In this document: one piece after another, positions 1 through 64,000 of the stretch
How the letters are laid out: every line of letters starts with the position of its first letter
Numbering within the stretch: position 1 is the stretch's first letter
Assembly (NCBI GenBank): GCA_016887505.1
Contig: CP069393.1
Location: 248,001 to 312,000, forward strand
Origin: Clostridia bacterium
GTDB taxonomy: Bacteria; Bacillota; TC1; UBA5767
Direction of reading: 5' to 3'
DNA: 64,000 bases
Made by a program: the position numbers and the translations under genes
Notes under the pieces: model-generated
Database searches by the model: none
The model's input: the letters and a program-made list of their open reading frames with translations, nothing else
What the model was told of the DNA's origin: nothing

Positions 1-147
1 GTAGATTTCTTGCGAGAGGGTAAAAATGGTGTAATGACAGCACTTCTTCAGGGAAATATTGAAGCAGTTCCGTTGGAGGACTGTTTAAATAAGAGTAGTA
101 GCTTTGATGAAAAATTGTACCACTTGGCCGAAATCTTGGCCATATAG
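1..147 (+). CDS. 6-phosphofructokinase, C-terminal fragment
   Basis: The window opens inside a reading frame that runs from base 1 to a TAG at 145-147, giving the last 48 residues of a protein. The segment GKNGVMTALLQGNIEAVPL matches the C-terminal end of phosphofructokinases, where a conserved GK-G-M stretch and a following beta-strand close the sugar-phosphate domain. The start of pyruvate kinase lies only 10 bases downstream, and pfk followed by pyk is a common glycolytic operon in Bacillota, which supports the call. From this piece I cannot tell an ATP-dependent enzyme from a pyrophosphate-dependent one. Confidence 0.7.
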   Translation, partial: VDFLREGKNGVMTALLQGNIEAVPLEDCLNKSSSFDEKLYHLAEILAI

Positions 148-157
148 GAGGAACAGA

Positions 158-1573
158 ATGCGAAGAACCAAAATCATATGTACGATTGGTCCCGCTAGTG
201 AAAAGGACGAAATACTTCGGGAAATGATAGCAGGCGGAATGAATGTTGCAAGACTTAATTTTTCTCATGGCAATCACCAGGAGCATCTAGTACGAATCAA
301 GAAAATTCGCAAAATAGCTGAGGAACTTGGAAAAAATGTGGCCATTATGTTAGATACCAAAGGCCCGGAGATACGAACTGGTGAATTAGCGTCTTCCAAT
401 GTGATTCTACATACGGGAGATAATCTGATTCTGACCACGGAACCCATTGTCGGAAACCAGGACAGACTGTATGTGAGCTATGAAAAACTGCCGGAAGAAG
501 TTTCCGTGAAAGACCAGATCTTACTTGATGATGGTTTAATATCACTGATTGTAAGCAAGATAGAGGGAAAAGAAATTTTTTGCCAGATAGAAAATGGTGG
601 CAAAATTAAGCCTAGAATGGGTGTGAATGTGCCAGGTGAAAAATTGAATTTACCATTTTTGTCCGAAAAGGATAAGCAGGATATCCTATTTGGTATTAAA
701 AATGGTATCGATTTTATTGCCCTATCTTTTGTACGGGATAAGTATGAGGTGGAGCAAGTCAGGGCATTATTGGATGAAAATGAGTCTAACATACATATAA
801 TCGCAAAAATTGAAAATATCTTTGCCGTGGAAAATATCAAGAGCATCATTAAGGTTAGCGATGGCATCATGGTTGCCAGAGGTGATTTGGGCGTGGAAAT
901 TCCCATCGAAGAAATTCCAATAATCCAGAAGAAAATCATCCGGTACTGCTTTGAAAGAGCAACTCCAGTCATTACAGCGACACAAATGCTCGATTCCATG
1001 ATTCGCAATCCACGACCTACTAGAGCAGAAGTAACCGATGTAGCAAATGCCGTATTGGATGGAACAGACTGTGTTATGCTGTCGGGAGAAACTGCCGCGG
1101 GAGATTACCCCTTGCTCACGCTGAAGACGATGATTAAGATTGTCCTAGAAGCAGAAAACCTGATGTGCAATTCACCAGATCGATTTAAGAAACGCAAATA
1201 CAAGAGCATGCATCCCATCACCGATAACATCAGTGAATCTGCAGTGCAAATTGCTCATAAGCTAGATGCTACGGCTTTAATTGTTCCTACCAGATCCGGT
1301 TTTACACCACGAATGGTAGCCAAATATAGGCCCAGTACGCCGGTCTATGCCATGGTTTCCCATAAGTCTAGTAAACGATTGATGTGCATTGTATGGGGAG
1401 TGGAAACGGTGGAGATTGTGGAACCGGATAATATCGATTCTATGATTGAACGAGCTACAGAAGCTTGCTTGAAACAAGGATATATTCAGGAAGGTGACAT
1501 GGTTGTTATTACTGCTGGCGTGCCGATTGGAGTGAGTGGTAAGACAAATTTACTGAAAGTGCAAATTGTTTAG
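158..1573 (+). CDS. pyk: Pyruvate kinase
   Basis: Converts phosphoenolpyruvate and ADP to pyruvate and ATP in the cytoplasm, the last step of glycolysis. The 471-residue protein starts MRRTKIICTIGPASE and carries the family landmarks in order: NFSHG, LDTKGPEIRTG, the catalytic-lysine region IIAKIEN, the metal-binding MVARGDLGVEIP, TATQMLDSM and MLSGETAAG. The length is that of the short form, without the extra PEP-utiliser domain found in Bacillus enzymes. I chose the ATG at 158 because AGGAGG-like sequence (147-152) precedes it and homology begins there; an upstream in-frame ATG at 104 lies inside the phosphofructokinase gene. Probably co-transcribed with the upstream gene and ended by the hairpin at 1634. 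Confidence 0.97.
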   Translation: MRRTKIICTIGPASEKDEILREMIAGGMNVARLNFSHGNHQEHLVRIKKIRKIAEELGKNVAIMLDTKGPEIRTGELASSNVILHTGDNLILTTEPIVGNQDRLYVSYEKLPEEVSVKDQILLDDGLISLIVSKIEGKEIFCQIENGGKIKPRMGVNVPGEKLNLPFLSEKDKQDILFGIKNGIDFIALSFVRDKYEVEQVRALLDENESNIHIIAKIENIFAVENIKSIIKVSDGIMVARGDLGVEIPIEEIPIIQKKIIRYCFERATPVITATQMLDSMIRNPRPTRAEVTDVANAVLDGTDCVMLSGETAAGDYPLLTLKTMIKIVLEAENLMCNSPDRFKKRKYKSMHPITDNISESAVQIAHKLDATALIVPTRSGFTPRMVAKYRPSTPVYAMVSHKSSKRLMCIVWGVETVEIVEPDNIDSMIERATEACLKQGYIQEGDMVVITAGVPIGVSGKTNLLKVQIV

Positions 1574-1633
1574 ATTCAAAAAAGCATTAAAAAAATAGCG
1601 TTAAATATGGAACCTGGGATTCAAACGTAGTAC

Positions 1634-1676
1634 TATGCTATATGTGACAGCACATCACATATGGCATATTTTTTTT
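1634..1676 (+). terminator. Intrinsic terminator after pyk
   Basis: Thirteen-base arms (1635-1647 and 1655-1667, one G-T pair) around a 7-base loop are followed by a run of T at 1669-1676. It ends the glycolytic unit and sits 13 bases before the next start codon, so the next gene may also receive read-through. Confidence 0.85.
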
Positions 1677-1688
1677 ACGGAGGATAGC

Positions 1689-4673
1689 ATGAACAGACAA
1701 ATGCGAGCACAACAGATTCCAAATTTTTCCATAACATTGCAGAAGTCTTTAGACCACTCCGATATCGTGGTATTCATGGGTTTGCATGAATTTTATACTA
1801 CAGAGTTCTTTCAAGAAATCTTGTCTTGGACGACGGATATACCACTAGTAGAAGTGGAATGCTCAATTGTTAAAGATCAAGGCGTATGTATAGATTTTAC
1901 GAAAGAAGAGCAAATCTATTTATTAGATATCCGGAAAGCAAAGTTGGAAAATGGAAATAAGAACATTGCATTACACACCAAGGGCTTACATGGGAAGATT
2001 ATTATTCTTAGCAATCATGAGGTGAATGTTGAGATACTGGAACGGTCAGCTGCTTTAGTCCCTACAAACTTTATGCTTCAGGATTTACGATTTGAAGAAA
2101 AAGAACTTAGGAGATTGTTAGTTGGAGAAGAAATCAAAGATATCGAATGTGATGATATCTTATCCATGACAGATGGTGATGCTGCTTTGGTTTTAAAAAT
2201 ATTGTCAAATCACAAGTCTGCCACAGGATTTAATCTAGTATGTGCGAAAAAGGAATTAATTCGAGGCTTCACTTGGTTGCTCGAAAAGAATTTTACGAAT
2301 GAGGAATTAAAATGGATAAGCATACTTCGCTACTTTGATACCTTTAATTTATACGCAGTAGACCAACTATGGTCAGATGAAATGAATCACATAGGTACAG
2401 TGCGTAAGTTGGCTAATCTAGGAATGATTACCTTGTTGGATTGGGATACCTGCAAGTGTTGCATGCCCCTAAAACAAGCACTGGAAAGATTGGCCTATAT
2501 CCTATGTGACAAGGATGAAAAAAGACGACAAGAAGAATCGGCTGTAGAATACTTGCAACAAACAAAAAGGTGGAAGGAAGCGCTTTTTATTGTGTCAGCT
2601 TCCGAAAATACGGACCTTTTTCAAGAGGTAATGCACGAAGTACTATCCAAAGTGGATATTGTATCGGATCCTGGTGCAATTAACGCATGCTATGATATGG
2701 TGCAAAATAGAAAGAATGAGACGAGTCCTGAGATACTGTTGCTTTCTATCTTGCATGAGCATTATGTGGGACATAGTGCTTCCAAATGGCGCTTTGCTAG
2801 AAAACTTTGCGATATGTGGGAACAATGCTTAGACCGGAATGAGAGCTTTTTAACTACGGCGGCGATGCTGGTAGTGTCTAGTTGCTTGCAGCTGGGACGA
2901 TTTGTTGAAGCAGAGCAATTCCTACAAAAGGTGCAAAAAGAGATAATTTTCGAAAATGATGGTAATTTGGCACAAATCGAATTGTTGAGTACTTATCTTT
3001 GTGGGATTATGAATCTTGATACCATGGATCATCAAAGAATGAAGAAAATGAAGCACCGCATCATGAGCCATGACAACAGTAGTGTATGGTTATTTTTTAT
3101 GCGAATCTTCTTTGAGGAAGACCTATTTTTGCTTTTATTTACACCGGATGAATATGAGCACTTTTTAGATAAGTTGTTGGGTGAAAAAGGCATGGGCCTG
3201 CTGAATGACCAGTGCTTAATTCAACAGATATACTATTATCTATTTTGCAATCGGATGCGTTATTATCCATCTGACTCAGATGACCAGGCGGTTGTTTTGA
3301 CGCATAAAATTGAAAATAGCAACAGTGACCATGTCAAGTTGTGGGGATATTATGTACTTGCTATGGGTGAATACTTAAGGAATGAGCTGAACATGGCAGG
3401 TTCCCACATTGATGAAATGCTATACTATGTTAGCATGACAGGATGTGCTACGATGCGATTTAGGGGCCTCCTCTTGGGGGCTAGGATAGCCGTTGAGAAC
3501 AATCGCTTAGAACGTGCTGAAGGCTTGCTTCGGGAAGTAAAGGCGATGGAAACATATTGCCAATGGGAATCCTTTTCTGCACTAGTACTTCAAGAGGAAG
3601 CACAATGGCATTTTTACAAGGGACAACAGGAAAAGGCATTGCAATATGCTACGGAAGCATTGGGCGTCATAAAGAAGATTGGTAGTGATCTGGGTGTGAT
3701 GGAAGCCTTGACCCGCACCAGTTTGATTCAGGAGTCAAGGGGGTGTGCAGGAGAGTCTTTGGCGTCTGAATATTTGGTGGAAGCGGCTTCCGTAGCGAGA
3801 CGTTCCAATGAAATAGCCCTGCTGGAAAGGTATTTGGAAGTTCACCCGCAGTTAATGCGATTTATAGAACCGGACTACCTTATGGAGGGGGACACTAGTG
3901 CTGAGGATTCATATTTAAAAATTAAGCTCTTTTCAGAGTGTCAGATATGTTGTGGGGAGCAAGTTTTACGCGAGGAGGATTGGCCTACTCGGAAAGTAAA
4001 GGGGATTTTCCAATACTTGCTATTGCATTCTGACCAACGCATAGCGAGGAATTCTTTGGCAAAGGAGTTTTGGCCGGAAATCACGGATAATGCGCAAGGA
4101 CTGGCCAATCTAAGAGTTGCTTTAAGCTTGCTGGGAAAAACTCTAGGACAAATTGGACTGGAACAAATTCTGAAACGAAACCGGCAACGAGCCTGGCTCG
4201 AAATTCCCGAGGATGCTCATATTGATTATTTTGAATTCCGTGAAAAGTATGAATCTGGAAAGGAATGTTATAAGCAAAGAGATTATCGTAATGCTAAAAA
4301 ACACTTCTCAGCCAGCTTAAAAGTGTTGGAGAAACCTTTCTTGAGTACTCAGGTAAAGGATGAATGGGCAGTAAAGGAAAAGGCCAAAGTAGCCAAAAAA
4401 AAGGAACGTTGCCAGTACTATTTGCTTCATATAGCTCTTGCGAATCAACAATATGCCAATGCCGTGGTATACTGTAAAAAGATGCTGGAAGAGAACAGCT
4501 ACCGTGAAGACATATATCGTATACTTATTAAGACTCTGAGAAAACAGGGTAGGGTAGGCGAAGCCTTAAGCGCATACAAGTGCTATAAGAAGATCTTAAG
4601 CGAGGAGTTGAAGCTCAGTCCCAGCAAAGACATGCTAGTTATGGAAAAGAAACTGGCAAATACCGTATATTAG
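1689..4673 (+). CDS. Large BTAD-type transcriptional regulator
   Basis: A 994-residue protein. The C-terminal third (about 770-990) has an OmpR-like winged helix (DWPTRKVKGIFQYLLLHSDQ, then AKEFWPE..NLRVALSLL) followed by a tetratricopeptide-like bacterial transcriptional activator domain (BTAD) with YRNAKKHF, YYLLHIALANQQY and YREDIYRILIKTL, ending SEELKLSPSKDML. Helical repeats fill much of 300-760. The N-terminal 200 residues resemble the region where MalT/SARP-like relatives carry an NTPase, but no clear Walker A is present. Start at 1689 is preceded by GGAGG; an upstream ATG at 1635 lies inside the terminator stem and is rejected. It is 11 bases from the secreted hydrolase at 4685, so the two are probably one unit. 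Target and signal are unknown. Confidence 0.8.
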   Translation: MNRQMRAQQIPNFSITLQKSLDHSDIVVFMGLHEFYTTEFFQEILSWTTDIPLVEVECSIVKDQGVCIDFTKEEQIYLLDIRKAKLENGNKNIALHTKGLHGKIIILSNHEVNVEILERSAALVPTNFMLQDLRFEEKELRRLLVGEEIKDIECDDILSMTDGDAALVLKILSNHKSATGFNLVCAKKELIRGFTWLLEKNFTNEELKWISILRYFDTFNLYAVDQLWSDEMNHIGTVRKLANLGMITLLDWDTCKCCMPLKQALERLAYILCDKDEKRRQEESAVEYLQQTKRWKEALFIVSASENTDLFQEVMHEVLSKVDIVSDPGAINACYDMVQNRKNETSPEILLLSILHEHYVGHSASKWRFARKLCDMWEQCLDRNESFLTTAAMLVVSSCLQLGRFVEAEQFLQKVQKEIIFENDGNLAQIELLSTYLCGIMNLDTMDHQRMKKMKHRIMSHDNSSVWLFFMRIFFEEDLFLLLFTPDEYEHFLDKLLGEKGMGLLNDQCLIQQIYYYLFCNRMRYYPSDSDDQAVVLTHKIENSNSDHVKLWGYYVLAMGEYLRNELNMAGSHIDEMLYYVSMTGCATMRFRGLLLGARIAVENNRLERAEGLLREVKAMETYCQWESFSALVLQEEAQWHFYKGQQEKALQYATEALGVIKKIGSDLGVMEALTRTSLIQESRGCAGESLASEYLVEAASVARRSNEIALLERYLEVHPQLMRFIEPDYLMEGDTSAEDSYLKIKLFSECQICCGEQVLREEDWPTRKVKGIFQYLLLHSDQRIARNSLAKEFWPEITDNAQGLANLRVALSLLGKTLGQIGLEQILKRNRQRAWLEIPEDAHIDYFEFREKYESGKECYKQRDYRNAKKHFSASLKVLEKPFLSTQVKDEWAVKEKAKVAKKKERCQYYLLHIALANQQYANAVVYCKKMLEENSYREDIYRILIKTLRKQGRVGEALSAYKCYKKILSEELKLSPSKDMLVMEKKLANTVY

Positions 4674-4684
4674 AAAGGATAGAT

Positions 4685-5509
4685 ATGAAAAGTTTCCTGA
4701 ATAAGTCACTGATAGCGATTATGGCCATGTTGCTATGGCCGGCACCGTGTTTAGCAGATAATATTCCAGTTACAATGAGCGTAAACCAACAGACGATTGA
4801 AATGGACACGCTGGGGTATCTGGAAAGCGGGCGAACTTATCTACCGATTCGTTTCATGGTCCAGGCTATGGGGGCCCAGAGTATTGAATGGCGCCAAGAT
4901 GATCAGCTTGCCTTAATCAAGATGGGGGATAATCGAATCCTGCAATTGGCGACAGATGAGACGACTGCATTGATTGACGATGAGGCAATAGCGTTTAGCA
5001 AACCGTTGCCATTTCATGATGGACGTTTGTTTGTCCCTATCGCTGAGCTGAAGGATTATTTAGGTTTTAGCATTTCCTACAATCCACAAACCATTCATGT
5101 AAATATTGATAAGCCAGATGTTGTCGTAACGCCGGAGTTGATTGCTGACCCAATCGACGAGGAAGATTTGCTGTGGTTATCTAGAATTGTTGAAGTAGAG
5201 GCAAAGGGGCAACCGATTGAAAATAAGATTGCTGTAGCGAACGTAGTACTCAATCGGGTGGAAAGTGATGCTTTTCCCGATTCCGTATATGATGTAATTT
5301 TCCAGGTTGATGTGCATACGCAGTTTCCACCAGCCCATAAGGATGGATTTACGGAAATTGAACCTTCTGATGCGAGTTGGCAAGCGGCAAAAGTGGCTTT
5401 GATGGGTTCAAACAATATCGAAGATTGTCTCTTTTTCAATTATCGACCTTTTTCAAATATGCAAGATCGATTCTTTACTGAAATGAATGGAGAATACTTT
5501 TATCGTTAA
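4685..5509 (+). CDS. Secreted SleB/CwlJ-like hydrolase with copper-amine-oxidase-like domain
   Basis: 274 residues with a signal peptide (1-24, cleavage near CLADN). Residues 25-145 form a copper amine oxidase N-terminal-like domain (VNQQTIEMD..YLPIRFMVQAMGAQSIEW, DGRLFVPIAELKDYLGFSISY), a wall-associated module common in Clostridia. Residues 160-274 match the SleB/CwlJ hydrolase domain: LLWLSRIVEVEAKGQPIENKIAVANVVLNRV with the catalytic-type glutamate in VEAKG. The usual role is cleavage of peptidoglycan, often cortex, during spore germination or wall remodelling. Here it may be a vegetative wall enzyme controlled by the BTAD regulator directly upstream, an inference from gene order only. 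Confidence 0.85.
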   Translation: MKSFLNKSLIAIMAMLLWPAPCLADNIPVTMSVNQQTIEMDTLGYLESGRTYLPIRFMVQAMGAQSIEWRQDDQLALIKMGDNRILQLATDETTALIDDEAIAFSKPLPFHDGRLFVPIAELKDYLGFSISYNPQTIHVNIDKPDVVVTPELIADPIDEEDLLWLSRIVEVEAKGQPIENKIAVANVVLNRVESDAFPDSVYDVIFQVDVHTQFPPAHKDGFTEIEPSDASWQAAKVALMGSNNIEDCLFFNYRPFSNMQDRFFTEMNGEYFYR

Positions 5510-5520
5510 TAAATTCGTGG

Positions 5521-5549
5521 TTGCAATTCCTGTTACCATAGCATATAAT
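5521..5549 (+). promoter_or_regulatory. Promoter of pyrBI
   Basis: TTGCAA at 5521-5526 and a perfect TATAAT at 5544-5549 are separated by 17 bases. The predicted start is near 5556, leaving a leader of about 115 bases ahead of pyrB. Confidence 0.8.
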
Positions 5550-5570
5550 TCTTAATGAAGTAACTTTAAG

Positions 5571-5648
5571 CTAGTACGAGATACTAGAAAGGGACATGAT
5601 TTACTTAAGAGCGATAAGCCTTTCTCGTACTGAGAAAGGCATTTTTTT
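5571..5648 (+). promoter_or_regulatory. pyrBI attenuator with three competing hairpins
   Basis: Three mutually exclusive structures are visible. An early hairpin pairs CTAGTA (5571-5576) with TACTAG (5582-5587) around the loop CGAGA. An alternative long-range helix pairs GTACGAGA (5574-5581) with TCTCGTAC (5623-5630), extended by AAGG (5589-5592) with CCTT (5619-5622). A terminator pairs GCCTTTCTC (5618-5626) with GAGAAAGGC (5632-5640) before T at 5642-5648. This is the anti-antiterminator/antiterminator/terminator layout of PyrR-controlled pyr leaders, and the early loop resembles the PyrR loop CNGNGA only loosely. No pyrR lies in the window. Confidence 0.7.
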
Positions 5649-5679
5649 ATGTTTAGGGTACAAGGAGGTACTATGTTAA
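5596..5679 (+). CDS. Possible pyrB leader peptide
   Basis: A 27-codon frame starts at an ATG with GAAAGGG six bases upstream, runs through the terminator hairpin and its T-run, and stops at a TAA (5677-5679) that overlaps the first codons of pyrB (ATG 5673). A leader peptide crossing the attenuator and ending at pyrB is how Escherichia coli pyrBI couples translation to UTP-sensitive pausing. A frame this short can be open by chance, so I treat it as a candidate only. Confidence 0.35.
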
Positions 5680-6593
5680 AAGGTAAACACCTGATTGAGC
5701 CATTTGATTTTAGCCTAGAGGAGTTGGAGCAAGTATTTGATTTGGCTGATCAAATCATTCAATCTCCAGAACGTTTTTTAGATGCATGCAAGGGAAGGAT
5801 TCTAGCTACACTGTTTTATGAACCATCCACTAGAACAAGATTTTCCTTTGAAGCGGCCATGCAAAGACTTGGTGGTCAGGTTATCGGCTTTGATGACCCC
5901 AGCACTTCTTCAACAGCAAAAGGTGAATCATTATCAGACACCATTCGTACCATCGCATGTTATGCTGACATTGCAGCAATCAGACATCCTAGAGAAGGTA
6001 CAGCAAAGCTAGCCTCCAAGTTTACAGATATGCCAATAATTAATGCTGGAGACGGTGGTCATCAGCATCCTACCCAAACCCTAACTGATTTACTAACAAT
6101 CCGCCATTATCACGAGGAAATCAAAGATTTAACCGTGGGAGTATGTGGTGACCTGAAATTTGGTCGCACAATTCACTCTCTAGTAAAAGCCCTATCAAGA
6201 TATGAGAATATTCACTTCAAAATGATTTCACCTGAAGAATTAAAGATGCCACAGTATATATTGGATGAGCTACCTAGCGATAGCTATGAACTAACAGACA
6301 GCTTGGAAGCGGCAATCGGGGATGTAGATATCCTTTACATGTCTAGAGTACAAAGAGAACGCTTTGTATCAGAAGATGAGTATCAGCGTTTAAAAGACTT
6401 CTTCATTTTAGATAAAAACAAGATGAAACTGGCCAAAGAGAACATGATTGTTATGCATCCGCTACCACGCGTTAATGAAATTTCCAAGGAAATAGATACA
6501 GATACTCGTTGCGTCTATTTTGAACAAGCCAAATTTGGAATGTTCGTCAGAATGGCACTAATTATGAAATTGCTGGGAGCATCCGTTGAATAG
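5673..6593 (+). CDS. pyrB: Aspartate carbamoyltransferase catalytic subunit
   Basis: Condenses carbamoyl phosphate and L-aspartate to N-carbamoyl-aspartate, the committed step of pyrimidine synthesis. The 306-residue protein has the carbamoyl-phosphate signature [21 protein letters not shown] near residues 50-70, then the [12 protein letters not shown] loop, [18 protein letters not shown] near 130, and [10 protein letters not shown] near 265. The ATG at 5673 follows AAGGAGG (5662-5668); an in-frame ATG at 5649 sits in the terminator tail. The next gene, pyrI, begins 13 bases after the stop, so the enzyme is of the regulatory dodecamer type with catalytic and zinc-bearing regulatory chains. 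Expression should depend on the attenuator in its leader. Confidence 0.97.
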
Positions 6594-6606
6594 AAAGGGG
6601 TAGACC

Positions 6607-7029
6607 ATGATTAATGTATCAAAACTAAAAAAAGGCGTAGTCATCGACCATATCGAAGCAAATAAAGGCTATAAGATTTTTAATCAGTTAAAGTTGGACC
6701 AAAGTGAAGACGTGGTTGTCCTGATGCGTAATGTACCTTCCCAGAAGATGGGGAAAAAAGATCTAATTAAAATAGAGAACGATATCAATGTAGATTTGAC
6801 CGTATTAGGCCTGATTGACCCCAATGTAACGGTGAATATCGTGGAAAACGGTGAACGCATTAAAAAGATTAAGCTGTCCTTGCCAGAAAAAGTGATGGGA
6901 ATCCTAGATTGTAAAAACCCACGTTGCATAAGCAAGCATGAAAATGTAGGTGATATTGGTTTCATATTGGTCGACAAGGAAAAGAAATTATATCGCTGTG
7001 AGTACTGCGATGCTAGAACTTCATTATAG
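6607..7029 (+). CDS. pyrI: Aspartate carbamoyltransferase regulatory subunit
   Basis: 140 residues that bind nucleotides and tie catalytic trimers together. The N-terminal allosteric domain starts with the typical LKKGVVIDHIEANKGYKI. The C-terminal zinc domain shows the four cysteines as CKNPRC (about 109-114) and CEYC (about 132-135), the last followed by DA. GAAAGGGG precedes the ATG. It overlaps no neighbour and closes the pyrBI unit; no clear terminator follows before the next promoter at 7034. Confidence 0.96.
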   Translation: MINVSKLKKGVVIDHIEANKGYKIFNQLKLDQSEDVVVLMRNVPSQKMGKKDLIKIENDINVDLTVLGLIDPNVTVNIVENGERIKKIKLSLPEKVMGILDCKNPRCISKHENVGDIGFILVDKEKKLYRCEYCDARTSL

Positions 7030-7033
7030 GGGA

Positions 7034-7061
7034 TGACAAAATGCCAAGCTATGCTATAATG
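7034..7061 (+). promoter_or_regulatory. Promoter of the GNAT gene
   Basis: ATGACA (7034-7039), a 16-base spacer, and TATAAT (7056-7061) with a TGC extended -10. The start site would be near 7068, giving a leader of under 20 bases that includes GGAGG. Confidence 0.6.
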
Positions 7062-7084
7062 CTCAAGTATGGAGGCAATTTTGT

Positions 7085-7603
7085 ATGGAGTTCTTTTTAA
7101 AAACAGACAGGTTGGGATTGCAGAAAATAACCTTTAATCATCAAGATTCGATAAAGTCGGTCTTGCAAGATGAAGAAATCATGTTTTATTCTGCTAGCGG
7201 AATTAAAAATGATGCTGAGGTTAAAGATTATATAATCCAGACCATGTCAGATTATCAAGATGGTTATGGCCAATATGCAGCGTACGAATTGGCGAGCGGA
7301 GATTTTATAGGATTGGCTGGGTATTTTTCCTTTATATTTGAAGAACATCAAGACCTAGAAATTAATTATCGCCTGCTTCGACAATACCGTGATAGAGGCT
7401 ATGCCTCAGAACTAGCCAAGTACTTGGCAGAGTATGCTCTAACGGACTTAGCGTATAGGCGGGTATTTGGACTAGTTGATAAAAGGAATCTTGCCTCAAA
7501 AAGAGTTCTGGAAAAGGCGGGTATGCGAGCTTTAGGTGAATATAATTACCACAATCGAGAGACCTTGCTCTATTGCAGAGAAAAAGAACAGAATGCAATT
7601 TAA
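7085..7603 (+). CDS. GNAT-family N-acetyltransferase, RimJ/RimL type
   Basis: A 172-residue acetyltransferase that should move the acetyl group of acetyl-CoA to an amine. Family features are the N-terminal LKTDRLGLQKITFNHQDSI, the strand LEINYRLLRQYRDRGYASELAKYL, in which RDRGYA is the acetyl-CoA pyrophosphate loop, and the C-terminal NLASKRVLEKAGMRALGEYNY typical of RimJ/RimL relatives. GGAGG lies ten bases ahead of the ATG. It has its own promoter. The acceptor (ribosomal protein N-terminus, antibiotic or small amine) cannot be told. Confidence 0.85.
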   Translation: MEFFLKTDRLGLQKITFNHQDSIKSVLQDEEIMFYSASGIKNDAEVKDYIIQTMSDYQDGYGQYAAYELASGDFIGLAGYFSFIFEEHQDLEINYRLLRQYRDRGYASELAKYLAEYALTDLAYRRVFGLVDKRNLASKRVLEKAGMRALGEYNYHNRETLLYCREKEQNAI

Positions 7604-7677
7604 AAGAAACTAATTAAGGGTGTTTACCCTTCATTATTAATAATTGCTTAAATATTTAAGTATTTTATTAAATGTTA

Positions 7678-7706
7678 TTGAAAATTTCGATTTCTAGTTA
7701 TATAGT
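7678..7706 (+). promoter_or_regulatory. Promoter of the PLP-enzyme gene
   Basis: TTGAAA (7678-7683), a 17-base spacer, and TATAGT (7701-7706). With the ACAGGAGGAG site just ahead of the ATG at 7750 this is one of the strongest expression signals in the window. Confidence 0.7.
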
Positions 7707-7749
7707 ATCTGTAGGTTATTGATAGATTTTAATACAGGAGGAGATAAAA

Positions 7750-9237
7750 ATGTACGAATTGATTGATTTGACGGTCAACGAAGAACAACTTAAGAAAACC
7801 GTTCAACGTGCGAAGGAAAAGAATATTGTAATTCCTACTTTCGCTCAGATGAAAGACCCCAGCTTGGTACCTGATAACGTGAAAGCCAAATTGGCTAAAA
7901 CTGGTTTGTGGGACTTAGATCCTATCAACTTGTTCCGCGTTTCATGGAAGAACGAAGCAAAGCCTGAGGGTGGCGGATTCGTAGATGTACCTAATTACAT
8001 CGAGCTTCCGAAAGAGATTACTGGCGTTGATGCTAAGATCGTTGCTATGGTTGGTAAATTTTTCCCAACCGGTTCTCACAAAGTTGGACCGTCTGTTGGA
8101 TGTCTGGTTCCCAGACTGGTAACAGGTCAGTTCGACCCTACCTATCATCAAGCAGTATGGCCTTCTACTGGTAACTACTGCCGTGGTGGTGCGTTTGATG
8201 CTAACCTTCTAGGTTGTGAGTCTATTGCAATTCTGCCGGAAGAGATGAGCCAAGAGCGTTTTGACTGGTTAAAAGAAGTAGCTGGTGAAGTAATCGCTAC
8301 TCCTGGTTGTGAATCTAACGTGAAAGAAATTTACGACAAAACTTGGGAACTTTTGGAAACCAGAGACAATATCATGATTTTCAACCAGTTCGCTGAGTTT
8401 GGTAACACCTTGTGGCACTATGAAGTAACTGGTGATGGACTGAAATGCGTTCTCGAAGATTCCATGAAAGATGATGAGAAATTCTTCGGTTCTGTATTTA
8501 CTTCTGGTTCTGCTGGTACTACCCATGCTGGTGAATTCCTGAAAACTGTATACCCTGGTGCAAAATTAGCAGTTGGTGAGGCTACTCAGTGCCCAACTCT
8601 GTTAAACAATGGCTTCGGTGGTCACAGAATTGAAGGTATCGGTGATAAACACGTGCCATGGATTCACAATATCCGAAACACAGATATGATCATTGCTATC
8701 GATGATGAAGATACATTGGCTATGCTGAGACTCTTCAATGAAGAAGCTGGTCACGAGTACCTGAAATCTATCGGCGTGGATGCTGACTTAGTAGCAAAAC
8801 TGCCATGGGTTGGTATTTCTAGTGCAGCAAACATCATGATGGCTATTAAAATGGCTAAATACTATGAATTGGGTGAGAAGGACGTTATTGCAACTGTTCT
8901 GACTGACTCTGCTGAAATGTACGTTTCTAGATTGAAAGAAATGAAAGACGAAAGAAACGGCAAATATGATGTGCAAGATGCAGCTGTTGACCATGCTCAA
9001 CATGTACTTGCAGCTAAAACGGATGAAATGTTGGAACTTACCTACATTAGTCAGAAGAGAATTCACAACTTGAAGTACTATACTTGGATTGAGCAACAAG
9101 CTAGAGAAGTAGATGAGCTGAATGCACAATGGTACGATTGGAAAGAGTACTGGGGCCAAATCCCAACTTACACGCCTAAGATTGATGAACTGATCAACAA
9201 GTTCAACGATATGACCGGCGTACTTGAAACCATCTAG
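7750..9237 (+). CDS. Fold-type II PLP-dependent enzyme, cysteine-synthase-like, substrate unknown
   Basis: 495 residues of the tryptophan-synthase-beta superfamily. The likely Schiff-base lysine is in PTGSHKVGPSVG (about residue 114). The segments WPSTGNYCRGGAFDANLLG and TSGSAGTTHAGEFLKTVYPGAKL are the substrate-binding and phosphate-binding loops. It is about 180 residues longer than CysK and belongs to a subgroup in anaerobes usually annotated only as a PLP-dependent protein. A strong promoter, an ideal ribosome site and marked use of codons such as GGT, GCT and AAA point to abundant product, unlike its neighbours. Monocistronic, with its own terminator. A lyase or synthase acting on an amino acid is likely; the exact reaction is not visible. 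Confidence 0.75.
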   Translation: MYELIDLTVNEEQLKKTVQRAKEKNIVIPTFAQMKDPSLVPDNVKAKLAKTGLWDLDPINLFRVSWKNEAKPEGGGFVDVPNYIELPKEITGVDAKIVAMVGKFFPTGSHKVGPSVGCLVPRLVTGQFDPTYHQAVWPSTGNYCRGGAFDANLLGCESIAILPEEMSQERFDWLKEVAGEVIATPGCESNVKEIYDKTWELLETRDNIMIFNQFAEFGNTLWHYEVTGDGLKCVLEDSMKDDEKFFGSVFTSGSAGTTHAGEFLKTVYPGAKLAVGEATQCPTLLNNGFGGHRIEGIGDKHVPWIHNIRNTDMIIAIDDEDTLAMLRLFNEEAGHEYLKSIGVDADLVAKLPWVGISSAANIMMAIKMAKYYELGEKDVIATVLTDSAEMYVSRLKEMKDERNGKYDVQDAAVDHAQHVLAAKTDEMLELTYISQKRIHNLKYYTWIEQQAREVDELNAQWYDWKEYWGQIPTYTPKIDELINKFNDMTGVLETI

Positions 9238-9244
9238 TTAATTG

Positions 9245-9273
9245 AAAGGACTTGCCTAGGCAAGTCCTTTTTT
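9245..9273 (+). terminator. Intrinsic terminator after the PLP-enzyme gene
   Basis: Perfect 12-bp stem AAAGGACTTGCC / GGCAAGTCCTTT around a two-base turn, running into T. Confidence 0.9.
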
Positions 9274-9298
9274 GTTTACCATGCCATTAGGAGTAAGC

Positions 9299-9331
9299 AT
9301 AAAAAAGGCCACCAACCGGTGACCTCTTTTT
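9299..9331 (-). terminator. Terminator of the DEAD-box helicase gene
   Basis: Read on the minus strand, GGTCACC pairs with GGTGGCC (one mismatch) around four bases, then six T. It directly follows the helicase stop codon. Confidence 0.75.
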
Positions 9332-9341
9332 ATGGTATTCC

Positions 9342-10949
9342 TTATTCTTTTGCTTCTTCCACATGTAAGCGTTTGCCTTTAATTTTTTTCCCGAATAATT
9401 TTTTGATAACTGGTTTGGCACAACTGCGGTCAATATCTACAAAGGAAAAATTATTCATGATTGCGATATTGCCTACCGCTTTCGGAGAAAGTTGGGCTTC
9501 TTTTACGATAACATGAACGATATCCTTAGCGCTGATGTGGTCTTTTTTGCCCACGCTGAAAAATAGCCTTGTCGCATTCTTATTAATGGGACGTTTTTTG
9601 TTAGGGCGACCAGTCTTCTTGGTAGCACTTTCAAAGCAGACATTGATATCTTCAGACTGAGAATCTGACTCTATGGATAGGCTTTTTTGTAATAAGGCTA
9701 CACAGAGTTGTTCTAATGGGATATCTTCTTCTAGCTCTCGTACCAATGGCAAATAGAAGTTCAAGGTAGATTCTGTTATATTTTCTTTTAGCTCAGTAAT
9801 TAGATGTTCTATTCTTGACTTTTGGACTTCTTGTTTAGTCGGAATCAGAATTTTGGTAACACTCTTCTTCGTGTAGCGCTCGATATCTTCTAATTGACGT
9901 TTCTCCCGTTTGGTTACTAGTGTTATCGAATGACCTTTTCTACCGGCACGACCTGTACGACCTATACGGTGAACATAATACTCACCTTTTTCTGGCATAT
10001 CAAAGTTGATGATTAGGTCCACTCCGTGAATATCCAAACCTCTAGCTGCGACGTCTGTGGCGACTAGGATGTTGACCTTTCCGTCATTAAACATTTTCAG
10101 AACGTTCATACGTTGTTCTTGCTTTAAATCACCGTGAATCTTTTCAGAAAAAATGCCTTCTGAAACTAGCCTTTCTCCGATATTGTCCACTGTGCTTTTC
10201 ATATTGCAGAATACGATGCAGCGCTTCGGTGTATTCGCAGCGATCAATCTAAGCAGTGCTTCAAATTTATGTTTTGTGCTAGTTTCACAATATTCTTGCT
10301 CGATGGTATCTGCTGTAACGATGGCAGATTCGACTTTCAAAAATTCAGGGTCATTTTGATATTTCTTTGCCAAAGCCAAAATAGGTTTGGGCATGGTTGC
10401 AGAGAAAAGAATGGTTTGCTTTTCTTCGGGTATGCTCTGCAAGACCTGTTCTATATCTTCCCGAAAGCCCATATTTAGCATTTCATCTGCTTCATCAAGA
10501 ACGAGTGTATTTATGAATTCAGTTTTGATTGTGTGCCTACGTTCAATATGGTCAATCGTCCTACCTGGCGTGCCGACAATAATCTGGGCGCCTTTCTTCA
10601 AGTTGTTGATTTGGCGATGGATTGGTTCCCCGCCATATACGGCGACCACTCTAATGTGCTGCTTGAATTTAGCGATGCGTTTGATTTCATTTGCAACTTG
10701 TACAGCCAACTCACGAGTAGGGCAGAGTATTAAAGCCTGAGTTTTCTTGTTGCTGGGATCAACTTTTTCTAGTATAGGAACGGCGAAAGCCGCTGTTTTT
10801 CCAGTACCTGTATGGGATTGTCCTATAATATCCTTGCCTTCTAGTAGAAGGGGTATTGTTTGTTCCTGAATGGGTGTTAGGTCATTAAAACCCATATCCA
10901 GTAAAGCATTTTGCGTTTCCGTAGAAACTTCGAGTTCATTGATTTTCAT
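9342..10949 (-). CDS. DEAD-box ATP-dependent RNA helicase with DbpA-like RNA-binding domain
   Basis: 535 residues. Helicase motifs in order: the Q motif (DLTPIQEQTIPLLL), Walker A SHTGTGKTAAF, PTRELA, GTPGRTIDH, the Walker B motif DEAD, SAT, and ARGLDIHGVD with HRIGRTGRAGRKG. The last 80 residues form a DbpA/YxiN-type RNA-recognition domain (FSVGKKDHISAKDIVHVI...NFSFVDIDRSCAKPVIKKL), which in that family targets 23S rRNA hairpin 92, so a role in large-subunit assembly or cold adaptation is likely. The ATG at 10949 has AAAGAAAG nine bases upstream; a TTG three codons earlier is possible. Single-gene unit. Confidence 0.92.
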   Translation of the reverse strand: MKINELEVSTETQNALLDMGFNDLTPIQEQTIPLLLEGKDIIGQSHTGTGKTAAFAVPILEKVDPSNKKTQALILCPTRELAVQVANEIKRIAKFKQHIRVVAVYGGEPIHRQINNLKKGAQIIVGTPGRTIDHIERRHTIKTEFINTLVLDEADEMLNMGFREDIEQVLQSIPEEKQTILFSATMPKPILALAKKYQNDPEFLKVESAIVTADTIEQEYCETSTKHKFEALLRLIAANTPKRCIVFCNMKSTVDNIGERLVSEGIFSEKIHGDLKQEQRMNVLKMFNDGKVNILVATDVAARGLDIHGVDLIINFDMPEKGEYYVHRIGRTGRAGRKGHSITLVTKREKRQLEDIERYTKKSVTKILIPTKQEVQKSRIEHLITELKENITESTLNFYLPLVRELEEDIPLEQLCVALLQKSLSIESDSQSEDINVCFESATKKTGRPNKKRPINKNATRLFFSVGKKDHISAKDIVHVIVKEAQLSPKAVGNIAIMNNFSFVDIDRSCAKPVIKKLFGKKIKGKRLHVEEAKE

Positions 10950-11030
10950 ATGTTCCAACTTTCTTTATTTCTGTTGCAGTACAACAATTCATTGTATATG
11001 AGGTTTGTGCTTATCGCAAGTAATACAGCA

Positions 11031-11069
11031 AAAAAGAAAAAACTACAGAGAATGTAGTTTTTCTTTTTT
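11031..11069. terminator. Bidirectional terminator
   Basis: Arms 11031-11047 and 11053-11069 are near-perfect complements (core AACTACA / TGTAGTT) flanked by A-runs and T-runs. It closes the minus-strand glycoside hydrolase gene and could also stop plus-strand transcription. Confidence 0.8.
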
Positions 11070-11071
11070 GG

Positions 11072-12391
11072 TTACTTCAGAAGAATACTTTTCTGTTGAT
11101 AATCGATCAGGATGTTGTAGCCAAAGGAATCCGCAACCCTTCTAAGGGGGACACCTTGTATAGTATAGTAACGATTGTAGAAGGTGCGTTTTTTATAGCT
11201 TCTAACGATTGGAACGGTGGTGGAGGTTGTTCCATCTGATAATGTGACAGACGTAGCATCTTGTTCAACGATCTTTAAGCCTAGGTTGTTGGTGTAGAAA
11301 TCCAAATCTACATACAGTTTCGATTGATGGGTAAAATATCGATAATTAAAACTTAGTGTTTCAAGGGTTGGTTCTGGTGTTTCCTCTATTTCACTTAGAT
11401 ATTTTTCATCTTTAATTAGGTCTGAATATGTGCGAATAAGCTCATCTTCTGTGGTGAGAGCATAATTGTTGATACGTCTGTTTGCCCACACTCCATTATC
11501 TGCATCAACATTGTTTACGTTAAAATAGGTAATCGCTTTTACCCTTGGATACCTTGTCAATAGATTTCCATAGATGCGCGATAACTTTTCTTTGGCAAAA
11601 TCGATGTAGTAGGTATCATCTGTAGTGGTATAGTGTGTGACGCCATATTCTGTGATATGTATGGGCTTTCTTGCACTGTAGGTATCATACACAAAATCGA
11701 GTAACCGTAGTGGGTCTTCTTCCATGGCACCAAGGTAGCGATTGTTGTTATGATAAACTACATTATACAGGTTGACTCCAACCCAATCGACATATTCATC
11801 TCCAGGATAATACTTTTCAATTTGTTCTTCAGGAAAAGTAAATACCGTCCAAAGCATCATTGCCTTCGGCGCTTCTTGCTCCATGACATCGTGAACGAGT
11901 CGCCACTTTTCAATATAGGCCGTAGAATCTCCAGAATAGGCACACCATGTTCCATTCATTTCACTGGCAAAGCGTATAAAGAGAGGCCAATCAACGGCAC
12001 CGGCATCTTGAGCAAATTGCCGCAGATAATCGTCATCTTGTACGCTGTCTAGGCCATTGTTGGGTTCCCAAGCGATATGTGGTATGCCGCCTAGCTCTAT
12101 TATGGAATTAACCCAATCTATGGGAAAAGGTTTTCCATATCCCAAATATTTGAAATAGGTGACATGTTTCTTTCCTACCATCTGGTTGAATAGGGTCATA
12201 TCGTTGTTGATGCTTACTTCTTGGAGCACATATGCGCCAAGATAGGCCCCTTCTGAAGGCTCGTATTTGGCACTGGTATATGGAATCGTATTGTAGAGAG
12301 TCCACTCATCATCAAAGGCGAAAGCAGAAACTGGAATTAGCAACTGTACAATCATTATCAATATGCAAAATTGAATCAATCTTCTTTTCAT
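11072..12391 (-). CDS. Secreted GH26-like glycoside hydrolase with copper-amine-oxidase-like C-terminal domain
   Basis: 439 residues with a signal peptide (1-28, ending near AFAFDD). The middle part is a TIM-barrel like beta-mannanases of family GH26: PHIAWEPNN, the acid/base glutamate in RFASEMNGTW, the WVGVNLYN strand and the nucleophile-type glutamate in IHITEYG. Both catalytic carboxylates are present. The last 100 residues (LSFNYRYFTHQSKLYVDLDFYTNNLGLKIV...PLRRVADSFGYNILIDY) resemble a copper amine oxidase N-terminal module and may anchor the enzyme to the wall. Start ATG at 12391 has TAGGAG upstream; a GTG two codons earlier is less likely. Substrate could be mannan or another beta-linked polymer, possibly the cell's own. 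Confidence 0.8.
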   Translation of the reverse strand: MKRRLIQFCILIMIVQLLIPVSAFAFDDEWTLYNTIPYTSAKYEPSEGAYLGAYVLQEVSINNDMTLFNQMVGKKHVTYFKYLGYGKPFPIDWVNSIIELGGIPHIAWEPNNGLDSVQDDDYLRQFAQDAGAVDWPLFIRFASEMNGTWCAYSGDSTAYIEKWRLVHDVMEQEAPKAMMLWTVFTFPEEQIEKYYPGDEYVDWVGVNLYNVVYHNNNRYLGAMEEDPLRLLDFVYDTYSARKPIHITEYGVTHYTTTDDTYYIDFAKEKLSRIYGNLLTRYPRVKAITYFNVNNVDADNGVWANRRINNYALTTEDELIRTYSDLIKDEKYLSEIEETPEPTLETLSFNYRYFTHQSKLYVDLDFYTNNLGLKIVEQDATSVTLSDGTTSTTVPIVRSYKKRTFYNRYYTIQGVPLRRVADSFGYNILIDYQQKSILLK

Positions 12392-12494
12392 ACACACTCC
12401 TATTTATGGTATTATACATAGTAACAATATATTACATTGAACATATATTGTCAAAATGAAAAATCGAGTTATTTTCCGTTTCCATGCGCTAAAT

Positions 12495-12690
12495 GCTACA
12501 ATGAAAAAGATAGATGTGTGCGCCTACAGTTGGTGAGATAAGGATAAATAATCGCTGTCAGGGGAACGGATTATGTGCATATTTTTGCTTACAAAATCAG
12601 CAGAATCTCGAACAAACAAGGTTTTAGATTATTCGAGGGGGGAAGCAGGCTACCGGAGCGAAGAACTGCCGGCTGCTTGCATAGTGTATC
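12495..12690 (+). promoter_or_regulatory. Extended -10 promoter and structured leader of the NCS2 pair
   Basis: TGCTACAAT (12495-12502 plus context) is an extended -10; no good -35 is seen. The roughly 180-base leader can form CCTACAG (12523-12529) with CTGT-AGG (12555-12562), or instead ATAATC (12548-12553) with GATTAT (12570-12575). It also shows CTCGAA (12607-12612) with TTCGAG (12632-12637), and a hairpin AAGCAG/CTGCTT with inner CCGG/CCGG (12643-12678). The only good Shine-Dalgarno sequence, GAGGGGGG (12635-12642), is about 50 bases from the ATG. The last hairpin would bring it within about 12 bases. I do not recognise the leader as a known riboswitch class. Confidence 0.5.
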
Positions 12691-13992
12691 ATGAGATATG
12701 GTTTAGAAGAGACACCACCACTAGGGGAATCAATATTATATGGACTACAGTGGGCTTTGATGATTCTAAGCGTATACCTATTTTATCCTATTCTACTGGC
12801 TAAGACGTTTCAACTTGGAGCGGCAGATACCCAAGCCTTAATTCAAAGAACCTTGCTAATGATGGGAATAGCGACCATCTTACAGCTGATATTTGGACAT
12901 AGGATTACTGTGTTTGAGGCAATAGCCGCGTATTGGTTTGGTATATATATGCTGATTAGCCAGTCTGTACTGGCTAGAGGAGGTAGCGTAGAAACTGCTT
13001 TAGGCCAGATTACATTTGTGGTAATGCTAACCGGAATAATCATTTTGATGCTAGCTTGGACAAGAACGGTGGATTACATGCAGAAACTCTTCACCCCTAA
13101 CATATTGGGGGTAACTTTGCTATTAATCACGGTTCAAATTTCAAAGAATATTGTACTAGGTATGTTGGGCTTTGAGGAGGGGCTTATCAACCCTACCATC
13201 AGCCTGTTTTCTTTTTCGCTATTTTTACTAACCTTGCTTATCAGCCTGCGCGGTGGAAAAATGAAGAGCTATGTTGCCTTGTTGGGCTTGCTATTCGGCA
13301 GCCTGGCCTATACGGTATTTGGCTTTCCCCAACTACCGGTGCAGACGGATGGAATTCTTGCCCTGCCAGCTATCTGGGATTTTGGAAAGCCTATCTATAA
13401 TTTTGAATTAATCCCTCAGGCTTTTTTTGTAGCCATGATATATTACTCCAACTCCATTGCTTCGGTTCGTGGTGTGGCAGGCCTGCTTGATGTAGACATA
13501 GAAAAGAGAAAATTTCGACGTTCAGGCATCGTAGGTGGATTGATTCACTTACTATCCGGCATGCTAGCCGTAATGCCGATGGTACCAGCAGCAACTTCAA
13601 TCGGATTTATTAAGACTACAGGGGTTGGATCTAGGCGAGCACTTCTAGCAGGCGGGATTTTTCTGGTCCTTATGGGCATTGTTTCTCCGCTTGGAGCATT
13701 TTTCGCATCCGTACCATATGTTGTAGCCTATTCTGTAGCGCTAAGTGTATTTATGCGTATGGCTTCAATGGGCTTTACGTATTGCTTTGAAAGCGGTCTG
13801 AGCGAGAGGAGTCTGTTGCTTACAGGCACAGCACTTACCGTAGGATGTGGATTCATGTTTATTCCACCCGGTGCATTTTCTTCTATTCCCCTGCTGGGTA
13901 GTACGTTGGAAAATGGAATTTTCATTGGAATAATAACGGCTTTAATCATGGAACACTGGGTATTGGTAGAGGAAGATATAAAGACAGGATGA
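12691..13992 (+). CDS. NCS2-family nucleobase permease, first of a tandem pair
   Basis: 433 residues, about 12-14 membrane segments, of the nucleobase:cation symporter-2 (uracil/xanthine permease) family. Recognisable parts are the N-terminal YGLQWALMILSVYLFYPILLAK, RTLLMMGIATILQLIFGHRITVFE, QSVLARGG near the conserved QN-type motif, and the closing GSTLENGIFIGIITALIMEHW. The start aligns exactly with that of the next gene, although no Shine-Dalgarno site is adjacent. It should import a purine or pyrimidine base with a cation. Its ligand cannot be fixed by inspection; xanthine, uric acid or a modified purine are the family options. The tandem paralogue lies 103 bases downstream. Confidence 0.85.
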   Translation: MRYGLEETPPLGESILYGLQWALMILSVYLFYPILLAKTFQLGAADTQALIQRTLLMMGIATILQLIFGHRITVFEAIAAYWFGIYMLISQSVLARGGSVETALGQITFVVMLTGIIILMLAWTRTVDYMQKLFTPNILGVTLLLITVQISKNIVLGMLGFEEGLINPTISLFSFSLFLLTLLISLRGGKMKSYVALLGLLFGSLAYTVFGFPQLPVQTDGILALPAIWDFGKPIYNFELIPQAFFVAMIYYSNSIASVRGVAGLLDVDIEKRKFRRSGIVGGLIHLLSGMLAVMPMVPAATSIGFIKTTGVGSRRALLAGGIFLVLMGIVSPLGAFFASVPYVVAYSVALSVFMRMASMGFTYCFESGLSERSLLLTGTALTVGCGFMFIPPGAFSSIPLLGSTLENGIFIGIITALIMEHWVLVEEDIKTG

Positions 13993-14095
13993 GTTTATCG
14001 CCATCCGTAATAGTCCTAGTACTGTCTGCTACTACCTCTAGCGATATGTCAAAGATGGTATTTGAATAATTCTATTAGAAAGAAAGAGAGGAATA

Positions 14096-15418
14096 ATGAA
14101 ATATAAACTAAAGGATAGGCCCCCCTTCTTGGAAGCAGTTTTTTACGGATTGCAGTGGGCTGTGATGATAGTAAGTATGAACCTGTTTTTTCCCATTTTA
14201 CTTGCTAAGAATTTTTCATTCAACGCAATGGCGACAGAATCATTGATTCAAAGAACGCTACTGCTGTTGGGTGTGGCTACGATGTTGCAGATACTGTATG
14301 GCCACCGGATAACAGTATTCGAGTGCGTGGCTGCTTTTTGGTTTAGTATCTACCTCCTGATTGGCCAATCTGTTTTAGCAAGAGGTGGTTCCATGGAAGC
14401 AGTTTTGGGCCAGCTTACCTTTGTGACCATGCTAGCCGGGTTGATAATTTTGGTTTTGGCTTGGTCTAAATCCATTGACGTCATGCAAAAAATATTCACA
14501 CCTAGTATCCTAGGGATTACTTTGGTTTTGATAACGGTTCAGATTGGGAAGAGTGTCGTGATTGGCATGTTGGGCATAGAAAATGGCACCATAAATGCAG
14601 CACTAAGCCTATTTTCCTTTTCCCTTTTCCTAGTAACCCTGATTATTAGCATACGAGGTGGCAGGTTTAAAAGCTATGTGGCCCTGATTGGATTAGTTTT
14701 TGGTAGCGCCATGTACAAAATATTAGGATTTGAAATTATCCGACTTCATGCCCATAGCATCATTTCTATTCCCGAAGTGGGTGCTTTTGGTTTGCCAATA
14801 GCAAATTTAGAGTTGATTCCCTACGCGGTTTTTGTGGTTATGATTTATTATTCCAATTCAATTGCATCTGTAAACGGCGCAGCTTCGGTATTGGGTGTTG
14901 AAATGGGAAAAAAAGAAATGCGAAACTATGGGGTAATCGGTGGTGTTATTCACTTGCTGGCGGCCTTATTGGCCTGTATTCCCATGGTCCCAGCTGCCAT
15001 GTCTGGCGGATTTATAGAGGCGACAGGAATTGGGTCTAGATATGCACTTTTTCTCGGAGGTGTCTTTCTGGCGATTATGGGGCTAGTTGCCCCCATAGGC
15101 TCCTTCTTTGCATCTGTTCCCAATGCAGTTGCCTATGCAGTGGGGTTGAGTGTCTTTGTTCGTATGGCAGCGATGGGCTTTAAAACGTGCTTTAGTAGTG
15201 GCATGACGGAAAAGAATTTAATGGTTGCGGGTGTCTCGTTAACCATAGGATGTGGATTTATGTTTATTCCTGCTGGAGCGTTCGCAAATGTGCCGGTACT
15301 GGGTAGCACCCTGGAAAACGGCATATTTATGGGTGTGCTAGTAGCCTTGGCCATGGAACATTGGATTATGCCTAAGGCAGCTGAGGAAGATCCTAGAGAC
15401 TGTGCTACGAAGCCCTAA
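14096..15418 (+). CDS. NCS2-family nucleobase permease, second of a tandem pair
   Basis: 440 residues, clearly paralogous to the preceding permease along its whole length (compare YGLQWAVMIVSMNLFFPILLAK, QSVLARGGSMEAVLGQLTFV, GSTLENGIFMGVLVALAMEHW). GAGAGGA lies just ahead of the ATG. It is probably co-transcribed from the leader before the first copy, and the terminator at 15441 ends the pair. Two adjacent copies suggest either two related substrates or two affinities. No catabolic gene for a nucleobase sits beside them in the window. Confidence 0.85.
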   Translation: MKYKLKDRPPFLEAVFYGLQWAVMIVSMNLFFPILLAKNFSFNAMATESLIQRTLLLLGVATMLQILYGHRITVFECVAAFWFSIYLLIGQSVLARGGSMEAVLGQLTFVTMLAGLIILVLAWSKSIDVMQKIFTPSILGITLVLITVQIGKSVVIGMLGIENGTINAALSLFSFSLFLVTLIISIRGGRFKSYVALIGLVFGSAMYKILGFEIIRLHAHSIISIPEVGAFGLPIANLELIPYAVFVVMIYYSNSIASVNGAASVLGVEMGKKEMRNYGVIGGVIHLLAALLACIPMVPAAMSGGFIEATGIGSRYALFLGGVFLAIMGLVAPIGSFFASVPNAVAYAVGLSVFVRMAAMGFKTCFSSGMTEKNLMVAGVSLTIGCGFMFIPAGAFANVPVLGSTLENGIFMGVLVALAMEHWIMPKAAEEDPRDCATKP

Positions 15419-15440
15419 AGTATAGAAATATGGGTTGGAT

Positions 15441-15478
15441 GAGAGTAATCTGCTGAATGCAGGTTACTCTTTTTTTTG
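15441..15478 (+). terminator. Intrinsic terminator after the NCS2 pair
   Basis: Arms 15442-15453 and 15459-15470 (12 bp, one G-T pair) followed by eight T. Confidence 0.88.
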
Positions 15479-15649
15479 GGAAATACACTACAGTAGGTTG
15501 ATAAGGAATGAAGTGCTAGAGTCAAACTAGCGAAGGGGAGGACTGCTTGGGGAAGTAGCTGCTAAGAGCAATATATATAAGCTTAAAAAAGTGAAAAGCT
15601 TTTTCTTATGATATAATTATTATGAAAAGTATAGAAAGGAGATGAATAT

Positions 15650-16723
15650 ATGCGGGATATTAATATTACTACTGCGCAAGCAGTAGCAGACGCACTCGGA
15701 TTAACAAATCAGGAAAAAAAGGAAATTGGGAAAGTAATCAAACAGTATCCCATGTCCATACCGGACCATTATTTGTCACTGATTGATAAAAACGATCCCT
15801 ATGACCCGATTCGGAAAATGTGCTTGCCGAGTATCAAGGAGTTATCTGCAGGAGGAACGGAGGATCCTAGTGGTGAAGCTTGCAATACCAAATTAATTGG
15901 GGTCCAGCACAAGTATTCACCCACAGTACTTTTTCTTGCGACCAATACTTGCTTGATGTATTGTAGGTACTGCTTCAGAAAGCGTATGGTAGGTCTAACG
16001 AAGCAACAAATGATTCAAGGATTTGAGGATGCCTACCAGTACGTCTTAGCCCACAAGGAAGTCAACAATGTGCTAATCAGTGGTGGTGACCCCCTTACGA
16101 TTGAAGCTTCCGTACTTGCAGAGTTACTGGACCGCCTGGTTACCATTAAGCACCTGGATTTTATACGTATTGGGTCAAGGGTACCCGTAGTGGACCCTGA
16201 GCGTATTTCAGAAAGCCCTGCTTTATTGGATGTTCTACAAGGATACGCCAAGAAAAAACCGTTATATTTAGTGACTCATATCAATCATCCACGGGAGATA
16301 AGCGACAAGACATGCAAAACACTAAGATTAATCCAAGAAATGGGCATTGTGGTCAATAATCAATCGGTACTGCTTCGAGGCATCAATGATGATGCCAAAG
16401 TTCTAATTGAACTGATGCGGGGGTTGACGAAGGAACACGTAATACCATACTACCTGTTTCAATGTAGACCGGTTAAAGGGGCGCAGGGACATTTTCAAGT
16501 TCCACTGATTGAAGGCATAAGAACGGTGGAAAAAGCGAAGCATCACTTAAATGGTCACGAGAAACGTTTTCGCTATTGTATGTCCCATAGTAGCGGGAAA
16601 ATCGAAGTGCTAGGACAGGTGGACAATAACAATATGCTTTTCAAGTATCATGAGGCGAAAGAAGATAAGAATAATGGAAGAATCTTTCACCAGAAGATTA
16701 CAAAGGATCAGTGTTGGATTTAA
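15650..16723 (+). CDS. KamA-family radical SAM protein (lysine 2,3-aminomutase-like)
   Basis: 357 residues with the radical SAM cluster motif CLMYCRYCF (about residues 101-109, CxxxCxxC) and a following RKR. GGDPLT (about 145) and SRVPVVDPER match the SAM- and PLP-binding core of lysine 2,3-aminomutases. Members interconvert alpha- and beta-amino acids using SAM, PLP and a 4Fe-4S cluster. The protein is shorter than classical KamA (about 415 residues) because the C-terminal oligomerisation segment is missing, so it may be a glutamate aminomutase, an EpmB/YodO-type enzyme or another variant. AAGGAG precedes the ATG, and a long terminator follows. Monocistronic. Confidence 0.82.
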   Translation: MRDINITTAQAVADALGLTNQEKKEIGKVIKQYPMSIPDHYLSLIDKNDPYDPIRKMCLPSIKELSAGGTEDPSGEACNTKLIGVQHKYSPTVLFLATNTCLMYCRYCFRKRMVGLTKQQMIQGFEDAYQYVLAHKEVNNVLISGGDPLTIEASVLAELLDRLVTIKHLDFIRIGSRVPVVDPERISESPALLDVLQGYAKKKPLYLVTHINHPREISDKTCKTLRLIQEMGIVVNNQSVLLRGINDDAKVLIELMRGLTKEHVIPYYLFQCRPVKGAQGHFQVPLIEGIRTVEKAKHHLNGHEKRFRYCMSHSSGKIEVLGQVDNNNMLFKYHEAKEDKNNGRIFHQKITKDQCWI

Positions 16724-16743
16724 CTAAAACGTAATAAATATTA

Positions 16744-16798
16744 TGAGCAAGAAGTTTCATGTAAGTGCAGATATTGAAACTTCTTGCTCATTTTTTTG
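16744..16798 (+). terminator. Long-stem terminator after the radical SAM gene
   Basis: A perfect 17-bp stem (16744-16760 with 16776-16792) and seven T. The stem is longer than usual. Confidence 0.9.
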
Positions 16799-17175
16799 CC
16801 CTTCTTTAGATTGTTAACTTTCCCCCAAAAAAAGAATTTCGATGCGCCTACCTTTAGGCTAGGTGGTATATCTGCTGAAGGTGCAGCAGGCGATTGAAAG
16901 AAAAAAATTAGGCAAGGATTTTGTGGAATAGGACTAGTTGGCACCAGGACAAATTCAATCGCAGTGAAAGCAGGTAGTTGATCTGATGCGAGTTTGCTTT
17001 ACTATACGAAGTTTGAACCTGATTTGGAATATTTTTGGTTGAATAATTATGGGAAAAAAAGAGGATTTTTCAACTTATTATGGAATATTTATATCTAAGT
17101 CATTTAACCAACAGGTACACTGTTGGAAATCAATTCAGAGGAGGAATAAGTGTAGTCAAAAATGGAGCTATTTTT
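16799..17175 (+). other. Intergenic region without a recognisable gene
   Basis: No convincing coding frame. Small items are a 7-bp hairpin CCAACAG-GTACA-CTGTTGG at 17108-17126 and an orphan ribosome site AGAGGAGG at 17137-17144. The orphan site is followed by GTG TAG and so leads nowhere. It may be the relic of a lost gene start or part of a long leader for the lipoprotein gene downstream. Confidence 0.5.
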
Positions 17176-17199
17176 TTAATCGATTAGTTAAACGTTTAA
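17176..17199 (+). promoter_or_regulatory. Pair of CG-centred operator-like palindromes before BMP gene 1
   Basis: TTAATCGATTA (17176-17186) and the perfect TTAAACGTTTAA (17188-17199) lie 12 bp apart centre to centre. Central CG with AT-rich arms is typical of LacI-family operators. Closely similar sites stand before the second BMP gene at 58673 and 58726. Confidence 0.5.
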
Positions 17200-17218
17200 T
17201 CTAGTCGAAATGAGATTC

Positions 17219-17308
17219 GTCCTTGCTGTTTGACGCAAAAAGCTACAGCTGTTCTTCCCGTATTCCGGGTGGATTGAGTCCTTGCTGTTTGACTAAAAAA
17301 GCTACAGC
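17219..17308 (+). repeat. Two 31-base direct repeats in the BMP gene 1 leader
   Basis: Copies at 17219-17249 and 17278-17308 differ at two positions. Each can fold through GCTGT and ACAGC arms around about 15 bases. The start of the unit, TCCTTGCT, recurs a third time at 17320-17327, where CTTGC-TATC-GCAAG forms a small hairpin just before the Shine-Dalgarno site. Confidence 0.6.
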
Positions 17309-17355
17309 ATTGTGTGAGATCCTTGCTATCGCAAGAGAACGAGAGGAGAATTTTT

Positions 17356-18378
17356 ATGAAAAAGAAACTTTCTGTATTGCTAGTACTTATGCTCGTGTTT
17401 GCCCTATTCACTGGATGTACCTCGACTGAAGAACCAGCGGCGGAGCCATCCGAGGAGCCGGCTGAGGAAGCTATGCCCATGAAGGTAGCTGCACTAATGC
17501 CAGGTCCTATAAATGATATGGGATGGAATGCTACAGCCTACAATGGCCTACTAGCCATAGAAGAACAATTTGGCGCTGATATCAGTTATGTGGAAAATGT
17601 TTCCAGCTCTGATATGGAAGAAGTTTTTAGAAATTTCGCTCTTCAAGATTATGATATCGTCTTTGGACACGGTTTTGAATTTGGCGATCCAGCATTACGT
17701 GTGGCTGAAGAATTTCCCGATACTACGTTTATTATTGTATCTAGTGATATTACCAATGGCTCAAATCTTAGTTCTGTAAACTTTGCAGCACCACAACAAG
17801 GATTCATTGCTGGTGCCTTGGCTGCGTTGATTACGGAAAGCGATGTCGTTGCTGGTATCGGCGGTTTGGATATTCCACCGATACGTATGCCAATCTTGGG
17901 CTTTATGGCTGGTGCTGAGTATGTGAACCCAGATATTGATGTTAGAACCGTGATGACTGGCAGCATGGATGATGTAGCAGGTCTGAAAGAAACCGCATAT
18001 GCCATGTTAGATGAAGATGCAGATGTAATCTTTGCATTGGCAGACCAAGCTGGCATGGGCGCGATTGAAGCAACTACCGAAAGAGGCAAATGGTCTATTG
18101 GTGCAAACGTAGACCAAAATGAACGTTCACCTCAAGCTGTGGTTCAGAGTGTAATCAAGGACTCACCAATCCTATTTACTTACATGGCGGAGATGATTGC
18201 TAACGGTACGTATGAGGCTGGAGCCTATGAGCTTGGTGTAGCTGAAAATGCAATTTCACTGGCTGATTGGCATGGCTATGATGAAGAGTTTCCTGAAGCA
18301 AAAGCTGAAATAGAAAAAATTATCGAGGGACTTAAATCTGGAGAAATTAGCATTGATATAAGCGGATACGATTTGTAG
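17356..18378 (+). CDS. BMP-family substrate-binding lipoprotein
   Basis: 340 residues, exported and lipid-anchored: signal MKKKLSVLLVLMLVFALFTGC with lipobox FTGC. The mature part is the basic membrane protein (PnrA/Med-like) fold, with KVAALMPGPINDMGWNATAYNGL near the N-terminus, DMEEVFRNFA, VFGHGFEFGD and a C-terminal ISLADWHGYDEEF. Relatives bind purine nucleosides or related compounds for ABC importers, but no ABC permease or ATPase gene is nearby. Start ATG at 17356 follows GAGAGGAG. It is strongly similar to the lipoprotein at 58794, and both share operator-like sites. The signal peptide is followed by a short Glu/Pro/Ala-rich linker. Confidence 0.9.
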   Translation: MKKKLSVLLVLMLVFALFTGCTSTEEPAAEPSEEPAEEAMPMKVAALMPGPINDMGWNATAYNGLLAIEEQFGADISYVENVSSSDMEEVFRNFALQDYDIVFGHGFEFGDPALRVAEEFPDTTFIIVSSDITNGSNLSSVNFAAPQQGFIAGALAALITESDVVAGIGGLDIPPIRMPILGFMAGAEYVNPDIDVRTVMTGSMDDVAGLKETAYAMLDEDADVIFALADQAGMGAIEATTERGKWSIGANVDQNERSPQAVVQSVIKDSPILFTYMAEMIANGTYEAGAYELGVAENAISLADWHGYDEEFPEAKAEIEKIIEGLKSGEISIDISGYDL

Positions 18379-18390
18379 AATAACATAAAT

Positions 18391-18418
18391 GCCCTGCCTT
18401 TCGGCAGGGTATTTTTTT
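18391..18418 (+). terminator. Intrinsic terminator after BMP gene 1
   Basis: CCCTGCC / GGCAGGG stem with a four-base TTTC loop, followed by TATTTTTTT. Confidence 0.88.
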
Positions 18419-18504
18419 ATTGTGGCTTTAGCTTGTTGAGCTGCGAAGCAAGCGAAACATAAAACCACCCGCTATGCGGGTGCGGAAACAGTTGTTAAAC
18501 AACA

Positions 18505-18570
18505 AAAATCACCTTTCCGTTATACTAGAGTTGTTCAGGCTACTAATATAACAAAAGGAAAGGTGATTTT
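18505..18570 (+). promoter_or_regulatory. 5' UTR stem sequestering the tnpA ribosome site
   Basis: AAAATCACCTTTCC (18505-18518) is perfectly complementary to GGAAAGGTGATTTT (18557-18570), whose last base abuts the ATG. The Shine-Dalgarno GGAAAGG is inside the stem. Known IS200 elements limit transposase translation in this way. Confidence 0.8.
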
Positions 18571-19026
18571 ATGGCTAATAAATCAAATAGCTTATCGCAC
18601 ACCAAGTGGATGTGCAAATATCATATCGTATTTACACCTAAGTATAGACGAAAGATAATCTTCAATCAATATAAAGAGAGTTTGCGTGAGATAATTCGAG
18701 ACTTGTGCAAATACAAGGGTGTAGAGATTATCGAGGGCGAGCTGATGCCAGATCATGTTCATTTGCTAGTGAGCATTCCGCCGAAGATGAGTGTGTCGAG
18801 CTTTATGGGATATTTAAAGGGGAAAAGTGCCTTGATGATATTCGATAGACATGCAAATCTGAAATACAAGTTCGGGAATAGACACTTCTGGTCACAAGGA
18901 TATTACGTGACTACAGTAGGCCTAAATGAAGCGACAATTAAGAAGTATATACGGGAACAGGAAAAGCAGGATATTCTGTTGGATAAACTGAGCGTGAAAG
19001 AGTACAAGGACCCGTTTAAGAATTAG
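18571..19026 (+). CDS. tnpA: IS200/IS605-family transposase TnpA
   Basis: 151 residues of the Y1 HUH single-strand transposase family. The metal-binding HUH motif is HVHLLV (about residues 64-69), and the catalytic tyrosine is in EATIKKYIREQ (about 132). The N-terminal segment KYHIVFTPKYRRKII and the VTTVG strand are typical. It acts on single-stranded ends that fold into the subterminal hairpins seen on both sides. Length and frame are complete. Confidence 0.96.
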   Translation: MANKSNSLSHTKWMCKYHIVFTPKYRRKIIFNQYKESLREIIRDLCKYKGVEIIEGELMPDHVHLLVSIPPKMSVSSFMGYLKGKSALMIFDRHANLKYKFGNRHFWSQGYYVTTVGLNEATIKKYIREQEKQDILLDKLSVKEYKDPFKN

Positions 19027-19166
19027 TTACCTAATATTGCCCCTTGAGGGGCGGCAACAGTGACAAATGCAAAGTGGCTTGAACGAAGTGAAAGCCAGCG
19101 TCTTTAGGCGCTGGCCAGTAACATCCCCTTATAGGGGTTGTGCAAACCACCCGTTTTACGGGTGGT

Positions 19167-19517
19167 CATGATTTGGAGTTCTGTATCGGAAAATGGAAGA
19201 AAAAGATGTCCGAAAACTTGGAAATACAAAAAAATAGTAGGAAATACGAGCTTTATGGAGAATGCTTTTAGCATAAGGGATTTTTGAGAATGGTTGCAAG
19301 AAAAGTTATGGCATTTCAATTGCAACTGATTCCCTGTGATACTTACACTTTGAGAGGGGGGACGAGCCGGAAGCGTCTTGATTGACACCGTGGAAAAACT
19401 CTATTTTACATACATAAGCGACTAGAATGGGAGGAGCCTACCCTTCATGCTATTTTTGCTATTGTACGTTTTATAATACTATTATGTGGTATGAATGAAA
19501 CGAGTAAGGAGAGTGAA
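19167..19517 (+). other. Intergenic region upstream of the LysM-phosphatase gene
   Basis: No gene-like frame is supported. A TATAAT at about 19474 may be the -10 of the downstream gene, but a matching -35 at normal spacing is weak. GGAGAG stands ahead of the ATG at 19518. Confidence 0.4.
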
Positions 19518-20531
19518 ATGAATAGAAAACAAACAGGTTTATCAATAATTCTAGCATTGATTATGTTGCTGAGCTTTACTACAGCGGCCTATGCAGCGAC
19601 CTATACCGTTAAGAGCGGTGATACTTTGTCTAAAATAGCTTCAATGTACGATACAACCTACCAGAAACTAGCTGAGATGAATGATATCATGAACCCCAAT
19701 CTCATTTTCCCTGGAGATGTGTTGCTGGTAGAAGAAGAAATGGATGCATCTGCGCCATCAACTGAGCCAGAGGACCTATATACGACGCTTGATTTGAATG
19801 AACAATTGGTCATGGCCACAGCTTGGTACCAAGCCTCTGCCGAGTTTAGAGCGTTATCCTATCAGACCTTTAATCTTGCAAAAATGATGGTAGAAATGGA
19901 TCTAGAAGATGATGATGTGGATATGCAAAGAGCCATCGTAGTTGATTTGGACGAAACAATCTTAGATAATAGCCCGTATGAAGCATGGCTCATTGGCAAA
20001 GATTTTGGCTATTCTGCAGATACTTGGAATCCATGGATTCAAGCTGGTATCGCACCGGCACTTCCTGGCGCTGTTGACTTTTTGATGTTCTGTGAAGACA
20101 ATGATGTTGAAGTTTTCTATGTTTCTAATCGTAAGGTGTTAGACGATAATTCTGGATATACGGGAACAGAAAATAATCTTAATGACCTAGGACTTCCGTA
20201 CGTAGATGAAGAACATCTATTGCTCAGAACTGGTTCCTCTGATAAAACGGAGAGAAGGACCATGGTTGAAGAGGACAATCATGTAATTCTATACATGGGA
20301 GATAATTTGAATGACTTCTTGCAAGATTTTGCAGGTGTCACAATGGATGAAAGATTTTCAATAACAGACGAATACATGGAGGACTTTGGAAGCAAATTTA
20401 TTGTAATGCCGAATCCTATGTATGGCGAATGGGAAGGTGCTATTTATGAGTACAATTGGGGAAGCACCGATGAAGAAAAGAGCGATATGAGAAAAGATAG
20501 TCTTACTATATGGGATTACACCCTAGAGTAA
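19518..20531 (+). CDS. Secreted LysM-acid phosphatase (class B/e(P4)-like HAD) fusion
   Basis: 337 residues. A signal peptide (about 1-28, ending YAAT) is followed by one LysM domain (YTVKSGDTLSKIASMYDTTYQKLAEMN..NLIFPGDVL), which binds peptidoglycan. The rest is a haloacid-dehalogenase-fold phosphatase of the class B/e(P4) type: nucleophile motif VVDLDETILDNSPYE, the YVSNRK motif, and late acidic residues in MGDNLNDF. Relatives hydrolyse nucleotides or other phosphomonoesters outside the membrane, usually as lipoproteins. Here the LysM domain replaces the lipid anchor, an uncommon arrangement. ATG at 19518 is chosen because GGAGAG precedes it and the signal peptide starts there; an upstream ATG at 19491 lacks a site. 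Confidence 0.85.
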   Translation: MNRKQTGLSIILALIMLLSFTTAAYAATYTVKSGDTLSKIASMYDTTYQKLAEMNDIMNPNLIFPGDVLLVEEEMDASAPSTEPEDLYTTLDLNEQLVMATAWYQASAEFRALSYQTFNLAKMMVEMDLEDDDVDMQRAIVVDLDETILDNSPYEAWLIGKDFGYSADTWNPWIQAGIAPALPGAVDFLMFCEDNDVEVFYVSNRKVLDDNSGYTGTENNLNDLGLPYVDEEHLLLRTGSSDKTERRTMVEEDNHVILYMGDNLNDFLQDFAGVTMDERFSITDEYMEDFGSKFIVMPNPMYGEWEGAIYEYNWGSTDEEKSDMRKDSLTIWDYTLE

Positions 20532-20562
20532 GCGACTATTCTTAAAACTGACCCATGTGATT

Positions 20563-20598
20563 TGGAAGCCACCGCAATCGTGCGATGGCTTCCTTTTA
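20563..20598 (+). terminator. Intrinsic terminator after the LysM-phosphatase gene
   Basis: Thirteen-bp stem (20563-20575 with 20581-20593, one wobble) followed by TTTTAGTT. Confidence 0.75.
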
Positions 20599-20689
20599 GT
20601 TAAGGCATATTTAGTGAAAAGTATGCGAGTCAGGAAGTAAATGTTTCTTGTGAATCACGAATCAAGAGCAAATGGGATAGAAGATAAAA

Positions 20690-20729
20690 AAGGTAAAAAA
20701 GATCCCTGTAAGAAGCGTCTTACAGGGAC
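20690..20729 (-). terminator. Terminator of the isochorismatase-fold gene
   Basis: On the minus strand TCCCTGTAAGA pairs with TCTTACAGGGA around CGCT and runs into TCTTTTTT. Confidence 0.88.
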
Positions 20730-20756
20730 AAGATTCTGATATATTCATGGATAAAC

Positions 20757-21455
20757 TTAGTTTGCTTTTTCCAGGGCTTCGAATAGTTCTTCAGTGTTAA
20801 TCACATGGCAGTAAATGTTATTCAAAATTTCTAATTCGTGATTTTGTATTTCTTGAGTGGCTGCCATACAAGCGTCTTCAACCAAATAAACTCGGAAACT
20901 TTCATCTGCTAAGCTTCGTACACTGCAGGACACACATTGATCCGTAAACAAGCCAGTTACAATCACTGTGTCGATTTCCATATTTCTAAGAATAAGCCGT
21001 AGATTAGTTCCTGTGAGGGCGCTGTCTGTGGTTTTCATGACGACAATTTCATCTTTTTGTGGCGTAAGTTCATCAATTATTTCCCCTTGTTTATCGCCAA
21101 TAGGAAGATATAGGTTGTTGAATCCACTTTCTTTTTGAACGAGGGAACGGTCGCGGCCACTTTCTTTTAGACAGGTGATTCGAGCAAAAATGACCTCCAT
21201 ATTCATTTTTCTAAAATGTGTAAGAATTCTTTGGTTATTCGGAATGACCACATCATCTACCGTTTGGTAGAAGGGCTCCCAACGTGTTTGCTCTTTCAGT
21301 GCGGCAGCGTCTAATTGCTCACTAGGTGTTCTTTTAGCAAAAAAGTTCTGCATGTCTATGATGAGTAATGCGGTCTTGTGCGGCTCAATATTAATTTCAC
21401 CATACTCTTTGTCATCTTGATAGTAGAATGATACATGCCTGTCATTAACTCTCAT
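20757..21455 (-). CDS. Isochorismatase-family cysteine hydrolase
   Basis: 232 residues with the catalytic triad of the family: Asp in LLIIDMQNFF, Lys in EIVVMKTTDSAL and Cys in LFTDQCVSCSVRSLADESF. The cis-peptide region VTGLFTDQC is intact. Members hydrolyse small amides or vinyl ethers (nicotinamide, isochorismate, biuret, N-carbamoylsarcosine). The loops do not clearly match any one of these, so the substrate is open. I prefer the ATG at 21455, which has AGAGAGG at 8 bases; the ATG two codons earlier is only two bases from it. The terminator at 20690 ends the unit. Confidence 0.85.
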   Translation of the reverse strand: MRVNDRHVSFYYQDDKEYGEINIEPHKTALLIIDMQNFFAKRTPSEQLDAAALKEQTRWEPFYQTVDDVVIPNNQRILTHFRKMNMEVIFARITCLKESGRDRSLVQKESGFNNLYLPIGDKQGEIIDELTPQKDEIVVMKTTDSALTGTNLRLILRNMEIDTVIVTGLFTDQCVSCSVRSLADESFRVYLVEDACMAATQEIQNHELEILNNIYCHVINTEELFEALEKAN

Positions 21456-21599
21456 TTTCATATCCTCTCTTCAATCAATTTTCACTTCTACATCTATATT
21501 TTACAGTGAATGTTCTCTATGAACCATGAAGAAGAATGCTTAAAAGTTAACGATTTCTGCATACCTTACGAGAATAGCTGTATTCATAATTGCTTGGCT

Positions 21600-22790
21600 T
21601 TACGCCTTCGATTCAGGTGGTGCCAGTAGTTTCATATAGAGCTTATCCACACCGATTGCTCCAATAGGTGCGCTGATGATAATGGCCATTACGGCAACAG
21701 CCAATATTGTATCACCAGCAGCAACGCCTGCAGCTAAGGGAATAGAGCCAATTGCAGCTTGTACGGTTGCCTTGGGTAGATAGGCTACAGAACAAAAAAG
21801 TCGTTCCTTGAGATTTAATCGGGATTTAATCAGGCAGATATTGACTCCTAGCATCCGGAAAGCTAAGGCACTAACAATAAGTAGGATTGAAGCTAAACCT
21901 GCAGTACGTATCGTACCGATATCTACTTCTGCGCCAACTAAAACGAAAAGGAGAATTTCTGCAGCTACCCAGATTTTTCCGAATTTGCCCATAAGACGAT
22001 TTGCAAGAATTTCATAGTGCTCCCGGATGGTTCCGCTTAGAGCCATAACAGCAAGCAGGGCTGAGAAGGGAACATAGGGCTTTGCGATTGCTTCCAACGT
22101 GACCAAAAGAAAAGATATGCTTAGAATTAAGAGTACCTTTACCGTATCGCGCATATGAAAGATGCGGAAGAATTTTTGCATTAGGAATCCAAGAAATATG
22201 CCGAAAGCCAGCCCTAGGATGACTGATAGAGGAACCTTAAATAAGCTCATTGGAGAAAAACCAGCTCCCTGATACATACCAAGAAAAGAGGTAAAAAGAA
22301 TGATTACATAAATATCGTCCACGCTTGCGCCAGCCATAATCAATTGGGGAATGGCTTTATCTTTTCCGTAACCAGATTCTATAAGATTAATCATACGTGG
22401 AACCACCACGGCAGGAGATACAGCAGCAACAACAGCGCCCAGTATGGCTGCTTCAATCCGGGTAACACCTAGCAGTATGGGAGCCAAAAGAATGATGGCG
22501 CCAATCTCGAAGCTGGCAGGAATGAAACTCATTAGGATGGCTGGCCTGCCGACCTTTTTGAGGTCCCTTAAATCGAGAGAAAGACCTGCCCGGATCAGGA
22601 TAACAATGAGGGCCATTTCTCGAAGGTCTGCTGATATATGAAGCATATCTGGTGAAATAAGATTTAATACATATGGTCCCAGAAGAATCCCGGTGGCAAG
22701 CATGCCTAAGAGGCCCGGAAGAGCCAATTTTTTGAATATTTCACTTAGTGAAAAACCTAGTAGGGTAATGAGTGCAATACTAAATAGCAT
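21600..22790 (-). CDS. CPA-type cation/proton antiporter homologue under a fluoride riboswitch
   Basis: 396 residues and about 12 membrane segments of the monovalent cation:proton antiporter superfamily. Visible features are the N-terminal FKKLALPGLLGMLATGILLGPYVL, the unwound region VSPAVVVPRMINL, and the transport-site AGASVDDIYVIILFT with an Asp-Asp pair. AGGAGG is seven bases ahead of the ATG. The leader is a fluoride (crcB-motif) riboswitch with a terminator, so the protein is expected to be made when fluoride rises. CPA proteins behind this riboswitch are known as candidate fluoride/proton antiporters, the likeliest role here; plain Na+/H+ exchange is the alternative. Confidence 0.88.
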   Translation of the reverse strand: MLFSIALITLLGFSLSEIFKKLALPGLLGMLATGILLGPYVLNLISPDMLHISADLREMALIVILIRAGLSLDLRDLKKVGRPAILMSFIPASFEIGAIILLAPILLGVTRIEAAILGAVVAAVSPAVVVPRMINLIESGYGKDKAIPQLIMAGASVDDIYVIILFTSFLGMYQGAGFSPMSLFKVPLSVILGLAFGIFLGFLMQKFFRIFHMRDTVKVLLILSISFLLVTLEAIAKPYVPFSALLAVMALSGTIREHYEILANRLMGKFGKIWVAAEILLFVLVGAEVDIGTIRTAGLASILLIVSALAFRMLGVNICLIKSRLNLKERLFCSVAYLPKATVQAAIGSIPLAAGVAAGDTILAVAVMAIIISAPIGAIGVDKLYMKLLAPPESKA

Positions 22791-22814
22791 ATGTAATCCT
22801 CCTTGAAACAGGGC

Positions 22815-22912
22815 AAAAAAAAGCTGAAGATTCCTGTGAATTCGTCACAGAAGTCATCAGCTTGTATAAGCGGTTTAAGCCGTAGCTAAGGGAGAACCTC
22901 ATTCCCTTCGCT
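22815..22912 (-). ncRNA. Fluoride riboswitch (crcB motif) with transcription terminator
   Basis: Read on the minus strand, GGGA-AUGAGGUUC-UCCC forms P1 with its loop. AGCU..AGCU around CGG/CCG forms the second helix. The downstream GCUGAUGACUUCU matches the conserved 3' segment, whose GACUUC can pair with loop GAGGUU as the pseudoknot. This agrees with the known aptamer pattern, in which an AUGAGG loop pairs with GAUGGCCUCU. The same 3' segment is the 5' arm of a terminator (22863-22823) followed by eight T (22822-22815), so ligand binding should block termination. Transcription starts almost at the aptamer. Confidence 0.88.
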
Positions 22913-22914
22913 AG

Positions 22915-22943
22915 ATAATACCATATACCTATGAGCTGGACAA
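22915..22943 (-). promoter_or_regulatory. Promoter of the riboswitch-antiporter unit
   Basis: On the minus strand TTGTCC (22943-22938), a 17-base spacer and TATTAT (22920-22915). The start site near 22908 is at the first bases of the aptamer. Confidence 0.75.
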
Positions 22944-23262
22944 GATTGGATTTGGTTTTCGTATAAAAATAATGGCCTTATTGAGATAACGCAATTTGCT
23001 ATGGCATGTACTAAAAAGTTTAGTAGTGGGGCTTGGAAGGAGAAACAGAGCTAGCCGTCGAAAGGTTACTGTCATAGAGGATTCGAATATGGTTAGGCTT
23101 GAAAGGCTAATGGCGGTTTAAACCATTTATAGAATTGGAACATAGTTCGGCTTTGTGCGTCAAAATATATAGTAATGACTAAAGACAAGACACAAGAAAA
23201 TCTAAACATTTACAGGTAGTTCGACTCAGATTCTTTTGATGAACCGATGGGAGGGAAGAATT
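22944..23262 (+). other. Intergenic region between divergent units
   Basis: No coding frame or RNA that I recognise. GGGAGGG at 23250-23256 is the ribosome site of the beta-propeller gene. A promoter for that gene must lie here, but no close consensus match stands out. Confidence 0.4.
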
Positions 23263-25518
23263 ATGAAAAAGTTACTTTTGTGTTTTTTGATGGCCATGCT
23301 GATGTTTACTTTGGGTGCAACGACCTACCAAGATATTCAGGTGGAACTTGATGGTGAGATTGTTGAATTCGATGTGCAGCCGATACTAACGAATGGTCGA
23401 GTGTTGGTTCCCTTCCGTAAGATTTTTGAGGAACTAGGTCTTCGAGTTGACTGGAATAATGAATTGAAAATTGCCTCCGCTTATAACGAAGACGATACGT
23501 TAGCGATCAAAGCAGACAGCGGCTTTGCTAGTATAAATGGCGAGATGTTTGATTTGGATGTCCCAGCGGGTATTCGTGATGGGAGGATGCTGGTTCCACT
23601 TCGTTTTATTTCAGAATCATTCCAAAATCAGGTTGATTGGGATGAAACAAATGGAATGGTTCGGATTAAATCTGGGACAGGTCCGGCTAAAATGCTAAAA
23701 GATTTGCCAATAGTCGGCAGTCGAGAGAGACTAGTGTCTATCTTGGAGTATGCAGATAAGAACAGCCAATACGAAGTATTTCATACAGGTATGGTCTTAG
23801 AAGAGGCAACAAAGTCTGAAGATATGATCGCAAATACGCCCGCGCCTAGTGCAACGGATGATGCTGCAGGAACTACTGATTTTTCTGAAACCAACGTTCA
23901 GGTTAGTGGGGTCGATGAAGCAGATATTGTAAAAACTGACGGAGAATACATCTATCATATTCGAACTAGTGCAAATCAAATTGCCATATCCAAGGTGGAT
24001 GGAGATGCGATTCTTCAAACTAGCAAACTTGAACTAGATGAAGGTTTTACTGCAAGGGAGATGTATTATTCTAAGGATAAGCTTATCGTGGTCGGTGTAA
24101 CAGATAGGCCGTATTATCTCTATGAGCCCATGCTGGCAGAGGCAGGGCTCAAATCCACAAGGAGTGGGTCTTCACTCAAAGTGCTGATTTATGATGTTTC
24201 GAATCGTATGGAACCTGAGGAGGAAAGGACGATTGAGTTGGAAGGCTCGTATATAACGTCGCGATTACTAGAAGACAAGTTCTACTTGGTTGCCAATCAG
24301 TATTTTTATCCTAGTTATTTAGATAAACAAACAGAATCTATGCCAGCAATATTTGATAGCTTGATGGGTGAAGAACGCTCGATTGGATATGATGAAATAC
24401 GTTATTTTCCAGGTAGTGTGGAGAGTAATTTCCTGATTACGCTTGGTTTAGACATCGGTGCAAAAGATAAAGAGGCTGACGTGGACGTTTACCTTGGCTC
24501 AGGTCAGAGTGTTTACGTTTCGCAACAAAATATGTATGTGGCGTATACTAGCTATGATTACTATTATGATTCGGACAATAGCGGTACAGAAGAATTATAT
24601 TTCCCAGTATATGAGTTAAATACAGAAGTATTTAAGTTTGCGATAGAAGATGGAAATATTAGCTATGAAACCAAGGGCAAGGTGCCTGGAACAATTTTAA
24701 ACCAATTTTCCATGGACGAATACAAAGGGAATTTTCGCATTGCTACAACAACGGGGGATTCTTGGCGTACCGATGAACAAACCTCCAAAAATAATTTGTA
24801 TATGCTAGATGAAGACTTACATATTATCGGTGATTTGGAAGGTTTGGCTCCTACAGAAAGAATATATGCAGTACGTTTCATGGGTGATAGAGCCTATATG
24901 GTAACGTTCCGACAAGTTGACCCTTTTTATGTGATCGATTTGTCTAACCCTCAGAGCCCACAGGTTTTGGGATATCTGAAGATACCAGGTTTTAGTGATT
25001 ATTTACATCCCTATGATGAAAACCATATCATCGGTTTTGGAAAGGATACCGAAGAAACCAAATGGGGAACGAGTATTGCTGGTATGAAAATTGGCTTATT
25101 CGATGTAACCGATGTAGAAAACCCCATTGAGAAGGATACGGTGGTTATTGGGGATAGTGGTTCTTATTCTGAACTATTGGATAATCATAAGGCTCTTCTT
25201 TTTTCAAAAGAAAAATCTCTAATGGCTTTTCCCATTACTGTAATGCAGGAAAATTCTGAAAATTGGAGTAGCTTTGAATTTCAAGGTGCATATGTTTTTC
25301 ATATAGATCCTGAACGGGGCTTTGAATTGAAAGGGAAGGCGACTCATTTGAGTAGTCAAGATTATAAGACAGCAGGTGATTATTGGTATAATAGTGTGAA
25401 GAATATCCGGAGAATCATCTACATAGGAGATTACCTTTACACCTTATCTGACTATCAGATTCAAGCACATGATATGGATGATGTTTCCATTCAGGGGACT
25501 ATGAAGTACGAGCAATAA
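23263..25518 (+). CDS. Secreted beta-propeller protein with copper-amine-oxidase-like N-terminal domain
   Basis: 751 residues with a signal peptide (1-21, ending LGATT). Residues 25-145 are a copper amine oxidase N-terminal-like module (VELDGEIVEFDVQPILTNG, VLVPFRKIFEELGLRVDWN, MLVPLRFISESF). From about 220 on the protein matches the secreted beta-propeller family COG4880: VQVSGVDEADIVKTDGEYIYHI is its hallmark, followed by repeated blades such as PFYVIDLSNPQSPQVLGYLKIPGFSDYLHPYDENHI. Family members are exported and mostly uncharacterised; they are thought to be surface proteins. ATG 23263 follows GGGAGGGAAG. Single-gene unit with its own terminator. Confidence 0.87.
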   Translation: MKKLLLCFLMAMLMFTLGATTYQDIQVELDGEIVEFDVQPILTNGRVLVPFRKIFEELGLRVDWNNELKIASAYNEDDTLAIKADSGFASINGEMFDLDVPAGIRDGRMLVPLRFISESFQNQVDWDETNGMVRIKSGTGPAKMLKDLPIVGSRERLVSILEYADKNSQYEVFHTGMVLEEATKSEDMIANTPAPSATDDAAGTTDFSETNVQVSGVDEADIVKTDGEYIYHIRTSANQIAISKVDGDAILQTSKLELDEGFTAREMYYSKDKLIVVGVTDRPYYLYEPMLAEAGLKSTRSGSSLKVLIYDVSNRMEPEEERTIELEGSYITSRLLEDKFYLVANQYFYPSYLDKQTESMPAIFDSLMGEERSIGYDEIRYFPGSVESNFLITLGLDIGAKDKEADVDVYLGSGQSVYVSQQNMYVAYTSYDYYYDSDNSGTEELYFPVYELNTEVFKFAIEDGNISYETKGKVPGTILNQFSMDEYKGNFRIATTTGDSWRTDEQTSKNNLYMLDEDLHIIGDLEGLAPTERIYAVRFMGDRAYMVTFRQVDPFYVIDLSNPQSPQVLGYLKIPGFSDYLHPYDENHIIGFGKDTEETKWGTSIAGMKIGLFDVTDVENPIEKDTVVIGDSGSYSELLDNHKALLFSKEKSLMAFPITVMQENSENWSSFEFQGAYVFHIDPERGFELKGKATHLSSQDYKTAGDYWYNSVKNIRRIIYIGDYLYTLSDYQIQAHDMDDVSIQGTMKYEQ

Positions 25519-25534
25519 AAATGAGATAATCATG

Positions 25535-25564
25535 GAGCGGCGCTGTTTGGCCGCTCTTTTTTTT
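25535..25564 (+). terminator. Intrinsic terminator after the beta-propeller gene
   Basis: GAGCGGC / GCCGCTC stem with an eight-base loop and eight T. Confidence 0.88.
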
Positions 25565-25759
25565 AAATTTGCAAAAATTGTATAGAATCTTGAGTCAAAT
25601 TCCGTTAGAGTATATAAGGGCTTTCTAATGTAAAAGCAATATGAGTGCAATACGAAGCAAGTGCTGATTTCTATTTGTAGAAAGTCCTATCTTGAAAGGG
25701 AAGACGTATTTGATTATAGAAGTAAACAAGGTAGAGAATAAAAATGGAAGGACTTAGAT

Positions 25760-27118
25760 ATGGATATTCGTCAGGGTGTTAACGTAGTACAATCTCAAAA
25801 ACAAAAATTGAAAATGACGCCCGAACTTCGTCAGGCGATTCAGATATTGCAGTATAGTACGCTAGAACTAGGGCAGTTTATCAGAGAACAGCTATTGGTC
25901 AATCCTTTGCTGACTTTAAATGATGCGCAACCAGAGCTTGATATGAAAGAAGTAGACTGGGAAGAATTAGCAGAACTACCAAACGATAAGAGGGGGAGTA
26001 TGCCGTCATTCGATGAAACGGTAGACTATGCTAGTCTCATTGCTGGGGAGGTCACTTTACAGGAACATCTTGTAAAACAGACTCATTTTCTTGAAATAGA
26101 GCCGCAGGAGCATGCACTACTAATCTATCTAATCCGCTCCGTTAATGAAGATGGATATTTAGAAATTGACGATGCTCAATTGCTTGAAATGTTTAGAATA
26201 TCGGAGGAAATGCTGAAATCCGCGATTGGGCTACTACAATCATTCGATCCTCCGGGCGTGGGTGCCAGGTCGCTTGAAGAATGTTTGCGAATACAGGCTG
26301 ACCAAGCTGGTCTTCAGGATGAAACCTTTAGACGCCTAGTGGATGAGTTTCTAGAAGATATTGGCAGAAATCGTGTGCGTCAAGTTGCAGCAAAGCTGTC
26401 ACTTTCATTAGAGGAACTGGAAGGATATCTAGAGAAGATTCGAGAATTCGAACCGCGTCCTGGAAGGGCCTTTTACTCTGGAAAAGGGACTAAATATATT
26501 CGACCAGATTTGTTTGTGAGCGAGTTGAACGGTGATTTTCAGTTAATTGGAAATGAGGGCGGACTACCTAAACTGTATATCAACGAATTTTACCGTAGTT
26601 TGTTGAAAAAAGAAGGTGTTGCCTTAGAAACTTCTGAATATATTCGGAACAATCTCAATGCTGCCATCGGGTTGATTCGTAGTATTGAACAGAGAAAAGA
26701 TAGTATTATGACTGTAGCGGATACGATTCTTAAGCATCAAGGTGGTTTTTTCAAAGAAGGACCAATTGCCATGAAACCTATGACAATGAAAGAAATTGCC
26801 AAAGACACAGGGCTACATGAGTCTACTGTGAGCCGAGTTTCCAATGGAAAATATCTTCAATGCAAATGGGGGATATTTGAATTGAAAGATTTCTTTTCTA
26901 GTGGCTTAAATAGTCAATCAGGAGGGGATGTTTCCTCCATCGGAATCAGAGTGCGTATCAGAGAGCTTGTAGATGCAGAGGATAAAAAGTCCCCCATCAG
27001 TGACCAAAAGATCACAGATATCTTGAAAGGGGAAAACATACAAATCTCTCGAAGAACGGTAGCGAAATATAGGCAGGAGATGAAAATTCCTTCAACTAGC
27101 GAACGTAAGAAATTTTGA
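25760..27118 (+). CDS. rpoN: RNA polymerase sigma-54 factor
   Basis: 452 residues. Region I (QSQKQKLKMTPELRQAIQILQYSTLELGQFIREQLLVNPLL) is the glutamine/leucine-rich segment that binds enhancer-binding ATPases. The core-binding region lies at about 100-300, and the C-terminal DNA-binding part shows GLHESTVSRVSNGKYLQCKWG (helix-turn-helix) and the RpoN box as SRRTVAKYR. It directs the polymerase to -24/-12 promoters that need an AAA+ activator. No such activator gene is in the window, so its regulon lies elsewhere. AAGGA stands ahead of the ATG. Confidence 0.97.
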   Translation: MDIRQGVNVVQSQKQKLKMTPELRQAIQILQYSTLELGQFIREQLLVNPLLTLNDAQPELDMKEVDWEELAELPNDKRGSMPSFDETVDYASLIAGEVTLQEHLVKQTHFLEIEPQEHALLIYLIRSVNEDGYLEIDDAQLLEMFRISEEMLKSAIGLLQSFDPPGVGARSLEECLRIQADQAGLQDETFRRLVDEFLEDIGRNRVRQVAAKLSLSLEELEGYLEKIREFEPRPGRAFYSGKGTKYIRPDLFVSELNGDFQLIGNEGGLPKLYINEFYRSLLKKEGVALETSEYIRNNLNAAIGLIRSIEQRKDSIMTVADTILKHQGGFFKEGPIAMKPMTMKEIAKDTGLHESTVSRVSNGKYLQCKWGIFELKDFFSSGLNSQSGGDVSSIGIRVRIRELVDAEDKKSPISDQKITDILKGENIQISRRTVAKYRQEMKIPSTSERKKF

Positions 27119-27248
27119 TTCATTAGTAAAAATTGGCGATCTTGCCAGGAGTGGGAAAACAACATTTTTGGCTTAAAAGACGCAGATAGCCAGGTAGCAG
27201 GAGTAAGGTATGGAGTGAAAGTACTAGAATGGAGATAAGGCTAGAGGA

Positions 27249-27734
27249 ATGGATAATATCAACTCATTTGAACCCATCATAGACAGTGAGTGCAATATGC
27301 TTATACTGGGTTCAATTCCAGGCATTGAATCATTGAACAGAAATGAATATTATGCGCATCCCCGCAATACCTTCTGGCAAATCATGTTTCAGTTACTGAA
27401 TGAAGAGATGACACAAGACTACCAGCACAGAGTACAAATATTGCTTCACCATCACATCGGACTCTGGGATGTGATTGGTAGATGCAGCAGGAAAGGGAGT
27501 TTGGACTCGAATATTCGCCAGGAAGAAGCAAATGATTTTGAAACGCTTTTTCGTGAAAATCCAAAAATAGAAAAAGTCTTTTTTAATGGCGCCAAGGCCT
27601 ATGATACCTATCGCAAAAAAGTTGGATTTGATACTAAAAGAGAGTACCACAAACTACCATCGACTAGTCCTGCTCATGCAATAACTTTTGCGAAAAAGTT
27701 TGCAATTTGGGAGAGTTCTCTAAAGCTTAAATGA
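27249..27734 (+). CDS. DNA-deoxyinosine (hypoxanthine) glycosylase, UDG superfamily family 6
   Basis: 161 residues of the uracil-DNA glycosylase fold. The signature of the hypoxanthine-DNA glycosylase group is clear: LILGSIPGIESLNRNEYYAHPRNTFWQIMFQLL at the N-terminus, LWDVIGRCSRKGSLDSNI in the middle, and KVFFNGAKAY plus LPSTSPAHA at the end. It should remove deaminated adenine (hypoxanthine) from DNA to start base excision repair. The start has a purine-rich GGAGATAAGG upstream. It lies 130 bases after rpoN and may have its own promoter. Confidence 0.9.
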   Translation: MDNINSFEPIIDSECNMLILGSIPGIESLNRNEYYAHPRNTFWQIMFQLLNEEMTQDYQHRVQILLHHHIGLWDVIGRCSRKGSLDSNIRQEEANDFETLFRENPKIEKVFFNGAKAYDTYRKKVGFDTKREYHKLPSTSPAHAITFAKKFAIWESSLKLK

Positions 27735-27785
27735 AGATTGCATTACTAGGCAGATGCCTTAAATTATATGAGTCTACTGCCTATT

Positions 27786-27833
27786 CATCAAAAGAGCCTA
27801 GGAAAAAGTTCAATTTCCTAGGCTCTTTTGATG
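27786..27833. terminator. Bidirectional terminator between convergent genes
   Basis: A perfect stem of about 19 bp (27786-27804 with 27815-27833) lies between the glycosylase gene and the minus-strand DUF1846 gene. CAAAAG and CTTTTG at its base provide short T-tracts for both directions. Confidence 0.8.
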
Positions 27834-27858
27834 TATGTTTCTGGTTTAAATACGCTTT

Positions 27859-29367
27859 CTATATATTGTAAAACAGATTTTCAGAAGCAAAAACTTGGTC
27901 GCTAGTAACGTCAATACCAAGTTTTTGGAATATCTTTTCATCACTATGGCTCAGTATGGTGGTGCAGTGTGCTTGGGTGCTTCGCAGATTAGTTAGTTTG
28001 TCGATTGCCAATTGGGCTGTGGGATTGGTTGCGGCACAGATACTGAGCGCAATCAATATTTCTTCACAGTTCAGTGTTACATTGTCTCCACCCAACGTTT
28101 TGGTTTTAAGACTCCGTATTGGTTCTAGAACAACGGGAGAAATTAGATGAATCTCATCCGCAATATTGGCAAGCTTTTTAACTGCATTCAAGATAGCCGC
28201 AGCACTGGCATTCATCAAACTAGAGCCCTTGCCGGTCACAATGGTACCATCATCCAGTTCCAAGGCCATAGCGGAGCAGATACTGCTGTCTCCATTTTCC
28301 TTTTTCAAACAGGCTGCTCTATTTCGAGCGGGTAAAACAACGGACCTGTCTTCAACCTTTAGGCCAAGCTCTTCCATAATGAGGAAGGATCTTTGGACAG
28401 ATGCCTTGGATTCAAGCCCTTTTTTATAATCACAAGAGGTTTTAAGATAGCGCCTTATTACTTCTTGCCGGGAAGCTTCTTGAACTACCTCATCATCATA
28501 GATGCCAAACCCAACACGATTTACACCCATATCCGTTGGAGATTGATAGACTGATTCTTGCTTGGTAATTTTTTCAATAATTCGTTTTAAAACGGGGAAT
28601 GACTCAATATCCCGGTTATAGTTGATGGTTACTTCACCGTATGCATCAAGGTGAAAACTATCAATCATATTAACATCATTCAAGTCCACAGTGGCTGCTT
28701 CGTAAGCAATATTGACTGGATGCTTAAGAGGTAGATTCCAAACTGGGAAGGTCTCGAATTTAGAATAACCGGCAACGTTGCCATTTTTATACTCATGATA
28801 AAGCTGGGATAGACAAGTAGCGAGCTTGCCACTGCCAGGCCCTGGAGCAGTAACGACGACGATGGGCTTTGTTGTTTCAATGAACGGATTTGCACCGTAC
28901 CCTTCATCGCTTACAATTTTCTCGACATCAGTAGGATATCCTTCCGTTGCCTTGTGGGTATATACTTTGATATTACGCTGCTCAAGTTTATTCATGAAAA
29001 TATTGGCTGAAGGTTGTTGGTCATAGCGCGTAATTACAACACTGTTGACTTCCAAGTTGCGGTTTCGCAGATCATCAATCAGTCGAAGTACATCCATATC
29101 ATACGTGATACCAAAGTCACCGCGGATCTTATTCCGTTCAATATCCCCAGCATAAACAGCAATGATAATTTCAAGTTTATCTCTTAACTTTTCTAATAGC
29201 TTAATTTTAGCGTTCTCATCAAACCCTGGTAAAACACGTTTGGCGTGAAGGTCAAACAAGAGTTTACCTCCAAATTCCAAATAAAGCTTATCGTAATCGT
29301 TTACTCGTTCCAAGATTGCAGCGGACTGTTCATCCATATATTTCTTGGGGTCAAAACCTTTCTTCAT
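27859..29367 (-). CDS. DUF1846 (UPF0371) family protein
   Basis: 502 residues matching the DUF1846 family from end to end: [20 protein letters not shown] at the start, [54 protein letters not shown] in the middle with a P-loop-like GPGSGK, and [23 protein letters not shown]. Structures exist for the family and a nucleotide- or metal-dependent role has been suggested, but the function is not established. GGGAGG precedes the ATG. Single-gene unit. Confidence 0.9.
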
Positions 29368-29964
29368 CTACGTGCCTCCCTAAGTCATTTCTTATCCAAT
29401 AAATATACCACAAAAGTAGTATCGCAAAATTACAATATTCTAATTATACGAAAAATGCGTAAAACATCAAGGCTTCTGCAGGGATTGCTCGATAGGAAAT
29501 CGTACGGAAAGATCAAGTCAATAATAAAGATGACAATGGCGATACGCTGATCTTGGAAAAATGGAAGAACCTTAGAAGAGCATTTTGACTATGGCCAATT
29601 TCAGACTGGTCCTTGCCCAATATAGAATCAAAGAAAAGGTTATCTTGGCCTTCTAACAACAATAATCCTTACGATGAAGAGAAAGCGGTCATTTTATAGA
29701 GATAGACCTTATTGTTGCGCAGATGGCGATAGTAGGTTACACTTTGTCTTGAAGGTAGTTACGTCACTGGTTTGGTAGGGAAGTTTACCCATGGATGGTT
29801 AGTAAAAAAAACTATTTATGGAATATTTATTATTTTATACGAAAACAGTTGCTTTTACTGTCTTAATGTATTATTATTACAGAGTACCTTGAATTGAATG
29901 TAAAGATTTTATTCATATTGGAGAAATAGACAAGAGATATGTTATATACATATACGCCTAGCTT
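29368..29964 (+). other. Long intergenic region upstream of the cold shock gene
   Basis: About 600 bases with stops in all frames and no protein or RNA I can recognise. It must hold the minus-strand DUF1846 promoter and the cold shock promoter. AT-rich stretches at 29800-29880 and 29930-29955 (for example TTGGAG, 18 bases, TTATAT) are possible promoter elements, but none is a close match. Confidence 0.4.
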
Positions 29965-30015
29965 CCAAATTTTATTGATGAGATTGAGCAATGAGTTTAG
30001 GGAATAAAATTTTGG
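29965..30015 (+). promoter_or_regulatory. Hairpin over the cold shock ribosome site
   Basis: CCAAATTTTATT (29965-29976) is complementary, with one bulged T, to AATAAAATTTTGG (30003-30015). The 3' arm runs into the Shine-Dalgarno GGAGG (30014-30018), so two of its bases are paired. Such an AT-rich stem close to the start is compatible with temperature-dependent folding. Confidence 0.5.
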
Positions 30016-30026
30016 AGGAAAAGAAT

Positions 30027-30230
30027 ATGGCAAACGGAAAAGTAAAATGGTTTAATGGTGAAAAAGGTTTTGGTTTTATTGAATGTGAAGACGGTACTGA
30101 TGTATTTGTTCACTTTTCAAACATCAACAAAGATGGATTCAAAACTTTGGACGAAGGCGAAGAAGTTACTTTCGATGTAACTCAAGGCGCTAAAGGCCCA
30201 CAAGCTGAAAACGTATCATCAGCAAGATAA
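30027..30230 (+). CDS. Cold shock protein, CspA family
   Basis: 67 residues. The two RNA-binding motifs are present: [12 protein letters not shown] (RNP1) and DVFVHFSNI (RNP2). Binds single-stranded RNA and DNA and melts mRNA structure at low temperature. ATG 30027 is chosen because TTTGGAGG precedes it and all Csp proteins start this way; an upstream ATG at 29991 would add an unnatural 12-residue tail. A compact terminator follows. Confidence 0.97.
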
Positions 30231-30287
30231 TACGAAACAATTGAATTATTGAGTTTACATTGTGAACTCTTAAATTTAAGAAGCTTA

Positions 30288-30320
30288 AAAACCTACTATT
30301 TATAATAGTAGGTTTTTTTT
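30288..30320 (+). terminator. Intrinsic terminator after the cold shock gene
   Basis: AAAACCTACTATT / AATAGTAGGTTTT stem with a three-base loop and eight T. Confidence 0.9.
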
Positions 30321-30358
30321 GTATGCCTGGAAACTTGTTTGCCATGTAGCCAGTCAAG

Positions 30359-30991
<633 letters not shown>

Positions 30992-32041
30992 CTAGTTTTC
31001 ATTATTTTCTTGCAGTAAACCTTTTGCCTTCGCTAAGAAACAATCGATGTCTTCTTTTTTTGTCGCCCAGGAAGTAATTAAACGGATGACAGAGTTCTTA
31101 TCTGTAGCCTGAGCCCAAACATAAAAATCAAAATGATGGGAGAGACGCTCGATGCAGTCATCAGGCAGTATGGGAAACAATTGGTTGGTATTAGATTGCA
31201 CGAAAAAGTTTACACCGAGTGCAGCTAGACCGTTTCGCATATGACCGGCCATTCGGTAGGCATGAAGAGCGAGTTCTTCATAGAGTCCATCCCTAAAAAA
31301 GGTTTGAAAGGTAAGCCCCAGAATGCGTCCTTTGGCAAGGAGAGCACCACGTTGTTTAAGTAGATAGCGAAAATGGCTCTGCCATTCTTTGTTATTTAAT
31401 ACTAAGGCAGCGCCTAAAAGAGCACCATTTTTAGTACCACCAATAAAGAAAGCGTCTGTGTATAGGGCATAGTCCGCTAAGGTAAGCGTACTATTTGGGT
31501 GCACTAGTGTTTGACCAATTCTCGCTCCATCGCAATAAAGATATAGGTTATGTTTTTGGCAGAAATCGCTTAGTAGAGCTAGTTCGGATTTATCATATAC
31601 CGTACCCCATTCAGTAGGATTGGAGATATAAACCAACCTGGGATGAACCATGTGCTCATCGCTATGTAGGGAGATGAGGGGCTGAATGCAGTCTGGTGTT
31701 AATTTACCATCGGGTGTATCCACGGTCACAACCTTATGCCCAGTAGCTTCAATAGCACCTGCCTCATGGGTGGCTATATGTCCGGAAGAGGCAGCTATGC
31801 AGGCTTCATAGGGCCTTAAGATACTAGATATGGCGACGAGATTGGTTTGGGTACCGGCACTGAGCAGATGAACTTCTGAGTGCTCACATTTGAGGTGGGA
31901 ATGGATCAATCGGCAAGCTTCTATACTGTAATCATCATTGCCATATCCAGCTTGTTGTTCCATATTGTGGTCAATTAGGGCCTTTAATATGCGCGGGTGG
32001 GCACCTTCACCATAGTCGCTTTTAAACGATACTTTACTCAT
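30992..32041 (-). CDS. Low-specificity L-threonine aldolase family protein
   Basis: 349 residues of the PLP-dependent beta-eliminating lyase/threonine aldolase family. Features are FKSDYGEGAHPRILKAL, the LLSAGTQTNL segment near the cofactor, LYLYCDGARIGQTL with the PLP-contacting Asp and Arg, and the Schiff-base lysine in FIGGTKNGALLG. It cleaves threonine or related beta-hydroxy amino acids to glycine and an aldehyde. AGGAGG lies just ahead of the ATG. First gene of a two-gene operon with the FMN/ferredoxin protein; the link between the two activities is not obvious. Confidence 0.9.
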   Translation of the reverse strand: MSKVSFKSDYGEGAHPRILKALIDHNMEQQAGYGNDDYSIEACRLIHSHLKCEHSEVHLLSAGTQTNLVAISSILRPYEACIAASSGHIATHEAGAIEATGHKVVTVDTPDGKLTPDCIQPLISLHSDEHMVHPRLVYISNPTEWGTVYDKSELALLSDFCQKHNLYLYCDGARIGQTLVHPNSTLTLADYALYTDAFFIGGTKNGALLGAALVLNNKEWQSHFRYLLKQRGALLAKGRILGLTFQTFFRDGLYEELALHAYRMAGHMRNGLAALGVNFFVQSNTNQLFPILPDDCIERLSHHFDFYVWAQATDKNSVIRLITSWATKKEDIDCFLAKAKGLLQENNEN

Positions 32042-32214
32042 TTTGCTCCTCCTGTTGTATCTTCTCTAAGTATAAGACAGGACAGAGAAAAATGGAACAG
32101 AGCCAGTCCCTAGGAATTAGTTCCTGGGTGTTTCTCTTTCTAGACCATTTGTCGTAGATTGCAGGATTACGGCTAAATATATCGAAACAATGAGATAGGG
32201 ACAGGAGGAGAGCG

Positions 32215-33000
32215 ATGATTAAAAATATTCAACAAAATATCATTGTGGCCATATTCTTTTTGGTAATGGTAGGGGTCAATGTTTTAGCAAATCTATTACC
32301 AATTAATGGTGTGAATACGGGACAAGTATCGGCGGAATTGCCAAACCTGTTTGTTCCGGACCCAGTTACCTTTAGTATTTGGGGACTAATCTATTTACTT
32401 CTTTTTGGTTATGTAGTCTATAACTTTGTTATCCATGAGGATGATAGAAGAAGCAAGCTAAAGGAACTGAACCAGCTTGCTCGATATTTTTGTATTTCTT
32501 CTTTTCTAAATGCCTGTTGGATTTTATCTTGGCACTATGGCCTATTCATTTTGAGTACAATTGTGATGCTATTCTTACTGCTTAGTTTAATTTTGGCGCG
32601 TTTAAGTATAGAAAAAATGACATTACGCGGACGAGAAAAGTTATTTATCCGTTTACCGTTCAGCATTTATCTTGCGTGGATTAGCATAGCAACCATTGCA
32701 AGTATAACTACAGCCTTGGTATACCTAGCGTGGGATGGATTTGGAATCTCTCCAATAGTTTGGACCATCGCAGTGCTTTTGGTAGGCCTGCTAATTAGTG
32801 GAGCCACCATGCTGAGATTTCAAGATGGAGTATATGGACTAGTGATTATGTGGGCTTATGCGGGAATAGTTAGAAAGCATTTATCCGTTGATGGATATGC
32901 TGGGATGTATCCGAGCATAGTAGTAGCTACTGTGGCTTGCATAGTTGGTCTAATATTACTCGAAATTTATTTAATTAAAAAGGGAAAATTTAGTGCTTAA
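32215..33000 (+). CDS. TspO/MBR-like tryptophan-rich membrane protein
   Basis: 261 residues with about seven hydrophobic segments. The start (VNVLANLLPINGVNTGQVSAELPNLFVPDPVTFSIWGLIYLLLFGYVVYN) and FLNACWILSWHYG match the long tryptophan-rich sensory protein group of Bacillota, related to the five-helix TspO translocator. TspO proteins bind porphyrins and act in stress signalling. This longer version is poorly studied. GGAGGAG precedes the ATG, and a terminator follows. Confidence 0.8.
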   Translation: MIKNIQQNIIVAIFFLVMVGVNVLANLLPINGVNTGQVSAELPNLFVPDPVTFSIWGLIYLLLFGYVVYNFVIHEDDRRSKLKELNQLARYFCISSFLNACWILSWHYGLFILSTIVMLFLLLSLILARLSIEKMTLRGREKLFIRLPFSIYLAWISIATIASITTALVYLAWDGFGISPIVWTIAVLLVGLLISGATMLRFQDGVYGLVIMWAYAGIVRKHLSVDGYAGMYPSIVVATVACIVGLILLEIYLIKKGKFSA

Positions 33001-33027
33001 ATAGATAGATAAATTAACAGACACGCG

Positions 33028-33064
33028 AAAAGCTCTTCCAAAAAAAAAGAAGAGCTTTTGTTTT
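33028..33064 (+). terminator. Intrinsic terminator after the TspO-like gene
   Basis: AAAAGCTCTT / AAGAGCTTTT stem with a 12-base A-rich loop, then GTTTT. Its tail ends two bases before the palindrome of the next promoter. Confidence 0.8.
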
Positions 33065-33065
33065 G

Positions 33066-33120
33066 GTAACCTAGGTTACTGATTCAGGCATACGTTATCA
33101 CTATAATGGGGACATAACGT
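33066..33120 (+). promoter_or_regulatory. Activator-type promoter of the hcp-linked operon
   Basis: A perfect 14-bp palindrome GTAACCTAGGTTAC (33066-33079) is centred 41.5 bp before the start site predicted from TATAAT at 33102-33107. No -35 box is evident. This is the class II position for CRP/FNR-family activators. HcpR, a member of that family, controls hcp genes in many anaerobes and is the natural candidate. A second dyad, ACGTTAT (33092-33098) and ATAACGT (33114-33120), brackets the -10 and start site and could be a repressor site or a 5' mRNA fold. Confidence 0.65.
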
Positions 33121-33142
33121 TAAGACTTGAAAGGAAGATAGT

Positions 33143-34348
33143 ATGAGTATACAGATTAATTGGAATCAGACAGTGTATGACTTTTGTGCTACATATCCTG
33201 GTGCAAATCAATTATTAATACAAATGGGTTTAGCTGGGTTGGCAGATGAAAAAATGCTCAACACGCTAGGAAAGAGCATTACTTTAGAAAATGCATTGAA
33301 AACCAAGAATATAGCACAGGAAAGCCTTGCAAGGGCGTTGGAAGCGATGATCCAGAAATCGGAAAGTTTAGATGATGCGGATCGTTTGCAGGTAACCGGG
33401 GTGCTTCCTTGCCCGGTAAGAATTCCGATGATGGAAGGAATAGAGCGTTTTTTAGACGATAAGGTTGAATTGAAGAAGAAAACGGTAGTCAATCTAAAAG
33501 CGGCCTCCATGGGCGTAGATTGGATGTTGGATTCCGTTAAGAAAGAGACCGCTGAGGATATTCCGGATTTATTTCTTTCGGCAGGATTTGATTTATTCTT
33601 TGATCGCGCTTTGTTTGGCCATCACCGAGATGCTGGCGTATTTAAGGACATCAGTCCTTGGAAAACCTATAACCAGGAGTTTGAAAACAAGGATATGACA
33701 CTTCGTGACCCTCGTGGTCAATATGCCTTGATTGGGGTTGTACCGGCTATTTTCTTAATTAACAAAGAGGAACTAGGTGACCTTGCAGTACCGACATCTT
33801 GGGAAGAATTATTGGAACCAGCCTACCAAGGCCGGGTTAGTTTGCCGGTCGGAGATTTTGACTTGTTTAATGCAATCCTCTTAAATATCCATAAGCTTTA
33901 TGGTGAGGAAGGCGTAAGGAAACTTTCACGAAGTATGCTGCGGAGCATGCACCCAGCAGAAATGGTCAAATCCCATCGGACGAAAGATGAGAGTCCTTTG
34001 GTAACCATCATGCCCTATTTCTTTACAAAGATGATTGTACCAGGAAGCCCCATGCAGGCAATATGGCCCAGGGATGGCGCTATTATATCTCCTATCTTTA
34101 TGTTGTCTAAAAGGTCCAAACAACAAGAATTGCAACCCTTAGTTGATTATTTTTGCTCTTTGGAAGTAGCTGAAATACTCAGTTACAAGGGGAAATTCCC
34201 GAGCGTACATCCAAATCTAGATAACCAGTTGGGAGATAATCATCCTTACCTTTGGTTGGGATGGGACTATATCGAATCGAGAGATATTGGAAAGCTGATA
34301 AGGCACTGTGAAGAAGTTTTCAATAATCCAGAAAGGAATGAAGCATGA
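33143..34348 (+). CDS. Cytoplasmic solute-binding-fold protein with DUF1858-like domain
   Basis: 401 residues and no signal peptide. Residues 7-60 (TVYDFCATYPGANQLLIQMGL...LGKSITLENALKTKNI) resemble DUF1858, the small domain known beside hybrid cluster proteins; only one cysteine (C15) is present instead of the usual redox pair. Residues 88-395 have the type 2 periplasmic binding fold seen in Fe3+ and polyamine binders (FLINKEELGDLAVPTSWEELLEPAYQGRVSLP, SVHPNLDN). A binding protein kept in the cytoplasm is odd and argues for handling an intracellular ligand. The stop overlaps the next start by four bases (ATGA). Function inferred only from the operon. Confidence 0.72.
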   Translation: MSIQINWNQTVYDFCATYPGANQLLIQMGLAGLADEKMLNTLGKSITLENALKTKNIAQESLARALEAMIQKSESLDDADRLQVTGVLPCPVRIPMMEGIERFLDDKVELKKKTVVNLKAASMGVDWMLDSVKKETAEDIPDLFLSAGFDLFFDRALFGHHRDAGVFKDISPWKTYNQEFENKDMTLRDPRGQYALIGVVPAIFLINKEELGDLAVPTSWEELLEPAYQGRVSLPVGDFDLFNAILLNIHKLYGEEGVRKLSRSMLRSMHPAEMVKSHRTKDESPLVTIMPYFFTKMIVPGSPMQAIWPRDGAIISPIFMLSKRSKQQELQPLVDYFCSLEVAEILSYKGKFPSVHPNLDNQLGDNHPYLWLGWDYIESRDIGKLIRHCEEVFNNPERNEA

Positions 34349-35043
34349 ATCTAATTAGTATTTCTGGACCTCCCTCTTGTGGAAAGACCTCTGTTATTTT
34401 AAAAACCATCGAAGCATTTAAGGAAAAAGGTCTTCAAGTCGGGGTCGTTAAATTTGATTGCTTGTATACAGATGATGATAAGCTGTATGAAAAAGCAGGC
34501 GTACCAGTGAAGACGGGTTTGTCTGGCTCATTATGTCCGGACCACTACTTTGTGAGCAACATAGAGGAAGTTGTGCAATGGGGTTTAGCGCGTTCCTTGG
34601 ACGTTTTGATTACCGAGAGTGCTGGACTTTGCAACCGGTGCTCACCCTATCTGAAAAATGTAAGCAGCGTTTGTGTAATCGATAATTTGAGTGGAATCAA
34701 TACACCAAAGAAGATTGGACCCATGCTGAAATCAGCGGATATTGTGGTCATAACAAAGGGCGATATCGTGTCCCAAGCGGAACGCGAAGTATTTGCCTCC
34801 AAGGTTCAAATGGCCAATTCAAAGGCAATTATTTTGCATGTAAATGGCTTGAATGGACAAGGTGCTTATGAACTAAGCGGCTTGCTATATAAAGAAAGTG
34901 AAAATCTGACAACCGTACGTGGACTTGAACTAAGATATCCAATGCCCTCTGCACTTTGTTCCTATTGTTTAGGAGAAAAGAGGATTGGAGAGGAATACCA
35001 ATTGGGTAATGTACGAAAGATCGACTGGGGGGATGAAATATGA
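34345..35043 (+). CDS. HypB/UreG/CobW-type NTPase with two CxxC pairs
   Basis: 232 residues of the SIMIBI/G3E-like P-loop class used in metallocentre assembly. Walker A is GPPSCGKTS (8-16). The nucleotide-specificity motif appears as TKGD (137-140). LITESAGLCNRC (88-99) places a CxxC pair (C96, C99) where HypB and UreG carry their switch glutamate and metal site. A second pair, LCSYC (C205, C208), lies near the C-terminus. The cysteine pairs suggest metal or iron-sulfur binding. It overlaps both neighbours by four bases, so it is translationally coupled. The exact relation to HypB, UreG or CobW needs a profile search. Confidence 0.75.
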   Translation: MNLISISGPPSCGKTSVILKTIEAFKEKGLQVGVVKFDCLYTDDDKLYEKAGVPVKTGLSGSLCPDHYFVSNIEEVVQWGLARSLDVLITESAGLCNRCSPYLKNVSSVCVIDNLSGINTPKKIGPMLKSADIVVITKGDIVSQAEREVFASKVQMANSKAIILHVNGLNGQGAYELSGLLYKESENLTTVRGLELRYPMPSALCSYCLGEKRIGEEYQLGNVRKIDWGDEI

Positions 35044-36050
35044 GAAGCGAAGACATTAAGGCTACCGCGATACCAGCTTTAATTGATAAATATCCCTTTG
35101 TAGCTACTTATTTGGAAGATAAGGGATTTGATATATCTGGCAAGGAAGTGCGAACCCTAGGAGAAATACTCTCGTCCTTTGATGAAGAATACCAAGAAGA
35201 ATTCGCATTTAATCCGGAACAATTTTTTCAAGAACTCACTTCATATATTCAGAATATGCTTTCCTTTTTGGGTGAGGAAGAAAATGGAATCAGTTCCATC
35301 AGTATCTTGCCAGGTAAAGATAAATCTGGTAATCCTGAGAAATTTTTGCCACTCACGATTCAAAAGGGAGAAATTGTTGCGATTGTAGGCCCAACCGGCT
35401 CAGGAAAAAGTCGGCTTCTAGCAGATATTGAATGGGCTGCCAATGGAGATACACCTACTGGACGTGTTGTACTAGTAGATGGAGAAACTCGGTCGGATGA
35501 CCATCGTTTCTCGCTAAATAAGCGTTTGGTGGCTCAATTGTCACAGAATATGAACTTTGTGATGGATGTTACAGTGGAAGAGTTTATCACCTTGCATGCA
35601 AAGAGTAGGCAAGCAGAGGCGAGTGAAGTAGTTGATCGGATTATTGAAAAGGCCAATGAACTTTCTGGCGAGCCGTTTCTAGCAGGCACGGCTATCACCA
35701 ATTTATCTGGTGGCCAATCTAGAGCCCTGATGATTGCAGATACAGCCATCCTTAGTCAATCGCCGATTATCTTAATCGATGAAATTGAAAATGCGGGTAT
35801 TGACCGCAAAAAAGCCATGGAGTTACTAGTAGGTGAGGAAAAAATTGTACTAATTGCTACCCATGATCCTAGCTTGGCTCTAATGGCAGATAAAAGAATT
35901 CAGATTCGTCATGGTGGTATTCAGTCTGTGACGGAGACAAATGAACAGGAAAAAGCTATTTTAGGAAGATTGGAAGAAATTGATCAATTTCTTGGTGATC
36001 TTAGAAAACAATTAAGACAAGGGGAAACGTTGACCCTTCCGGCGGAATAA
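35040..36050 (+). CDS. Permease-less ABC-type ATPase with DUF1858-like N-terminus
   Basis: 336 residues. Residues 8-48 (ATAIPALIDKYPFVATYLEDKGF...VRTLGEILSSF) look like the DUF1858/ScdA_N-type segment seen in the first gene, without cysteines. From about 85 on it is an ABC ATPase: Walker A GPTGSGKS (117-124), signature LSGGQ (222-226), Walker B ILIDE (244-248) and the switch histidine in IATHDP. A coiled tail follows. No membrane protein gene accompanies it, so it may power assembly or release rather than transport. It ends 49 bases before hcp. Confidence 0.8.
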   Translation: MRSEDIKATAIPALIDKYPFVATYLEDKGFDISGKEVRTLGEILSSFDEEYQEEFAFNPEQFFQELTSYIQNMLSFLGEEENGISSISILPGKDKSGNPEKFLPLTIQKGEIVAIVGPTGSGKSRLLADIEWAANGDTPTGRVVLVDGETRSDDHRFSLNKRLVAQLSQNMNFVMDVTVEEFITLHAKSRQAEASEVVDRIIEKANELSGEPFLAGTAITNLSGGQSRALMIADTAILSQSPIILIDEIENAGIDRKKAMELLVGEEKIVLIATHDPSLALMADKRIQIRHGGIQSVTETNEQEKAILGRLEEIDQFLGDLRKQLRQGETLTLPAE

Positions 36051-36099
36051 GTCGGATTCAATATAGATTTTCAAATAATGATACATGGAGGATAAGATT

Positions 36100-37737
36100 A
36101 TGAGTATGTTTTGCTATCAATGCCAAGAAGCGGCAAAAGGAACAGGTTGTACTACACGTGGGGTATGTGGAAAGACAGATACTGTTTCTGCCTTACAGGA
36201 CCTTTTGATTTATACAATAAAGGGGATTGCTGGATTGGCACTTAAAGAAGTTTCCGATTCAAATCGTCTAATAGCAGAGGATTTTACGATTCGTGCCTTG
36301 TTCATGACGATTACAAATGCTAACTTTGATGAAGCAGCAATTGCAGATAAGATTGAAGAAGGACTGAAACTCAGAGATGCATTAAAGGATGAACTAGTTG
36401 CAGCCGGTCTTGAAATACCAGCTGGAGATCTGTATACCTGGCAAGCAAAGGGAAGAGCTGCATTAGATGCAAAGGCTTCTGCCAATGAAGTCGGAGTATT
36501 GGCTACCCAAAATGAAGATGTACGCTCCTTGCGTGAATTGGTTGTTTATGGACTTAAAGGTATTGCGGCTTATGTAGAGCATGCCATTAATCTAGGCAAG
36601 GTAGATCGTGATTTGCAACATTTCATGTTGGAAGCGATGGCTGCTACGACCGAAGAACACACGGTAGATGAATTAGTGGCTCTTACTTTAAAGACCGGAG
36701 AATATGCTGTGACAGCCATGAGCTTGTTGGATGCAGCCAATACTGGTGCCTACGGTAATCCGGAGATTACTGAAGTAAATATTGGCACGAGAAACAATCC
36801 GGCCATCTTGATTTCAGGTCATGATTTAAAGGACTTGGAGCAACTGCTCGACCAAACCCAAGGAACTGGTGTTGATGTGTATACCCATGGTGAGATGTTA
36901 CCTGGACATTATTATCCAGCCTTTAAGAAATATGATAACTTTGTAGGAAACTACGGAAACGCTTGGTGGAAACAAAAAGAAGAATTTGAGAGCTTTAATG
37001 GACCGATTCTCTTTACTACAAACTGCATAGTACCACCCAAAGCGGAAAACGTGTCGAAAATTTATACGACAGGTGCGAGTGGTTATCCTGGTTCAGTCCA
37101 TATTTTACCGGATGAAAATGGGAATAAAGATTTTAGCCAAATTATTGAGCATGCTAAGAAATTGCCAGCCCCGGTAGCCATTGAGAACGGCTCCATTGTA
37201 GGTGGCTTTGCACATGAGCAAGTCTTTGCCTTGGCAGATACAGTAGTTGAAGCCGTGAAAAGTGGCGCTATTAAGAAATTCTTTGTGATGGCCGGTTGTG
37301 ATGGACGTCAGAAATCTCGTAACTACTATACGGAATTTGCTGAAAAGTTGCCGAAGGACACGGTTATTCTGACCGCTGGCTGTGCTAAGTATCGCTACAA
37401 TAAATTGGATTTGGGAGATATTGGGGGCATTCCGAGAGTATTGGATGCTGGACAATGTAACGATAGTTATTCTTTAGTGGCCATTGCCATGAAGTTACAA
37501 GAAATCTTTGAACTAGACGACATTAATGATCTTCCTATCGTCTACAACATTGCTTGGTATGAGCAAAAGGCGGTAACAGTACTATTAGCCCTACTTTCAC
37601 TCGGTGTAAAGAATATTCATTTGGGACCAACCTTGCCGGCTTTCCTTTCACCCAACGTTGTAGATGTGTTGGTTGAGAATTTTGGTATTGCTCCGATGGG
37701 TACAGTAGATGAAGACCTGGATCTGTTTTTAGGATAA
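36100..37737 (+). CDS. hcp: Hybrid cluster protein (hydroxylamine reductase)
   Basis: 545 residues. The N-terminal cubane cluster motif is CYQC..GC..GVC with cysteines 5, 8, 17 and 23 (Cx2Cx8Cx5C), as in class I proteins of strict anaerobes. The hybrid cluster ligands are recognisable later: [66 protein letters not shown] and [12 protein letters not shown]. Reduces hydroxylamine in vitro and is thought to remove nitric oxide or act in S-nitrosylation in vivo. ATG 36100 has TGGAGG at a good distance. It closes the operon begun at 33143 and is followed by a strong terminator. Confidence 0.97.
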
Positions 37738-37761
37738 TTCAGGAACAAAAGATATGACAGT

Positions 37762-37797
37762 AAAAAAGGAACTTCTCTTTTGAGAAGTTCCTTTTTA
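37762..37797. terminator. Bidirectional terminator after hcp
   Basis: AAAAAGGAACTTCTC (37763-37777) pairs perfectly with GAGAAGTTCCTTTTT (37782-37796). It serves hcp and the convergent ABC exporter gene. Confidence 0.88.
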
Positions 37798-37821
37798 TAT
37801 GATTGGTATGCTTTTAAAAAA

Positions 37822-39585
37822 CTAGGTCAGGGAATCTGGGATATATCCTTTATCTTGAGCGTAATACAAACGGGCGTATTGTCCGCCTTTTTCAATTAGT
37901 TGCGTATGGGTACCGCTTTCCATGATTCCTTCATCGTTAATTACAACAATCTTGTCAGCATTTTTTATGGTGCTGAGCCTGTGGGCGATGATTAAGGTGG
38001 TCCGCCCATGAGATAGGCGCTGCAATGCCTTTTGAATCTTGGTTTCGGTTTCATTGTCTAGAGCAGAAGTTGCTTCATCCAACAGAAGAATACGGGGATT
38101 CTTCATGAAAATCCGTGCGATAGATATTCGCTGTTTTTGTCCTCCGGAAAGCCGAATGCCCCTTTCTCCAACATAGGTATCGTACTTGGCAGGCAAGCTC
38201 TCAATGTATTCATGGATTTCTGCATTTTGAGCAGCCTGAATCATATCTTCTTCACTGGCATTTTCCGAACCATACAGAATATTTTCCCGGATGGTTCCTG
38301 CGAATAAGAAGACATCCTGGGACACCAGGCCAATATTTTTACGCAAGCTTTTCAGGGTGTATTCTTGTATATTCACGCCATCTAAGGTTATGCTTCCTAT
38401 GCTAGGCTCATAGAACCTAGGAATGAGATTACACAGGGTAGTTTTTCCGCCACCGGATGGACCGACCAAGGCTAGCGTTTTATTTGCTTCAATCGTAAGA
38501 TTTAGGTTTTCAATAATGGTCTTATCCTTTTGGTAGGAGAAGGTCACATTGTGAAAAACGATTTCACCTTGGACAGAAGTTAGTTCTTTGGCATTCGGTA
38601 AATCGCTAATCTCAGGTTCTTCCGCCATGATGTCTGCAAATCGCTCGAATCCAGCGATACCAGACTCAAACATCTGCGTTAAGTTGGCAATTTTTCGCAT
38701 CGGAGTCTGAAAAGTAGCCACATAGAGTGTGAAGGCAATTACATCTGGATAATTTAGTTGTCCAATGTATATAAGATAGCCTCCAACAGCGATGACCAAC
38801 AGATTCAAAAAATCTAGAATGAAAAACATACCGGCAAAAAAGACGGACATGTGTTTATATGCGACATCTTTTGAATGGCGGAATCGAAGGTTATCTGTGC
38901 GAAACTTATCTATTTCTCGTTGCTCATTGGCAAAGGACTGCGAAACCCGTATGCCGGAGATGGCACTTTCGGTACGTGCATTAATGTCCGCCATTTTTTT
39001 TCGAACTTCTCGAAAGCTCTTACTCATGCGTTTTCTTTGATTAATCAGAAAAAAGAGTAACACAGGTATAAAAGCATAGACAATAAGGGCTAGTGTGACA
39101 TCGATTCGAAGCATCATGATGAAGGTGCCAGTAATGGTTAAAAATGAAATTAAGAGGTCTTCTGGTAGGTGGTGGGCCATCTCCGATACATCGTTTAAAT
39201 CATTCACCAAGCGTGACATCAAGTGTCCTGTTCGAGTACGGTCATAAAAGCTGAATGGCATCTTTTGCAGATGTAAAAATAAATCATGACGCATGTCGTA
39301 TTCAAGACGGACACCCAAAATATGTCCATAATAGTCCACGATGTATTGAAACAAGACCTTAATGACATAGATTCCCAAAAGGATTAGGGCGAAAATGAAG
39401 AATAACCGAAAGGTTTTTTCCTGTAAGAGGTCGTTCAGCATATAGCGGGACAAGTAGGGAACAGTTAAGTTGATGCCCGAAATGATAATGGCACAGGATA
39501 CGTCTAGTGCCAATAGGATTTTATGGTTTTTGTAATATTTTGCAAAACGTCTAATAAGACGTAGCGATTTTCTTTTTGTCTGCAT
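37822..39585 (-). CDS. ABC exporter half-transporter (MsbA/multidrug type)
   Basis: 587 residues with an N-terminal six-helix exporter membrane domain (about 20-310) and a C-terminal ATPase: Walker A GPSGGGKTT, Q-loop VSQDVFLFAGTI, signature LSGGQKQRISIARI, Walker B ILLLDEATSALD and switch AHRLSTI. Half-transporters of this type work as homodimers or paired heterodimers and move lipids, peptides or drugs outward. No partner gene is adjacent. ATG 39585 has GAAAGGG eight bases upstream; an in-frame ATG eight codons earlier has no site. Substrate not predictable. Confidence 0.92.
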   Translation of the reverse strand: MQTKRKSLRLIRRFAKYYKNHKILLALDVSCAIIISGINLTVPYLSRYMLNDLLQEKTFRLFFIFALILLGIYVIKVLFQYIVDYYGHILGVRLEYDMRHDLFLHLQKMPFSFYDRTRTGHLMSRLVNDLNDVSEMAHHLPEDLLISFLTITGTFIMMLRIDVTLALIVYAFIPVLLFFLINQRKRMSKSFREVRKKMADINARTESAISGIRVSQSFANEQREIDKFRTDNLRFRHSKDVAYKHMSVFFAGMFFILDFLNLLVIAVGGYLIYIGQLNYPDVIAFTLYVATFQTPMRKIANLTQMFESGIAGFERFADIMAEEPEISDLPNAKELTSVQGEIVFHNVTFSYQKDKTIIENLNLTIEANKTLALVGPSGGGKTTLCNLIPRFYEPSIGSITLDGVNIQEYTLKSLRKNIGLVSQDVFLFAGTIRENILYGSENASEEDMIQAAQNAEIHEYIESLPAKYDTYVGERGIRLSGGQKQRISIARIFMKNPRILLLDEATSALDNETETKIQKALQRLSHGRTTLIIAHRLSTIKNADKIVVINDEGIMESGTHTQLIEKGGQYARLYYAQDKGYIPDSLT

Positions 39586-39851
39586 GATATTTTCCCTTTC
39601 TACTGCCATATTATAGCATGAAAGCGTCTAAGCAAATTACTAAATTAGATTTCGGTAAAATGCGATGGGAAATCGAGATTTTCATTTTTTGAGCTTAACT
39701 TCATGTTAAAATAGTAGCGTGAAGTATGACAGCAGCATTTTATAGCTAATAAAGAGGTGTATATTGCTTGCTTCGATTGCTGAAAAAACGTAGGTAGAAG
39801 ACGATGATCTTATATATTTTATATCAATATAAGAGGCAGATAGGAGTTAAG

Positions 39852-40718
39852 ATGACAAAAGAATCGATAAAAGCGTTGCTAAAATTACAACAAGGAGAAA
39901 TGACGGGCTTTGTGGTATATAAAAGGTTGGCTGAGCGAGAAAAACACAATGCCAATAAAGCGGTACTAATGGAAATAGCAGGTGAAGAACAATCTCACTA
40001 CCAGCTATTTCGTAGCTATACCGGGCAAGAGGTGTCTGCTCATTGGCTAACGGTTTGGATAACGCTTCTATTAAGCAAAGTGTTTGGACTTACTTTCGGG
40101 CTTAAAATGTTGGAAAGAGTCGAAGCAAATCGGGAGCAATATGAGGCACTCGTCGATGAAGTTCCTAGCATGAATCAGGTAATTGAGGATGAGGAAGAGC
40201 ATGAACAAACACTGATTGGCATGATAGATGAGGAGCGCTTGAAGTATATGAGCTCAGTAGTTCTGGGCTTAAATGATGCTTTGGTAGAATTAACAGGTGC
40301 TTTAGCTGGTTTTACGCTCTCTATACAGAATGCTCGAACGATTGCGCTGATGGGCTTTATTACTGGTATATCGGCATCCTTTTCCATGGCAGCCTCAGAA
40401 TACTTGTCTACACGTGCTGAAAACAATGTAGAGATTGATGCCAAAAAATCAGCAATCTATACAGGGCTTGCCTACGTAGCAACCGTTTTGATTCTGGTCC
40501 TACCCTTCTTCTTATGCGAAAGCTATCTGCTTGCTATGGCCGTTACCTTACTGTTAGGTATCGGTATCATTGCCCTGTTTAACTACTATGTAAGTGTGGT
40601 AAAAGATGAAAGATTTGGGAGCCGCTTTTTAGAAATGGCTTCGATCAGCATTGGGGTAGCCTTGATTTCCTTTGCCATAGGATTTCTGGTTAAACGGTAT
40701 CTGGGATTTGAAATCTAG
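39852..40718 (+). CDS. VIT1/CCC1-type metal transporter with N-terminal ferritin-like domain
   Basis: 288 residues. Residues 1-125 are a rubrerythrin/ferritin-like helical domain with metal-ligand glutamates (LQQGEMTGFVVYKRLAEREKH, EIAGEEQSHYQLF, VIEDEEEHEQTL). Residues 135-288 are a VIT1/CCC1 membrane domain: LGLNDALVELTGALAGFTLSIQN and SMAASEYLSTRAENN followed by three more hydrophobic segments. Related fused proteins export iron or manganese from the cytoplasm, with the ferritin-like part sensing or delivering the metal. AGGAG precedes the ATG at 39852; an ATG 16 codons upstream lacks a site. Own terminator at 40787. Confidence 0.85.
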   Translation: MTKESIKALLKLQQGEMTGFVVYKRLAEREKHNANKAVLMEIAGEEQSHYQLFRSYTGQEVSAHWLTVWITLLLSKVFGLTFGLKMLERVEANREQYEALVDEVPSMNQVIEDEEEHEQTLIGMIDEERLKYMSSVVLGLNDALVELTGALAGFTLSIQNARTIALMGFITGISASFSMAASEYLSTRAENNVEIDAKKSAIYTGLAYVATVLILVLPFFLCESYLLAMAVTLLLGIGIIALFNYYVSVVKDERFGSRFLEMASISIGVALISFAIGFLVKRYLGFEI

Positions 40719-40786
40719 TAGGAGCACATATTGGCAGATGGTTATTGAATAGTTTCGTAAATTTAAAAATGAAATCATTGCAACGA

Positions 40787-40813
40787 CAGGCAGTCAGATG
40801 ACTGCCTGTTTTT
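40787..40813 (+). terminator. Intrinsic terminator before the N-ATPase operon
   Basis: CAGGCAGTC / GACTGCCTG stem, four-base loop and TTTTT. It separates the VIT gene from the ATPase operon, whose promoter must lie in 40814-40900; I see no close consensus there. Confidence 0.88.
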
Positions 40814-40903
40814 ACTGTATGTGTAAAAGGTCAAATTCGATACTTAAAAGCTTCTTTGCAGGAAAAAGCTGAACTATCACGAAAGGACTAATATAGATAG
40901 TAG

Positions 40904-42693
<1,790 letters not shown>

Positions 42694-42701
42694 GTGTGAG
42701 A

Positions 42702-43013
42702 ATGGACGAGGAGAAAAAAAAGAAGGAAAACAAGAGCCCGGAAGAAAAGCTCTGCGAGATTATTGATGCCCAGGCCCAAAAGAAAATAAAGTCGAAAAAT
42801 GAAGGCAGTGAAGTCCTTTTTGGACTGGGACTATTTGGGATTATTGGTTGGTCGATAACCATACCCACCATAGCTGGTATTGCGCTGGGTGTATTTTTAG
42901 ACAAGCGTTTTCAGGCAGGAATTTCTTGGACACTGACACTCCTTTTTGTGGGTATTGTCATTGGCTGTTTAAATGCCTGGCATTGGATCAAAGAAAAGAG
43001 CAGGGAGGATTGA
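42702..43013 (+). CDS. atpQ: N-ATPase accessory membrane protein AtpQ (AtpI-like)
   Basis: 103 residues: a charged N-terminal stretch (EEKKKKENKSPEEKL) followed by two hydrophobic segments (FGLGLFGIIGWSITIPTIAGIALGVFLD and SWTLTLLFVGIVIGCLNAW). The short AtpI-like two-helix form and its place between atpC and atpR mark it as AtpQ, a component peculiar to N-ATPases thought to help ion or Mg2+ handling and c-ring assembly. I use the ATG at 42702; a GTG two codons earlier is possible. Confidence 0.85.
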   Translation: MDEEKKKKENKSPEEKLCEIIDAQAQKKIKSKNEGSEVLFGLGLFGIIGWSITIPTIAGIALGVFLDKRFQAGISWTLTLLFVGIVIGCLNAWHWIKEKSRED

Positions 43014-43014
43014 T

Positions 43015-43293
43015 ATGTATCTTGCAGGCTTTGTGGGCGGTTTGCTAATGGGAGCCATCTTCTTTCTAGGACTCTACGTGAGTGTTAGAAAAATGACAAA
43101 CTATAAGCATCCGGCAGTATTCATATTTATTACCACTACGTTACGCATGCTAATCGTATTAAGTGGATTTTATCTGCTTAGCTTTCACGGAGCAATCGTT
43201 ATGCTGTTGGCACTGCTCGGTGTGGTCAGTATGCGGATCGTGATTGTCCGGTGGCAAAAAAGTGAAATTGTGCAAAAGAATAGTAGGGGGTGA
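43015..43293 (+). CDS. atpR: N-ATPase accessory membrane protein AtpR
   Basis: 92 residues with three hydrophobic segments (LAGFVGGLLMGAIFFLGLYV, AVFIFITTTLRMLIVLSGFYLL, IVMLLALLGVVSMRIVIV). The arginine in TTTLRMLIV near the middle of the second helix is in keeping with the proposed interaction of AtpR with c-subunit carboxylates during ring assembly. The ATG overlaps the atpQ stop region and has GGGAGG upstream. A frame open from 42973 would overlap atpQ and has no site. Confidence 0.85.
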   Translation: MYLAGFVGGLLMGAIFFLGLYVSVRKMTNYKHPAVFIFITTTLRMLIVLSGFYLLSFHGAIVMLLALLGVVSMRIVIVRWQKSEIVQKNSRG

Positions 43294-43296
43294 GTC

Positions 43297-43977
43297 ATGA
43301 GCATTGATCCCAGCAGTATTGTCTATTTTGAAATAGGTTTTGTCCATATTACAGCGACACTGGTATTCACTTGGATTACGATGCTGGTCTTGACCTTGTT
43401 CTGTGCGATATCGACAAGAAACCTGCGTAAGAAAGCAGAACTTAGACCGTCGCAGCATCTCTTGGAAGCCATAATGGAAGTAAGTAAAAGTCAGATTAGA
43501 GAAATTGCGCAACAAGATCCAGAGCCCTTTCTTCCCTTTGTGGCAACCCTCTTTTTGTTTATCTTTAGCGCAAATGTATTTTCTGTCATACCAGGATTCA
43601 TTGCGCCGACAGGTTCTTTGAATACGACGATTGCACTAGCGCTTTGTGTGTTTTTCGCTGTGCCCTTTTTTGGAATTTCTAGTAAGGGTATTTTAGATTA
43701 TTTAAAGCAATATGCGAAACCGAGTCCGATTATGTTGCCATTTAATATTATCAGTGAATTTTCAAGGACGCTTTCATTGGCGATTCGTCTTTATGGAAAT
43801 GTGATGAGTTCTACAATCATCATCGCCATATTGTTGGGGGTGATTCCACTTATCTTCCCCGTTGTTATCCAACTGTTGGGATTGTTGACGGGAGTGATTC
43901 AGGCGTATATTTTTGCGATCTTGGCCATTGTGTATATATCATCCGTGATTCAGCACAAGGAGAAAAAAGCGAAATAG
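43297..43977 (+). CDS. atpB: N-type ATP synthase subunit a
   Basis: 226 residues and about five to six membrane helices. The half-channel helix carries the essential arginine in EFSRTLSLAIRLYGNVMSS (R164), which faces the rotating c-ring carboxylate. The N-terminal region is short, as in N-ATPases. The start lies four bases after the atpR stop. Confidence 0.93.
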   Translation: MSIDPSSIVYFEIGFVHITATLVFTWITMLVLTLFCAISTRNLRKKAELRPSQHLLEAIMEVSKSQIREIAQQDPEPFLPFVATLFLFIFSANVFSVIPGFIAPTGSLNTTIALALCVFFAVPFFGISSKGILDYLKQYAKPSPIMLPFNIISEFSRTLSLAIRLYGNVMSSTIIIAILLGVIPLIFPVVIQLLGLLTGVIQAYIFAILAIVYISSVIQHKEKKAK

Positions 43978-44002
43978 ATTCAACTAAATGAGGAGGAATA
44001 CT

Positions 44003-44269
44003 ATGGATTCTATTGGATTGATAGGCATGACATCCATTATTACAGCGGGGTTTACTATGGCAATTGGTTCTGTAGCACCAGCCTTGGGGGAAGGGAACGC
44101 AGTAGCCCAGGCCTTGCGCTCAATTGCGCAGCAGCCTGATGAGGCCAATACAATATCTAGAACCTTATTCGTGGGTTTGGCCATGATTGAGTCAACTGCA
44201 ATTTATTGCTTTGTAATAGCCATGATTCTGCTATTTGCCAATCCCTTCTGGAATTTGGTTATAGGGTAG
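44003..44269 (+). CDS. atpE: N-type ATP synthase subunit c, Na+-type binding residues
   Basis: 88 residues, two helices. The first helix carries an extra carboxylate, E30, in PALGEGNAVAQAL. The second carries the key glutamate E63 followed by S64, T65 and Y68 (MIESTAIY). The E-S-T-x-x-Y set matches the sodium ligands of Ilyobacter-type c subunits, where position 30 is glutamine. Two carboxylates are typical of the N-ATPase class. Na+ is therefore the likely coupling ion, though a proton-coupled N-type ring has been described. ATG 44003 follows GAGGAGGAA. Confidence 0.95.
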   Translation: MDSIGLIGMTSIITAGFTMAIGSVAPALGEGNAVAQALRSIAQQPDEANTISRTLFVGLAMIESTAIYCFVIAMILLFANPFWNLVIG

Positions 44270-44273
44270 CGTT

Positions 44274-45020
44274 ATGGCCATAGACTGGTTTGAAATTGTA
44301 GCTCAAATGGTTAATTTTCTAGTATTGATTTGGTTGCTTAAAAAGTTTTTCTACAAGCCGGTACTTCAAGCAATGAAAGATAGGCAGGAACGAATCAATC
44401 TGGTGCAAGCAGAAGCGCAAGAAAAAATGGAGCAAGCCAATGAACTAATCCGGACTTATCTTCAAAAGAAGAAGGAGTTGGCTGAAAAAGAAGAAGAATT
44501 GATGTTAGACGCTAAGTTGCTTGCTGAAGAACGGCGGGAAGAATTGCTTTTAGAGTACCAGGCAGAAGCAAAGGTTAAACGGCAAGCTTTTTTGGATGAA
44601 GTGACAGAGGAACGAGAACAGTTTTTGACCAAACTACGTAGAACTCTTAGTAGTAATGCGGTGATGCTTTCTGAGCATATTCTGAAGAGCGTTGCGGGAG
44701 TCGAATTACAGCGTATTTTCTTCGAAGACTTTCTGCATAAGCTAATCCAGATGGATGAAAAAATCTTTAACGATAAAAATACGAAGGGGCGTACCATCAC
44801 TCTGCGCAGTGCCTATCCCCTAAAGATGGAAGAAAAAGAACAGTTTCAGGCAGTATTAGCCGGTAGAGTTAAAGATTTGCAAACGGTGGAGTATGTGGTA
44901 AAAGAAGATTTTGTATTGGGCTATGAGTTACAATTCGAGACAGTTACCATTAGCAGCCATCTAGGCAAGTACTTGGAAGAGTCGGAAAAGAACCTAAGAC
45001 ACGTTATTGAAGAGGTGTAA
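44274..45020 (+). CDS. atpF: N-type ATP synthase subunit b with delta-like C-terminus
   Basis: 248 residues. One N-terminal membrane helix (IVAQMVNFLVLIWLLKKFFY) is followed by a long charged coiled coil (about 35-150) that forms the peripheral stalk. The last 75 residues (ITLRSAYPLKMEEKEQFQAVLAGRV...FVLGYELQFETVTISSHLGKYLEE) recall the C-terminal half of the delta/OSCP subunit (xA.PL...E...L and the late G-x-x.....ID/S.. pattern). No separate atpH exists in the operon, so this tail may replace delta. At 248 residues it is longer than the usual 160-residue b. Confidence 0.88.
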   Translation: MAIDWFEIVAQMVNFLVLIWLLKKFFYKPVLQAMKDRQERINLVQAEAQEKMEQANELIRTYLQKKKELAEKEEELMLDAKLLAEERREELLLEYQAEAKVKRQAFLDEVTEEREQFLTKLRRTLSSNAVMLSEHILKSVAGVELQRIFFEDFLHKLIQMDEKIFNDKNTKGRTITLRSAYPLKMEEKEQFQAVLAGRVKDLQTVEYVVKEDFVLGYELQFETVTISSHLGKYLEESEKNLRHVIEEV

Positions 45021-45022
45021 AC

Positions 45023-46537
45023 ATGCTTTGGGAACAGCTGAGCAAATTGGACGAAGCAGTACAAGAGACCATACGAATTCTTCCTAGAGATCCTTCTATC
45101 GAGGAAAGCGGGACAGTATTATCTGTAGACAAGGGCATTGCCTTGGTATTGGGACTATATTCCGTTAAAAATCAAGAACTTATTGAATTCCCTCGCAATA
45201 CGATGGGCATGGTATTCAATCTTGATCCCGAAGTAATCGGTGTTATTTTGCTTGGAAACTATGACCATATTCAAGCAGGAGACCAGGTGCGTAGAACATA
45301 CCGGGTGGCAGATATTCCGGTATCGGAAGATTTGCTGGGGCGGGTTATCAATCCCCTAGGTGAGGTAATCGATGATCAGAGAAGACCTATTGAGGAAAAA
45401 GAACGTCTCCCCATAGAGCAAGAAGCTGTACCTATTATGCATAGGGCGCCGGTTTACGAACCCTTGCAAACTGGAATCAAGGTTATTGATTCCGTGGTGC
45501 CTATCGGCAGAGGCCAGCGCGAACTGATTCTTGGTGACCGCCAGACTGGAAAGACAGCCATTGCTATTGATACCATCATCAACCAAAAGGATACCGATGT
45601 TATCTGTATCTATTGTGCCGTAGGGAAACGCACCAGTTCTATCACCCAAATTGTTCGAACGCTGAGGGAACATGGAGCACTTGCATACAGCATCATTATG
45701 GTGGCTGGTTCCGAGGAACCGCCTGGCATTTCTTTTATTGCCCCTTATGCTGCTACTTCTATTGGAGAATATTTCATGAGAAAGGGGAAAAATGTACTAA
45801 TTGTCTATGATGACCTGACACGCCACGCCAGAGCATATCGAGAACTATCCTTGCTATTAGAGCGCCCACCCGGTCGTGAGGCATATCCGGGTGATATTTT
45901 CTATATTCATTCCAGATTATTGGAAAGGGCGACTCACTTAACGCATGAGTTCGGCGGAGGCTCAATTACGGCCTTACCAATTATCGAGACACAGGCGGAG
46001 AATCTTTCTGCCTACATTCCTACAAACTTGATTTCCATCACCGATGGCCAGATTTATCTTTCTCCAAAGTTATACCAGAAAGGCAACCTCCCAGCTGTTA
46101 GCATTGGGACTAGTGTTTCTAGAGTGGGTGGTAAAACGCAGCTGCCGGCTTATCGTGCGATTACGAGTGCATTAAAGTTAACCTATTCTCAATTTGAAGA
46201 GTTAGAGCGCTTTTCAAGCTTTGGCTCGAGGTTGGATGAGGAAACTCGAAAAATTTTAGATAAGGGTCAACGCATTAGGCGGGTTCTTTCACAAGTGCAG
46301 TATGAGCCCATAGAAGTGACCGAGCAAATGGGCCTTCTTTTGGCAGTGGTGTCTGGTGCTCTTGATCCGGTTGCTTTGGACGATATAGAAAAGGCAGAAG
46401 AGATTATCCGCCAACTGGTACGCGAGGATGACGAATTACAAAAGGCCATGAAAGGAAGTAAACCATTAGAAGATGAGGTGAAGGAAGCATTCATAAAACA
46501 AGTGGAGGAGATTCTTAAAAAGGAGTTGGTGGAATAG
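45023..46537 (+). CDS. atpA: N-type ATP synthase subunit alpha
   Basis: 504 residues, the non-catalytic nucleotide-binding subunit of F1. Walker A is GDRQTGKT (171-178), preceded by GIKVIDSVVPIGRGQRELI. Other marks are YDDLTRHARAYRELSLLLERPPGREAYPGDIFYIHSRLLERA and the arginine-finger region SVSRVGG. The N-terminal peripheral-stalk-binding extension is short. Two bases separate it from atpF and none from atpG. Confidence 0.97.
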   Translation: MLWEQLSKLDEAVQETIRILPRDPSIEESGTVLSVDKGIALVLGLYSVKNQELIEFPRNTMGMVFNLDPEVIGVILLGNYDHIQAGDQVRRTYRVADIPVSEDLLGRVINPLGEVIDDQRRPIEEKERLPIEQEAVPIMHRAPVYEPLQTGIKVIDSVVPIGRGQRELILGDRQTGKTAIAIDTIINQKDTDVICIYCAVGKRTSSITQIVRTLREHGALAYSIIMVAGSEEPPGISFIAPYAATSIGEYFMRKGKNVLIVYDDLTRHARAYRELSLLLERPPGREAYPGDIFYIHSRLLERATHLTHEFGGGSITALPIIETQAENLSAYIPTNLISITDGQIYLSPKLYQKGNLPAVSIGTSVSRVGGKTQLPAYRAITSALKLTYSQFEELERFSSFGSRLDEETRKILDKGQRIRRVLSQVQYEPIEVTEQMGLLLAVVSGALDPVALDDIEKAEEIIRQLVREDDELQKAMKGSKPLEDEVKEAFIKQVEEILKKELVE

Positions 46538-47413
46538 ATGCAAAGTCTAAAACACATTCAGCAAAGTATTCATTCAGCGACTAGTTTAGAATCTATCGTT
46601 AGTACGATGAAGGCCTATGCTTCAAGCAATATTCTACATTTTCAGAATGCTTCAGATGCTTCGAACGCCTATGGGGAAGTGCTAAGAGACTCCCTGTATA
46701 TGCTACTTTACCAAGAAAGCCCCTTTCCTTATCTTGCTGAACAAGAAGGGCAGACTATCCATGTAGTATTCGGGTCAGACTTTGGACTATCCGGTCGCTT
46801 TAATGAGAGAATTGTGGATTTTTCATTACCGCAGATTCCTGCTGGTGAAGATGACAAATTGATTGTCATTGGCTATCAGATTTTAACTCGAATTCAACAC
46901 AAAAGAAAAGTTGGAACGTTTTTTAATGTACCCCAGACGGAGGAAGGTATCACACCGATTGTGCAGAGGGTGTTGCTGAGCATTGACGACTTCAGAAAGC
47001 AGCGTCCTATTGGCCGCATCATTTTATATTATAATAAACCGGTCGGCAAGATTTCTATGAAAGAAGTAAAAGAGATACTTTTTCCTTTAGATTTAGCTAA
47101 AATGACCAGAAAACCTGCAGATTGGAATTCCAAATCGCTACCAGATGTATTTATGGACAAGGAAGAAATGCTATCTGATTTAATTCAGCAAATATTTTTT
47201 ATCAGTCTATACCGCACCTTTTGCTATTCATTGGTTACGGAAAATGCCAGTCGCTTGGCTTCAATGCAGTCAGCTGAGAAAAACATTCAAGAACGTCTTG
47301 AAGAATTAGAGTTCCACTATAGGCGGGAACGCCAAAGCCAAATCACAGAAGATATCAGTGACATCATATCCGGATACATGGCCATTAAAAAACAGGAAGA
47401 AGCTAAGGAGTAA
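46538..47413 (+). CDS. atpG: N-type ATP synthase subunit gamma
   Basis: 291 residues of the rotating central shaft. The N-terminal coiled coil (LKHIQQSIHSATSLESIVSTMKAYASSNILHFQNA) and the C-terminal helix (ENASRLASMQSAEKNIQERLEELEFHYRRERQSQITEDISDIISG) are the two helices that form the shaft. The sequence is more divergent than in standard F-ATPases, as usual in the N class. Its ATG follows the atpA stop without a gap. Last gene of the operon; no terminator is evident before the tRNA promoter. Confidence 0.9.
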   Translation: MQSLKHIQQSIHSATSLESIVSTMKAYASSNILHFQNASDASNAYGEVLRDSLYMLLYQESPFPYLAEQEGQTIHVVFGSDFGLSGRFNERIVDFSLPQIPAGEDDKLIVIGYQILTRIQHKRKVGTFFNVPQTEEGITPIVQRVLLSIDDFRKQRPIGRIILYYNKPVGKISMKEVKEILFPLDLAKMTRKPADWNSKSLPDVFMDKEEMLSDLIQQIFFISLYRTFCYSLVTENASRLASMQSAEKNIQERLEELEFHYRRERQSQITEDISDIISGYMAIKKQEEAKE

Positions 47414-47449
47414 CCTTGTGATGAAATCACGAAAATATTACGGATTGTC

Positions 47450-47477
47450 TTGACAAATGATTTGTATTCCGTAATAT
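47450..47477 (+). promoter_or_regulatory. Promoter of tRNA-Thr
   Basis: Consensus TTGACA (47450-47455), a 16-base spacer and TAATAT (47472-47477); the start site is a few bases before the mature tRNA. Confidence 0.8.
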
Positions 47478-47488
47478 GTATAGGGTAA

Positions 47489-47563
47489 GCTTCGTTAGCT
47501 CAGTGGCAGAGCAGCTGTTTCGTAATCAGCAGGTCGGGAGTTCAAATCTCCTGCGAAGCTCCA
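47489..47563 (+). tRNA. tRNA-Thr (anticodon CGT)
   Basis: Cloverleaf with acceptor GCTTCGT/GCGAAGC, D arm TAGCTCAGTGGCAGAGCA, anticodon loop TTCGTAA (anticodon CGT, codon ACG), T arm around GTTCAAATC, and an encoded CCA end. The anticodon stem closes with a T-T mismatch next to the loop. Its 3' 45 bases are duplicated at 52152-52196, marking it as an integration target. Confidence 0.93.
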
Positions 47564-47564
47564 A

Positions 47565-47604
47565 GCTGGAATCCTTATTCTGTAAGGGCTCCAGCCTTTT
47601 TTTG
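47565..47604 (+). terminator. Terminator after tRNA-Thr
   Basis: Arms 47565-47577 and 47583-47595 (one A-C mismatch, one wobble) followed by seven T. Confidence 0.85.
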
Positions 47605-47766
47605 TAGTATACACAGAAGCACTTAATATGCAGGGTATCATACAATTAATGATAGGGTAAATAATTTGCAGAAATAATGAGACTAACTAGTCGCCTCGCT
47701 GAAAGAAGGGGCTTAGAATCCTTCTTGTAGTTTGTGGTATAATCTAATCTGATAAAGGAGATAATA

Positions 47767-48663
47767 ATGCTCGGTTTGCAAAAGGAAAATACTGATAGGG
47801 TGAAGGCAACGTATGGACTAATTGAGTCTCTGAGGCCTAAGCAGTGGACTAAAAATCTTCTCATATTTGCGGGGTTAATTTTTTCTAGTACTCTTTTTGT
47901 CCCCGAGAATCTTTTTAAAGCTGTATATGGATTTTTGATATTCTCAATCGTTTCAGGTGTAACTTATATAATTAATGATTTAAGGGATATTGAGGAAGAT
48001 AAAAGACATCCCAAAAAGAAACTTAGACCCTTAGCTTCAGGAAGATTGCCTAAAGAAGTAGCCACGGTTTGGGCATTCGCATTACTTCTAGGTTCTTTGA
48101 GTATGGCCTATTTTATGGATATGCAATTTTTTCTAATTACGATTCTCTATTTTATTTTGATGGTATTTTATTCCTTATATCTGAAAAAAATTGTTATATT
48201 AGATGTATTAGTAATAGCGCTAGGCTTCGTGCTCAGAGCTGTGGCAGGTGCAGTTATTATTGGGGTTTCTATTTCACCTTGGCTTGTCTTATGTACTCTT
48301 TTACTAGCACTTTTCTTGGCTTTATGCAAAAGAAGACATGAACTAGTACTTTTAGAGAATACGGCTACATTGCATAGAAAGGTACTGAAGGATTATTCTA
48401 TAAATTATTTAGATCAGCTCATTTCTATCGTCACTACAGGAACGATAGTGGTCTACGCCTTGTATACCATGAATTCTGGTAAGCCCAAAATGATGGTTCT
48501 AACTATGCCCTTAGTTATTTATGGTATTTTTCGTTATCTTTACTTAGTACATCAAAAAAAACAAGGTGGTAGTCCTGAAGAATTGCTAGTTACCGATAAA
48601 CCACTTCTTATTACTATTTTGTTATGGGGAGTTGCTACGATTGCCTGCTTTTATTTCATCTAG
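47767..48663 (+). CDS. UbiA-family prenyltransferase (decaprenyl-phosphate phosphoribosyltransferase-like)
   Basis: 298 residues with about eight membrane helices. The first Asp-rich motif is NDLRDIEEDKRHPKKKLRPLASG (about 70-92), which matches the NDxxDxxxDxxHP form of the subgroup that joins phosphoribose to polyprenyl phosphate. The second motif is seen as RHELVLLENT. In mycobacteria the product leads to decaprenyl-phospho-arabinose. The two following genes, a flippase-like protein and an SDR epimerase, fit a similar polyprenyl-sugar pathway. AAAGGAG precedes the ATG. The DNA looks more AT-rich than the ATPase operon. Confidence 0.8.
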   Translation: MLGLQKENTDRVKATYGLIESLRPKQWTKNLLIFAGLIFSSTLFVPENLFKAVYGFLIFSIVSGVTYIINDLRDIEEDKRHPKKKLRPLASGRLPKEVATVWAFALLLGSLSMAYFMDMQFFLITILYFILMVFYSLYLKKIVILDVLVIALGFVLRAVAGAVIIGVSISPWLVLCTLLLALFLALCKRRHELVLLENTATLHRKVLKDYSINYLDQLISIVTTGTIVVYALYTMNSGKPKMMVLTMPLVIYGIFRYLYLVHQKKQGGSPEELLVTDKPLLITILLWGVATIACFYFI

Positions 48664-48671
48664 GAGTCATT

Positions 48672-49622
48672 ATGCAAATATCTTTTAAAAAATATAGAAA
48701 GCTTGTCTTTATGGGTTTTGTATTGGGGTTATTAGTAGTGTTCTCACTACTTTTTTTTGCAGATTTTAAAGCGGTCAGTAAGGTGTTGCATAATATCAAT
48801 ATTGCCTATTTGCCGATCATATTTATATTAGCACCTTTGAACTATGCTTTGCGCTATGCGAAGTGGAACTACTATTTGAACTGCCTAGACATACATATTG
48901 ATAAAAAGGTTAGTCGTAATATCTTTATTAGTGGACTTGCCATGACGATTACACCTGGTAAAATAGGGGAGTTGTTTAAGTCATACTTATTAAAAGAGGA
49001 ATCAAATATTCCTATTGCTAGGAGTTCGCCGATTATTGTAGCGGAAAGAGCTACCGATGGCATAGCCATGATTATTTTGGCCTCAGTTGGAACACTTACT
49101 TATTCGTATGGCTTTTTAGTGCTAATCCTGACTTTGCTAGTTATGACTGTAGGGCTTTCTTTTCTTTATTTTGATAAACCATATTTAATAGTGAAAGATT
49201 TGTTTTTTAGGTTTGACTTTACGCGCAAATATTTCACGTGGTTGGATCGCTTTAAGGAAAGTTCTAAGAAACTATTTGCCCCTAAGAGTTTGTTTTTTGC
49301 TATAGGGATTGGGGTCATATCTTGGGGTTTTGAAGGGCTAGTGGTCTTTTTTAGCCTACGCGCTTTGGGTGGAGAAATAAGTATATTGGGGTCAATATTC
49401 GTAGTAGCTTTTTCTTCTGTGGTGGGAGCAGTCTCTACTCTTCCAGGAGGTTTAGGGGTGGCTGAAGGTAGCATAGTGGCGATCTTAATGCTGCTAGGTG
49501 TTTCCAAGGAGATGAGCGCAGCGACTACTCTTGTTACGAGGTTTTCAACACTATGGCTAGGGGTTATAATTGGTATGATAGGTCTATGGAATGCAAGAAA
49601 ATATATGGAAATAAGAGGCTAG
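48672..49622 (+). CDS. YbhN/UPF0104 (LPG synthase-like) membrane protein, possible lipid-sugar flippase
   Basis: 316 residues and about eight membrane helices. The conserved core is present: PLNYALRYAKWNYYL, GLAMTITPGKIGELFKSYLL, VVAERATDG-type IIVAERATDGIAMI, and SVVGAVSTLPGGLGVAEGSIVAIL. These mark the family of lysylphosphatidylglycerol-synthase membrane domains, several of which are thought to flip lipid-linked intermediates. Start ATG 48672 is nine bases after the upstream stop. Here it could move the polyprenyl-sugar made by its neighbours. Confidence 0.8.
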   Translation: MQISFKKYRKLVFMGFVLGLLVVFSLLFFADFKAVSKVLHNINIAYLPIIFILAPLNYALRYAKWNYYLNCLDIHIDKKVSRNIFISGLAMTITPGKIGELFKSYLLKEESNIPIARSSPIIVAERATDGIAMIILASVGTLTYSYGFLVLILTLLVMTVGLSFLYFDKPYLIVKDLFFRFDFTRKYFTWLDRFKESSKKLFAPKSLFFAIGIGVISWGFEGLVVFFSLRALGGEISILGSIFVVAFSSVVGAVSTLPGGLGVAEGSIVAILMLLGVSKEMSAATTLVTRFSTLWLGVIIGMIGLWNARKYMEIRG

Positions 49623-49634
49623 AGAGGAATGCAA

Positions 49635-50678
49635 ATGGATAAAAAGATTTTAATTACCGGTGGATCCGGGTTTATGGGCATCAATCTTATAAGGGTGCTC
49701 CGTAAAAAAGGCTATACTGATATTCGGGTAATAGACATCGCGGATTTTGATTATCCGGAAAAAGACTTTGTAGATTTTATAAAAGGCGATATCAGGGATA
49801 AAGCCAAGGTTAAAGAGGCGATGGCGAACGTAAATTTTGTAGTGCACTGCGCAGCTGCCCTTCCGCTATACTCTAAGCAAGAAATTTTCACTACCGAGGT
49901 TGACGGTACTAGAAACCTTTTAGAAGAAGCACTTGCGCAAAAGGTTGAGCGTTTTGTTCATACTTCTACAACGGCAGTGTATGGGATACCGGATCATCAT
50001 CCTCTATACGAAAGCGATGAAAAATATGGCGTAGGCAACTATGGAGAAGCGAAAGTAAAGGCAGAAAATTTGGCTGTAAGCTATAGAGAAAAGGGTCTAA
50101 TTGTGCCAGTGGTAAGGCCTAAATCATTTGTAGGGCCTGAAAGATTAGGCGTTTTTGCCATGTTTTATGAGTGGGCCAAGGATGCTAAGAATTTCCCCAT
50201 TTTAGGAAACGGTAAAAATAAGTATCAGTTTATGGATGTGCGTGATTTGGCCGAGGCGGTTTATCTTATGCTAACGCAGGAAGCGAAATTAGCCAATGAC
50301 ACCTTTAATGCTGGGGCTAAGGAGTTTACTACTATGAAGGAAGATTATCAAGCTGTTCTAGATGCAGCAGGTTTTGGTAAAAAGATAATCCCCATTCCAG
50401 CAACTCCTGCAATAATTTTACTTAGAATTTTAGAGGTGTTAAAACTTTCACCTTTATATAAATGGATATACGAAACAGCAGCTAAGGATTCTTTTGTTTC
50501 TATCGAAAAATTACAGAATCAATTGGGATGGCAGCCTAACTACTCCAATAAGCAGGCTCTCTTAGATAATTATAAATGGTATTTAGAAAATTATCAGGAC
50601 TATGAAAATAAGCAAGGTGTTTCTCATAGAGTACCATGGAAGCAAGGAGCTTTAAAGATTGCAAAATGGTTCTTCTAG
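49635..50678 (+). CDS. NAD-dependent epimerase/dehydratase (extended SDR)
   Basis: 347 residues. The dinucleotide-binding motif is ITGGSGFMG (about 6-14), with VIDIAD as the adenosine-binding acid. The catalytic Tyr-Lys pair lies in YGVGNYGEAKVKAE. HTSTTAVYG provides the active-site Ser/Thr. Such enzymes epimerise, reduce or dehydrate nucleotide or lipid-linked sugars. In arabinose-type pathways an SDR performs half of a 2'-epimerisation, but the partner oxidase is missing here. ATG 49635 has GAGAGGA at eight bases; an earlier ATG at 49629 is too close to it. Confidence 0.85.
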   Translation: MDKKILITGGSGFMGINLIRVLRKKGYTDIRVIDIADFDYPEKDFVDFIKGDIRDKAKVKEAMANVNFVVHCAAALPLYSKQEIFTTEVDGTRNLLEEALAQKVERFVHTSTTAVYGIPDHHPLYESDEKYGVGNYGEAKVKAENLAVSYREKGLIVPVVRPKSFVGPERLGVFAMFYEWAKDAKNFPILGNGKNKYQFMDVRDLAEAVYLMLTQEAKLANDTFNAGAKEFTTMKEDYQAVLDAAGFGKKIIPIPATPAIILLRILEVLKLSPLYKWIYETAAKDSFVSIEKLQNQLGWQPNYSNKQALLDNYKWYLENYQDYENKQGVSHRVPWKQGALKIAKWFF

Positions 50679-50688
50679 TGAGGTGGCG

Positions 50689-51897
50689 ATGATAAATAGG
50701 CATCTCAAGAATAACCATAATAATTTTTATGCCTTATACCTATACGTGGCATTAATACTATATATCACTACTAAGAATATTGGAAATGTAAGCAAATGGA
50801 TGGCTACTCATTATATATTTTCAATAAAGAAGGGACTTTTATCTAGAGCCTTTGTCGGTAGCATACTAGATTATATAGCCCCTCATTTGTATGGAAAATA
50901 TGGGGTTATAGAAGCCATAGGGAATGTAGTGCTTTTTTCAGTGTTTCTTTGTTTCCTTATTCTAGTTTACAGGTACTTTTGTAAACAAAAGACTTTTACT
51001 AGTCTACTTATGACTTTGGTATTTTTGACCTCCCCAGCTACGATGGCCTTTTTGGCTGTAGATAAGGGGCGCTTAGATCAGATAGGATATGTTCTGGCCC
51101 TTATCTATCTACTTTTGTATCAAAGACTCCCTAAGAAGAGTAGAGGTTTCATATTAGCATTTCTCTTGTGTGTATTGGTGCTTATACATGAAGTACTATT
51201 GGTGTTAATAGGTAGCCTATTATTTGCTTATCATCTTCTTAATGAAAAGGGAGACATTAGAAGTGTTAGGGATTGTATACAATTAATTTTAAGATATATG
51301 GCTATAGGCCTTCCTGCTACTCTACTAGCTTTTTTTATGCTTACGAAAGCGAGGCTACCCTATAGCCCTGAAAAGGTGCAAGAGATGGTGGCTTATCTGA
51401 GAAATTTTTCAGATTTTGATATTGTTAAAGATGCGGTATTGATTCATTTTCGCACTATAAATGATAACCAAGGATTTACCACGGCCCTTGCTAGCAATCC
51501 GTATAATGTGAAACGCTACATTTCTGCATTGATAGCCTTGTTACCTACTTTTATAATGGGGTTTGTCTTTTTTATAAGGAGTGTGTGGTCTAAGAGCGAG
51601 GACATGCTTCAAAAACTTATAAATATATTGGTGTTACTTCTTTTACTTATGCCACTAAGCTTAGTCTTCATTGGTATAGATTATCCGCGTTGGATGGCTT
51701 CTTGCATCTGTAATATATTCATAATCATTTTTGTGGGTTCTAAAAAGATAAGCTTTGCTACCAAGAAGAAATGGCCGGTTGCTATAAGTGTTATTTTTAT
51801 ACTGATTATTTTTACAGGCCTCATGGTGGGGGGGATTACAGCTACTGGAGGACCGCAAATTTTCACCAATTGGTTGGCAAAAATCTTGATCTCCTAA
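50689..51897 (+). CDS. Polytopic membrane protein, possible polymerase or GT-C glycosyltransferase
   Basis: 402 residues with about ten hydrophobic segments and few sequence landmarks. I do not recognise the family. An early loop (KGLLSRAFVGSILDYIAPHLYGKYGVIEAIG) and scattered acidic residues at loop edges (AVDKGRLDQIGYVLALIY, LIHEVLLVLIG) are compatible with an EpsG-like polymerase or a GT-C enzyme that uses lipid-linked sugars. The gene context (prenyl-sugar synthesis, flippase, epimerase) makes a glycosyltransferase the best guess. GAGGTGG precedes the ATG at 50689. Confidence 0.6.
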   Translation: MINRHLKNNHNNFYALYLYVALILYITTKNIGNVSKWMATHYIFSIKKGLLSRAFVGSILDYIAPHLYGKYGVIEAIGNVVLFSVFLCFLILVYRYFCKQKTFTSLLMTLVFLTSPATMAFLAVDKGRLDQIGYVLALIYLLLYQRLPKKSRGFILAFLLCVLVLIHEVLLVLIGSLLFAYHLLNEKGDIRSVRDCIQLILRYMAIGLPATLLAFFMLTKARLPYSPEKVQEMVAYLRNFSDFDIVKDAVLIHFRTINDNQGFTTALASNPYNVKRYISALIALLPTFIMGFVFFIRSVWSKSEDMLQKLINILVLLLLLMPLSLVFIGIDYPRWMASCICNIFIIIFVGSKKISFATKKKWPVAISVIFILIIFTGLMVGGITATGGPQIFTNWLAKILIS

Positions 51898-52000
51898 ATT
51901 GGAATAATAAGCTGAACTAGTATAGTGGTTCTGATGCAAAGATTGCTTGTAAACATATAGTACCCTTTGCTTGGTAATATTGGCCACCATTATTCATTTT

Positions 52001-52138
52001 TCACATTGCTTTGGCCATTAATTTCGGCTTCACGCTATTTCGGTATCTTGCCGTTTGGACAATGCTGTTCATGCCTTTACGAATCCCGTTGGTCAGTCTA
52101 GAATCAAAGTAGTTCAAAATGCTCGGAAAACATAAAGC
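52001..52138 (-). pseudogene. Remnant of an ISL3-family transposase C-terminus
   Basis: On the minus strand a short open stretch reads ILNYFDSRLTNGIRKGMNSI followed by VQTARYRN, then a stop. That matches the C-terminal end of ISL3 (IS204/IS1165-type) transposases, where ILNYFD-R-TN--EG-NS and a later GYRN are conserved. Part of the segment before YRN has been deleted, and nothing of the catalytic core remains. It lies just inside the right edge of the tRNA-Thr island. Confidence 0.6.
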
Positions 52139-52151
52139 TAGCAATAGTAGA

Positions 52152-52196
52152 TTCGTAATCAGCTGTTTGGGAGTTCGAATTTCCTGCGAAGCTCCA
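52152..52196 (+). pseudogene. tRNA-Thr 3' fragment (attachment-site scar)
   Basis: Forty-five bases from the anticodon loop to CCA match the intact tRNA-Thr at 47519-47563 in 40 positions. There is no D arm or 5' acceptor strand upstream, so it cannot be a functional tRNA. Confidence 0.8.
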
Positions 52197-52231
52197 AACT
52201 GGATTTCTATATATAGGAATCCAGTTTTTTT
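52196..52231 (+). terminator. Terminator after the tRNA fragment
   Basis: AAACTGGATT / AATCCAGTTT stem and a T-run. It has the same placement as the terminator after the intact tRNA but a different stem, as expected for the displaced original tail. Confidence 0.8.
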
Positions 52232-52356
52232 ATTTTTTGGGGGGCAGAGTTTTTGCTACTGATATATACTGGAGTAGTGCAAGCTAAGGTAACCTAGAAT
52301 TATATTTCATGTCGCGTGCCCTTGGGCTGTTTTTGTGGTAGAAAGGACTGGATGGA

Positions 52357-53637
52357 ATGAGTATTGGCTATGCGTGTATTATCACTAGTAGACCGGATCT
52401 ACGATTTTCAACATGTCGACTAAGTAATGCTTCAAAAGAGCGGCTGAATGAAATTATGGTTGGGAATGTAGCGGTTCTTGATAAAATGATTGATTTTAAT
52501 ATTAAGAATCAAATCAGTCTTTTTAGGATTAGTTCAGACGTGATTCCCTTCGCGACGCACCCAATTAATGGGATAGATTGGCAATTCAAGTATGCAGAAC
52601 AGCTGACAAAGATTGGATTAAAAATCAAGAAGGCTGGACTAAGGGTGTCAATGCATCCGGGGCAATATACGGTCCTTAATTCGCCTCACCAAGAGGTAGT
52701 ATCAAGGGCAATCGCAGATATTCACTATCATGCGGAATTCTTGAATGCGCTTGGTTTAGACTATACCCATAAAATTATTCTACATATTGGTGGTGCATAT
52801 GGTGACAAGTCTCTAGCACAAGATAGATTTATAAATAATGTGAAGTATTTGGATAGTAGTGCTAAGAAGCGTTTGGTCATAGAAAATGATGAAAAAATAT
52901 ATTCAGTGCGTGATGTATTGAATATAGGAATGAAAACTGGAAATCCATGTATCTTTGACATCCTGCACCATAACCTTAATCTACCGTCTGAAAAGAAATC
53001 CATAGTGAATTGGATTGACCTGTTTTGTCAAACTTGGCAGGAAATGGATGGTATACAAAAAATCCATTATTCTCAACAAGATGGTAGCAAAAGACGTGGC
53101 GCCCATAGCAGAACGATTCAGCACCGAGAATTTCTGGACTTCTACCATTCTTTGAACTCACCGGATATCGATATCATGTTGGAAGTAAAGGATAAGGAGA
53201 TTTCTGCAATCAAGTGCATCAATCTACTTATGCATGATGCGAGTAGGGACAAGCTCTTACAGGAATGGCATCGTTATCGATTCTTAGTGATGAGCCGTTC
53301 GAAGGGAGTATATGATGCAATCAACCGAAAACTAGTTGCCAATTCCGATTTAAACATGTTGGAATTTTACGATTTTGTTGAAGACGCTCTTTCGAAACCA
53401 ATCCAATCAAAACAGTTACAACAGGCAATCTTATCTGTCTGGTCATCATTGGAAGATGGGGCAACGGCAGCTGAAAAAAAGAGATTCTCCCTCTTGCTAT
53501 TAAAGATGAACGAGGACAAGCAATTCAAACTAAAAATGATAAAGTGGCTATTTGCAGTTAGTTTGAGACAGGAAAAAACGGATATTTGCGAATCTTACCT
53601 TTTCCTTTCAGAATACCTAGCAATTCATCAGAATTAA
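52357..53637 (+). CDS. uvsE: UV damage endonuclease UvsE
   Basis: 426 residues. The TIM-barrel nuclease core carries SIGYACI at the start, SLFRISSDVIPFATH, RVSMHPGQYTVLNSP, KIILHIGGAYGDK, LVIENDEK and FDILHHNLN, which contain the metal-binding His, Glu and Asp residues of the UVDE family. It nicks DNA 5' of UV photoproducts, including pyrimidine dimers, in a light-independent repair path. The last 130 residues are an extra helical extension often seen in clostridial members. AAGGA lies nine bases upstream of the ATG. Confidence 0.95.
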   Translation: MSIGYACIITSRPDLRFSTCRLSNASKERLNEIMVGNVAVLDKMIDFNIKNQISLFRISSDVIPFATHPINGIDWQFKYAEQLTKIGLKIKKAGLRVSMHPGQYTVLNSPHQEVVSRAIADIHYHAEFLNALGLDYTHKIILHIGGAYGDKSLAQDRFINNVKYLDSSAKKRLVIENDEKIYSVRDVLNIGMKTGNPCIFDILHHNLNLPSEKKSIVNWIDLFCQTWQEMDGIQKIHYSQQDGSKRRGAHSRTIQHREFLDFYHSLNSPDIDIMLEVKDKEISAIKCINLLMHDASRDKLLQEWHRYRFLVMSRSKGVYDAINRKLVANSDLNMLEFYDFVEDALSKPIQSKQLQQAILSVWSSLEDGATAAEKKRFSLLLLKMNEDKQFKLKMIKWLFAVSLRQEKTDICESYLFLSEYLAIHQN

Positions 53638-53969
53638 TATGATCTTGAGTGTTTCAAGGATATTGCCAAACCACAAAATGAGATAGTAGGGGTATATTTG
53701 TGGGCCTAAAAAATTAAGATATACATTACCAGCCTAGTTGTGGTATAATTCTATATCGCAACAGTATAGTTGAATTGGAAAAAGCTCTTTATAGATTTAT
53801 TTTGCTGATTGTGGGTCTTGTGTTTTGTATTTTTGAAATCGGTAGCGAAGGATGCCAGACCTGTAGTAGAGAATTCACCTAGTAAACCAGTAAAGGATTA
53901 GCCTAAGAAGAAATTGTAGATAAAAGTTGGTCATTTTTACCAATGGATAAAAAAGAATAAAAATAGAAA
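53638..53969 (+). other. Intergenic region upstream of the c-di-GMP riboswitch
   Basis: No supported gene. A TATAAT near 53744 could be a -10 element, but the riboswitch lies more than 200 bases further on. A 35-codon TTG-started frame at 53775-53882 has no ribosome site and is not called. Confidence 0.4.
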
Positions 53970-54041
53970 AGGCAAACCTAGCGAAAGCTAGGGACGCAAA
54001 ACCACGGGCCTAATGCTTTCGCTATGGTCGCCGGGTCGCCG
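53970..54041 (+). ncRNA. c-di-GMP-I (GEMM) riboswitch
   Basis: The aptamer is recognisable by GGCAAACC, a first helix CCTAGC-GAAA-GCTAGG with a GNRA tetraloop, the joining GACGCAAA, then CCACGGGCC..., and the closing GGTCGCCGGGTCGCC. It is followed 27 bases later by a strong terminator (54068-54099), so c-di-GMP should control read-through into the HD-GYP gene. Confidence 0.93.
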
Positions 54042-54067
54042 AGGACAAGTAGGTATGTAATACGTTG

Positions 54068-54099
54068 GAGTTTTCTGGTGATCAGAAAACTCTTTTTTT
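54068..54099 (+). terminator. Riboswitch-controlled terminator
   Basis: GAGTTTTCTG / CAGAAAACTC stem, five-base loop and seven T. The 5' flank TACGTTGGAG may pair with part of the aptamer's 3' end in the alternative state. Confidence 0.88.
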
Positions 54100-54174
54100 G
54101 TGGGGCAAAACAATATTGAGTTAATTGATATTTTGAATTTAGTAAAGGACAATATAGGGGGCAATCGAAGAATA

Positions 54175-55158
54175 ATGGATAATAGTACATATTTTCAGGT
54201 GTTGGACAATATCTCAGTTGGCTATGCTTGCCACCAACGTATTGATGATGGACAAGATGATGACTTTCAGTATGAGATTATTGAAACCAATCAAGAATTT
54301 GAAGAAATAACCGGGATTAGCCATGATGAAGCAATTGGGCTAGATAGTTCATTTATCCTTGGTGGAGTAGAAAAAAATAACGGGAGCTGTCGTGAAACCC
54401 ATATCGCAACACATTATTATGCGCAAAAGGTAGAAACCAAGCTATATTCGGAAACACGGGGAAAGTGGTTCAGGGTCAGCGCGTTTCGTATTAAGGATGA
54501 CTATATTGTCACGACTCTGACAGAGTCTACTGCAGGTGAGGAGGATAAATCCTTTTTTATTCGTGAAAAGCAGATAATAGATTATGGCGATATTTTTCTA
54601 AATACCATGATGGCTGCTTTTTTTGAAAAGAGTAGTTTCGAGATGCTACATGCTAGACGAGTTGGCAGGCTAAGTGAACTAATTGGCTTGAAAATGCAGG
54701 ATCAGCAGATGAATGTGACAAGATTAAAGCAAGCAGGCATGCTGCACGATATTGGGAAAATCGCAGTTAGTAGTGAAATCTTAAATAAAAGAGGAGCACT
54801 TACCAAAGAAGATGAAAGTTTGCTTAAGTCTCACAGCAAACGAGGGTTTAGGATACTTAGCAATAGTATAATTTTTTCTGATATTGCAGATATTGTTTAT
54901 ATGCATCACGAAAGACTCGATGGGAGCGGTTTTCCTAGGGCATTGAAGGCAGGACAGATACCCAAGGAGGCCTGTATCATAGCCGTAGCAGAAGCCTACG
55001 ACAACATGACTTCATATAGACCCTATAAAGCTAGCATGGAAGCACAAGAAGCACTAGATACAATAAAGAAACAAGCTGGTACAAAATATGACGCCGACGT
55101 TGTGGATGTGCTTTGGGATATTGTACAAAATGACCAATGGAGTAGTATGAGTATCTAG
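54175..55158 (+). CDS. PAS-HD-GYP domain protein (probable c-di-GMP phosphodiesterase)
   Basis: 327 residues. Residues 5-120 look like a PAS sensor (VLDNISVGYACHQRI...YEIIETNQEFEEITGISHDEAIG). Residues 145-325 form an HD-GYP domain with the metal ligands in HARRVGRLSELIG, AGMLHDIGKIAV and MHHERLDGSGFPRAL, where the classic GYP reads GFP. It should degrade c-di-GMP. The upstream c-di-GMP riboswitch makes this a direct feedback circuit. I prefer the ATG at 54175, with AGGGGGC 13 bases upstream; a GTG at 54100 would begin on the terminator's T-run. Confidence 0.88.
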   Translation: MDNSTYFQVLDNISVGYACHQRIDDGQDDDFQYEIIETNQEFEEITGISHDEAIGLDSSFILGGVEKNNGSCRETHIATHYYAQKVETKLYSETRGKWFRVSAFRIKDDYIVTTLTESTAGEEDKSFFIREKQIIDYGDIFLNTMMAAFFEKSSFEMLHARRVGRLSELIGLKMQDQQMNVTRLKQAGMLHDIGKIAVSSEILNKRGALTKEDESLLKSHSKRGFRILSNSIIFSDIADIVYMHHERLDGSGFPRALKAGQIPKEACIIAVAEAYDNMTSYRPYKASMEAQEALDTIKKQAGTKYDADVVDVLWDIVQNDQWSSMSI

Positions 55159-55161
55159 AAA

Positions 55162-55737
55162 TTAATTCTGTTGTTTTTTGAAAGCAGTTTTTAACAATGC
55201 TACTGGAAGAAATATAATAGTGGAGAAAATAACACCCAATTCTTTGCAGAGACTGCTTTTTTTATCCGGCTTACCCTTAAGTCGGTTTTTTAGTGTTCCA
55301 AAAGCAATCCCTTGTGCGTTGCCCATCATAATAACCTTGGTTACTCCCAAAATGCCCTTTGCTTTTTCAAGGCCATAGGTATCGACGACTCTTTTCCATG
55401 CTGCACTAGAATACTGGCCTTTCGTTTCAGCATAATGTTGAGCAAAAAACAAAGCCACAGATTCTTTTGGGTCTAGGTGATTGATGCTGCCGGAGAGGAT
55501 GGCTTGAATATCTTCTTCTGACATGCCCATTTCTAGAGCATCCTTTGTATGAACATAAGAGCATAGTGCACAGCCATTCACCTCAGTTACTACCAACATG
55601 ATATGGTTTTGCAGTTCATGATCTATTAGACCTTTTCTTTTGGCTTGACGCATATCTTTCATGCCACCTACGGCTTCACATACGACATGGTAGAATTCAC
55701 CAGTTGTGAAGATCCTCTTATTGGCTATTAGGGCCAT
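55162..55737 (-). CDS. Carboxymuconolactone decarboxylase/AhpD-like protein
   Basis: 191 residues. The active-site pattern of AhpD-like peroxidase partners is clear: EVNGCALCSYVHTKDALEMGMSEEDI, with CxxC and a nearby histidine. Such proteins act as thiol-disulfide relays or peroxidases. The C-terminal 25 residues are hydrophobic (VIFSTIIFLPVALLKTAF) and could tether it to the membrane, an uncommon addition. Start at 55737 follows AGAGGTAG; an ATG six codons upstream lacks spacing. Three bases separate its stop from the convergent HD-GYP stop. Confidence 0.85.
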   Translation of the reverse strand: MALIANKRIFTTGEFYHVVCEAVGGMKDMRQAKRKGLIDHELQNHIMLVVTEVNGCALCSYVHTKDALEMGMSEEDIQAILSGSINHLDPKESVALFFAQHYAETKGQYSSAAWKRVVDTYGLEKAKGILGVTKVIMMGNAQGIAFGTLKNRLKGKPDKKSSLCKELGVIFSTIIFLPVALLKTAFKKQQN

Positions 55738-55976
55738 GGTTCTACCTCTTTTCAATATTTAGTTTCCAAAGTATATGTCCACATTCAGTATGGGCTTCTA
55801 CAATTATATTTTGAAAGAGTATACCTTGTCAAAATGAGAGGAAATTGATTTAAAGTATGGGAGAAGATTGACGATGTTTGCTTTCAAGATACCCGTAAAG
55901 ACAGAAAAATATGGTAAAATAACAGAAAGAACATAATTCTATTAAGATATGAATTAGGAAATCAAAGGAGACCGCT

Positions 55977-58370
55977 ATGCAGGATTATGAGAAGCTCGGT
56001 GTATTCTATCTAGGCAAAGAGTTTGATCTAAGAAACGATCAACTTCAGGATGACATGGTCCTTTACAAGACCAAAGATCTAACTACACATGCCGTGATTA
56101 TCGGTATGACTGGCAGTGGAAAGACAGGGCTTGGTGTCAGCATGATAGAAGAAGCGGCACTAGATAATATCCCGGTCATTGCCATTGACCCCAAGGGAGA
56201 CCTTGGCAATTTGGCCTTAACATTTCCGAAACTTGAAGCGAAAGACTTTAAACCCTGGATTAATCTGCAGGATGCGTCCAACAAGGGCATGAGTGCCGAT
56301 GAATATGCCGCAGGTCAAGCCAAGCTTTGGAAAGAAGGCCTGGCAAAATGGGGGCAGGATGGTGCTAGGATAGAGAAATTTAAGAATGCTGCGGATGTGA
56401 AAGTATATACCCCCGGTGGTTCAGCTGGTGTGGGTGTATCTGTTCTGAAATCCTTTAATGCACCGCCAAAATCTGTCCGCGATGATAAGGATGCCTTTCG
56501 TGATAAGATCCAAATTACGACGACCAGCATCCTCTCACTGATTGGTATAGACGGAGACCCTTTTACAAGCAGAGAGCATATTTTGCTGGCGAATTTATTC
56601 GAAGAGACTTGGAATAAAGGAGAAAACTTGGGTCTAGCCGAATTGATTGGTTTAATCCAGAATCCTCCGATAGCTAAGATTGGCGTAATGGATTTGGAAA
56701 ACTTTTATCCATCAAAAGACCGTTTCAGTTTGGCTATGCAACTAAACAATCTACTAGCATCCCCTAGCTTTGAAGCTTGGATGGAGGGTGATGCTTTGGA
56801 TGTAAACAAGTTTCTATATGATGATTCAGGAAAATCTAGGGTTTCGGTATTCTCCATAGCCCATCTTTCAGATGGAGAACGGATGTTTTTCGTTACCATG
56901 CTGTTGAACGAAATCCTATCTTGGGTACGTTCACAACCAGGAACAGGAAGCCTGAGAGCAATACTGTATATGGATGAAATATTTGGTTATCTACCGCCTA
57001 CCAAGAATCCACCATCCAAGACACCTTTTTTGACCTTGCTTAAACAGGCAAGAGCCTATGGACTAGGATTAGTTTTATCTACACAGAACCCTGTTGATTT
57101 AGACTACAAAGCATTGTCCAATGCAGGTACCTGGTTTATTGGAAGGTTGCAGACTGAACGAGATAAGGAACGGGTTCTGGCCGGTCTTGAAGGTGCAGCA
57201 GCTGGAGGCGAATTTGACCGCAAACAAACGGAACAAATTCTGGCAGGTCTAGGTAAAAGAAAGTTCTACCTGCATAGTGTACACGAAAATGAACCTGTTA
57301 TTTTTAATACTAGATGGGTCATGTCATATCTAGCTGGTCCCTTAACTGGAGACCAGATAAGAATGCTACCTTCTGCTAAAAGACAACCTGCAGCTACCAC
57401 AGATGAAGTCCGCCCGGTAATAGAAATGGCCGAAGAACCATCTACTGACTTGACCAAGGCAAGTAACCTAGCACCAATCTTGTCACCGCAGATTAAACAG
57501 CTGTTTATTCCCAAACCAAATAAAGAAGGGGCAAGCGTATACAGACCCACTGTGCTTGGTGTCGCGGAGGTGTTATATAGCCATGTTAAGAATAAGGTTG
57601 AAGTAGAACGAAAAATCACCTTACAGGCTTCGCTTTGTGAAGGACCCATCCCCCTTGACTGGGAGGAAGCCACACAATTGGAGATAGATGTTAGAGATTT
57701 ACTAGGTGAACCTGAAAAAGAAACACTCTTTCACAGCTATCCTGAAGCGGCAGCAAATGCTAAAAATTATGTGAAATGGGAAAAACTGCTTAAGCAGAAT
57801 ATTAGAACTGAACATAAGTTACAACTAATGAGAAGCCCCAGTTTGAAGGTATTATCTGAAGTAGATGAATCGGAACGAGAGTTTCGGATTCGCCTGCAGC
57901 ATTTGGCTCATGAAAAACGTGACCAAGATATTGAAAAGCTGAAAAAGAAATACACGTCAAAGATGAATACCTTAACAGACCGCGAAAGAAGAGCACGGCA
58001 GGCATTGGAACGACATAGCACCCAGTCTTCTCAAAAGAAGATGGAGGCGGCAGTATCTGCTGGAACAGCCATACTCGGTGCACTGTTTGGTAGAAAAACA
58101 TTCAGCGCAACCTCCATTTCCAAGATGGGGACAGCGGTGAAGAGTACTAGCCGAGCATTTAAGAGCTCTTCTAGCATTGAACAGGCCAAGGAGACACTAG
58201 AATCCGTAGAACAACAATTGGGCGCTTTAGAATTGGAATTAGAAGAGCAAGTGGAAAAAATTACAGCCCAGTATGATTTGACGCAGGAAGAATTGGAACC
58301 AATTGAAGTGGCAGCTAAGAGTACGAATATTACTGTACACTATGTCGGTTTGGCCTGGGATCCTTCCTAA
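55977..58370 (+). CDS. HerA/DUF87-like ATPase with C-terminal coiled coil
   Basis: 797 residues of the FtsK-HerA superfamily. Walker A is GMTGSGKTGL (about 45-54), followed by IAIDPKGDLGNL, Walker B LYMDEIFGYLPP and the sensor LSTQNPVDLDYKAL. The C-terminal 250 residues alternate charged heptads (EKRDQDIEKLKKKYTSKMNTLTDRERRARQ, QLGALELELEEQVEKITAQY) around a glycine-rich insert (AGTAILGALFGRKTF). Archaeal HerA pumps DNA for end resection with NurA, but no nuclease gene is adjacent, so the target here is open. AAGGAGACC precedes the ATG. Single-gene unit. Confidence 0.85.
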   Translation: MQDYEKLGVFYLGKEFDLRNDQLQDDMVLYKTKDLTTHAVIIGMTGSGKTGLGVSMIEEAALDNIPVIAIDPKGDLGNLALTFPKLEAKDFKPWINLQDASNKGMSADEYAAGQAKLWKEGLAKWGQDGARIEKFKNAADVKVYTPGGSAGVGVSVLKSFNAPPKSVRDDKDAFRDKIQITTTSILSLIGIDGDPFTSREHILLANLFEETWNKGENLGLAELIGLIQNPPIAKIGVMDLENFYPSKDRFSLAMQLNNLLASPSFEAWMEGDALDVNKFLYDDSGKSRVSVFSIAHLSDGERMFFVTMLLNEILSWVRSQPGTGSLRAILYMDEIFGYLPPTKNPPSKTPFLTLLKQARAYGLGLVLSTQNPVDLDYKALSNAGTWFIGRLQTERDKERVLAGLEGAAAGGEFDRKQTEQILAGLGKRKFYLHSVHENEPVIFNTRWVMSYLAGPLTGDQIRMLPSAKRQPAATTDEVRPVIEMAEEPSTDLTKASNLAPILSPQIKQLFIPKPNKEGASVYRPTVLGVAEVLYSHVKNKVEVERKITLQASLCEGPIPLDWEEATQLEIDVRDLLGEPEKETLFHSYPEAAANAKNYVKWEKLLKQNIRTEHKLQLMRSPSLKVLSEVDESEREFRIRLQHLAHEKRDQDIEKLKKKYTSKMNTLTDRERRARQALERHSTQSSQKKMEAAVSAGTAILGALFGRKTFSATSISKMGTAVKSTSRAFKSSSSIEQAKETLESVEQQLGALELELEEQVEKITAQYDLTQEELEPIEVAAKSTNITVHYVGLAWDPS

Positions 58371-58440
58371 GAAGGTATTTAGCCTTAATGAAAAGAGAAA
58401 TGATTTCTTCATAAACCAAATGGCATAAAGGATACCTGCA

Positions 58441-58487
58441 TTTCCACCTACCAGTTTGTTAGGAAGTTGGTAGGTGGAAACTATTTT
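58441..58487 (+). terminator. Terminator-like hairpin after the HerA-like gene
   Basis: A perfect 13-bp stem (58441-58453 with 58468-58480), then CTATTTTC. The T-tract is weak. Confidence 0.65.
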
Positions 58488-58591
58488 CAAAGTGGAGTTT
58501 GCTAGTCTACAGGCAAAACATGCAGTATTTACTACTTAAAATGCTAAATGATGGAGTAGAGGATAGTTCTAATTTGAGCAAAGATAATTAA

Positions 58592-58618
58592 AAACTTAGT
58601 TAATTTAATTAACTAAGT
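58592..58618. repeat. Perfect AT-rich inverted repeat upstream of BMP gene 2
   Basis: AACTTAGTTAA and TTAACTAAGTT (11-base arms) are separated by TTTAA. No T-run follows, so an operator is more likely than a terminator. Confidence 0.6.
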
Positions 58619-58672
58619 TCAGTAGGAAGGATTTTAAAAACTTTTGTGGAATAGTAAGTAAAATATAACGAG

Positions 58673-58741
58673 TTAAACGATTAATCTTTGCTGGCTTTGA
58701 AGGCTGGCAATTATGTTGCTACGTTGGTTATACGATTAACC
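58673..58741 (+). promoter_or_regulatory. CG-centred operator-like sites before BMP gene 2
   Basis: TTAAACGATTAA (58673-58684) and GGTTATACGATTAACC (58726-58741) match in centre and arms the sites before BMP gene 1 at 17176-17199. A further dyad, ACGACTTT/AAAGTCGT, lies at about 58751-58772, between them and the start codon. Confidence 0.5.
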
Positions 58742-58793
58742 AATTGCTTGACGACTTTACACTAAAAGTCGTTAGATATTTTCGGAGGTGGAT

Positions 58794-59849
58794 ATGAAAA
58801 AGTTTTTTGTGATGGCTTTGGTATTGATGATGTTCATATCAGTAGTAGGTTGTACAGCTACTGAGGAACCATCAGATGCTGTGGACGAACCAACTGGTGC
58901 TGAAGAAACGGAAACCCCTGAAGTAGCAGATGAGATGCCTCTTAAGGTGGCTGCTCTCTTGCCGGGTCCTATTAATGATATGGGCTGGAATGCATCTGCT
59001 TATGATGGACTAATTGCTGTTGAAAGTGAATTCGGGGCAGAAATTGCGTACCAAGAAAATGTTGCACAGTCTGATATGGAAGAGGTATTCCGCAATTATG
59101 CATTGGCAGGCTACGATGTTATTTTTGGGCATGGTTTCCAATTTGGAGATACTGCAGCCAAGGTAGCTGAGGAATTCCCTGATACAATTTTTGTAATCAC
59201 ATCTAGCTCAGTAAGCAACGGAACAAATTTGGGCTCAGTGAACTCTGGTGTTGACCAACAGGGTTTCCTAGCTGGTGTATTGGCAGCTTCACTCACTGAA
59301 TCTGGTAAGATTGGTGCCCTTGGCGGTGTTGAAATTCCTCCTATTACTGGTCCTATTTACGGATACTATGCAGGAGCAGCGTATATCGATCCTGATATTG
59401 AAGTTACGTCTGTTTTAACTGGATCTTTTGATGATGTTACCAAAGCAAAAGAAACAGCTAGAGCGATGATTGACACAGGTGTTGATGTGATTTTCGCGAA
59501 TGCAAACCAGGCTGGCTTGGGTTCTATAGAAGCATGCCAAGAAGCTGGTATTTATGCAATAGGATCTAACGAAGACCAAAACCCCATTGCTCCAGATACT
59601 GTAGTTCAGAGTGTAATCAAAAGTACGACAAGATTGTTCTCATACATCATTGATATCGTTGAAAAAGGAGAATTTGAAGGTAAATTCTATAAACTCGGTA
59701 TTGATGAAGGAGCTATTTTCCTAGCTGATTGGCACGGATTTGATGAGTCTATGCCTGAATTGAAATCCTTGATGGATGATACAATTGCAGGAATGACAGA
59801 TGGTAGTATTACCTATGATTGGGAACAATACCAAGATGTATTAAAATAG
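58794..59849 (+). CDS. BMP-family substrate-binding lipoprotein (paralogue)
   Basis: 351 residues. Signal peptide with lipobox SVVGC (about residue 20), then an acidic linker and the BMP fold: KVAALLPGPINDMGWNASAYDGL, DMEEVFRNYA, IFGHGFQFGD, and the C-terminal IFLADWHGFDESMPELKS. It resembles the protein at 17356 throughout and shares its operator-like sites, so the two probably belong to one regulon and bind related ligands, most likely nucleosides. As there, no ABC permease or ATPase is adjacent. GGAGG precedes the ATG at 58794. Confidence 0.9.
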   Translation: MKKFFVMALVLMMFISVVGCTATEEPSDAVDEPTGAEETETPEVADEMPLKVAALLPGPINDMGWNASAYDGLIAVESEFGAEIAYQENVAQSDMEEVFRNYALAGYDVIFGHGFQFGDTAAKVAEEFPDTIFVITSSSVSNGTNLGSVNSGVDQQGFLAGVLAASLTESGKIGALGGVEIPPITGPIYGYYAGAAYIDPDIEVTSVLTGSFDDVTKAKETARAMIDTGVDVIFANANQAGLGSIEACQEAGIYAIGSNEDQNPIAPDTVVQSVIKSTTRLFSYIIDIVEKGEFEGKFYKLGIDEGAIFLADWHGFDESMPELKSLMDDTIAGMTDGSITYDWEQYQDVLK

Positions 59850-59874
59850 ATCTCCCCAAGATAGTATTAATGCG

Positions 59875-59896
59875 AAGGACCCGAGAGGGTCCTTTG
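59875..59896 (+). terminator. Intrinsic terminator after BMP gene 2
   Basis: AAGGACCC / GGGTCCTT with a GAGA tetraloop, followed by TGTTATTT. Confidence 0.78.
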
Positions 59897-59978
59897 TTAT
59901 TTGTCCGTAAGAAGAGGTTTTATACATATACTGTCGAAATAGATTAAGAGGTAAGATGTACTCTCAAGGAGGTAGCAA

Positions 59979-60551
59979 ATGGATCTATTAAAAATGATTT
60001 TCGACCAAGTAGATGAGTCTAATGCACTTGGAAAACTGGGCTCTGAAGTTGGGGCAGAACCATCTCAAGTTGAGAATCTGATGAAGATGGGCATCCCAAT
60101 TCTTATGCAAAAGATGGGACAAAATGCGAGTACTAGTGAAGGCAGAAGCACCCTAGAACGTGTGTTGGAACAACATCAAGATGATGATACCGGAGATTTT
60201 AATGATTTTCTCCAACGTGTGGATGTGAATGAGGGGGATAAAATTCTATCTCATGTGTTCTCTTCCAATAACAGCAAGGTTAGCCAAGGACTCGCTCAAA
60301 AATCCGGAATGGATTCTGGTCAAGTAATGGGGATTATGAGTAGGCTTGCTCCTTTTGTCTTAGGCATGCTGGGACAACAGAAAAAACAAAATGTAGATAC
60401 GGGACAGATTGCTGGACTGTTGGGTAATGCCTTCGAACAAGGGAAAAGCGATGGCTTGTTGGATATGGCTGCTGATTTTTTAGATTTTGATAATGATGGC
60501 AGCATTATGGATGATGCGGGAAAATTACTTTCTGGTTTTTTGAAAAAATAG
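59979..60551 (+). CDS. DUF937 family protein
   Basis: 190 residues matching DUF937: an N-terminal DLLKMIFDQVDESNALGKLGSEVGAEPSQVENLMKMGIPILM, a glycine-rich middle, and a C-terminal repeat ending DFDNDGSIMDDAGKLLSGFLKK. The LDFDNDGSIMDD stretch resembles a calcium-binding loop. Family function is unknown; members are small soluble helical proteins. AAGGAGG precedes the ATG. Single gene. Confidence 0.85.
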   Translation: MDLLKMIFDQVDESNALGKLGSEVGAEPSQVENLMKMGIPILMQKMGQNASTSEGRSTLERVLEQHQDDDTGDFNDFLQRVDVNEGDKILSHVFSSNNSKVSQGLAQKSGMDSGQVMGIMSRLAPFVLGMLGQQKKQNVDTGQIAGLLGNAFEQGKSDGLLDMAADFLDFDNDGSIMDDAGKLLSGFLKK

Positions 60552-60568
60552 AACGGTATGGGAAAGGG

Positions 60569-60635
60569 ATATGCTCCTGTCAAAGTAGACTCGAAATTTT
60601 TGTTATTTCAAGTGTCTACTTCGACAGGAGCATAT
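60569..60635. repeat. 22-bp inverted repeat between convergent genes
   Basis: Arms 60569-60590 and 60614-60635 match at 21 of 22 positions, and the loop can pair further through GAAAT and ATTTC. There is no T-run on either side, so it is not a standard terminator, although its place between convergent genes suggests a role in ending both transcripts. Confidence 0.7.
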
Positions 60636-60664
60636 CATTATGCAGGGTGTTCTATACTTTTTTA

Positions 60665-61069
60665 CTACCTTTGTTCAGAATGAATAAAAGAGTAATCTGA
60701 CTTGGATAATGCATCAATTGCATTGTCCAATTTTTCATTTTGGACCAAGATATAATCAGTGTCGTAGGTAGATACAGCAAAGATACTAACCTGTGCATCT
60801 GCGAGAATGGTACTAATGGAGGAGAGGATTCCAACCAAAGAAAAATCTAGAGGCCCCAAGACTTTAATGATTCTCCAGCCATTCTTAAAACAAGTATCGT
60901 CGGGAATAGCTTTGTCTAAACAGACAATGGAAAGTTCTTCATCCGTTCTGGTTATGCTTACAAATCCATCCGAAGAGATCCAGCTAGGAATCGGGGAAGA
61001 GGCAGGCATGCGACATACCGCATATTCTTCTTTTAGTACTTCAAGTTTGATTATTGGTTTTTTAGTCAT
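60665..61069 (-). CDS. ACT domain-containing protein
   Basis: 134 residues of the small double-ACT group (COG3603 type): LKEEYAVCRMPASSPIPSW, FVSITRTDEELSIVC, and the second domain WRIIKVLGPLDFSLVGILSSISTILADAQVSIFAVSTYDTDYILVQ. ACT domains bind amino acids; this group is uncharacterised. Its ATG lies within the last codons of the DUF2254 gene (overlap 61062-61069), so translation is coupled. Confidence 0.87.
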   Translation of the reverse strand: MTKKPIIKLEVLKEEYAVCRMPASSPIPSWISSDGFVSITRTDEELSIVCLDKAIPDDTCFKNGWRIIKVLGPLDFSLVGILSSISTILADAQVSIFAVSTYDTDYILVQNEKLDNAIDALSKSDYSFIHSEQR

Positions 61070-62435
61070 TGTTTGTCCTTTCTTTTTTGGAGTTATCCTT
61101 TATCATGAATGGGCTTTCTCCTAGGTGTCTAGTTACAAAGGCGAGTTCTTGCATTTTTCGTTCTAAGAACAGCCTGTCCAATGAGGCCATTTTACTGCAA
61201 TCACAATCTTCGAACAAGTAGAGCGAAAACTCCCAACATATTTCTTTTATACTTTTAGCACTGTGTTTGGAAATAAAAGACAGTGCATCAACACAGGCTC
61301 CCATGACTGAGTGGTCATGGCTTCCATAGTGTTTAATCTGTGAGAAAGATTGGTAAAGAAGGTCCTTGAAGGGTATTTTATTGACGATGAGCCGTAATTT
61401 GTTGGTTTCACCATAATAATAAGTCTTATGCCTCCTAGCTTGTGCGATATTCGAAAGCACATAACCAATCTTTTGGATGCAAAAAATAGCCGTATTCGGG
61501 TCGTTGATTCCTGGAGAAATAGCTCTTAGAGCAACCTCTACGAGCTTGATAATTCCAAATTCTACATCTTCTTCAGAATTTCGTTCTTCTCCAATTTCTA
61601 TGCATAGAAACAATTTTTCTTCTTCCTCTTCCGAGACAGGAGAAGAAAGCGTTTCTCCCCATAAGGAAAAGATTGTGGTTTCTTTGGTAATATAGTCTCC
61701 TAGAGACTGTTCTAGGCGGATGGTGCAGTCATGCTCCGAGGCAAAGTCTACAAGGGCAGAATTGTCTACTTTTTGGATGTACCCGTCCTCTTTTGCATTC
61801 ACCTTAATGGATTCCCCGAAAGTATAGTCCTCGTACTCATCGGGAAGTTCCGTGGTGATTTCTTTATTCTTATTCCTAAATTTTTGCATTTGCTTTTTAT
61901 TAATGAGAGCCAAAATATCCTTGGTAATACGCTCAACCATCAGATTTACTTGGATGGAATTAGCAATGTGATGTATGAAATAAGCGAATAACACTAGGCA
62001 TAAGATAGCCAAAAGTACGCCTACACTTCCCGCGATGCTAGAAAGCTCATCTTGTGGATCTGGTAAAAAGTACATCTGGGTAATAGAGTAAATGAAAGTC
62101 CCCATGAAAACACCTAGTACTCGTAAAGAAATCTTGCTTTCTAGGAAGTCTGGTAGGGTTCTTGGCGAGAACTGTGCTGAATAGAGCGTAAGTACAACCA
62201 TGATGGTAGAAAAGGTAACGGTAATCATGGAAAGTAGGGCACCAGTAAGAACAGCTAGTATGCTTCTTGCGGCTTCAATCCGTTGAAGAAATATTGGATT
62301 GTTCACCATCTGCATATTATGAATCAAAGTGCGGTCCAATACGATGATGGCAAAGGAGAAGATGACTGCTAAAAGGCAGTATAAAGCCGGAATGAAGTAT
62401 GTTTTATTTTTCCAACGCTGATAATATCGGTTCAC
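61062..62435 (-). CDS. DUF2254 family membrane protein
   Basis: 457 residues. Four hydrophobic segments occupy about 12-165, including ILAVLTGALLSMITVTFSTIMVVLTLYSAQFSPRTLPDFL, the most conserved part of DUF2254. The soluble C-terminal half contains VDFASEHDCTIRLEQSLGDYI and VALRAISPGINDPNTAIFCI. Function is unknown; the membrane part recalls small channels. It starts at GTG 62435 with AAGGAGG upstream. First gene of a two-gene unit with the ACT protein. Confidence 0.88.
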   Translation of the reverse strand: MNRYYQRWKNKTYFIPALYCLLAVIFSFAIIVLDRTLIHNMQMVNNPIFLQRIEAARSILAVLTGALLSMITVTFSTIMVVLTLYSAQFSPRTLPDFLESKISLRVLGVFMGTFIYSITQMYFLPDPQDELSSIAGSVGVLLAILCLVLFAYFIHHIANSIQVNLMVERITKDILALINKKQMQKFRNKNKEITTELPDEYEDYTFGESIKVNAKEDGYIQKVDNSALVDFASEHDCTIRLEQSLGDYITKETTIFSLWGETLSSPVSEEEEEKLFLCIEIGEERNSEEDVEFGIIKLVEVALRAISPGINDPNTAIFCIQKIGYVLSNIAQARRHKTYYYGETNKLRLIVNKIPFKDLLYQSFSQIKHYGSHDHSVMGACVDALSFISKHSAKSIKEICWEFSLYLFEDCDCSKMASLDRLFLERKMQELAFVTRHLGESPFMIKDNSKKERTNND

Positions 62436-62552
62436 GGCAGACCTCCTTAACTATGTTTGTGTTAATTATAGCATGGAAATATTCAGGCTGTGAAGATGAA
62501 GTGCTTTTTGTCCTTGTATGTTGTATAATATGCGGAATAAGGAGTTGAAATA

Positions 62553-63467
62553 ATGAGTTTAGTAGAAATGTTACAAGGTGTTATAGGATTCGGGTTGGAC
62601 TTGATTTCCATTTTGTTCCGTTTGTTCCTTTTTGCCGTTGTTCAGGTGATAATGAGTTTCAAAAATAGAAATGGAATACTATATGGTGTTGCGGTCTTTT
62701 TCTTTCCATGGGCAATATTCTTGCTGTTTTGGATACCCAGAAAGACCCCAAAACTTGATGCGCGCTATAAAAATATGGAAGAATTTAGAGGGCTAAATCC
62801 TGTAATCGCTTCCATCATGAGTTTAGCTGCCATGGTAGCGAAGAGTGATGGACGTGTCTCAGAATCTGAAATTCTGCAGGTTAAGCAGTTTGTAGCTCAA
62901 AACTTCCGAATCTCCAAAGAAGACCTGGATCGTTATCGTGGTGCCTTCAATTACGGGAAAAAGCATCCAGAGGAATACGAACAGTTTACAAGGGTAATTC
63001 GAGGATACTATACCAATCGCATGACCTTATTGGGTTTGGCTTATCTTTTTATGGGCCTAGCGCAGGGCAATAAGGGCACTATAGCAGACGAAGTATTGCT
63101 TCGAAATATTCTCTATTCTATGGGTATATCGCAGATGGAATACATGGGTATGAAGAATTCATATTATGCCCGTCAAAACGGCGGTGCTTGGGGAGGGAAT
63201 TGGCAGGATGCTTTTGGTTCGGGTCAACGCACTAATTATGCGCCACCCCGAGTAAACCAAACAAAACGCTATACGGATGTATTGGGTGTATCTGAGAATG
63301 CCAGCACCCAGGAAATAAAGAGTGCATATAGGAAAATTGTTAAAGAATTTCATCCAGACAAGGTAGCCAGTAAAGGCATGCCCAAGGAATATGTGGACTA
63401 TGCTACACAAAAGGTAAAAGAAGCAAATGAAGCCTATGAGTATCTGATGAAACAGAAGGAATCCTAA
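62553..63467 (+). CDS. Membrane-anchored TerB-DnaJ protein (DjlA-like)
   Basis: 304 residues. One or two N-terminal hydrophobic segments (about 8-60) anchor it. Residues 75-190 form a TerB-like helical domain (IASIMSLAAMVAKSDGRVSESEILQVKQFV), and the last 65 residues a J domain with the HPD motif (YRKIVKEFHPDKV). The layout is that of DjlA, a membrane co-chaperone that stimulates DnaK ATPase. AAGGAG precedes the ATG. Its DnaK partner is not in the window. Confidence 0.9.
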   Translation: MSLVEMLQGVIGFGLDLISILFRLFLFAVVQVIMSFKNRNGILYGVAVFFFPWAIFLLFWIPRKTPKLDARYKNMEEFRGLNPVIASIMSLAAMVAKSDGRVSESEILQVKQFVAQNFRISKEDLDRYRGAFNYGKKHPEEYEQFTRVIRGYYTNRMTLLGLAYLFMGLAQGNKGTIADEVLLRNILYSMGISQMEYMGMKNSYYARQNGGAWGGNWQDAFGSGQRTNYAPPRVNQTKRYTDVLGVSENASTQEIKSAYRKIVKEFHPDKVASKGMPKEYVDYATQKVKEANEAYEYLMKQKES

Positions 63468-63509
63468 TGCTTAAATAATCTCTAGCTAATTTTTGCCATA
63501 TGAAAAGTA

Positions 63510-63546
63510 ATGGTAGGAGCATCGTTCGATGCTCCTACCATCTTTT
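63510..63546 (+). terminator. Intrinsic terminator after the TerB-DnaJ gene
   Basis: ATGGTAGGAGCAT / ATGCTCCTACCAT stem around CGTTCG, then CTTTT. Confidence 0.8.
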
Positions 63547-63678
63547 GTAATAGCTTGAACTCTTCGATGGAGATAATGCTTGACCACACCTTGGTAGAGA
63601 GATTGCCAATCACGTATTGATGGGGTAAAATATTTAAATACTGATGGTTTTACATGCAGTATACATTTGGAGGATCAT

Positions 63679-63726
63679 ATGCACGAAAAAGAGAAATATT
63701 TTATTGTTCTCCTTAATATTTTTTAA
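63679..63726 (+). CDS. Possible 15-codon upstream peptide
   Basis: TTGGAGG stands five bases before an ATG that opens a 15-codon frame (MHEKEKYFIVLLNIF), ending in a T-rich stretch about 50 bases before the amidohydrolase start. GAGAA/TTCTC inside it can pair. It could be a leader peptide, a small membrane peptide or chance. The rest of 63547-63777 shows nothing else. Confidence 0.25.
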   Translation: MHEKEKYFIVLLNIF

Positions 63727-63777
63727 CAATTTTGCGTTGCCTTAGGTTTCGTAGAATTCAGTTGAAGGGAGAAAAAT

Positions 63778-64000
63778 ATGTTACAAGCAGATATTTGGTT
63801 GCGTGGTGGTAGTTTGGTCCATGAAGATGGTCAAATAGAAAAAAAAGATATGCTACTAGTTGATGGAAAAATCGAAAAAATACTTCTACCCAATGCAAAG
63901 GAAGAAATAAAAGCAAAACAAATCATCAACTTGAAGGGAAGGTATGTATTCCCAGGCTTGGTGAATACCCATACCCATTTATTCCAAACTTGGTTTAAAG
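63778..64000 (+). CDS. Amidohydrolase, N-terminal fragment (SsnA/deaminase type)
   Basis: The frame opens at ATG 63778, after GAAGGGAG, and runs off the window end (74 codons seen). It reads ADIWLRGGSLVHEDGQIEKK, LVDGKIEKI and then GRYVFPGLVNTHTHLFQTWF. That is the beta-strand start of the amidohydrolase superfamily and its first metal motif (HTH). FPGLVNTHTHLFQTWF is typical of the SsnA/AtzB/8-oxoguanine and guanine deaminase branch acting on purine- or triazine-like rings. Such a role would fit the NCS2 permeases in the window, but the catalytic core lies outside. Confidence 0.8.
   Translation, partial: MLQADIWLRGGSLVHEDGQIEKKDMLLVDGKIEKILLPNAKEEIKAKQIINLKGRYVFPGLVNTHTHLFQTWFK

Follow-up and report, generated by a model that had tools for sequence, protein, structure and literature searches.

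Bacterial fluoride export is described, in reviews and papers up to 2024-2026, in terms of two exporters, Fluc (CrcB) and CLC-F, with Na+/H+ antiporters linked to fluoride riboswitches regarded as pH helpers. Fluc and CLC-F are mutually exclusive, with an overlap of ~3% (PMC11139923); the same paper, citing Baker 2012, ranks Na+/H+ antiporters as the next most common genes under fluoride riboswitches after the exporters, and interprets them in terms of pH homeostasis. For a laboratory E. coli strain deleted for crcB, the review literature gives an MIC of about 1 mM, compared with 200 mM in the wild type. In C. difficile, a ClC and an NhaP gene (CD0656-7) follow one switch (PMC11477304), and the control of a CPA-type gene by a fluoride switch is already known and not new here. 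Among CPA proteins of known structure, mammalian NHA2 (SLC9B2) is an electroneutral Na+(Li+)/H+ exchanger whose ion site consists of two Asp, a Glu (TM4)-Arg pair, a Lys and a Thr (PMC8850199).

The DNA analysed here, a window of 64,000 nucleotides from the single-contig genome of a Clostridia bacterium, carries such a CPA gene behind a fluoride riboswitch. Across hundreds of genomes, antiporters of this type seem to stand in for the recognised exporters, and the protein may be an overlooked transporter for fluoride defence.

Results

A fluoride riboswitch with an overlapping terminator

The Rfam scan of the window yielded one fluoride riboswitch (RF01734), which exceeds the gathering score of 34 with its 46.3 bits (E=1.2e-9), aligns with the covariance model over its full length (1-64 of 64) and is the sole copy in the 2.56-Mb genome, where no second RF01734 match was found (E=1.1e-11 genome-wide). 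This bears out the fluoride riboswitch proposed in the initial annotation, which had named the Rfam search as a check; the span given there, 22815-22912 in plus-strand numbering, does comprise aptamer plus terminator, but the element lies on the minus strand and its aptamer runs from 22915 to 22841. The parts of the unit are:

22915-22943, minus strand: promoter-like site (TTGTCC, 17 nt, TATTAT, with an extended TG; consensus scan), ending at the 5' edge of the aptamer
22841-22915, minus strand: fluoride riboswitch aptamer (crcB motif; RF01734, covariation in 66 sequences)
22906-22903/22893-22890, minus strand: aptamer P1
22887-22885/22880-22878, minus strand: optional hairpin of the aptamer
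22871-22868/22863-22860, minus strand: aptamer P3
22900-22896/22854-22850, minus strand: aptamer pseudoknot
22815-22863, minus strand: intrinsic terminator (hairpin 22863-22821, U8 22822-22815)
22797-22804, minus strand: ribosome-binding site AAGGAGGA, 6 nt before the ATG, read from the sequence
21600-22790, minus strand: CPA antiporter, NHA (SLC9B)-like, 396 aa (PF00999; NHA2 profile match; AlphaFold2 model)
20757-21461, minus strand: isochorismatase-family hydrolase, possibly co-transcribed (PF00857)
20702-20729, minus strand: terminator-like hairpin closing the transcription unit (12-bp stem, then CTTTTTT)

The loop AUGAGGUUC and the 3'-terminal GAUGACUUCU, both present in the aptamer, had been singled out beforehand as potential pseudoknot partners, and they do form one, between GAGGU (22900-22896) and ACUUC (22854-22850). 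The 66 aptamers aligned comprise 64 from antiporter-family leaders or other fluoride switches at the same loci and two from CLC-F leaders; in this alignment, 97% of the pseudoknot cells are paired and four of its five pairs show compensatory changes; moreover, none of 500 shuffles is as good as the whole aptamer structure, and shifting the partners by one column lowers pairing from 95% to ~60% or less. Although the aptamer alone, with the pseudoknot left out, folds no better than shuffled sequences, a chance or decayed match that does not sense fluoride is very improbable in view of the score and genome-wide E value, the compensatory changes in both pseudoknot and helices, and the repetition of the arrangement in dozens of genomes. 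The leader RNA is almost certainly what it is predicted to be, a fluoride-responsive regulator of the antiporter gene.

The AAGCUGAUGACUUCUGUGA arm takes part in the terminator hairpin (-21 kcal/mol, z=-5.4), which is followed by eight U. As had been noticed from the letters of the leader, this terminator draws its 5' arm from the 3' part of the aptamer (the P3/pseudoknot strand), making expression platform and aptamer mutually exclusive. Of 60 riboswitch/antiporter leaders, one from the window and 59 from relatives, 58 keep the same overlap; a control that used 36 of the relatives' leaders found it in all 36 real sequences as opposed to 28 of 360 in which the first 30 downstream bases had been shuffled. 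Because of this shared strand, fluoride binding should block the terminator, so that by the established logic of the riboswitch class the switch should be of the ON type. In the absence of fluoride, the leader RNA would terminate ahead of the antiporter gene; once fluoride is bound, as a Mg-fluoride complex to judge from fluoride riboswitches of solved structure, the terminator's strand would be held by the pseudoknot and P3, and transcription would read through into the gene.

The U tract is succeeded by AAGGAGGA and by the ATG at 22790, the distance from aptamer to start codon having a median of 53 nt over the window and 59 other loci. Promoter-like sites number eight in the region against 6.8 expected in the consensus scan, so that it is the position of the site at the aptamer edge, not its score, that carries the argument. 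At the other end of the unit, the flanks of 94 relatives contain no isochorismatase homologue beside the antiporter; this lack of conservation speaks against the hydrolase as a co-transcribed fluoride gene and places it probably outside the unit.

Other features of the window include the divergent neighbour of the riboswitch unit (23236-25518), a protein that looks secreted and combines a copper amine oxidase N-terminal domain with a beta-propeller domain; a c-di-GMP-I riboswitch (78.6 bits) immediately preceding an ORF that by eye resembles a PAS/HD-domain phosphodiesterase (53961-55158); and, also by eye, an IS200-type transposase-like ORF (18571-19026).

The regulated gene encodes an NHA-like antiporter

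The 396-aa product matches PF00999 with 140.6 bits (cut-off 26.2). It has no match to PF02537 (CrcB/Fluc) or PF00654 and lacks the motifs of the CLC-F signature (GNNLI/GMGLI, GREGT/V, GEVTP), in agreement with the earlier assignment of the gene to the CPA fold rather than to CrcB or CLC; it also fails to reach the cut-offs set for K+/H+ antiporters in NCBIfam (NF003716, potassium/proton antiporter, 65.4 against 355 bits). A profile built from five relatives places mammalian NHA2/SLC9B2 at the top of its PDB matches (5.8e-67), with NhaP far behind (8.8e-16), and the AlphaFold2 model (pLDDT 85.8) retrieves NHA2 as its first PDB match (7b4l, TM 0.82); mammalian NHA2/SLC9B2 are hence the nearest solved relatives.

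Residues E95, D158, D159, R312, K340 and T342 are identical to those of the NHA2 ion site and do not vary among the 96 family members compared, giving the protein both the DD site and the NHA2-specific Glu-Arg pair, Lys and Thr that characterise the NHA (SLC9B) clade. The Lys that pairs with the first Asp in electrogenic NapA/NhaA-type antiporters is absent and, as in NHA2, its place is taken by Arg312. The extra domain-swapped N-terminal helix of NHA2 is lacking, the profile alignment beginning at residue 23 of the query and 142 of NHA2, and the protein is therefore classed as NHA-like and not as an NHA2 orthologue. Judged by its sequence alone, it would be predicted to be an electroneutral Na+(Li+)/H+ exchanger. 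In one other genome (G240, locus L126), the antiporter match forms the N-terminal part of a reported frame of 2985 aa, either an unusual fusion or an effect of assembly.

Switch and antiporter are linked in most relatives

A GTDB scan gave at least 555 confirmed relatives, of which the best 80 were kept; these belong mostly to Bacillota, with a few from Spirochaetota and Bacteroidota. One homologue of the window protein comes from Lacrimispora celerecrescens (L032). Among these best 80, an RF01734 match at or above the gathering score lies directly upstream on the same strand in 59 and further upstream in two more, and 21 have no switch directly upstream. In a phylum sample of 249 genomes at least 95% complete, such a switch directly precedes the antiporter in 16 of the 20 genomes that have one. 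On the protein tree, the switch appears or disappears at least 17 times; such gain and loss inside a single antiporter clade rules out the riboswitch as the marker of one sub-clade.

At two loci the surroundings of the unit include further genes under fluoride switches: at L077:1720-5179, a NifU_N-like protein and a second conserved protein lie under a fluoride switch in a run that continues with UspA and the antiporter, and at L038:2049-3866 the same pair has its own switch and adjoins a switch-antiporter unit.

Antiporter carriers in the phylum sample lack CrcB

HMM searches of the genome that contains the window (99.2% complete, one contig) found no CrcB (PF02537) and no CLC of any kind (PF00654). 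In the phylum sample, the antiporter occurs in 20 genomes, CrcB in 118 and both in none, so that CrcB is found in 0 of 20 carriers and 118 of 229 others (Fisher p 1.3e-6, a test that ignores shared ancestry within groups and has no species tree behind it); 111 genomes have neither. Counted by genus, CrcB is present in 0 of 16 against 82 of 166 (p 4e-5); by family, with a total of 110 taken from the highest family code, the exclusion weakens to p 0.01, and lineage may account for part of it. Two families, f2 and f35, contain both genes, always in different genomes; in f35, G250 differs in this respect from G042 and G107. In a second set of 50 named carriers searched for CrcB, two possess it, a Parabacteroides (L049) and a Rikenellaceae MAG (L084), both from Bacteroidota.

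Of the 20 carriers, G014 alone has a CLC with the CLC-F signature, and no switch accompanies its antiporter. As candidates for hidden exporters, the CLCs found in G005 and in G006 were rejected for being of the canonical GSGIP chloride type, and the short ones of G053, G056, G068, G193 and G220 for lacking the CLC-F signature. In the flanks of the best 80 of the at least 555 relatives, no CrcB or CLC-F was found, the only CLC match (L047) being to a chloride-type query.

Within the class of the window genome there is usually one solution per genome: CrcB in G001, riboswitch-CLC-F in G003 and G004, and riboswitch-antiporter in G000, G002, G005 and G009. The CrcB of G001 (L013), the only one in the class, is a short frame with a TGA inside the match, lies beside transposase-like pieces and may be interrupted.

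Antiporter and CLC-F alternate at one chromosomal site

CLC-F is a proven F-/H+ antiporter, and in genus g3 it alternates with the CPA gene. G002 and G003 share the order NDK, FtsH, TilS, permease, pyrophosphatase and HD hydrolase, followed by a tRNA, an S1-domain protein, a DivIC-like protein and an amidohydrolase (names other than those of the searched genes were assigned by eye); the interval from HD hydrolase to tRNA contains riboswitch and antiporter in G002, and riboswitch and CLC-F in G003. In G004, a switch-CLC-F unit adjoins the same HD hydrolase and pyrophosphatase. With a tRNA next to it, the site may be a hotspot for insertions; this makes the case for antiporter and CLC-F doing the same job weaker without overturning it.

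A second CPA family follows fluoride switches

Inspection of fluoride-switch genomes without CrcB, recognised CLC-F or NHA-type antiporter revealed a Kef-like PF00999 protein behind the switch in six of them (G032, G151, G196, G214, G233 and G241; loci L194:274-3931, L195, L193, L197, L179 and L189). Its gene is usually followed by one for a universal stress protein and sometimes by one for a dynamin-like GTPase, and the Kef-like and NHA-type families are only distantly related. As the six were picked for lacking CrcB, they show the existence of such units, not exclusion. Dynamin-family GTPases also recur more generally directly behind fluoride riboswitches or in the same gene run (G038, G092, G214, G233 and G241; loci L181, L184, L185, L194, L195 and L196).

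Discussion

With moderate confidence, we interpret the locus as an ON riboswitch driving an NHA-clade CPA antiporter that acts as a stand-alone transporter for fluoride resistance, taking over the role of Fluc (CrcB) or CLC-F. That the antiporter substitutes for the known exporters is probable: a helper would be expected alongside exporters, and this protein instead replaces them with an exclusivity like that of Fluc and CLC-F, which argues for a stand-alone defence. The "pH-balancing partner" of an exporter suggested in the initial annotation accordingly fits poorly with a genome devoid of CrcB and CLC and with the exclusion in the phylum, and the lack of any CrcB or CLC-F match near the best 80 relatives speaks against the partner idea as well. 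Counting against replacement are the two Bacteroidota with both genes, the coexistence of antiporter and CLC-F in G014, the 21 of 80 relatives without a direct switch, and the repeated gain and loss of the switch on the tree.

What the antiporter moves is a matter on which two observations pull apart, the replacement pattern pointing to fluoride and the intact cation site away from it. The alternative suggestion of the initial annotation, a fluoride/proton antiporter, is a possible reading of the predicted protein that the replacement of exporters encourages; we infer that the antiporter would lower cytoplasmic fluoride and so confer resistance, most likely by letting fluoride out in exchange for protons, and fluoride as the transported ion is a plausible but tentative assignment. 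Against direct fluoride transport stands a predicted cation site kept to the letter of NHA2 in all 96 family members. To our knowledge, no CPA protein is a proven fluoride transporter, and none was found in the open-access literature.

The same ion-site residues and the fold match favour an ordinary NHA-type Na+(Li+)/H+ exchanger that would limit fluoride trapping or repair acidification, as a strategy alternative to export, and the pH homeostasis reading in PMC11139923 is in line with it. Fluoride would enter as HF and be trapped in proportion to the transmembrane pH difference; the induced exchanger could then reset cytoplasmic pH or, by admitting H+ for Na+ expelled, shrink that difference. 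A higher internal pH by itself would raise HF trapping, however, so that the direction of exchange would have to be the unusual one, and a helper should accompany exporters, yet the antiporter excludes CrcB and swaps with CLC-F at one site. An exchanger of this kind remains a credible, if lesser, possibility, and we slightly favour fluoride export over control of the pH gradient as the antiporter's role. It is unlikely that the exclusion is instead a by-product of lineage or niche, with an unrecognised exporter or little fluoride in the habitat and the antiporter as an accessory: the weaker family-level exclusion and the 111 genomes with neither gene would agree with this, but the swaps occur inside one order, one genus and family f35, and the switch is kept in most antiporter copies, which implies real exposure to fluoride.

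If the antiporter is itself the defence, as we prefer to think, the list of fluoride-resistance transporters grows and many genomes that now count as exporter-free are explained; a cation-exchange fold would then either carry fluoride or replace export through control of the pH gradient alone, and both outcomes would be informative. We put forward, tentatively, riboswitch-controlled CPA antiporters of the NHA type, perhaps joined independently by the Kef-like ones, as a third class of bacterial fluoride exporters alongside Fluc and CLC-F; if so, it would be used by hundreds of mainly anaerobic Bacillota so far counted as exporter-free. No published statement of the exporter-replacement behaviour was found in the open-access literature, although an earlier one may exist elsewhere.

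In comparison with known systems, the leader corresponds to the transcriptional ON type of RF01734 in its full-length model match, its pseudoknot and the terminator that overlaps the 3' part of the aptamer; it differs by an insert of 11 nt that separates P1 from the AACC-P3 part and forms the optional hairpin, which is common in the compared set and is not claimed to have functional significance. A CPA-type gene under a fluoride switch is shared with C. difficile CD0656-7 and with the Na+/H+ antiporters listed in PMC11139923, but the NhaP of C. difficile follows a ClC gene, whereas the antiporter of the window stands alone in a genome without CrcB or CLC. With NHA2/SLC9B2 (CPA2), the protein has in common its fold, ~34% identity in the structural alignment and all published ion-site residues; unlike NHA2, it is bacterial, is under fluoride control, has no counterpart of the long N-terminal part, and belongs to a family in which G81, L245, E278, G315 and V316 are conserved and replaced by other residues in NHA2. 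Finally, despite an unrelated fold, without PF00654 match or CLC-F signature, the antiporter shares with the CLC-F (EriC-F) fluoride/proton antiporters its regulator, its chromosomal site in sister species and its exclusion with Fluc.
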